Positions 1 through 28,121 of a DNA stretch of 28,121 nucleotides are shown here, piece after piece (position 1 is the stretch's first letter; every line of letters starts with the position of its first letter). Where the stretch lies: IMG/VR virus record IMGVR_UViG_3300027719_000041, positions 1 to 28,121 of that record. The stretch is one strand, 5' to 3'. The notes beneath the pieces are model-generated. The model saw nothing but the letters and a program-made list of their open reading frames with translations, was not told the origin of the DNA and made no database searches. Made by a program: the position numbers and the translations under genes. This DNA is from a virus.

Positions 1-1477
1 TGTCATCATGCTTCAATGACCCTCTATCCCTGGTAATCCTGGTGAGTTGGTAGAAGAGAGAGTACTTGGGTTGGTCTTCAAGGAGCTTTAGGTCTTCCTT
101 GATGACTGAGGTATTCATCACCAGCCTATGCTGGTTCATCACAGGTTCAAGAGTGTCAATAATCCTCCTCTCCTTCTGTGTAGTAGCTCTGACTTCCTCA
201 ACCAAGCACTGGTGATGTTTGAGTAATACTGGCATGAAGAGCTTCATGTACATCCCATCACCAAAGTTACTCTCGATCAGGATGAGGTTAACATTCTCAC
301 TCTTAGCCATCTTAGCCAAGAACTCTAGAACCTTGTCTTCATAGCCTCCCCTCAATCCTCCAGCCTTAGTACAGAATAACTTCCCATGTAACTGTTTAAC
401 CACAGCATACCCAGTTTCATCTCCTCCTCTCCCTGAAGGGTCTATGAACATCACAGAGCCTTCATATTCCTTCCAAGCATCCTTACTAACAAATATAGGT
501 CTATACCATCTGTCTCCAGTAAACCCTATACTCTGTAAGTCCTTGATCTGGCACTCAGGAGATGAAGAAAATTGTAGGGAAATAGGAGCATCCACAGAGG
601 ATGTGTCCATGACAATCAAATCACCTGTCTTGAGAGGATACTTCTCTTGATCTGAGAGGCTAGTATCAAGCATAAACTGAAGACAGAATCCAGACCTCCC
701 ATAGGAAGCCTCTCTCTCAATCAAATCGATGTCTGTGAACCTCTTAGGGTCTATCGACCTACCAACAGCTTCAGGATTCCTTTCAACCATCTCCTGAATG
801 GAGGGAGCCAAGGCTCCTTTATAAATATCTGTTTTGTCAGGGAACCTTGCGGGCCATATTCTTGTCTCATATCCCTTCTCTCTGAGGACATTGTAGATTG
901 ACTCCTCTGTCTGTGGTGTACCTAGGAAGGTAATCTGACCTACCTCAGGCACAATTAGAGCCTCAAACTCACTTACAGCCTTGATTAGCCTCTCTCTGTT
1001 GTCCTGAGTAATTGAGTTCTGGGTTACCTCAATGTCATCAGCTATGACATGAGTAGCTCTAGACCCTGTAAGCTGCCCAAAGATACCTACTGACTTGACT
1101 GATGGAGCATGAGCAGGACCAGCAGGACCAACATCAAAAGCTACCTTACTGAACCTCTGGTCATTCCTGGGTTGAAGATGATTGAGTATCTCCATGTCAT
1201 GTATGAGTCTCTGAGTGAAGATGGAGAAGTCATCAGACCTGGTCTTTGAGGCTGATACAATCAAGAACTTATCTTCAGGCTCTCTCCCTAATCCAAAACA
1301 AACAAAGGCAGAGGTAATCCAACTCTTGCCAACACCTCTGAAGCCCTGGATTATCTTCCTCTTAGGACCATACTGGAGGTAATCAGCAATCTCATTCTGT
1401 ATTGGTGTAGGTGGAGGTAATCCTAGGAATCTCCAGGTGTAGAATAGGAACTTCTTGAAGTCTTTGAATAAATCCAT
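1..1477 (-). CDS. Terminase large subunit (T7 gp19-like), 3' end cut by window edge
   Basis: ATPase-nuclease motor that packages DNA into the prohead through the portal. The ORF opens with ATG at 1477 and stays open for about 492 codons to base 1, so roughly the last 90 residues of a ~586-residue T7-type protein lie outside. Visible motifs: Walker A GFRGVGKSW at residues 45-53; a Walker B-like stretch ending ATHVIADDIE; a nuclease-domain acidic motif FIDPSGRGGDETGYAVV; and a later LILIESNFGDG. A GGAG lies 14 bases upstream of the ATG, longer than usual, but no alternative in-frame start exists before a stop. It follows the small terminase gene after a 77-base gap holding a repeat and a hairpin. 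Homology to gp19 is strong by motif and gene order. Confidence 0.95.
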   Translation of the reverse strand, partial: MDLFKDFKKFLFYTWRFLGLPPPTPIQNEIADYLQYGPKRKIIQGFRGVGKSWITSAFVCFGLGREPEDKFLIVSASKTRSDDFSIFTQRLIHDMEILNHLQPRNDQRFSKVAFDVGPAGPAHAPSVKSVGIFGQLTGSRATHVIADDIEVTQNSITQDNRERLIKAVSEFEALIVPEVGQITFLGTPQTEESIYNVLREKGYETRIWPARFPDKTDIYKGALAPSIQEMVERNPEAVGRSIDPKRFTDIDLIEREASYGRSGFCLQFMLDTSLSDQEKYPLKTGDLIVMDTSSVDAPISLQFSSSPECQIKDLQSIGFTGDRWYRPIFVSKDAWKEYEGSVMFIDPSGRGGDETGYAVVKQLHGKLFCTKAGGLRGGYEDKVLEFLAKMAKSENVNLILIESNFGDGMYMKLFMPVLLKHHQCLVEEVRATTQKERRIIDTLEPVMNQHRLVMNTSVIKEDLKLLEDQPKYSLFYQLTRITRDRGSLKHDD

Positions 1478-1503
1478 AAGGATTAAAGTTTCTCCACATT
1501 TAG

Positions 1504-1535
1504 TTTAATCTAGGAGGATGTAGTTAACATCTTCC
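1504..1535 (-). promoter_or_regulatory. Hairpin with GGAGGAT arm upstream of large terminase
   Basis: Plus-strand arms 1513-1521 (GGAGGATGT) and 1527-1535 (ACATCTTCC) pair over 9 positions with one mismatch and a 5-base loop. The element is preceded on the plus strand by TTTAATCTA, and nearly the same string (TTTAATTAGGAGGATA) begins the hairpin at 18857-18899. In the minus-strand transcript it sits just before the terminase start region and has no U-tract, so a processing or translation-control structure is more likely than a terminator. Confidence 0.45.
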
Positions 1536-1537
1536 TT

Positions 1538-1556
1538 AATCCACAAATAATGGATT
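1538..1556. repeat. 17-base repeat, copy 1, itself an inverted repeat
   Basis: AATCCACAAATAATGGA (1538-1554) recurs exactly at 18931-18947. Here the copy extends to a perfect AATCCA/TGGATT inverted repeat with a 7-base centre. It overlaps the stop codon of the small terminase gene. Both copies lie in intergenic gaps beside a GGAGGAT hairpin. A phage promoter core, a processing site or a protein-binding site are all possible. Confidence 0.6.
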
Positions 1557-1794
1557 ATTGAAAATCATAGTCAGCAAGTTCATCCAAGATAGCCCTATGC
1601 TTAGGATTGGAAATCTCCATAGTCTCCTCCAACTCCTTCACAGCACCTTCCCTGATGAACCTGATAGCATTAGCCATGTCAGCAGCAGAAGCTGAACCAT
1701 CCTTCACCCTCCTCAAGACCTCCTTCGCAGTAGCTAACCAAAGGTCATTGAGTAGGTCACTCTTACTAATATCGCTCATGTGCCTCTCATTCAT
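1555..1794 (-). CDS. Terminase small subunit (T7 gp18-like)
   Basis: 79 residues, close to the ~89 of T7 gp18, which recognises concatemer DNA and loads the large subunit. The helical core LWLATAKEVLRRVKDGSAS followed by MANAIRFIREGAV is typical of podoviral small terminases, and the large subunit follows directly. Start choice: ATG 1794 has AGAGG eight bases upstream; the second ATG (1779) has GAGAGG only three bases upstream. The AGAGG serving the first ATG lies in the 3' arm of the large hairpin at 1800-1875, so initiation could depend on melting or cleavage of that hairpin. Confidence 0.88.
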   Translation of the reverse strand: MNERHMSDISKSDLLNDLWLATAKEVLRRVKDGSASAADMANAIRFIREGAVKELEETMEISNPKHRAILDELADYDFQ

Positions 1795-1799
1795 CGTAC

Positions 1800-1875
1800 A
1801 AGCCTCTGTGAGAGCTTCTAGCCTATTTCATGACTCATAGGTCATGGTAGGAGCTAGAGAGCCTCACAGAGCCTT
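1800..1875 (-). promoter_or_regulatory. Long bulged hairpin before small terminase, paralogue of 4182-4257
   Basis: Outer arms 1800-1812 and 1863-1875 pair over 13 positions with one mismatch (core CTCTGTGAG). A 4x4 internal loop follows, then a 6-bp helix (1817-1822 with 1853-1858), a larger internal loop, and an inner CATGAC/GTCATG stem (1829-1834, 1841-1846) closed by TCATAG. The architecture and parts of the sequence match the element before the tail fibre gene. Long helices broken by symmetric internal loops are the form of T7 RNase III sites, so I infer an mRNA processing site. Confidence 0.6.
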
Positions 1876-1888
1876 GTAGAGAGTTCTA

Positions 1889-2143
1889 TTAAGGTTTAGG
1901 TGAGTTCTTGATAGCAAACCAGATCAGACCAAAGATTCCCCCGGTGAGTGTAGTGACTACACCCACCAAGAATGCCTTCTTGATGACACTCCAATCTTCG
2001 AGGCTCTTCTTCAGGAACTTGTGATGTTCCTTATGGTCGTCATCAGTCATCCCGATGTCCCCTAAAGGACAACAGTGTCCTCCCATCTCTTCGATTGTCT
2101 GTTTGATAATCTTGGAGAGAAGAGCTTCGTCAATGTTAGACAT
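1889..2143 (-). CDS. Small single-pass membrane protein, holin candidate (gp17.5 position)
   Basis: 84 residues. The N-terminal half is soluble and carries a Cys/His-rich stretch (GGHCCPLGDIG, then DDDHKEHHKFL at residues 34-44). A single hydrophobic segment spans about residues 57-79, with Lys before it (VIKK) and a short polar C-terminus. It lies between the tail fibre region and the small terminase, where T7 keeps its holin gp17.5. Start ATG 2143 has AAGG seven bases upstream. Sequence similarity to T7 holin is not apparent, so the role rests on topology and position. A tail-associated or superinfection-related membrane protein is an alternative. Confidence 0.55.
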   Translation of the reverse strand: MSNIDEALLSKIIKQTIEEMGGHCCPLGDIGMTDDDHKEHHKFLKKSLEDWSVIKKAFLVGVVTTLTGGIFGLIWFAIKNSPKP

Positions 2144-2162
2144 GTTTATCCCTTAGAAAAGA

Positions 2163-2432
2163 CTAACAGTCTTCTGCTTCAATGAAGTCAGGACAGGTCT
2201 TAACCAGTTTGTATATCTCATCCCTGGACAAGTCAGGAGCGTATTGAGTAGGATTGAAAGGAATCACAGCAATACTCAAAGGACGCTTACCTGCCCGTCT
2301 GGAACCTTCGTTAATGAAGCCAAATAAGGTAACCTCAAGACTCTTGCCGTAGAAGTCTTCCTTGATAGCTCCAATGTTCCAGTAAGAAGCCTCGACACCA
2401 TACTCACTCTCATGTTTCTTCAAGATACCCAT
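2163..2432 (-). CDS. Small conserved phage protein of unknown function, next to the tail fibre
   Basis: 89 residues, soluble, mixed alpha/beta composition, no membrane segment or catalytic motif that I recognise. AAGGAAAG stands seven bases before ATG 2432, a good ribosome binding site. It begins 22 bases after the tail fibre stop and ends 19 bases before the membrane protein, so it belongs to the same late operon. Position suggests a tail-tip accessory protein, a fibre-associated protein or a lysis helper, but nothing in the sequence decides this. Confidence 0.7.
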   Translation of the reverse strand: MGILKKHESEYGVEASYWNIGAIKEDFYGKSLEVTLFGFINEGSRRAGKRPLSIAVIPFNPTQYAPDLSRDEIYKLVKTCPDFIEAEDC

Positions 2433-2454
2433 ATATTATCTTTCCTTGATATGA

Positions 2455-4155
2455 CTAGGCTATTGTTGCCAGTTTACGTTCAGTACCAGAATTGTCCTTG
2501 ATGATGATATAACCATTGACAGTTCCAGTTCCAGATACCCAAGTACCAAACTTCACCCTTCCAGTAGTACCCGCTCCAAGAAGCCATAGGTCTACAGAGC
2601 CGTCAGTCCCTGCCGCTTGAATACCAGGGGCGCTTCCAGTGATAGAGTTGAAGGCTCTGACAAAGTTCACAGCACTATTACTGGTATTGGCAGATGAGAA
2701 TACAGTTCCACCATTACCATTCTGAATAACCATAGCATTATCTTGAAGTTGAATACCAGTAAAATTCGTGGCACTAGTACCAATACATCTAATTCTACCA
2801 GTATTCACATTGGCTGCGGATTGCCAGATAATGTCATGGCCTTTCGCCATACAAATAGCAGTACCAGAGCCTGTTACTCCATTAGTTCCTTCAATGGCTT
2901 CAGCATCAAATACAATGCCTTTATGGAAGGTGCTATCGTTGTTACAAATAATGATGGCACAAGTAGAGGGATGAAGATACTCAGGAGTATTGAGGTTGTA
3001 TTTAGCGGAACCGCCAGCAGCAATGTTTAACCCATATTCACCACCAGTTGAAGCGAATGGTTGATATGGATTATTAATACCCTCCGTTGATGCCATGTTT
3101 CCAATATCTATCTCGATGCCGAAAGCGGCCCGGTTAGCCACAGCGGTGTATGCCTCAAAGTAACCTCCCCAAGCTACAGCCCCAGGTAATGTTCCATTAG
3201 CTACACCAACACCTGCAACAGCGATAGTAGCCCATAAGCCTGAACCATCCGGGCCAGGATTGATGTCTTCCTGGTCCTTGGTTTCAGTCATAGCAGCTAC
3301 AGCAATACGGCCATTAGGAGAGACTGTAAGGAAGGTAGCTTCTCTAGGTATCCAACGAATCCCACCATCTATGGCCTCATCCTCTCCAACCTCAGAGATA
3401 GCCCAATTGCCTGTGAAGTCTGTGTTTCCTACAAAAAGACGATCTTCGAGCCGATGAATCTTCCCATCAGCCCTACTCTGCCTAGCTGCATCATCAGCCC
3501 AGAAGCCTCCAGCGGTGACAACATCAAGTACGCCGTCAGTCTGGAGAGCATCCAAATCTGCTTCCATTCCAACAACAGAAGCAGCAGCAGCTTCAGCATC
3601 CTCTTTAGCACTATCAGCAGCGGCAGCATCTTCTGCGGCAGAGGTGGCATTAAGGATAGCTGAATCCCTAGCACTTACAGCAGAATCCCTAGCAGCTTCA
3701 GCCTGAGCCACAGAGGTAGCAGTTAGAGCAACAACACTCTGCTTGTTCATAGCATCTGTGTCATCAACAGCATCAGCTAAATTTATGATACGTTTGTTAT
3801 GGGAATCAACAAGGTTGTTTTCATCAACAGCAAGAACAAGTTCAGTCTTATCCTCAACCTCCTGAGCCACATACAAATTGAAGGTTGCCATCAAATCCAT
3901 AGTCTCTTCATTCAAAAGAGAACCTGAAGTGAAGTCAACCAATTGACTATCAAGAGGAGTAATCCGTTTTACAATGACCACAGCCCCAGAAGCAGGAGCC
4001 GTAGTGATACTAATCGTAGAGCTGGTCACCCATGTGAAGGCAGTAGTCTCTACTCCGTTCACATAGACATGGATGTGACCCTGGTCCAGGTACAAAGGAG
4101 TACTGAAAATCTTAGTAGTCCCGTTCCCTGTGTATTGAAAATATGAATAGGCCAT
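2455..4155 (-). CDS. Tail fibre protein (T7 gp17-like N-terminal domain)
   Basis: About 566 residues from the ATG at 4155. I prefer this start because AAGGG lies directly upstream; the ORF could open at a GTG at 4176, but that would place the AAGGG inside the gene. The N-terminal ~145 residues (FQYTGNGTTKIFSTPLYLDQ and following) match the T7 tail-fibre domain that attaches to the tail. Residues ~150-193 are Ala/Asp/Ser-rich heptad-like sequence (AEAARDSAVSARDSA), as expected for a trimeric coiled-coil shaft. The rest is Gly/Ser/Thr/Asn-rich beta sequence ending in NGYIIIKDNSGTERKLATIA. This C-terminal part should carry receptor binding. No intramolecular chaperone domain is evident. Confidence 0.9.
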   Translation of the reverse strand: MAYSYFQYTGNGTTKIFSTPLYLDQGHIHVYVNGVETTAFTWVTSSTISITTAPASGAVVIVKRITPLDSQLVDFTSGSLLNEETMDLMATFNLYVAQEVEDKTELVLAVDENNLVDSHNKRIINLADAVDDTDAMNKQSVVALTATSVAQAEAARDSAVSARDSAILNATSAAEDAAAADSAKEDAEAAAASVVGMEADLDALQTDGVLDVVTAGGFWADDAARQSRADGKIHRLEDRLFVGNTDFTGNWAISEVGEDEAIDGGIRWIPREATFLTVSPNGRIAVAAMTETKDQEDINPGPDGSGLWATIAVAGVGVANGTLPGAVAWGGYFEAYTAVANRAAFGIEIDIGNMASTEGINNPYQPFASTGGEYGLNIAAGGSAKYNLNTPEYLHPSTCAIIICNNDSTFHKGIVFDAEAIEGTNGVTGSGTAICMAKGHDIIWQSAANVNTGRIRCIGTSATNFTGIQLQDNAMVIQNGNGGTVFSSANTSNSAVNFVRAFNSITGSAPGIQAAGTDGSVDLWLLGAGTTGRVKFGTWVSGTGTVNGYIIIKDNSGTERKLATIA

Positions 4156-4181
4156 ACGGTCCCTTTTTCTTGACACGCTAG

Positions 4182-4257
4182 AAGGCTCTGTAAGGCGTTT
4201 TAGAAAGTTTCATGACTCATAGTTCATGAAAATAGCTAAAAGCGATTACAGAGCCTT
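4182..4257 (-). promoter_or_regulatory. Long bulged hairpin between gp16-like and tail fibre genes
   Basis: The arms form three stacked helices: 12 bp (4182-4193 with 4246-4257), a 4x4 internal loop, 6 bp (4198-4203 with 4236-4241), a 4x4 internal loop, and 8 bp TTTCATGA/TCATGAAA (4208-4215 with 4224-4231) closed by an 8-base loop. It lies in the 129-base gap 4156-4284. No U-tract follows, so it is not a simple terminator. Symmetric internal loops in a long stem suggest RNase III-type processing of the late transcript just upstream of the fibre gene. The sequence is related to 1800-1875. Confidence 0.65.
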
Positions 4258-4284
4258 GTAACGCGAATTAGAGGTATATGAGGG

Positions 4285-7200
4285 TTATTGTTGTGGGGAG
4301 AGCTTCGCTGTGAGGTTAGCTTTAGCCTGTGCAATAGCCGTCTGTCGAAGTTCAGGGTGTTTCTTCAAGAACTTATCGACAGCCACTGAACGAAGGGAGT
4401 GAACGAACCTTGAGAGTTGTTCTCCCTTCTGAATATCATTCTTCAATGTCTGAGTATAGAAAGGACTCTTGATGAACTCCTCAGTCGCCTCTCTAGCAGT
4501 CTTACCTCCTCTGATGGGAGTAGTAGACATGATATTCATTAACTCGCTATACTGCTCATGGGTAATATTCACCGTCTCACCAACATCAGGAACATATAGA
4601 TGATTCTTGATAGGACGATGAGCGAAAGTACCCACCTGAGCAAGTCTAGCCATTTCATCATAGGCATTAGGCTCCTTAGCCTCTCCAATGGTAGCAGGAT
4701 TGACCATCGAGTTGAAGGCTCCCTCAAAGGAGAAGAAACGCTTCATCGAAGGACCATCAATGTTAGAGAGAGAATGCTGAACAGCTTCCCCTAGGATAGT
4801 ACGTCTTGGGGGAACTGTCTGACCAGCACCAGGAACGGAGAGCTTGATAGCTTCCCAAGCATCCCATGCTTCCCTGATGAAAGGGTCTTGGGCACGGTTG
4901 AAGGATTTGTTGAAGGAAGACAGAGGCACGAAGATAGGAGCAGTACTCTTCACTAACTTAGCGAGTCCGTCAGCAGAATCAAAGCCTTCCATGAGATTAC
5001 TCATCCCTGAAAGCATTGTCCTGTCTTCAACATAATTATGAATGACGCCAAAGATGATCGAGGACGCCTTCTCTATACCTTCATCACTGAGTGTATTCAT
5101 AGCTTCAACCAGTTCTCCCATCATCATAAAGGGAGTGGAGATAGGCTCAAACCGTCTAAGGTCAATAAGAGTATCTCCAAGCTTCAGGTGGTGAGGTTGA
5201 TTACCAGCTTGTAACCAAAGCCTCCTAGCTTCAGGGTCTTGAGGAGCTGCTCCAGTATACATCTTGGAGGCTATCATCCCAAACCCAGTAGCCATCAACA
5301 TTCCGCCAAGCTCGATCTTAGCGAGAGCCAAAGACCTCTCAGCCGGATCAGAACCAAAGATAGCGTCCCTAGACCTCTTCACCATAAGGTTTATAAGAGG
5401 GGTACGTTCGCTACTGAACTTGAGAATATTGAGTCCAGTACGAATAAAAGGGAAGAAAGCGGCCCTGATAAAAGAATTAGCAGAGAGGGCATGAGAGACA
5501 GCCTTCATGGTCTTAGTCTCTGGGTCTGCTTGCATAGCTGTTTCACGGGCATGTTGAACAGCTTTGTTATGAAGCTCATCAGGCATCTCAGAGATTATTT
5601 CATTCACTCTTTTATCTAGGGCATCCCCTTCCAATCCTTCCTTTAAGGCCATCCTGGCGGCTTGAAAGCGAGTCTCTCCACTATAAGCAAGGGACTTGAA
5701 TACACCATCAGTCCAAACCATACCTCTTCCAATACCTCCCACAAGATGCCCAATAAGACCTACTGCACCTCCAACGAACTTATGCCCAGCATCCTTCTGA
5801 TTCTGAGCAATTTCAGCTAGGTCACTTCTCCCTTGATGTGTGTAGTGAAGCCTACCATCAATAATACCGGAACGTCTACTAAAGCTCTCATTGGCAATCT
5901 TGATTGCTGGACTATCAAAAAGCTTCAACACATTTCGAATAAGGTTGTTAGCAGCAATACCCGCAGCCTTCTGTTCCGTTTCACCGGCCAGTTCATAGTG
6001 AGACATAATATGGTCAAGAGGAGCAGGTTCAACTGAATGCCCACTAGCCCTAAGAGCGTCCTTCTGAGCGGCAGACATAGGTAAGAGCGGCTCGATGGTT
6101 CCTTTAAGAAACTGTCCAAACTCATACCTAGAAGCTGGAGAGAAGCCTTTGTTGGCTATGTTTATCAGCCTTTCCCCTACGGTCTGGGTAATAGCCATTG
6201 CAGGACCAATGGTATTGACAAAGAGGGTCTTAAAAGAGGAAAGGTATCCTCCCATCACTATCTCTAAGAATACACCTGTGGTCCTAGACATTGAAGCGGC
6301 CTTGATAACATTCTTGAGTTCCTTCTTGGAGCCACCAGCCTGGACGATCTTGGAGGTTATTCTGGTCACTGTATCCAGAAGCTCCCCACTCATCTCATTC
6401 TTCAGAGCCTGACTCATCAGAAGAGTACCTTCCATCCCTGGCTTGAACTCTCCCAAGGTCTTGAACATATTCAAGGTTCTACCAGCACTAGCCCTCTGCT
6501 CCTTCACCAACTCCAGAAGCGTAGCATAGACCTTGATGGCCTTAGCAGTAGCAACTTCCAGGTCAGGAGGAACGATACCAACAGCAGCAGCCGCTTGGTA
6601 CTTGGCAGAGAGAACCTGGAGGTTCTGTCCATGGGCATCAAATATCTTCATGAATCCATAAACCTTGGAATCAAGATGTTTGTTGTCTTCAATGGACTTC
6701 AGTAGGTCTTTCAAATCGTAGTCAACAGCCAACTGCTTGGCTTCATCCCAAGACCTAGTACCTCTACTGAGAGAAGGCATGTTCTCAAAGGCAGTAGCGA
6801 TAATCTGCTTGATGTCATCTCCACCCCATATCTTATCATAGTTGATATCTAGGAGGTTTCTGACAGCATCAGTATCACCAGACATGACAGCGTCTTGGAA
6901 AGCCTTAACCTCAGTAGCCGGAAGAGTCGAACCGGGAAGTCTCCCAGTATCCACAGCAGGTTTGGTTTCCCCAGGATTGACAGTGCTAGGAGCATTGACC
7001 TTGGTTACTGGAATCTTCACCTCGGCAAGTTCAGAGAGGGAAGGCGGTTCCTTCATCTTAGGCTTGGGTAAATCTCCAATCTCTCTAGCCTTGGTCAGAG
7101 TGTTCTTGGAACGCGATACCCAATCAATGTTTCGAGGATCGTCTCCAGGGTATTCAGCAAGATTCTTCGATGCCCCTGGAGGAAGCTCAGACGTTCCTTT

Positions 7201-8739
7201 GCCAGGAGAAAGAGGAGGAAGTTCACCAGGAATCCTACCAGCCCCTGGCTGCTTCTCCAGAGGATGAAGCTCAGTCATTCCCTTACCGGGGGCAAGAGGA
7301 TCGACTTCGGGAAGTTGTTTGTCACCCTCCCACTGAGGATAGTGACGGTTGGCAACGTCCTGGGTATAATTCATTGGATGGGTTTTGGACATGTCCAGAG
7401 AATCTTTAGTGTTCTCCATATCAGCCCGCCAGAGAGCATCCTGAATATCGTCAGCTATCTGGTTCTTAACAGCAGCGGCTTCAGGGACATTTTCAAAGAC
7501 CGCAGCTATAATAGTCTTCATAGCGGCAGCTTTCTCAAGCTTCTTCACATCTCTCTCAGAGGTGGCTTCAGCAGCTTTCTTGAGAGCGTATTCAGCATCC
7601 ATACGCATCTTGGAGGCCACATCATTGGCTATTCCTTCAGCAGCCTTACCATACTGGTCCCCAACATCTTTACGATTAGCAGCAGCGGCTTGACTGAGAG
7701 CATCGTCTTGAGCCTTCTTCATGTTCAAGAGAGAACTAGTCATCTCCAGGGACACTTCAGAATCAGACACAGCCTTAGCTTCAGGAGTGACTCCAGACTT
7801 CCCCATTCGAGGATTAAGGAGTCCACCCTCTTCAAGGAGGCCTTCAAAGCCCTCACGAAGATTTACAGCTACTTTGGGGTTGTTCTTGTAAAGGTTGATG
7901 ACGTAGTTGGTAATCCCTACTTCACCTGACTTAGCAAACCTACGCAACAAGGCAGGAGCGGCCATAGGGCCAATGATACCAGAGAGGACTGTGGTAACGC
8001 CGTCGCCTATAATAGCTTCAGTTCCAGACATAGAAGCAGAAGCCACAAGACCAATACCAGCATCCTTGAGGGCTTCTTTAAGAGCCATCTTACCTAGCTC
8101 TCTTCCTCCAACAGCTTGCCACCCCTTGATAATAGGGAGAACAGGCATCATGGTCTTCCATGTACCGCTAGCTGTTCCCTTGAAGATGGCATCTACTCCA
8201 TATCCTACCGTCTTGAAGAAGCTCTTACCAGCAGCATCTACAGCCGCCTCTACTCCAGCCTTAGCTAGGCCCTTACCAGCACCAGCCTTAATAGCTCCCT
8301 GGAGTCCACCAGTAGCTAAATCAGCTACAATATTAACAGGGTCCATAAGATAGGCAGGTTCCATGTCAGCAGCTTCTTCACCAATACCAAGTCTAACCAT
8401 AGCTTGCTCAGGGTCCATTCCTTCAGCGACCATCTGAGCCATGAAATCTTCATGTCGAGCGTTTCTACGTTGAGGGTCTTTAGCATCTCTTTCCAATCTG
8501 AGAGTGTTATACTCTGCATTCGCCATAGCCGCCGGATCATAATTCCGTACTCCATCCTTGTAAGCTTCAGAGACTGGCCTAGCTACCTCAGTAGTAGGAT
8601 TGACACTCTGCTCCCCGCCTGAAGAACCTAAGCCCATCATGTCTAGTTCTTCAGGAGAAGGAGCAGAAGTAGTCGGAGGAGTCTCAGTAGCGGTTTCAAG
8701 AGGAGACATCGGAGTGACTTCCTCAGAAGCTTGAACCAT
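4285..8739 (-). CDS. Internal virion protein D (T7 gp16-like), ejection channel protein
   Basis: 1484 residues, larger than T7 gp16 (1318). In T7 this protein forms part of the internal core and is ejected into the cell envelope to make the DNA channel. The length, the Ala/Gly-rich and amphipathic helical composition, the hydrophobic stretches (for example ALLRRF and its flanks near residue 265) and the position right after gp15 support the call. Residues ~475-530 are a Pro/Gly-rich linker with an imperfect internal repeat (PLAPGKG, PLSPGKG). I see no lytic transglycosylase domain at the N-terminus, unlike T7 gp16; residues 1-60 are instead Pro/Thr/Ser-rich and low in complexity. AAAAGG stands nine bases before ATG 8739. 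Confidence 0.85.
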   Translation of the reverse strand: MVQASEEVTPMSPLETATETPPTTSAPSPEELDMMGLGSSGGEQSVNPTTEVARPVSEAYKDGVRNYDPAAMANAEYNTLRLERDAKDPQRRNARHEDFMAQMVAEGMDPEQAMVRLGIGEEAADMEPAYLMDPVNIVADLATGGLQGAIKAGAGKGLAKAGVEAAVDAAGKSFFKTVGYGVDAIFKGTASGTWKTMMPVLPIIKGWQAVGGRELGKMALKEALKDAGIGLVASASMSGTEAIIGDGVTTVLSGIIGPMAAPALLRRFAKSGEVGITNYVINLYKNNPKVAVNLREGFEGLLEEGGLLNPRMGKSGVTPEAKAVSDSEVSLEMTSSLLNMKKAQDDALSQAAAANRKDVGDQYGKAAEGIANDVASKMRMDAEYALKKAAEATSERDVKKLEKAAAMKTIIAAVFENVPEAAAVKNQIADDIQDALWRADMENTKDSLDMSKTHPMNYTQDVANRHYPQWEGDKQLPEVDPLAPGKGMTELHPLEKQPGAGRIPGELPPLSPGKGTSELPPGASKNLAEYPGDDPRNIDWVSRSKNTLTKAREIGDLPKPKMKEPPSLSELAEVKIPVTKVNAPSTVNPGETKPAVDTGRLPGSTLPATEVKAFQDAVMSGDTDAVRNLLDINYDKIWGGDDIKQIIATAFENMPSLSRGTRSWDEAKQLAVDYDLKDLLKSIEDNKHLDSKVYGFMKIFDAHGQNLQVLSAKYQAAAAVGIVPPDLEVATAKAIKVYATLLELVKEQRASAGRTLNMFKTLGEFKPGMEGTLLMSQALKNEMSGELLDTVTRITSKIVQAGGSKKELKNVIKAASMSRTTGVFLEIVMGGYLSSFKTLFVNTIGPAMAITQTVGERLINIANKGFSPASRYEFGQFLKGTIEPLLPMSAAQKDALRASGHSVEPAPLDHIMSHYELAGETEQKAAGIAANNLIRNVLKLFDSPAIKIANESFSRRSGIIDGRLHYTHQGRSDLAEIAQNQKDAGHKFVGGAVGLIGHLVGGIGRGMVWTDGVFKSLAYSGETRFQAARMALKEGLEGDALDKRVNEIISEMPDELHNKAVQHARETAMQADPETKTMKAVSHALSANSFIRAAFFPFIRTGLNILKFSSERTPLINLMVKRSRDAIFGSDPAERSLALAKIELGGMLMATGFGMIASKMYTGAAPQDPEARRLWLQAGNQPHHLKLGDTLIDLRRFEPISTPFMMMGELVEAMNTLSDEGIEKASSIIFGVIHNYVEDRTMLSGMSNLMEGFDSADGLAKLVKSTAPIFVPLSSFNKSFNRAQDPFIREAWDAWEAIKLSVPGAGQTVPPRRTILGEAVQHSLSNIDGPSMKRFFSFEGAFNSMVNPATIGEAKEPNAYDEMARLAQVGTFAHRPIKNHLYVPDVGETVNITHEQYSELMNIMSTTPIRGGKTAREATEEFIKSPFYTQTLKNDIQKGEQLSRFVHSLRSVAVDKFLKKHPELRQTAIAQAKANLTAKLSPQQ

Positions 8740-8752
8740 TCTGAATTACCTT

Positions 8753-10603
8753 TTACTTCCCATATAGGGTGTTGAGAATTTCTTTACGTTGGTCATCATC
8801 AATCAGGCCATCATCTTCCATCTTAATAAGCTTGGCATATCTATCAACAACATTGAGCTTATGGAGTCCTTCTCCATTGATGATGTCTACTGAAGATTTC
8901 CCATGATACTTCTGTTTGGACTTACTGACAGGTTGGGCATCTTTGCTAGAAGAGGGAGTAGCAGAGGAGATTGAAGGAGCTTCTACAGAATAAGGCTTGA
9001 GTTTAGTCTCAAGACTACTCATTGTCTCTTTCAATAGATTATCAACGTCCTTCTTATACTCCTGGTCATTCATCTTCTCTTTGGCAGTAAAGATACCATT
9101 ATTACGCTCCATAGCCCTTCTCTGGATGGCTTCAAGTTTATCGTTCATCTCAGGGATGGTTGTAGCTATAATGTTATTCTTCACAGGAGTAGGAATGTAC
9201 TGAGAGCCTTCAGGCCCAAGACGCTCGTTAAGCATTGTGCCTACAGCGAGCTTGGCGTTCTCTTCTGGAGCCTTAGACGCTAAACCAGCGTAGGTGGCTT
9301 CAGTCTTTCCTTTAGTTACTGCTGCTTGTGTAGATGCTATGCTTTTGGAATCTGTCAGGGAAATGGTTTTATCCTGCTGGTAAGCCTTCATAAGTTCTAC
9401 TTCATTCAACTCCCCTCTCCCCGCGTCATTAAGGAGCTTCAGGTAAGTCGAAGAATTATAGTTCAAGGCGGTAGTTTCCCTGTCATCAGCATTCTTAAAA
9501 GATAAGATAGAACTAGGAGACATCGAACGAAGAGCAGCATGGCCTTCAGGAGTAGCCATAATCTCATCAAAGGATTTACCAGCCAACACCATGTCAGACA
9601 TAACCCGCATGGCTGCTTTCTCTTGATAATGTTCAGCCTTGGAAGCAGCAGCTAGAGCTTTATTCTCCAGGTGCATCTGCTTGGCTTCAGCCTTGGAGGT
9701 GTAATTGTTGATAGTCTCCATCAGAAGAGTATCAGACAACTTAGTCCCACCATTCTTATCCTTCAATTTAGTGAAGTCCAGCAGCCAAGGAGAAGCAGTC
9801 GCTTCAGCCCTCTCCCCCACTATCTTCACAAACAGCTCACTCATCTCCTGCTTGTTGAGGCTTCCACCATTCTCCTGCATACCAGTAAGGTAGTCCCTCA
9901 ATCCATTAGCCACAGCTTCCTTGTTGGAGCCATGAGTCTTGAGGATGGTCCCTACATCTTGAGAAGCAGTCACAGCAATAGCATTGATAGTCTCTTCTTT
10001 CCTCTGCTTCAACTGGTCAGTGTAATACTGTGTGGTGAACTTACTATCAATCGACCTGGACCTATCATGGAACCCTTCCATGAAGAAGTTATCCTTACCA
10101 GACATGTAGGTAGAACGAATCTCATTGAGCTTCTGGTTCCATTCCTCAGGCTTGGCAGTATGTCCAAAGTCAGCATAGGCTTCTGTGACAGCCCTCTCAT
10201 AGTCTACAGAGGCAGCTTCACCCTTATAAAGGCTATGCCCCATCTGCTCATAGAAGTTGGCCTCAGGAGTTAACCCTTGGCCTTTGAGAGCGTTATAGTA
10301 CCCGTTGTTCATGTCCTCCTTGTTCTGTTCCTTCTTAACACCAGCGTAAGTATGGAGAGCTTCCCCCATACCTCCAATAGCGTTCATGAGGAGCCTAGCA
10401 TTCCTATCAGCATTCTCCATGCCACTAGTGCTTAGGCCCCTCATGAGATTGGGAATATCCGGCTGTTGGTAATGAGCCAGAGGAGGAGTTGTAGCATCTA
10501 CAGGTCGAGCCACAACCTTCATGTCAGGAGTCGAGTACCGGAAGGTGTCCTGCTGTTTGGTAGGCACCTGCCTGTTAGGTTGAATCTGAGTATCTCTGGG
10601 CAT
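8753..10603 (-). CDS. Internal virion protein C (T7 gp15-like)
   Basis: 616 residues against 747 in T7. Gp15 is a core protein ejected into the periplasm with gp14 and gp16. The protein is strongly helical, charged and without membrane segments; it begins with a polar, Gln/Pro-rich tail. Its ATG (10603) overlaps the stop of the gp14-like gene in the arrangement TAATG, implying coupled translation, and the gp16-like gene starts 13 bases after its end. Assignment relies mainly on order, size and composition, because gp15 proteins diverge fast. Confidence 0.82.
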   Translation of the reverse strand: MPRDTQIQPNRQVPTKQQDTFRYSTPDMKVVARPVDATTPPLAHYQQPDIPNLMRGLSTSGMENADRNARLLMNAIGGMGEALHTYAGVKKEQNKEDMNNGYYNALKGQGLTPEANFYEQMGHSLYKGEAASVDYERAVTEAYADFGHTAKPEEWNQKLNEIRSTYMSGKDNFFMEGFHDRSRSIDSKFTTQYYTDQLKQRKEETINAIAVTASQDVGTILKTHGSNKEAVANGLRDYLTGMQENGGSLNKQEMSELFVKIVGERAEATASPWLLDFTKLKDKNGGTKLSDTLLMETINNYTSKAEAKQMHLENKALAAASKAEHYQEKAAMRVMSDMVLAGKSFDEIMATPEGHAALRSMSPSSILSFKNADDRETTALNYNSSTYLKLLNDAGRGELNEVELMKAYQQDKTISLTDSKSIASTQAAVTKGKTEATYAGLASKAPEENAKLAVGTMLNERLGPEGSQYIPTPVKNNIIATTIPEMNDKLEAIQRRAMERNNGIFTAKEKMNDQEYKKDVDNLLKETMSSLETKLKPYSVEAPSISSATPSSSKDAQPVSKSKQKYHGKSSVDIINGEGLHKLNVVDRYAKLIKMEDDGLIDDDQRKEILNTLYGK

Positions 10604-11352
10604 TATTTATTCCACCCTGTCATATTGAACTTACCTCCAAAAGGAGCTTTAGGACCAACACTCATGGACTTCATCGAGCTATAGGCTCCTAGACCAGCAC
10701 TAGCTGCGCTGGTGATGGCTCCTAAGCCAGAGAGGAAAGGATCGGGGCCTTGCTTCTCTTCCACCCCAAAAGGCATCAGGAAGCCTTCTAGGAAGGCATT
10801 GTCCCTAGCCCCTGTGGTCTTGACCCTGGCATTCCCAATCTCCATGAGCTTTCCCTTGTAATCCATAGCAGTCCCTTTGATATTCTCTCTGGTCTGCTCC
10901 AAGAGGTTCTGACGGTTAACGTCAATGATGGAGGTGTCATAGCCCTGCTGGAAGAGAACATTCTCCTCCACCCTCTTGGCCGTATTACCTCCAACACCAG
11001 CTTCAGCAGCCCCTACGACAGCCTTGGACTTATCCCTCATCCCCTGCCTGACACGCTCTAAAGTGTCCAAAGCAGCGGCCCCTTGAATCTGGTCAGCCTG
11101 GAGTTCAAGGGTTTCCATCTGTTGGGTAGCAGCCTGTGTAGCAAACTGCTGTGACTGTTGAAGTTGTTCCATAGTCAAAGCATACTGGGATTGAGCCATA
11201 GACATAGTCATCATAGACTGCATCTGTGCCCGTTCACTAGCTTGACTGTTATATACAGATGCAGCAGAAGCCTGTCCCATAGAACCCATCACACTACCTG
11301 CTAGAGATAAAGCTCCCATAGTTCCACCAATAATGGTGGCTGGTTCACACAT
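10603..11352 (-). CDS. Internal virion protein B (T7 gp14-like)
   Basis: 249 residues. The N-terminus has a small-residue hydrophobic segment (about residues 6-32, GTMGALSLAGSVMGSMGQAS), followed by a long Gln/Met/Ala-rich helix (MEQLQQSQQFATQAATQQME), the usual layout of gp14, which inserts in the outer membrane during DNA entry. The C-terminus contains another Gly/Ala/Ser-rich stretch. The preceding gene's TAA abuts this ATG directly, and AGGAGG precedes it inside that gene. It lies between the gp13-like and gp15-like genes. Confidence 0.88.
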   Translation of the reverse strand: MCEPATIIGGTMGALSLAGSVMGSMGQASAASVYNSQASERAQMQSMMTMSMAQSQYALTMEQLQQSQQFATQAATQQMETLELQADQIQGAAALDTLERVRQGMRDKSKAVVGAAEAGVGGNTAKRVEENVLFQQGYDTSIIDVNRQNLLEQTRENIKGTAMDYKGKLMEIGNARVKTTGARDNAFLEGFLMPFGVEEKQGPDPFLSGLGAITSAASAGLGAYSSMKSMSVGPKAPFGGKFNMTGWNK

Positions 11353-11859
11353 TTAAGTAACCTCCTGTCGAGTCAAATAGAACTGGAGGAAAGGAACTGT
11401 CTTATCATGGAAGAAGTATTCCTCAGTATCGAAGATGAACCCTAGAGCCTTCAGCCATTTGATAGAAGTGGTATTCCTCTTGTCTACGAAGTTGTAGAGA
11501 ACAGGATAGAGTTCCAGCATCTCCCTTACGAAAGCCTTAGCAGATGTCATGAGAGTCATAGGATACTTCTTCAGTTCATCTGTAGCCACCATCCAAGGGA
11601 CAGCCAATCGCTCAGTCTCAGGCTTGAATCCAAACACAGCCACAATGTCCCCTGTAGGAGACACAAGGACATTCACCCAGGAGGATACCATGAGGCTTGC
11701 TACAATGCTGGCCCCACTGTCTATCCATCCTGAGTGAGCAATAAGTTCTTCTCTGTCCTGCTTCCTCAGCTTCATAGAGAGGAGTTTAGGAATGTCCTCT
11801 AACATGATATCTCGAATGATCGGGCCTTTGTTAGACCCTGCGTCTACTTCTTGTGACAT
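11353..11859 (-). CDS. gp13-like virion assembly protein with GNAT-like fold
   Basis: 168 residues from ATG 11859, chosen because AAGGAGA stands five bases upstream. An in-frame ATG at 11919 exists but lacks a ribosome binding site and would extend the overlap with gp12. As called, the gene overlaps the gp12 3' end by 29 bases out of frame. The C-terminal part (LYNFVDKRNTTSIKWLKALG then FIFDTEEYF) has the acetyltransferase-like ending seen in T7 gp13, with the N..S..WLK.LGF pattern. In T7 gp13 is needed for virion core assembly and has no proven enzyme activity. Whether this copy acetylates anything is unknown. Confidence 0.75.
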   Translation of the reverse strand: MSQEVDAGSNKGPIIRDIMLEDIPKLLSMKLRKQDREELIAHSGWIDSGASIVASLMVSSWVNVLVSPTGDIVAVFGFKPETERLAVPWMVATDELKKYPMTLMTSAKAFVREMLELYPVLYNFVDKRNTTSIKWLKALGFIFDTEEYFFHDKTVPFLQFYLTRQEVT

Positions 11860-14104
11860 ACTCTCCTTCAATACTTCCAGTCTGGAAGGAACATGGGAGG
11901 TAGGTAGGATTGGTAACATCTATGGTTGTTCCTCTGTTTTTAGACAAGACCAGGAAGCGTTCTTGAGTGGTTGAAAGGAGAGGAGTGCCTATCAAGGCTC
12001 TCCCTAGGACAGTCCCTGTATATTCATGAGTGACACTGTCCCTGGCTTCAGGAGTGATAGAGACTTTGAAGTATCCTGTCCTATCAAAAGCCAGAGTCAA
12101 GGTTCTAAGCAGCCACTTACCTTCAATGATAGGAGCCTTATCAGAGCCTTTGATATACTGCTCATTGAGCCTCATCCTGAAGGTATAGTTCTGTCCGAAA
12201 TAGACAGAAGCATGGTATCCCTTCACAGTGAAGGTGGTGGTGGTATGGGAGGAGATAGGCACAGATAGTCCTGTGCTGGTATCAATGACATCATAGAGTC
12301 CTTCATCAATATCAGTACCAGAGACATCGTAAGGGAAGGTGAAGACAGTGGTGAGGCCAGAGGATACACCTGTAAGAGTCTTTAACCTATCCAGGTGGAC
12401 CCTGAAGCCTAGTGTCCCTGTCTCCATGTTCTTGAGCCGGATCTTCTCCAGGTTCAGTTCTCCATCTCTCTCAATGATAAGGAAGAGGTCAGTCTCAATG
12501 ATTCCCATCCCATAAACCTTTCCACCATTGAAGGTCCACTTGGACCAGCTATTCTGGGACTTCTCATTCCCTGTCCAGAAGTACTTATAGACATAGATGG
12601 ATTCATAGTCACCAGAGGAGAGAACGAAAGCTGTATCCAAGGGGTTACAAACCACAACCTGAGCCATCCCATTGGGGATGTAGTTGGGAATGTGGCCTGT
12701 GACATCAGCAGCATCATTCATCAAAGAGTCAGGTTGGACAAAGTATTCCCTGACTGTGAGATAATCACCCTTCCTACCTGTGAAGAGAACATTGGTTCCA
12801 GCTACACCAACCATAGAATAGGGATTGAACTCAAACCCTGTGATAGGAGTGATAGCAACGGTAGTAGGAGTCAAGGTAGCGTTTACAGCCCCTAGAGAGA
12901 ACTGTTGGTTGTTGGACATGAGGATGAGGTTGGCATCGAAGGGAGCATACTCCATCAGGTTGACTACACTGTTAGGTAGCGTCGAGGAGGAGTCCACATC
13001 AATAGGGTCATCATCAAGAACATCCAGAGCAGTACTTCCCCAGAAGTTGAAGAAGTCGTTGGTCTTGGATAGAACCACCCTCTCCTGTGATAAGAAGCCT
13101 AGACGGCCCTTGAAGAATAGGATGTTGTTCACCTTGTAGCCTACAAAGGAGGGCACAGGGTTGGTGATGTCATCCCCACTATCCCTGCTTACCCAATCAA
13201 TTGGAGCTACCGTGAAGGTGTTGGTGGCTGTCCGTACAATCCTATGAGGCATTGTGGACTGTTTGAAGGTAGTTAAGATTCCAGGCTTGGCTACTTCCTT
13301 CCAGACCTTATCAACCAGCTTCACGAAGTAGGAATCGAATTTGTTAGATTCATCTCCAGAGACTTCTAGGACATCTGGTTCAGCAATTCGGTAGACTTCC
13401 ACAGGATAACCAGAGGAAGGAGCAGCGTCAGTCTTGATGAAGGAACTGTTCTTCCATGACCATGCAGTAGTTATACTGTTTTGGACCTTAACCCTGATGT
13501 CAGATTGGTTTAGATAGTAGGGAGCCTCAAAGGAGTTATTAAGGCCATCCCCCGTAGCAAGCTCACGGTACGCTTCAGGATGGAAGCCAATGAGCCTGGA
13601 GAATGTCTGAACCTTACCTGAAAGGACATGAGGAGCTACGTCAGTATCCATCTCAACTGTGACTGTCCTGTTAGTGACCAGGGTGTAGTCAGATACTGTG
13701 ATACACCTGATGTCCTTCCTAGGTTCACAATCAAGGAGATAGTCTTTTACAGAAGCATCAGCGGTAAAGGCCAGGTCTTCAGCCAGGTTGCCATACTGTA
13801 CCGTACATTCAGTTCCATCTGTTTTGAAGATACGGAGAGGAGTATCCTCCTCACCTGTGAAGATAGCTTCATACTGCTCAGTCTCATCCCTGTTGATGGT
13901 ATGAGTGAGATAGTCTTCAGGATGGATAGTTCCTGTGGTTGAGAGCGTAGCTACATGCTCTGTGTTCTGTCTCTTGGTCAAGCCATCAACCAGAGAGCTA
14001 TAGCCGTTCTCCTGGGCATCTAGTTGGGTATCAAGCCGTATTGGAGCGGCCTGTTGATTCACTCCGTTGTAGAAGCCAGGAATGTTCTTACTTACCAGAG
14101 TCAT
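11831..14104 (-). CDS. Tail tubular protein B / nozzle (T7 gp12-like)
   Basis: 757 residues against 794 in T7. The N-terminal signature (SKNIPGFYNGVNQQAAPIR followed by ENGYSSLVDGLTKR) corresponds to the gp12 opening with its NG-S--EGL-KRP pattern. The remainder is beta-rich (many Thr/Val/Tyr strands), as in the beta-propeller nozzle. It forms the hexameric tail tip to which fibres attach. AGGAG lies nine bases before the ATG. The gene begins 2 bases after the gp11-like stop. Confidence 0.93.
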   Translation of the reverse strand: MTLVSKNIPGFYNGVNQQAAPIRLDTQLDAQENGYSSLVDGLTKRQNTEHVATLSTTGTIHPEDYLTHTINRDETEQYEAIFTGEEDTPLRIFKTDGTECTVQYGNLAEDLAFTADASVKDYLLDCEPRKDIRCITVSDYTLVTNRTVTVEMDTDVAPHVLSGKVQTFSRLIGFHPEAYRELATGDGLNNSFEAPYYLNQSDIRVKVQNSITTAWSWKNSSFIKTDAAPSSGYPVEVYRIAEPDVLEVSGDESNKFDSYFVKLVDKVWKEVAKPGILTTFKQSTMPHRIVRTATNTFTVAPIDWVSRDSGDDITNPVPSFVGYKVNNILFFKGRLGFLSQERVVLSKTNDFFNFWGSTALDVLDDDPIDVDSSSTLPNSVVNLMEYAPFDANLILMSNNQQFSLGAVNATLTPTTVAITPITGFEFNPYSMVGVAGTNVLFTGRKGDYLTVREYFVQPDSLMNDAADVTGHIPNYIPNGMAQVVVCNPLDTAFVLSSGDYESIYVYKYFWTGNEKSQNSWSKWTFNGGKVYGMGIIETDLFLIIERDGELNLEKIRLKNMETGTLGFRVHLDRLKTLTGVSSGLTTVFTFPYDVSGTDIDEGLYDVIDTSTGLSVPISSHTTTTFTVKGYHASVYFGQNYTFRMRLNEQYIKGSDKAPIIEGKWLLRTLTLAFDRTGYFKVSITPEARDSVTHEYTGTVLGRALIGTPLLSTTQERFLVLSKNRGTTIDVTNPTYLPCSFQTGSIEGEYVTRSRRRV

Positions 14105-14106
14105 TC

Positions 14107-14682
14107 TTACAGGCTCCTGTTGGTGATATCAGAGATGGTAGAAGATGAAAGCATGTTGTCATCCCTGTTCATAAGCTCTTCCCTAGTCATAGCAGCCAGA
14201 GCCTTGGCTTCACGCTCCAGATACTTCTGGTCATTGTCCACAGAGCCTATGACATCAGCCAGGAACTCCCTAGCGGCCCTGATGACAATATAGTCCCTCA
14301 CAACCTGAGGGAGTTCTTCAAACTCAAGGAAGAACTTGATGTCAACGTCAATGGAGGAATCGAAAATGTAGGTATGGTTCTCTCTATCATATACCCTGGT
14401 GCCTCTGAGAATGTAATCCAAGGAGGTGTCAGTAGGGTCCATAGAGAGAGTGTTGGAGGGCACATGGACCTCTCCAGATTCAAGAGGAGCTAAGGGATAC
14501 TCTTCTTCAGTGTTACAATGAAGTCCCATGTTCTGGACCTGTCGAGAAACACGATGAAGAGTCTGCCTAGCCAAAGTGGCCTCAGTAAGACCTGAAGTGG
14601 TCAGAGAGTTCACCGGCTGTTCCCCAATAACCTGGAGCATGGTGTTCACCGCTTCAAGCTCAGTCATGGGAGTCATGTTCAT
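14107..14682 (-). CDS. Tail tubular protein A / adaptor (T7 gp11-like)
   Basis: About 191 residues. The opening TELEAVNTMLQVIGEQPVN, then ARQTLHRVSRQVQNMGLHCN, and later VYDRENHTYIFD with LPQVVRDYIVIRAAREF match the gp11 adaptor that joins portal and nozzle. Start is uncertain: a TTG at 14691 has AGAGG only three bases upstream, ATG 14682 has the same AGAGG twelve bases upstream, and ATGs at 14676 and 14667 also exist. It is the first gene after the terminator at 14720-14757, matching the T7 order gene 10, T-phi, gene 11. Confidence 0.92.
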   Translation of the reverse strand: MNMTPMTELEAVNTMLQVIGEQPVNSLTTSGLTEATLARQTLHRVSRQVQNMGLHCNTEEEYPLAPLESGEVHVPSNTLSMDPTDTSLDYILRGTRVYDRENHTYIFDSSIDVDIKFFLEFEELPQVVRDYIVIRAAREFLADVIGSVDNDQKYLEREAKALAAMTREELMNRDDNMLSSSTISDITNRSL

Positions 14683-14719
14683 AATAGTCAAGTACCTCTA
14701 ATGTATGGAGATTTGAAGC

Positions 14720-14757
14720 AAAAAAGGGGGACTCCCTATTTCTAGAGAATCCCCCTT
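14720..14757 (-). terminator. Rho-independent terminator after the capsid gene (T-phi position)
   Basis: On the minus strand an 11-bp stem (AAGGGGGATTC pairing GAGTCCCCCTT, one G-U pair) has a 12-base loop and continues into a run of T. It lies 9 bases after the capsid stop. T7 has its main phage-RNA-polymerase terminator T-phi at this same place, where it keeps capsid message abundant relative to tail genes. Position and structure support the same role here. Confidence 0.9.
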
Positions 14758-14765
14758 AGTTTAAC

Positions 14766-15728
14766 TTAAGACGGAGCAGCAGTACGCAGCTCAGCAGAAC
14801 ACTCAGGACGCAGACCACCATGACCGTAGGCATAGCGACCCACCAGCAAAGTGCCCTGGCGGCGGATGTCCCACTCAGACTGAATCGAGAGGTCCATCAA
14901 TTTCACAGTGCCCACAGCATCCTTGGTCCAAACAATGGCCTTGGTGGTGCTGGCATTGACGCCGTGATAGGTGTCAGAGGTGAGGTTAGTGGTGGGAAGG
15001 GTGTTGCAAGGAATCAGGTCAATACCGGCAATGCGAGTCAGAGTACCATCAGCGATAGAACCCTTACCGTCATAGTCCTTGTTGACCAGCGAGAAACCAT
15101 TGGAACCAACCCAACGAGCCAGGAAGTAGAAGTCAGCAGGAAGGAGAGCGCAATAGCGTTCCTTAGGAGCATTGTTCAAATCCATCTGGGCCGCAACATC
15201 ATACAGGGCATCAATCCAACCCTGAGCCTTGGTGTCAGCAGTAGCAGAGCCAAGGTCAGCATCGGTGATGACCAGACCACCAGTACCGTCAGTAACGGTA
15301 GCGGAGGCGCGAGAGTTCAGGACGATTTCCTTCATCACGCTTTTATCGAAGGTATTAGCCAGACGCTCACCCATGATCGAGGCATACTGCGAACGCACAT
15401 CGTAGTGGTTCATGGCCTCATCGATGTCAGGGATGAAAGCATGGGAAATCAGAAGACTATCAATGGTGATGGTCTTCTCAGCATGATTGACCTGCTGACC
15501 AACAATTTCAGCACCAGGAGTATGGTACTCAGCAGCAGGCATCTTGCCGACAACAGGGAACTGAGCAGACTTACCAGACTTAATAGTACGAATTACATGC
15601 TTGTCGAGGGTGTACGCCTTCTGCTCAAAAGCAGTAATAACCTCGCCAGCAAAGACCTTGAGAAACAAAGCGGTCTTATCAACACCCTGGTTGATAGCAC
15701 CGATACGAACGGAAGAAGCATTAGCCAT
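14766..15728 (-). CDS. Major capsid protein (T7 gp10-like)
   Basis: 320 residues, HK97-fold family. Conserved blocks shared with T7 gp10: DKTALFLKVFAGEV near residue 18, SGKSAQFPVVGK near 50, IDEAMNHYDVRSQYAS near 100, GTVKLMDL and YAYGHGGLRPE near the C-terminus. AAAGG stands nine bases before ATG 15728, within a short CCTT/AAGG self-complementary stretch. Synonymous codon choice looks different from the neighbours: more CGN arginine and fewer AGA/AGG and CTA codons, as expected for the most expressed gene. I see no 10A/10B frameshift extension. It is followed by a terminator. Confidence 0.97.
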   Translation of the reverse strand: MANASSVRIGAINQGVDKTALFLKVFAGEVITAFEQKAYTLDKHVIRTIKSGKSAQFPVVGKMPAAEYHTPGAEIVGQQVNHAEKTITIDSLLISHAFIPDIDEAMNHYDVRSQYASIMGERLANTFDKSVMKEIVLNSRASATVTDGTGGLVITDADLGSATADTKAQGWIDALYDVAAQMDLNNAPKERYCALLPADFYFLARWVGSNGFSLVNKDYDGKGSIADGTLTRIAGIDLIPCNTLPTTNLTSDTYHGVNASTTKAIVWTKDAVGTVKLMDLSIQSEWDIRRQGTLLVGRYAYGHGGLRPECSAELRTAAPS

Positions 15729-15852
15729 GATATAAACCTTTCAAAGGAGGGAATTAAATGGTGATAGATGAAGTTAGGGCATCTAGCCAGTATGGTAATA
15801 AGGGTGTCCTCTCTTTCTTATTCCTCAGAACAAGATCAATTGGGCCTTATCA
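15729..15852 (-). promoter_or_regulatory. Capsid leader region (non-coding)
   Basis: 124 bases without a gene between scaffold and capsid. The transcript would contain a 6-bp hairpin TAGATG/CATCTA (plus 15763-15768 and 15778-15783 approximately) and an AATAAG/CTTATT pair further upstream. In T7 the strong phi10 promoter is here. I find no T7-consensus promoter and no copy of the 17-base repeat, so a promoter is expected from context but not shown. Confidence 0.35.
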
Positions 15853-16719
15853 TTACAAATTAGAACGTTCCATTTTACGGGCAACCGTATCCCTGAACGT
15901 GGGGGACTTCTTGTACTCTGGTTTAGCCATATCCAGAGAGACATCCTTCCAAGATGTATAGACATCCTGTCCAGAGCTAGTGGCAGAGGGCTTGACCAGC
16001 TTAGGAGAAGAGCCGTTGGCTTCGACGTAGGATGCCTTGAGAGCCTTCACAGCCATCTTCATAGTATCTACATCACCAGACTGAACTGCCTTGTTGAACG
16101 CCTTCTGTTCAGACACAGACATGTTGTCCTTAGCCCAGCCAACGATCTGGTGGTACTGTTCCTGTCCACCTGCAATAGTGGTGATTTCACCTATCATCTT
16201 GTCAGCCAAAGCCCGCTGACCTTCGATGTAGGCTTCCACCATGGGCTTAGGAATTCCAGCCTTGTTTAGCTTTTCATAGGAAGATTCACTAAGAGTGCCT
16301 TGTTCAAAGAACTCCTGGCTTAGGGCTGTGTAGTCAATATCATTCCCAGACTTGTCAGCTTTTCCATTATCAGGAGCCATCTCTTCTTTCTTCGAGCCTT
16401 CGCCTTCTTCTTTCTTAGGCTGCTCAGGGCTGCCTTCAGGCGCATCTTCAGCACCAGGAGGAGCCACTTCTTCCTTTTGAGCTTTACCCAGTCCTCGCTC
16501 CAGGTCTTTGTATACTTCTTCAAGGTTGCCACCTTTGTTCTTCTTCAGGAGTTCCAGAACACCTTTCTCCAGTTCAGCTTCGGAGGTATACTTACCGGCT
16601 AGAAGAGACTGCTCTTCATTACCTGTACCACCGTCAGCTTTGGCAACCATCTCATCAATATACTGTTGAGTCTCATCAGGAGCTTCATCACCAGGATTAA
16701 TCTCTACGAAATCGGACAT
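15853..16719 (-). CDS. Capsid assembly scaffolding protein (T7 gp9-like)
   Basis: 288 residues, near T7 gp9 (307). Highly acidic and low-complexity in the N-terminal half (Glu/Lys/Gly/Pro-rich between residues ~85 and 130), with helical segments after ~140 (ALSQEFFEQGTLSESSYEKL). It ends with a basic C-terminus (RDTVARKMERSNL) suited to binding capsid protein. The opening FVEINPGDE is common in podoviral scaffolds. It lies between portal and capsid, as in T7. It directs prohead assembly and leaves before DNA packaging. Confidence 0.92.
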   Translation of the reverse strand: MSDFVEINPGDEAPDETQQYIDEMVAKADGGTGNEEQSLLAGKYTSEAELEKGVLELLKKNKGGNLEEVYKDLERGLGKAQKEEVAPPGAEDAPEGSPEQPKKEEGEGSKKEEMAPDNGKADKSGNDIDYTALSQEFFEQGTLSESSYEKLNKAGIPKPMVEAYIEGQRALADKMIGEITTIAGGQEQYHQIVGWAKDNMSVSEQKAFNKAVQSGDVDTMKMAVKALKASYVEANGSSPKLVKPSATSSGQDVYTSWKDVSLDMAKPEYKKSPTFRDTVARKMERSNL

Positions 16720-16728
16720 ATAACCTCA

Positions 16729-18306
16729 TTACTGTTGTGGTTGAGCTTGCTGTTCCATCTGAGCTTTACCCATGTCCATCATCCCTTTCACAGCATTAGG
16801 AGCTAGCTGTTGAGCCATAGCCTGTTGCTGCTGAGACTGCTGGGCTTGCTGGACTTCCTCTTCAGGCCGTATAAGACCTTCAGGGTCCACTCCAAGAGCA
16901 GTAGAGATACGTTGGATAAGGTTGCCCATATTAAGGTAGGGCATCACAGACTGTTCACCCAGATCCTTGATGGACTTCACGAACGTGATGAGCTTGTTCA
17001 GATCGTGACCTCGACCAAGAGCTTCAAGCCCTGTGGTGATGGTCAACTGGACAACCCCTTCAGGAAGGGCAGGGAGCTTCCCGGTCTTCCTCATCTGTCC
17101 CATGACACGATTGAGGAGAGGACGCTGGAACTCTTGGGAAAGGATGGAGTAGATACCACCAAGGGCATCTTCCAATTCAGAAGCCATGAACCTGATTTCT
17201 TCAGCAGTCACCCTCTCAGCATCTCGCTGGATGGAGCTATGAAGAAGGAAAGCTTGGGCAAGACGTTCTTCAATCCTGACCACAGTATTCAAGGCCATCT
17301 GGAAATCAGCTTGTTTCTCTACCTGCAGACAATGGACATCATCTGGAGAGCCAGATACAAAACCTGTGTTCTGAGCCTTTTTAAGGTCATTAACATTGGT
17401 GGTTCCATTAGGGTTGACCATGAAGATGACTTTGGCAGCTACAGCGGTCCCCTCTACGATGGACTTCATGAGTCCTTCAAGAGAGATTAAGTCGCCAATG
17501 TATTCCTCTACATGTCCTCGACCATAATCTTCACCCTGGATAGCAGTCCATCTCAGGACAATCCAAGGACACTCTTTGAGAGGATAAGTACCTTCACTAC
17601 CAGGGATAGCTTCACCAGCTACCTCCTGAAGGACTTCCCATTGCTTGCCATCCTCAGTCAGCTTGACCCTGGTGTAGAGTTCTACATTATCCTTGTCAGC
17701 TTCCTCAGAGGTCTTGGCTACAATCTTAGCCCTAGTGTCTTCATCCTCAATGGCAGCAGGATGAACCTTCTCCTTGGTGATGAGGTCAATGACATGCCCC
17801 GCAGGGTCACGTTTAACGACATACTGGTCAAGGCGATACACTCTCATCCCTCCTTCATCGGGAAGGAAGGTGCAAGCGTTGCCTGTGGCTACAAGGAGCT
17901 TAAGAGCTTGGAAGACAGGAACCCTGGAAGCCTGGGATTCGAGGAACTGCTGGATGGAACTCTCTAGACGGGCAAGTCGAGCTTGGACATTAGTCTTGAA
18001 GTTCTTTTCACCCATAGACTCTACAAGCTTTTCCATCGTGGCACCATCAATATCAAATCGAAAGAAGGGGGAATTTGTTGGCAGAAGAGCCAGGAGAAGT
18101 TTGCTGGAGAGGTTGTTTACACCTCTAGCACCGAAGCCCTGATAGGGCGTAGGAAGGGGGTCAGTCTCAGCGTGTCCGTTTTCAGGCAGAAGAGCAGGAA
18201 TGGTCAGTTCAGCGCATTTCCTAGCCCTAGTCAGAAGGGAGCTACGTCGGTTATCGTACTTCTCGAAAAGACTTTTAAGGGAGACATCGTTTTCTTGGTT
18301 TTCCAT
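16729..18306 (-). CDS. Portal / head-tail connector protein (T7 gp8-like)
   Basis: 525 residues against 536 in T7. Typical podoviral portal features: LLTRARKCAELTIPALLPE near residue 22, the GFGARGVNNLSSKLLLALLP block near residue 60, and ASELEDALGGIYSILSQEFQ in the C-terminal half. The last ~50 residues are Gln/Met/Ala-rich. As a dodecamer it forms the DNA entry vertex and binds the terminase and gp11. The gene follows the gp7.3-like gene by 13 bases and precedes scaffold by 9 bases. Confidence 0.96.
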   Translation of the reverse strand: MENQENDVSLKSLFEKYDNRRSSLLTRARKCAELTIPALLPENGHAETDPLPTPYQGFGARGVNNLSSKLLLALLPTNSPFFRFDIDGATMEKLVESMGEKNFKTNVQARLARLESSIQQFLESQASRVPVFQALKLLVATGNACTFLPDEGGMRVYRLDQYVVKRDPAGHVIDLITKEKVHPAAIEDEDTRAKIVAKTSEEADKDNVELYTRVKLTEDGKQWEVLQEVAGEAIPGSEGTYPLKECPWIVLRWTAIQGEDYGRGHVEEYIGDLISLEGLMKSIVEGTAVAAKVIFMVNPNGTTNVNDLKKAQNTGFVSGSPDDVHCLQVEKQADFQMALNTVVRIEERLAQAFLLHSSIQRDAERVTAEEIRFMASELEDALGGIYSILSQEFQRPLLNRVMGQMRKTGKLPALPEGVVQLTITTGLEALGRGHDLNKLITFVKSIKDLGEQSVMPYLNMGNLIQRISTALGVDPEGLIRPEEEVQQAQQSQQQQAMAQQLAPNAVKGMMDMGKAQMEQQAQPQQ

Positions 18307-18319
18307 TCATTCACATCCT

Positions 18320-18640
18320 TTAAGAAGGAATCGCCAGGCCTGAGCCAGAACTAGGAGTGTTCGCTCCAGAAGTGGGAATAGGGATGAGGAATCGTCTGGT
18401 CCCTTGAGAAGCAGCCTTCTTGGAAGCAGAGGCAGAATCACTAGGAGCATAGGCAGCAGGGTCTTTCTTCTGCTTGTCTATGTTGTCCTCATACTGGTCC
18501 TGCGTGGTCTGAGCAGTAGCCCTGGCGTTAGCCATCTCATTCTCCTGCATCTTCTTCTGCTCCTGGTACTGCATCATCTGCATCAACTGACCAAACCCAT
18601 CATCACTCTTGCTACTACCACCGCCACCAGCCATGCACAT
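18320..18640 (-). CDS. gp7.3-like small virion protein
   Basis: 106 residues with a Gly-rich N-terminus (AGGGGSS), a Gln/Met/Glu-rich helix (residues ~18-55) and a C-terminal tail rich in Ser/Gly/Pro ending GSGLAIPS. T7 gp7.3, a virion protein needed for tail function, occupies this position directly before the portal gene and also ends in a Ser/Gly tail of similar type. Sequence similarity is limited to composition and the ending. GAGAGG lies six bases before ATG 18640, inside the end of the preceding gene. A second in-frame ATG follows two codons later. Confidence 0.65.
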   Translation of the reverse strand: MCMAGGGGSSKSDDGFGQLMQMMQYQEQKKMQENEMANARATAQTTQDQYEDNIDKQKKDPAAYAPSDSASASKKAASQGTRRFLIPIPTSGANTPSSGSGLAIPS

Positions 18641-18642
18641 AA

Positions 18643-18846
18643 TTAACCTCTCACTAGGGCTTGTTCTAAGGTTTCTTGAATCTCATTGACTAACTCCAAC
18701 CTAGCCAGGAGGCTCTGCACTACGGACCTCTGTCCAGCCTTGAACATGATTTCATCAATGTTCTCACCTAACCTAGCAGAGCGTTCAGGATAGGAGGCAT
18801 TCAATTCATTCACTAGATCAACAGCAAATACTGGAAGTGCTTTCAC
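18643..18846 (-). CDS. Small conserved phage protein, first late gene
   Basis: 67 residues. It starts with GTG at 18846, with AAAGGA seven bases upstream; no in-frame ATG is suitable. The sequence (FAVDLVNELNASYPERSARL, then FKAGQRSVVQSLLARL) is charged and helical and recalls small proteins found before the portal in many podoviruses, but I cannot name a function. It is the first gene downstream of the 190-base non-coding block and is followed by the gp7.3-like gene 2 bases later. Confidence 0.75.
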   Translation of the reverse strand: MKALPVFAVDLVNELNASYPERSARLGENIDEIMFKAGQRSVVQSLLARLELVNEIQETLEQALVRG

Positions 18847-18856
18847 ACATTGTTCC

Positions 18857-18899
18857 TTTAATTAGGAGGATACCTAAGTATTTAGCCTAGATATCCTCC
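18857..18899 (-). promoter_or_regulatory. Hairpin with GGAGGATA arms before first late gene
   Basis: Perfect 8-bp outer stem (18865-18872 with 18892-18899) and an inner CTAA/TTAG pairing. It is preceded on the plus strand by TTTAATTA, almost as in the hairpin before the large terminase (1504-1535). In the transcript the hairpin lies just before the AAAGGA ribosome binding site of the 67-residue gene. No U-tract follows. A processing or stabilising structure is likely. Confidence 0.5.
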
Positions 18900-18930
18900 C
18901 ATCCTAAGGTGAGAATCTCATTGAAAAGCC

Positions 18931-18947
18931 AATCCACAAATAATGGA
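18931..18947. repeat. 17-base repeat, copy 2
   Basis: Exact match to 1538-1554 (AATCCACAAATAATGGA). Here the right flank is GTG rather than TT, so the inverted repeat is shorter (TCCA/TGGA). The conservation of 17 bases in two intergenic sites 17 kb apart, each beside a GGAGGAT hairpin, suggests a functional site. Confidence 0.6.
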
Positions 18948-18963
18948 GTGACTCCGGGGGAGT

Positions 18964-18977
18964 GACGATATATCGTC
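18964..18977. repeat. 14-base perfect palindrome
   Basis: GACGATATATCGTC equals its own reverse complement. It sits in the late control region next to the GGAGTGAC direct repeats. It could be a dimeric protein binding site or a small cruciform; no partner is identified. Confidence 0.45.
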
Positions 18978-19036
18978 AATTTAACGAAATATCATCATTA
19001 ATCAACGCACCCACTAATCTGCCCTTGGATAACTTC

Positions 19037-19453
19037 CTAAGAATTTAGAGCTTCTTGGATACCTAAAGCAATCTCTTGAGCGGAGTAAGGCATGAGGCCG
19101 TTGTTCTCAATTCGAGTGATGGCAGGAATGAGGAGAGGGAGCATCGTCACCATCTTGAACTGCTCACAAGTAGAGGTCAGAGAGCAGCCCTTACGGAGGT
19201 ACTCAGCATACATCGTAGTGTTGTTCTCACAAGGAGGTGCCCACCTAGAGGCAATCTCATGGCAGGTGTTGATCTTGTAGTTCTTCTCATAGTTCAGAAG
19301 AAGCTTTGCCATAGCCCTGATGCCCTTCACAGGAGTCTCATACTTCTCGAAGGGAGTGGTGTTGTTACTCACCTCCCCCTTCCAGGTGATAGATGTCTTT
19401 CGGATGTTACCAGGGTTATTGTTCCTCAAGCCGATAGGAAGCTTAGGTGCCAT
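19037..19453 (-). CDS. Peptidoglycan-degrading enzyme candidate with RNNNPGN motif
   Basis: 138 residues. The N-terminal GLRNNNPGNIR (residues 8-18) is the hallmark of a phage lysozyme-like/virion-associated murein enzyme group. The rest is a compact helical domain (PVKGIRAMAKLLLNYEKNY, then MYAEYLRKG), also typical of that group. No signal peptide or membrane segment is visible, so it would need a holin to reach the wall. Its ATG overlaps the previous stop codon as TAATG. It is the last gene before the late control region, near where T7 has early/middle lysis functions. It may be the endolysin or an entry enzyme replacing the transglycosylase missing from the gp16-like protein. Confidence 0.6.
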   Translation of the reverse strand: MAPKLPIGLRNNNPGNIRKTSITWKGEVSNNTTPFEKYETPVKGIRAMAKLLLNYEKNYKINTCHEIASRWAPPCENNTTMYAEYLRKGCSLTSTCEQFKMVTMLPLLIPAITRIENNGLMPYSAQEIALGIQEALNS

Positions 19454-19701
19454 TACTTGTCCCCTGGATACACAAGTATGCTGATGGAACCTTCACCAGA
19501 CTTGGTGATTCCCTTCCAAATCTTCAGGAACTCCTCAGGACGCCTCTGGAAGAGATTGGCATCACAGGTAGCACATTCCACAGGAGAGGCTTCTTCAGAA
19601 TACCAAGCAGGATAAGCAGGATACTCCACAGTAATGACAGCTTTCATCTTAGGGATATTAGAGTCCACAGATTCCTCCGATACATTTTTCTTCGACTTCA
19701 T
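19453..19701 (-). CDS. Hypothetical protein
   Basis: 82 residues from ATG 19701, supported by GAGG about eleven bases upstream. A GTG at 19713 is also in frame, and an ATG at 19647 would avoid the overlap with the reductase 3' end but has no ribosome binding site. Features: an aromatic stretch (EYPAYPAWYSEE) and one CxxC pair (ECATCD) mid-protein. A single CxxC could bind metal or be redox-active, which would be notable beside a ribonucleotide reductase, but the surrounding sequence is not thioredoxin- or glutaredoxin-like. Function unknown. Confidence 0.65.
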   Translation of the reverse strand: MKSKKNVSEESVDSNIPKMKAVITVEYPAYPAWYSEEASPVECATCDANLFQRRPEEFLKIWKGITKSGEGSISILVYPGDK

Positions 19702-22246
19702 CAAACACAACACCTCTTTGTTTAGCAGCTTCTTCGTAAGGGACAGGAGTCAATGGCTGTCCACCTCTGGCACCATCAGGATAACAGGTCATACCTCTGA
19801 GCATTCCACAATACTTCAAGAGAGTGTTCCCCAACTCCTGGGCAGTATACTCATTGTTATACTCACTCCCCCAAGCAGGGAGGTTCAAGGTGGAGGAGAT
19901 GGCATGGTCAACGAATTGTTGAACCTGAGCCTGGAATTCGATCCTCTTACCTGGAGTGATAGCCAAGGATCTGGATGTCTCGATGTCATCAGGATTTAGG
20001 CCATGCTCCTTAATCAACCTCTCAGCGGTGGCATCGATGACATACTCATACTTCCACCTAGTCCCTTGCACCAGATACCTACGCTTGTAGGCCACAGCGA
20101 AGAGAGGCTCGATGCCTGTGGTAGTGGAGGCCAGGATACCTATGGTGCCTGTAGGGGCAATAGCACGGTACTTGATGGGACGATTGATGTAGAGCTTGTC
20201 ACAGAGTTGATTGGCTCCAGATTCAGAATAACCCTCATAGGACATAAGCCAATTCTGGAGCTTCTCAGAGAAGGCATAGGACTCTCCATTCTTCAAGAGC
20301 CATTCATGGATGCCCATAAGACCAAGACCAAGGCGTCTGTTCTTCTCTCTAACCTGTTTAACCTTCTCATAAGGTAAGTCACCTCTCAAGGTTCCACAGA
20401 CAAGGAACTTAGAACCTAATTCACAGACTGCTTCAAACTCATCCAGGGAGTCTATAGCTCCCATATTCACGCTTCCAAGATTACAGACATCTGAGTCATT
20501 TTCAGAAGTTACTTCACAACAATTAGAAACAATCACCCCTTCAGCACAGAAGGAATGTTCTTCATATTCTACATCGCAGCAGAAGACATCTTCAATTCTT
20601 CCTTCATCTTCAACAGAGACGACCTTCACAGCCGACTTACGATACCCAAACACTTCCACCCCGTCGGTATTAAAACGAACACGGCGAGTGGGGATGAGAG
20701 TGAGGAAGTCAACGATGGAATCACGAAGGATAATCAAAGACCATGTCTTGTTCCCAGGTTTATACGAAGAACCAGAGCCAATATTGATATTACTCTGGAT
20801 GCCATAATACTCTAACCACCGCCTAACATCCTCAAGTAATTCATAGATGCTAGAGGAAAGAGTTATCCTCCTGGCCTTCTCATTAGCATAACCATCAGCA
20901 TCGAAGAGTCCTGCTATGAAAGACCTAACACAATAGGTTGAATCAACCTTCTTCTTACTCAGGGAAGCATATTTATTGTTCTTGTAGTACAGCCTCGTTC
21001 CATCGAGAGAAGTGGAGTCAGGAGTAGCTAGACAAGGGAGAACCTTCTCGATCTTGTTCTCAGCGAAGAAGCTAACATCAGCCCCTCCCCAAGAAGAATG
21101 ACCATCTCCAATGATGAACCCCTGTGTGTAACCTATAGGGTTCAAGCCTGTTCCTTCTATAGCACACAACGAAGTGACCAAGGTATCTCCAGGCTTCAAT
21201 TTAGCAGCCGGAACCTTGTCTTCAATGTATCTAGCGTTCTTCCCTCTTTTATTAGAGAGGGGTTTACGAACAAAGAACTCATGCTCAGGGTCAGCATAAA
21301 TAACCCTTCCACCTGTCATCCTAACGGTGAGCGTCTTGACGTTACTCTTGGTCTTCACGAAGGTAGTCTCTGCCCACCTTCTTCCTGTCCAGACCTTACA
21401 CTTCCCTTCAGGTAAGTCTTTAATCCTAGCATATCCATCACTACAAAGGACATGGGTTTCACCAGACAGAGGAGCGTTCCTTAGTGTCTCCTTCTCATTC
21501 TCATAAAAGTTATAAGAATGCCCCGGTTCCCCAGTCTTGCACATATTCAACACAGAGCGATACCAGAGGTCAGGAACGTATCCCTGTTTAGCTTCTTCAA
21601 TGAACTTCGTATCCCAGTTGATGGAGATGTTGGTCATATCCAACTGAGCAGGGAAGTTGAAGTCTTCAGCCTTCTTCTCCTTAATCCACTCAGGCCAATC
21701 CTTAGCTGTAAGGAAAGCCTCGATGTCATCATGCTGCCAATTGAGAGAGGCATAGATAGCAGAACGTCTTGAACCACCTTGCATGACGTTCCTGCCTATC
21801 TCATTAATCATGTACATCAGTGGCAGAGGCCCACTAGATAATCCACCAGTGCGAAGGAGACTACGCCCCATAGGACGTATAACAGAATAATCAACCCCAA
21901 TGCCTCCCCCTGACATAAGCGCAGACGTACACCGCTTAACCAAGTCAGCCCATTCTTCACGGGTATCCTCCTCAGCTTTGAGCAGGAAACAGTTGTTGTA
22001 GTAATGGAGCTTCCTTCCTGCATAGTAGAGATACCTACCACCAGGAACGAACTTCATCTCTGTGATGAACTTGACCAACTGCTTCTGTTCTTCAGGAGAC
22101 AGCAAGGGAAAGGGAAGTTCCCCTCCCCTTGTGCCACAGACATCATCTACCAAACGCCTAGCAAGTTCAGGCCAAGAGTCATTCGGACCTTGGGCATACT
22201 TGTTCCTGAAGATGTTCTCAGCGAAGGGTGTCTTGAACTTAAACAT
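19658..22246 (-). CDS. Class II (B12-dependent) ribonucleotide reductase precursor with in-frame intein
   Basis: 862 residues, of which 259-575 are an intein; the joined protein would be 545 residues, as in monomeric class II reductases of marine podoviruses. It reduces ribonucleotides to deoxyribonucleotides using adenosylcobalamin. Seen: NNCFLLK with redox Cys86; SGGGIGVDYS at 112-121; RNA before the intein and CCEV after it, giving N-A-C-C-E, where Cys576 would be the thiyl-radical cysteine and Glu578 its partner; SDVCNLGSVNM; APTGTIGILA; and a C-terminal CIGGIC (Cys855, Cys860) for re-reduction. GAGG stands five bases before ATG 22246. The single-chain form, lack of a radical-subunit gene nearby and the C-terminal Cys pair favour class II over class I. 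Function depends on splicing. Confidence 0.92.
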   Translation of the reverse strand: MFKFKTPFAENIFRNKYAQGPNDSWPELARRLVDDVCGTRGGELPFPLLSPEEQKQLVKFITEMKFVPGGRYLYYAGRKLHYYNNCFLLKAEEDTREEWADLVKRCTSALMSGGGIGVDYSVIRPMGRSLLRTGGLSSGPLPLMYMINEIGRNVMQGGSRRSAIYASLNWQHDDIEAFLTAKDWPEWIKEKKAEDFNFPAQLDMTNISINWDTKFIEEAKQGYVPDLWYRSVLNMCKTGEPGHSYNFYENEKETLRNAPLSGETHVLCSDGYARIKDLPEGKCKVWTGRRWAETTFVKTKSNVKTLTVRMTGGRVIYADPEHEFFVRKPLSNKRGKNARYIEDKVPAAKLKPGDTLVTSLCAIEGTGLNPIGYTQGFIIGDGHSSWGGADVSFFAENKIEKVLPCLATPDSTSLDGTRLYYKNNKYASLSKKKVDSTYCVRSFIAGLFDADGYANEKARRITLSSSIYELLEDVRRWLEYYGIQSNINIGSGSSYKPGNKTWSLIILRDSIVDFLTLIPTRRVRFNTDGVEVFGYRKSAVKVVSVEDEGRIEDVFCCDVEYEEHSFCAEGVIVSNCCEVTSENDSDVCNLGSVNMGAIDSLDEFEAVCELGSKFLVCGTLRGDLPYEKVKQVREKNRRLGLGLMGIHEWLLKNGESYAFSEKLQNWLMSYEGYSESGANQLCDKLYINRPIKYRAIAPTGTIGILASTTTGIEPLFAVAYKRRYLVQGTRWKYEYVIDATAERLIKEHGLNPDDIETSRSLAITPGKRIEFQAQVQQFVDHAISSTLNLPAWGSEYNNEYTAQELGNTLLKYCGMLRGMTCYPDGARGGQPLTPVPYEEAAKQRGVVFDEVEEKCIGGICGL
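20522..21472 (-). mobile_element. Intein with LAGLIDADG homing endonuclease, Pro at position 1
   Basis: 317 residues, host residues 259-575. Block A reads PLSGETHVLCSDG, with Pro where most inteins have Cys or Ser. Block B is GGRVIYADPEHEFFV (His64; Asp61 in the usual Thr place). The endonuclease motifs are GFIIGDGH (118-125) and FIAGLFDADGYA (185-196), both with their catalytic Asp. Block F is VFCCDVEYEEHSFCAEG with Cys298/Cys299. Block G is GVIVSN ending in Asn317 (Ser as penultimate) followed by Cys+1. The endonuclease looks intact, so homing could be active. A block F Cys combined with a non-nucleophilic first residue resembles class 3 inteins, but the Trp of that class is Phe66 here. Confidence 0.9.
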
Positions 22247-22456
22247 CTACACCTCACCCCCAATGGAAAGAGTGACAGGGATGACATGCCTACGGATGTA
22301 CCCAGGAACAGGGTCAGCATCACACAATTTGTTCTTAACCCTGGCAGCGTCACATATCTTCTTGTAGAACTTAGCGTCTGCTAGGCGAGAACTATGCTTA
22401 CCTCTGGAGGTGAGGAACTCTCCTTCTTCCATAATGATGAACATGATATCTTTCAT
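22247..22456 (-). CDS. Hypothetical protein between exonuclease and reductase
   Basis: 69 residues, basic, with MKDIMFIIMEEGEFLTSRG at the N-terminus and ADAKFYKKICDAARVKNKL in the middle. AAAGGAG lies four bases before ATG 22456, and the start codon overlaps the exonuclease stop (ATGA). The reductase ATG follows directly after its stop. Tight coupling to both neighbours supports a real gene. No known motif. Confidence 0.72.
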   Translation of the reverse strand: MKDIMFIIMEEGEFLTSRGKHSSRLADAKFYKKICDAARVKNKLCDADPVPGYIRRHVIPVTLSIGGEV

Positions 22457-23196
22457 ATGACTCCTTTAGGAGGCTCCCATAGTTTATATGTCCTGTTCTT
22501 GAAGTCCCACTCCTTCACTGTGAGTATCTTAGCCAACCTAGCCTGAGACAACGCAGAAGCCTCTGTAAGCCCTTTGGATTCATAAACCGATACACAGGTC
22601 GCCCAATAGTCTTCAGAGGCTTCCAGAGCCTTCCTAGCCTTCACAGGGCCTATTCCAGGACAACCTGAGTATCCATCTACAGAATCCCCTGTGAGTACCT
22701 GTTGGTAGAAGAAGAACTCTCCTTCTTCAGGAGAGACTTCATAAAGCGAATCCTTGGTCCAGTTGTAATGGAACCCAGGAATCTGATTGAGGTCTTTGTC
22801 CAGAGTACAGATGATAGTGTTCTCTCTGGATGTCCCTAGGATACCCATGACATCATCAGCTTCGAGCCACTTGGTCATCTTGCAGGGATAGTTGGAAGAG
22901 ACATGAGACTTGAGAAGAGACAGAAGGACAGGTCTTTTAGCATCAGACCTGTTCCCTTTGTAGGTTCCATCGACAAGGTATCTGAAGTTATAATCTGAAG
23001 ACAGACAGAGGATGTAGTCTTTAGCCTTACATCTAACCAGGAGGCGTTCAATGAAGGTATCAATATCAGCCTTGGCCTTATCTTCATTTACCTCCTCAGA
23101 GACTACACCCTCTTCCCATTCATAGTGTTCTTCATTGATGGCAGCTATCTGGTAAATCATGATGTCAGCGTCAATGAGTAGGGTCTTTTTACTCAA
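22453..23196 (-). CDS. 5'-3' exonuclease, FEN family (T7 gp6-like)
   Basis: 247 residues from a TTG start at 23196, which has AAGG nine bases upstream and overlaps the preceding stop by 8 bases. An ORF start at 23256 would only add residues from within the upstream gene. Metal-binding acidic motifs of the family are in order: LLIDADIMIYQ (Asp9, Asp11), YKGNR with nearby basic residues, WLEADDVMG, CTLDKDLNQIPG, and LTGDSVDGYSGCPGIGPVKA, the last being the helix-hairpin-helix that grips DNA. In T7 gp6 removes RNA primers, degrades host DNA and helps make concatemers. It lies two steps from the reductase and downstream of DNA polymerase. Confidence 0.92.
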   Translation of the reverse strand: MSKKTLLIDADIMIYQIAAINEEHYEWEEGVVSEEVNEDKAKADIDTFIERLLVRCKAKDYILCLSSDYNFRYLVDGTYKGNRSDAKRPVLLSLLKSHVSSNYPCKMTKWLEADDVMGILGTSRENTIICTLDKDLNQIPGFHYNWTKDSLYEVSPEEGEFFFYQQVLTGDSVDGYSGCPGIGPVKARKALEASEDYWATCVSVYESKGLTEASALSQARLAKILTVKEWDFKNRTYKLWEPPKGVI

Positions 23197-23467
23197 TAGT
23201 GACAACCTTCTTACATGCTGCAACGATCTGCTTCTTGGCTTCCTCAGTAGCAGCAATCAATGCCTTGATGTCGGAAGCATCGGAATGATTCTGGAGAACA
23301 TCAAGCAGCCGCTTCCCTGCTCCAGCATAGTCCTGATAGTACGCAATTGGTTGACGATACTCTGTCCCAGGAACCTTACTCTTAGGACCGCTAACCATAA
23401 TTCGATAAAGGTCTACACTCCACTCTGTCGGCTCAATCTCATAGTTCTGCACCCTAATGGTAGCCAT
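23189..23467 (-). CDS. Small conserved phage protein of unknown function
   Basis: 92 residues: N-terminal strands (MATIRVQNYEIEPTEWSVDL), a YYQDYAGAGKRLLDVLQ segment and a C-terminal helix (IKALIAATEEAKKQIVAA). Many phages carry proteins of this general layout before replication genes, but I cannot name a function. AGGAGGAG lies six bases before ATG 23467. Its stop overlaps the TTG start of the exonuclease, so the two are probably translated together. Confidence 0.75.
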   Translation of the reverse strand: MATIRVQNYEIEPTEWSVDLYRIMVSGPKSKVPGTEYRQPIAYYQDYAGAGKRLLDVLQNHSDASDIKALIAATEEAKKQIVAACKKVVTIE

Positions 23468-23482
23468 GCTCTTCTCCTCCTA

Positions 23483-23680
23483 TTAGATTGTTCCGACATG
23501 AGAACTCGAACAGTGAGTACCTCTCCACCAAGCACATTCAGTCATATCACAGTAAGGACTTCCATCTCCCACGATACGCCCAGAGACAGGGTCAAAGGAG
23601 TAGGTTCTAGGGAGGGACATCTTCATGGGACAGAGCAGGAGAGGAGGAGTCTCAGGAGTCTTCTCCACAATCTCTGTCAT
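23483..23680 (-). CDS. Cys-rich small protein (start uncertain)
   Basis: From ATG 23680 it has 65 residues; an ATG at 23797 with AGGAG nine bases upstream would give 104 residues but overlap the neighbouring Cys-rich ORF by 146 bases. The C-terminal half, LLLCPMKMS then SPYCDMTECAWWRGTHC, has Cys spacings and a CAWW motif of a type found in small phage zinc-binding proteins. The Lys-rich segment added by the longer start is low-complexity. Function unknown. Confidence 0.6.
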   Translation of the reverse strand: MTEIVEKTPETPPLLLCPMKMSLPRTYSFDPVSGRIVGDGSPYCDMTECAWWRGTHCSSSHVGTI

Positions 23681-23822
23681 ATTCTCTTTCGTCTGGGACT
23701 TCTTTTTCACAGTCTTCTTCTCCTCTCCAGATGTTACATGGAGCATCTGGTTGGTTCCAATCTCTTGGTCCTCGACACTCACCGTTGTAGTTCTCATAAG
23801 GACAAGCTCCTGAGTAGCACAT
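23652..23822 (-). CDS. Cys-rich small protein overlapping its neighbour
   Basis: 56 residues from ATG 23822, two bases after the lipoprotein stop, with no clear ribosome binding site, so re-initiation would be needed. The pattern MCYSGACPYENYNGEC, then DAPCNIW and EEDCEKE is a Cys cluster that could bind zinc, of a type seen in small phage proteins. The C-terminal third is very acidic and lies in the region shared with the next ORF. The GTG at 23864 is an alternative start without a ribosome binding site. Function unknown. Confidence 0.55.
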   Translation of the reverse strand: MCYSGACPYENYNGECRGPRDWNQPDAPCNIWRGEEDCEKEVPDEREYDRDCGEDS

Positions 23823-23824
23823 GG

Positions 23825-24193
23825 CTAGAAGATCGAGACAAGTTTCAGGAGAGTGATAGCCCACAAGCCGTAGTTACGGACCTGGACTTTAGAGTTGTTA
23901 TCAGTCGAGGACTTCTCCACAATGTTGATAGCATCCTGAATAGCCTCAACCAGGACCACAATCATATCAGCATCAGCCACAGAAGCAGCAGTAAGGTTAG
24001 CCATCCGCATCTGAATGATAGTGATGTAAGGCTTGAGTTGCACCTTGGTATCTTCAGGAAGAGGAGATGTCTCAAGGATAGAGACAAAGGCAGAGACAAC
24101 ACTAGGAATCTGTTTGAGCTTGTTACTCTCACAGCCCACAGAGAACGTGAGCATGAACACGGCCAGACCAAGCATGAACTTGTTAAGAGCCAC
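23825..24193 (-). CDS. Predicted lipoprotein of the lysis region
   Basis: 122 residues from GTG 24193, with GGAGG seven bases upstream. The N-terminus is a signal peptide with a lipobox-like end (basic Lys5, hydrophobic core to residue 19, FSVGC), placing the lipidated Cys at 21. The rest is mostly helical and mildly acidic, with a hydrophobic end (YGLWAITLLKLVSIF). It would be anchored at the cell envelope of a Gram-negative host. Adjacent membrane and phospholipase-like genes suggest a lysis or envelope role, perhaps an outer-membrane spanin-like part, but it lacks the Pro-rich look of Rz1 and no partner is evident. It overlaps the previous gene by 11 bases. Confidence 0.7.
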   Translation of the reverse strand: MALNKFMLGLAVFMLTFSVGCESNKLKQIPSVVSAFVSILETSPLPEDTKVQLKPYITIIQMRMANLTAASVADADMIVVLVEAIQDAINIVEKSSTDNNSKVQVRNYGLWAITLLKLVSIF

Positions 24194-24530
24194 TATAGAA
24201 CCTCCAGCCTGATTCCCTCACTAAAGCATACATGGTGAATGCCCTGATAATCCTAAATGGCATCAGTATCCTTGAGCTACGGGCGGCGATTAGAAGACAG
24301 AGATTGGCGAAGAGCCTAGCATCAGCAGATGACCTGGAGTTCCCAAAGACATATTCAACGTCATGGACATTACATGCGTCTTTGATGTCCAATCCCCAGA
24401 CCGTGTTGAATTTAGTTTTCCACGAAGAAGGGCCACAACCATTCATGACTGTGACCCTCTTCTCCTTCTTTATCTGGTTCCACCAGGAAGGGAGACATAG
24501 TGGGATATCGTGTTTAAGTTTGAGGTCCAT
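24183..24530 (-). CDS. Phospholipase A2-like protein (candidate)
   Basis: 115 residues. NGCGPSSW (residues 30-37) followed by DACNVHDVEYVFG (51-63) and SADARLF (68-74) matches the arrangement of a small phospholipase A2 core: a Gly/Cys loop for calcium, the His-Asp catalytic pair (His56, Asp57) next to a Cys, and a later Asp. Conserved order is convincing, but only two of the usual disulphide cysteines are plain. A basic, hydrophobic C-terminus (ILMPFRIIRAF) could touch membrane. The gene lies between a holin-like protein and a lipoprotein, so attack on membrane phospholipid during lysis is a reasonable inference. GGAGG precedes the ATG by four bases. Confidence 0.5.
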   Translation of the reverse strand: MDLKLKHDIPLCLPSWWNQIKKEKRVTVMNGCGPSSWKTKFNTVWGLDIKDACNVHDVEYVFGNSRSSADARLFANLCLLIAARSSRILMPFRIIRAFTMYALVRESGWRFYSGS

Positions 24531-24750
24531 TATCCTCCTTCCTCAAGAGAGGAGCCTTAGCTGAGAGCCTACCAGCCAGAGCCAGGCCAGCACCAATCAA
24601 AGAGGTGACATCCTCCAGAGGATACCCGGTGTTCCCGATCAGGATAGAGATGTCCATGATGGGGAGCTTCTGATTGAGCCAGCCAATGAGGATGATGGCA
24701 CATCCCCAGATACCTTTGGAACGGAGTAAAGCGGACATGTCCAGGTTCAT
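24514..24750 (-). CDS. Two-segment membrane protein, holin candidate
   Basis: 78 residues with hydrophobic segments at about 13-28 (GIWGCAIILIGW) and 48-61 (VTSLIGAGLALAG), and a charged C-terminus (RLSAKAPLLRKEDNG). The layout, including a closing GR.SAKAPL-type tail, is common among small phage holins. GAGG stands seven bases before ATG 24750, which overlaps the upstream stop (ATGA). Next genes are the phospholipase A2-like protein and a lipoprotein. With the membrane protein at 1889-2143 there are two holin candidates; this one has the better local lysis context. Confidence 0.6.
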   Translation of the reverse strand: MNLDMSALLRSKGIWGCAIILIGWLNQKLPIMDISILIGNTGYPLEDVTSLIGAGLALAGRLSAKAPLLRKEDNGPQT

Positions 24751-25289
24751 TCAGTTTCCTCTTTAGGTTCTTCAAAGATGAACTGGGAGTGCCTCAGAAT
24801 CCTCATAGCGTTGATGAACTGCTCCCACTCCTTCAGCCGGTGAGTCTTCCTCTGGGCAACGATGTTCCTGATGACCTTGTAGTTGGTACAGACAATCCTA
24901 CGCTGGAGAAAGGATTCAGGTAGAAGAGCTTTGAGAAGATCGAATTGCTTCTCACCAACCATCATGTTCAACATCTCCAAGACCTGAGAAGGGATACCAG
25001 GAGCCTCAAAGTCATCAGGAGTGAGATGCTTCTTCAACATCGTGTGCATAGTAGACTGAGACTGCTTGGTCATCCCAACCCTGTAGGTGTCAAACTGTTG
25101 CCACCAATACCTAGGAGCTACGATGTCCAACCAGACAACCATGCTCTCAAGGAACTTATTATGTCCCCCATCCATGTGAGCAAGACGTGTAGCAGCATTC
25201 CAAGCCTTGTGAGGAGAGACATTATAGGAGAGAGATAGCCCTACCATAGCAGGGAGATAACCGGCTTCATCCAGTAACAGGACTTCCAT
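24747..25289 (-). CDS. ThyX-like (flavin-dependent thymidylate synthase-related) protein
   Basis: 180 residues. The stretch APRYWWQQFDTYRVGMTKQS then QSTMHTM (residues 58-84) resembles the substrate- and flavin-binding region of ThyX-related phage proteins, and SFLQRRIVCTNYKVIRNIV with AQRKTHRLKEW (127-155) resembles their second conserved helix. The canonical ThyX signature RHR...S.N..S.RY is not present, so activity is uncertain. If active it would make dTMP from dUMP, fitting its place with the reductase and the NTP pyrophosphatase. AAGGAG lies five bases before ATG 25289; it overlaps the previous gene by 23 bases. Confidence 0.5.
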   Translation of the reverse strand: MEVLLLDEAGYLPAMVGLSLSYNVSPHKAWNAATRLAHMDGGHNKFLESMVVWLDIVAPRYWWQQFDTYRVGMTKQSQSTMHTMLKKHLTPDDFEAPGIPSQVLEMLNMMVGEKQFDLLKALLPESFLQRRIVCTNYKVIRNIVAQRKTHRLKEWEQFINAMRILRHSQFIFEEPKEETE

Positions 25290-25653
25290 ATGTCTCCTTG
25301 AGTTTGTTGAGGTAGAAGGTAGCCTTGTTCAAATCCTCCAGCCCACCCTTGAGCTTATGTCGAGTGACATACTTGACCACATTGCCTTCAAGGAAAGACA
25401 TCTTGTTAGCCATTATATAATCAATAGGCTGGATGCTACCTTGAGTGTAGTGAGGAGGATGCGATACCATGTCGTATTTGACAGGAAGGTCCGCATAAGT
25501 AATAGGAAGGTCATCACGATAGATAGTAGACTTGATAGCTAACAATTCAGCTTGTTCATCTTTACAGTAGGGACAGATAGCTGGAAGTTCATCTCTAAAA
25601 CGCTCATGGAGGATATGACCACATTTAGTACATTCCCAATCTCTACGGCTCAA
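25267..25653 (-). CDS. Zinc-ribbon plus DUF3310-like protein (T7 gp1.7-type domain)
   Basis: 128 residues from a TTG start at 25653, with AAGGAGG six bases upstream. Longer reading back to 25869 is open but lies inside the MazG-like gene. Residues 8-30 have two CxxC pairs (CTKC, CPYC), a zinc ribbon. Residues 64-120 (SHPPHYTQGSIQPIDYI, FLEGNVVKYVTRHKLKG, LNKATFYLNKL) are a DUF3310 domain, related to the gp1.7 nucleotide kinase family of T7. A role in nucleotide phosphorylation is thus plausible but not shown. It overlaps the MazG-like stop by 11 bases. Confidence 0.78.
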   Translation of the reverse strand: MSRRDWECTKCGHILHERFRDELPAICPYCKDEQAELLAIKSTIYRDDLPITYADLPVKYDMVSHPPHYTQGSIQPIDYIMANKMSFLEGNVVKYVTRHKLKGGLEDLNKATFYLNKLKETYGSPVTG

Positions 25654-26077
25654 TGAGTCCCTCCTTTTCAAGGATAGAAATAATCTCAGGAAGAGGAGAC
25701 GTGTAAGCATCCCCCTTGATGATTTTTCCATTGGTGTCCTTGGTGGTTCCTTTCTTTTCATTGGCAGAGATGACAGCGTCGAAACATTCATTGGCAACTT
25801 CCGCAGGGACGCCAAGGGCTTCCGTATATATGTCCCTAAACTCAGTAAGACCATGATGAAGACAGACAAGGAACAAATCTGGTTCCTTCATCTTAGCCTC
25901 AGTACCTGCTCCTACGAAAGATAAATCACAAAGCTCTTGAATCTTCTCAGCCAAAGATGGAGCTTTGAAAATCTCAGTCAACTCCTCCATCAACATCTCG
26001 AATTCAAGCTCAGGATTGAACTCAAGATTATTCCTATCCTTGTTCCACTTCTCGATGCGCTCATATGTATCCATCAT
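25643..26077 (-). CDS. MazG-like all-alpha NTP pyrophosphohydrolase
   Basis: 144 residues. The metal-binding pattern of the family is present: EELTE (Glu31, Glu32, Glu35) and ELCD (Glu48, Asp51). It is followed by helices and a C-terminal SANEKKGTTKDTNGKIIKG segment often seen in phage members. Such enzymes split NTPs or dNTPs to monophosphate and pyrophosphate, adjusting the pool or lowering (p)ppGpp signalling. Two adjacent ATGs (26077, 26074) follow GGGGAG; the second has the better spacing. It begins 9 bases after the DNA polymerase stop. Confidence 0.72.
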   Translation of the reverse strand: MMDTYERIEKWNKDRNNLEFNPELEFEMLMEELTEIFKAPSLAEKIQELCDLSFVGAGTEAKMKEPDLFLVCLHHGLTEFRDIYTEALGVPAEVANECFDAVISANEKKGTTKDTNGKIIKGDAYTSPLPEIISILEKEGLIEP

Positions 26078-26085
26078 ATCTCCCC

Positions 26086-27882
26086 TTAATGTGTTTCAGC
26101 CCAATTATCTCCAACACCATAGTCCCCATCAAGAGGACATCTGAATTTGAAGTGTTCTCCAGCTAATTGAATAGCCTTCTTACAAACCTCTCCAGCAGCT
26201 TCAGCATCTTCAGCTTTCACTTCAAGCTGGAACTCATCATGAATGTTAGCTACAAACTCATAGTCATAACCTCTCCTAAAGAGTTCTTCATCAGCTATAA
26301 CCAAAGCCTTCTTCATTATCACTGCCCCAGCAGACTGAAGTAGAGTATTAAGAGCAGCATGAGAAGAACGAACATTGAGCTTACGGCGGTCCAGACCAAC
26401 AAGAAAGCCCCTGTTGGAGACAGCCTCGCCCACTGCTTCAACCAGTTTACCCAACGCAGGAACCCTAGCCAGGAATCTCTTCCTAGCTGATGCTCCCTGC
26501 TGGCGTCCTTTGCCAAGAATTGCACCAAGTTTTTCATCACCTGCTCCGTAGATAAAAGCATAGAAGAATGTCTTTGCTACATCCCTGTCATTGATGCCTA
26601 GAGCATTCATGTTGAGAGTATGGATGTCAGTACCTTCATCCTTGCTCCCAGACACTACAGCCTCAGCATATTTGCCTCCATCATACCTAGCCATGTAATG
26701 CCCTAGACAGCGAGCTTCTAGTCCAGCAGCATCACAGCCTACTAGTTTATAACCAGTAGGAACTGTGAAGAGTCCTCGACAGTCCTTGCCATATGGAGAA
26801 TACACAGCAGGAACTTGAGCCATGTTGGGATGACTATGAGTCATTCTCCCTGTCACGGCCCCACAGGTATTCACAGAGCCGTGAATTCTACCCGTGGTTG
26901 TGTTGTAAGCCTTGAGCCATCCCTGGTTCCCTTCAGCTAGCTGACCTAGTCTCTTGTCGAGCATTAAATATTCGGCAATGAGCTTGGCTTCTGGGTATGG
27001 AAGGGAGGCTAGGATTTCATCTGAGACTTTCGGTTCACCTTGGTCTGTAAATTCCAGAGGCTTCCAGTTGAAGCCCCTAGTCAAGACCTTGGCGATATGT
27101 TGTCTACTAGAAGGGTTGAACTCCACCAGTTCTATTTTAGTACAAGGAGCATTAGCATAATAGCCATACTTCTTATTGAAGGCTTTGGGAGTGAATGTCT
27201 TTCCTCCCACATAGAAGGAGCCAAAGCGGTCAATGAGTTCTTTCTGTATCTCCTCTTGCCTAGAGCGGAGTTTTAAGTAAAGAGCCTCTGCCTTCGAGAC
27301 ATCGAACATGAATCCCTTCTGTTCCTGTCTGAAGATTATTTCAGCAACCTGATGCTCCAGCTTGAGAGCTTCAGGAGAGACATTCTGTGCTGAAAGTAAA
27401 TCGACCAGCTTTTTAAGAACCACCACATCCTGAACATTATATTCAGACATCTCCCTCGACCATTTAGACCAATCACTCCACTCTCCTTTATACTCTTTCA
27501 ACCTGTAGCCCCAAGCTTTGAGGCTGTGGGAGCCTATGAGGTTACCTGGAAGGATGTCCTTCTTGAAGAGGTTGAAGTCAGTCTTACGAATGTCAGGGAA
27601 AGCCAAGCGACTCCAGACAAGAGTGTCTATGACTTCTCCGAAACCCTTGAAATCAGGATAGAGCTTCTTCAAGGCAGGGACATCGAAACCTATGGCATTA
27701 TGGGCGACGATAGGGACGCCTTCTCTGGAGGCTTTCTCGATAGCCATAAGGAGTTGACTAGGAGACACTCCCTCAGGGTCAAATTGAAACATGGTGTTGG
27801 TGTTGGTATCTAAGGCAGCGGCACAGAAGCAGGTGTCGAGAGCATCTAGGAAGCCATTGGTTTCAATATCGAAGAGAAGCAT
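26086..27882 (-). CDS. Family A DNA polymerase with 3'-5' exonuclease (T7 gp5-like)
   Basis: 598 residues, about 100 shorter than T7 gp5. Exonuclease motifs: FDIETNG (Asp5, Glu7), AHNAIGFDVPAL (Asn62, Asp67) and YNVQDVVVL (Tyr148, Asp152), all intact, so proofreading is expected. Polymerase motifs: CDAAGLEARCLGH (Asp384, Glu389), the O-helix RDVAKTFFYAFIYGAGDEKLG (Arg433, Lys437, Tyr441, Tyr445) and NIHDEFQLEV (His548, Asp549, Glu550). Tyr441 is at the position called 762 in E. coli Pol I, as in T7. The shorter length leaves little room for a T7-type thioredoxin-binding insert. GGGAGG lies three bases before ATG 27882. Confidence 0.97.
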   Translation of the reverse strand: MLLFDIETNGFLDALDTCFCAAALDTNTNTMFQFDPEGVSPSQLLMAIEKASREGVPIVAHNAIGFDVPALKKLYPDFKGFGEVIDTLVWSRLAFPDIRKTDFNLFKKDILPGNLIGSHSLKAWGYRLKEYKGEWSDWSKWSREMSEYNVQDVVVLKKLVDLLSAQNVSPEALKLEHQVAEIIFRQEQKGFMFDVSKAEALYLKLRSRQEEIQKELIDRFGSFYVGGKTFTPKAFNKKYGYYANAPCTKIELVEFNPSSRQHIAKVLTRGFNWKPLEFTDQGEPKVSDEILASLPYPEAKLIAEYLMLDKRLGQLAEGNQGWLKAYNTTTGRIHGSVNTCGAVTGRMTHSHPNMAQVPAVYSPYGKDCRGLFTVPTGYKLVGCDAAGLEARCLGHYMARYDGGKYAEAVVSGSKDEGTDIHTLNMNALGINDRDVAKTFFYAFIYGAGDEKLGAILGKGRQQGASARKRFLARVPALGKLVEAVGEAVSNRGFLVGLDRRKLNVRSSHAALNTLLQSAGAVIMKKALVIADEELFRRGYDYEFVANIHDEFQLEVKAEDAEAAGEVCKKAIQLAGEHFKFRCPLDGDYGVGDNWAETH

Positions 27883-27900
27883 AGTCCTCCCTTATATGGT

Positions 27901-28121
27901 TTAGGTTCCCTCCACATCCTCCGCTATGGCTGCACAGCCTCTATCATACGCCCTAAATCCAACATGGATGGATTCGCCATACCGCCAAGCTTCCAGAACA
28001 TCTTTGAGGGTATCCTTGAGATTTGATATCTCCCCGTCCTTGGCGGCGATTTCGGCGGCGTGGTCGGTGAAGATGGAAATAAAGTCCACGCAATTCTCAA
28101 GAGGGTGCCCGTGGTCATCAG
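27901..28121 (-). CDS. Hypothetical protein, 5' end outside the window
   Basis: The frame is open from the right edge to a stop at 27901, 18 bases before the polymerase start; a GTG at 28089 is a possible internal start with no ribosome binding site, so I treat the gene as partial. At least 73 residues, with a Glu/Lys/Leu helix (DHAAEIAAKDGEISNLKDTL) that may be a coiled coil. Codons are richer in G and C at third positions (GCC, GAC, ATC) than those of the polymerase. No known family recognised. Confidence 0.55.
   Translation of the reverse strand, partial: DDHGHPLENCVDFISIFTDHAAEIAAKDGEISNLKDTLKDVLEAWRYGESIHVGFRAYDRGCAAIAEDVEGT

Follow-up and report, generated by a model that had tools for sequence, protein, structure and literature searches.

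Inteins that begin with proline at the radical cysteine of phage class II ribonucleotide reductases

Inteins that begin with proline (Pro1 inteins) and interrupt phage class II ribonucleotide reductases at their radical cysteine constitute a previously unrecognised, conserved and mobile family. The open papers searched yielded no report of Pro1 inteins or of a new intein class of this kind. One member is found in the window, i.e., the whole stretch of 28,121 nucleotides analysed here (positions 1 to 28,121 of IMG/VR record IMGVR_UViG_3300027719_000041), which is a fragment of a T7-like podovirus. We consider it likely, with a probability of about two in three, that this is a functional mobile intein in the finger loop of the reductase, the splicing of which would follow a class-3-like route begun by Cys298 and continued by Cys576.

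The interrupted reductase gene

On the minus strand of the window, an open reading frame of 862 aa, intein included (22246-19658), encodes the precursor of a class II ribonucleotide reductase (NrdJ-like, presumably of the B12-dependent type). Its top NCBIfam family is NrdJ_Z (TIGR02504, 7.6e-59), Pfam Ribonuc_red_lgC also matches it, and the calculated length of the spliced product is 545 aa (862-317). The precursor comprises the following parts:

19658-22246, minus strand: reductase precursor (NrdJ_Z, 7.6e-59; Ribonuc_red_lgC; kinship of the empty-site homologue L009 to T. maritima NrdJ, 1xje)
21473-22246, minus strand: N-extein, residues 1-258, ending in ETLRNA (51-64% identity to 10 relatives)
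20522-21472, minus strand: intein of 317 aa, from Pro1 to Ser316-Asn317 (residues 259-575 of the open reading frame; aligned with 28 other Pro1 inteins)
20519-20521, minus strand: Cys576, first C-extein residue (+1) and the reductase's radical cysteine (Cys in 29/29; alignment to Cys322; N-X-C-X-E motif)
19658-20521, minus strand: C-extein of 287 aa (CCEVTSENDSDVCNLGS...; 70% identity to L009)

Asn257 and Ala258 are invariant between the N-extein and the 10 relatives. The best solved relative of L009 is T. maritima NrdJ (1xje), and Cys266 of L009, the counterpart of Cys576, falls in their alignment on Cys322, the radical cysteine of that enzyme; this alignment bears out the first-pass annotation, which had placed the insertion immediately before the catalytic cysteine. 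In ribonucleotide reductases the catalytic cysteine is surrounded by an N-X-C-X-E finger-loop motif (PMC9669993), present here as NACCE once spliced and aligning with NPCGE of 1xje, NA standing in for the NP that is usual in class II enzymes. The dual role proposed earlier for the +1 cysteine, in splicing and afterwards in catalysis, is not peculiar to this intein, as phage class I reductases have many Cys1 inteins at that site.

The window carries genes for the large terminase, tail fibre, internal virion proteins, two tail proteins, major head protein, head assembly/scaffold protein and head-tail connector, then for the reductase, an exonuclease and DNA polymerase. No NrdB was found among the scanned open reading frames of this 28-kb fragment, which fits a class II enzyme. 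Adjoining the reductase is a small lysozyme/transglycosylase-like gene (19037-19453, minus strand; phrog_873 endolysin, 4.5e-35), and at 25267-26077 (minus strand) overlapping short open reading frames match nucleotide kinase and MazG-like pyrophosphohydrolase families, additional nucleotide-metabolism genes of the phage.

Anatomy of the intein

The insertion lies directly 5' of the radical-cysteine codon, N-A being followed by PLSGETHV...VFCCDV...VSN and then by CCEV; at greater length, the precursor reads ETLRNA, PLSGETHVL...DVFCCDVEYEEHSFCAEGVIVSN and CCEVTSEN. The positions and lengths reported by the first-pass annotation (intein 20522-21472, CCT 21470-21472, Cys298/Cys299, Asp61, Phe66, Cys576, 545 aa) were recovered unchanged. 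The residues and domains relevant to splicing and homing, with counts for the 29 Pro1 inteins, are:

21470-21472, minus strand: Pro1, codon CCT; the N-scissile bond is Ala258-Pro259 (Pro in 29/29; codons CCT/CCA/CCG)
21290-21292, minus strand: Asp61 at B:7 (Asp 23, Glu 4, Ser 2; by alignments)
21281-21283, minus strand: His64 at B:10, the invariant catalytic histidine (29/29)
21275-21277, minus strand: Phe66 at B:12, where class 3 has Trp (Phe in 29/29)
20633-21172, minus strand, approximate limits: homing endonuclease insertion of LAGLIDADG type (LAGLIDADG_3; I-DmoI and PI-PfuI profile match)
20579-20581, minus strand: Cys298 at F:4, proposed initiating nucleophile and first branch point (Cys in 29/29, TGC/TGT)
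20576-20578, minus strand: Cys299 at F:5, variable (Cys 18, Ala 10, Thr 1)
20522-20527, minus strand: Ser316-Asn317 at G:6-G:7, Asn cyclisation being proposed to release the intein (Ser 28, Ala 1; Asn in 29/29)

Splicing blocks A, B, F and G are all present, as are His B:10 and a C-terminal Asn followed by Cys. Aligning the blocks with class 1 and class 3 inteins, a check named in the first-pass annotation, placed His B:10 and set Cys298 on the class 3 F:4 cysteine. The splicing and LAGLIDADG domains were found independently by Pfam and NCBIfam: Pfam Intein_splicing matches at 2.2e-7, short of the curated cut-off of the family, LAGLIDADG_3 at 4.4e-17, and the NCBIfam intein_Nterm match begins at intein residue 2. 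The endonuclease, the profile of which matches I-DmoI and PI-PfuI, keeps both acidic motifs, GDG (Asp123) and DADG (Asp193). In an alignment-based structure model (23 rows; pLDDT 88.6), the best matches are endonuclease-bearing inteins (7qsu, 7qss, 1dq3).

By sequence, precise excision restores the reductase, the flanks RNA|C(X)E matching the empty site of related reductases. A shifted boundary, with Ala258 as intein residue 1, was rejected, since the product would lose an alanine kept at every empty site. Repeats around the reductase gene amounted to short, chance-like matches.

A family of inteins with proline at residue 1

A first IMG/VR search with the C-extein as query returned about 20 relatives whose site is empty (RNA|C-X-E), whereas in two contigs this site carries a divergent intein; the complete one of these, L027, also starts with proline (34-38% identity). 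Profile searches with the inteins, and then with a subset of them, extended the family to 29 members, the window intein and 28 from other viral sequences, all inserted at one and the same reductase site. Apart from near-duplicates (L169/L170, identical; L180/L182, 96%), all pairs are 32-60% identical.

Across this diversity Pro1, His B:10, Phe B:12, Cys F:4, His F:13, the terminal Asn, Ala-1 and Cys+1 are invariant (29/29). The proline is encoded by CCT in 10 members, CCA in 10 and CCG in 9, the F:4 cysteine by TGC in 17 and TGT in 12, and G:5 is always Ile, Val or Leu. The search patterns did not include residue 1, nor was Cys F:4 selected for in several members that bear EHTF instead of EHSF, as these were reachable only via the N-terminal WTG pattern. 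The proline start, the lack of the class 3 Trp and the Asp at B:7, all noticed in the first-pass annotation, recur across the family (Pro 29/29, Phe 29/29, Asp 23/29). Of the two block F cysteines that had been put forward together as occupying the nucleophile position, Cys298 qualifies by its invariance, but Cys299 is Ala or Thr in 11/29 and is ruled out as initiator.

The same data dispose of the idea that the proline is a sequencing or assembly error at the first intein codon, which the first-pass annotation had named as a refuting condition (CCT misread for TGT or TCT at 21470-21472). A second contig, IMGVR 3300004241_000060, shows no mismatch to the window along some 10.9 kb, and each of the 28 further sequences encodes proline, with three different codons in use; the chance of such an error is negligible.

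Members without endonuclease (130-167 aa; among them L039, L040, L140 and L167) retain all splicing residues. In another member (L033, 4828-5811), the second endonuclease motif is degraded (LFDGAG versus LFDADG), and homing activity has likely been lost with the splicing residues retained. One contig scan of cellular genomes with the first two inteins gave no relatives, and tblastn of cultivated phages with three members gave weaker matches alone, the inspected same-site ones beginning with Cys1. In addition, a published set of 1701 'class 3' inteins, defined by the lack of an N-terminal Cys and the presence of Cys at F:4 (PMC7891396), could contain some Pro1 inteins.

Mobility of the Pro1 inteins

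In a tree of 108 reductases, of which 28 carry Pro1 inteins, one carries a Cys1 intein and 79 are empty, the presence of Pro1 inteins requires at least five gains or losses, likewise when starred branches alone are considered. The window gene groups with five empty-site genes with starred support, and a 19-member group consisting entirely of Pro1 carriers is partly a sampling effect, the empty genes having been gathered around the window's own kin. The intein flanks restore RNA-C(T/C/A)EV, which is conserved in about 80 empty-site reductases. Patchy spread together with intact endonuclease motifs is the pattern of a homing intein, and since a mobile intein must splice to be tolerated by its host, the Pro1 intein presumably splices.

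These observations also bear on the possibility that the loss of Cys1 abolished splicing, leaving a dead or cleaving-only intein and an inactive phage reductase. Non-conservative changes of residue 1 block class 1 splicing in all reviewed experiments, and inactive class 3 relatives such as Arth_1007 exist (PMC3196547). Nevertheless, such decay is very unlikely here: the reading frames are intact, the catalytic residues including Pro1 are invariant in 29 sequences, the intein has spread repeatedly on the reductase tree, the reductase sequence is conserved on either flank, and a decayed element would not hold its proline through synonymous codon changes. Where the first-pass annotation had balanced a variant mechanism against a non-working gene, the invariance of Pro1 and Cys298 in 29 sequences of a mobile family now makes the former appear much likelier.

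Kinship with the known intein classes

In their residues, the Pro1 inteins match none of the established classes completely. Residue 1 is not the Cys, Ser or Thr of class 1. Compared with class 2, i.e., KlbA orthologues with Ala1, Asp F:4 and Thr B:7, they have Pro1, a reductase host, Cys at F:4 and D/E/S at B:7, although Ser G:6 (28/29) and Cys+1 (29/29) agree with that class. With class 3 (the WCT triad; Mch/Msm DnaB1, MP-Be DnaB, Bvi IcmO) they share the absence of a residue-1 nucleophile, Cys F:4 and His B:10, as well as Asp B:7 in the case of Mch DnaB1. They differ from it in having Phe for Trp B:12 and Ile/Val/Leu for Thr G:5 (both 29/29), Ser for the penultimate His, a reductase host, Cys+1 (known among class 3 inteins, as of 2016, from Bvi IcmO alone) and a much weaker profile match.

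The closest relatives are class 1 inteins, with Cys1, that interrupt phage class I reductases, for example those of Vibrio phage ICP1 (NrdA), Caulobacter phage CcrRogue and Rheinheimera phage Barba (RIR1-type); they are the top profile match both for the splicing domain and for the endonuclease. The splicing-domain profile of the Pro1 family scores 163 bits against these same-site inteins, 101 bits against L143, a Microcoleus phage intein, 65 bits against class 3 and 35 bits against KlbA; the endonuclease profile scores 136 bits against the Cys1 reductase inteins and 66 bits against class 3. Like the Pro1 family, they are inserted before the catalytic cysteine of N-X-C-X-E, have a +1 Cys and a LAGLIDADG endonuclease, and carry Cys F:4 and His B:10, the F:4 cysteine being present in all same-site Cys1 inteins compared (ICP1, PH357, PG07, CcrRogue, Barba16S and others from class I phage reductases, and L104 from a class II phage reductase). 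They differ by Cys1, Thr B:7 and a mostly Thr-Gly-(Asn/Gln) C-terminus, the corresponding features of the Pro1 family being Pro1, Asp/Glu B:7 and an (I/V)-Ser-Asn end.

This kinship has to be weighed against descent of the Pro1 family from the WCT clade as a divergent class 3 branch that lost Trp and Thr later. Asp B:7 and Cys F:4 are common to both, and in the AU test neither a joint Pro1 and class 3 clade (p-AU 0.285) nor a Pro1 and Cys1-reductase clade (0.152) is rejected. However, the Cys1 reductase inteins are far closer in both domains and occupy the Pro1 insertion site, and in a tree of 45 inteins, where long branches meet and five class 3 sequences were used, the class 3 rows form a starred clade of their own (100/100) and the Pro1 family another (99/94). 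Descent from class 3 is accordingly improbable. The nearer profiles of the Cys1 reductase inteins suggest an independent loss of the N-terminal nucleophile, and we favour, without proof, such a loss of Cys1 in a reductase intein already bearing Cys F:4.

Several natural variants were met at or near this site. At the Pro1 site of L104 (1082-2035), whose close kin among class II phage reductases are otherwise empty, lies a Cys1 class 1 intein, so that two intein lineages use one site. In four same-site Cys1 phage-reductase inteins (L003, L005, L104, L149), the full class 3 triad of Trp B:12, Cys F:4 and Thr G:5 coexists with Cys1; WCT alone is therefore no class 3 marker, and these four may be similar to transitional forms linking the chemistries of classes 1 and 3. 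L143 (Microcoleus phage My-WqHQDG, 2130-5015), annotated as hypothetical protein alone, is a Cys1 intein of 137 aa whose insertion point is shifted downstream by one residue from the usual one (NPC|CLVAGT...VLVNN|CEIL). Its block F contains Cys-Cys-Asn, and one tree places it closest to the Pro1 family.

By its published features, the AceL NrdHF split intein, an MCT variant of class 3 (PMC7891396), can be likened to the Pro1 family: it has a phage-type reductase host, a non-nucleophilic residue 1 and an initiating Cys F:4, and lacks both Trp B:12 and the penultimate His. It differs in starting with Ala, in keeping Thr G:5, in having Ser at +1 and no His F:13 (29/29 in the Pro1 family), and in being split and located in the reductase beta subunit.

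Proposed splicing mechanism

We infer splicing, the order of attack and the roles of individual residues from the anatomy, conservation, mobility pattern and profile kinship described above. A proline at residue 1 makes the N-to-S shift of class 1 impossible, and the invariance of Cys298, beside a Cys299 that varies, makes the former the candidate initiator. In the splicing (HINT) domain, His64 would activate the Ala258-Pro259 bond, and the thiol of Cys298 would attack the carbonyl of Ala258, yielding a branched thioester and leaving the intein with a free proline at its N-terminus. Transfer of the N-extein onto the thiol of Cys576 would follow, Asn317 would cyclise to free the intein, and an S-to-N shift would restore the Ala-Cys bond, after which Cys576 would act as the radical cysteine of the reductase. 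The endonuclease domain would carry the intein from reductase gene to reductase gene.

Evidence for a class-3-like route, class 3 splicing being initiated by Cys F:4, comes from splicing residues that stay invariant among Pro1 inteins as divergent as 32% identity, and from the behaviour of characterised inteins. AceL NrdHF (Met B:12), which starts with Ala and is devoid of His F:13 and G:6 His, splices by the class 3 route without Trp, and its Thr G:5 mutant still splices, about tenfold more slowly (PMC7891396). Functional class 3 inteins with Asp B:7 have been reported (PMC7891396). AceL NrdHF has a twisted N-scissile bond and lost splicing when Ala1 was changed to Gly (PMC7891396); by analogy, a rigid proline at residue 1 may help to hold a strained N-scissile bond. 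Against this reading, both the Trp and the Thr of the class 3 triad are missing, grafting WCT onto a class 1 intein gave no productive splicing (PMC7664689), and the scissile bond, being made to a proline, is a tertiary amide whose leaving group is unusual; the open papers searched provided no characterised precedent for splicing at an N-scissile bond to proline. Cys F:4 is, moreover, equally invariant in the Cys1 relatives, where it presumably does not initiate, and its conservation alone is thus no proof of an initiating role.

Class 2 inteins likewise have Ser G:6 and Cys+1, and Cys576 might instead attack Ala258-Pro259 directly, with a single branched intermediate and with Cys298 merely activating in place of Asp F:4. 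KlbA class 2 inteins combine a non-nucleophilic Ala1 with Ser G:6 and Cys+1 (PMC4031507), as does the Mja KlbA sequence that we examined, and both latter residues are nearly or fully constant in the Pro1 family. KlbA inteins, from an archaeal host protein, nevertheless require Asp F:4 and Thr B:7 (PMC4031507), where the Pro1 family has Cys and Asp/Glu/Ser; their profile match is weak (35 versus 163 bits to the phage reductase inteins); and in Bvi IcmO, which has both cysteines, Cys+1 is unable to replace Cys F:4 as initiator (PMC5222942). We consider direct attack by Cys576 unlikely and prefer initiation by Cys298.

Tentatively, and with more doubt than confidence, one may go further and regard the Pro1 inteins as a fourth independent splicing type of Cys1 reductase-intein descent, in which Cys1 was replaced by an obligatory Pro, the strained Ala-Pro amide would aid activation and Cys F:4 would attack without Trp or Thr.

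Implications

A family with an invariant Pro1, akin to Cys1 inteins at the same site, would represent a second escape from the N-terminal nucleophile, and it makes such an escape testable with natural sequences, for which the endonuclease-free members of 130-167 residues are convenient bench material. An intein cutting an Xaa-Pro bond, if true, would widen the accepted chemistry of protein splicing.
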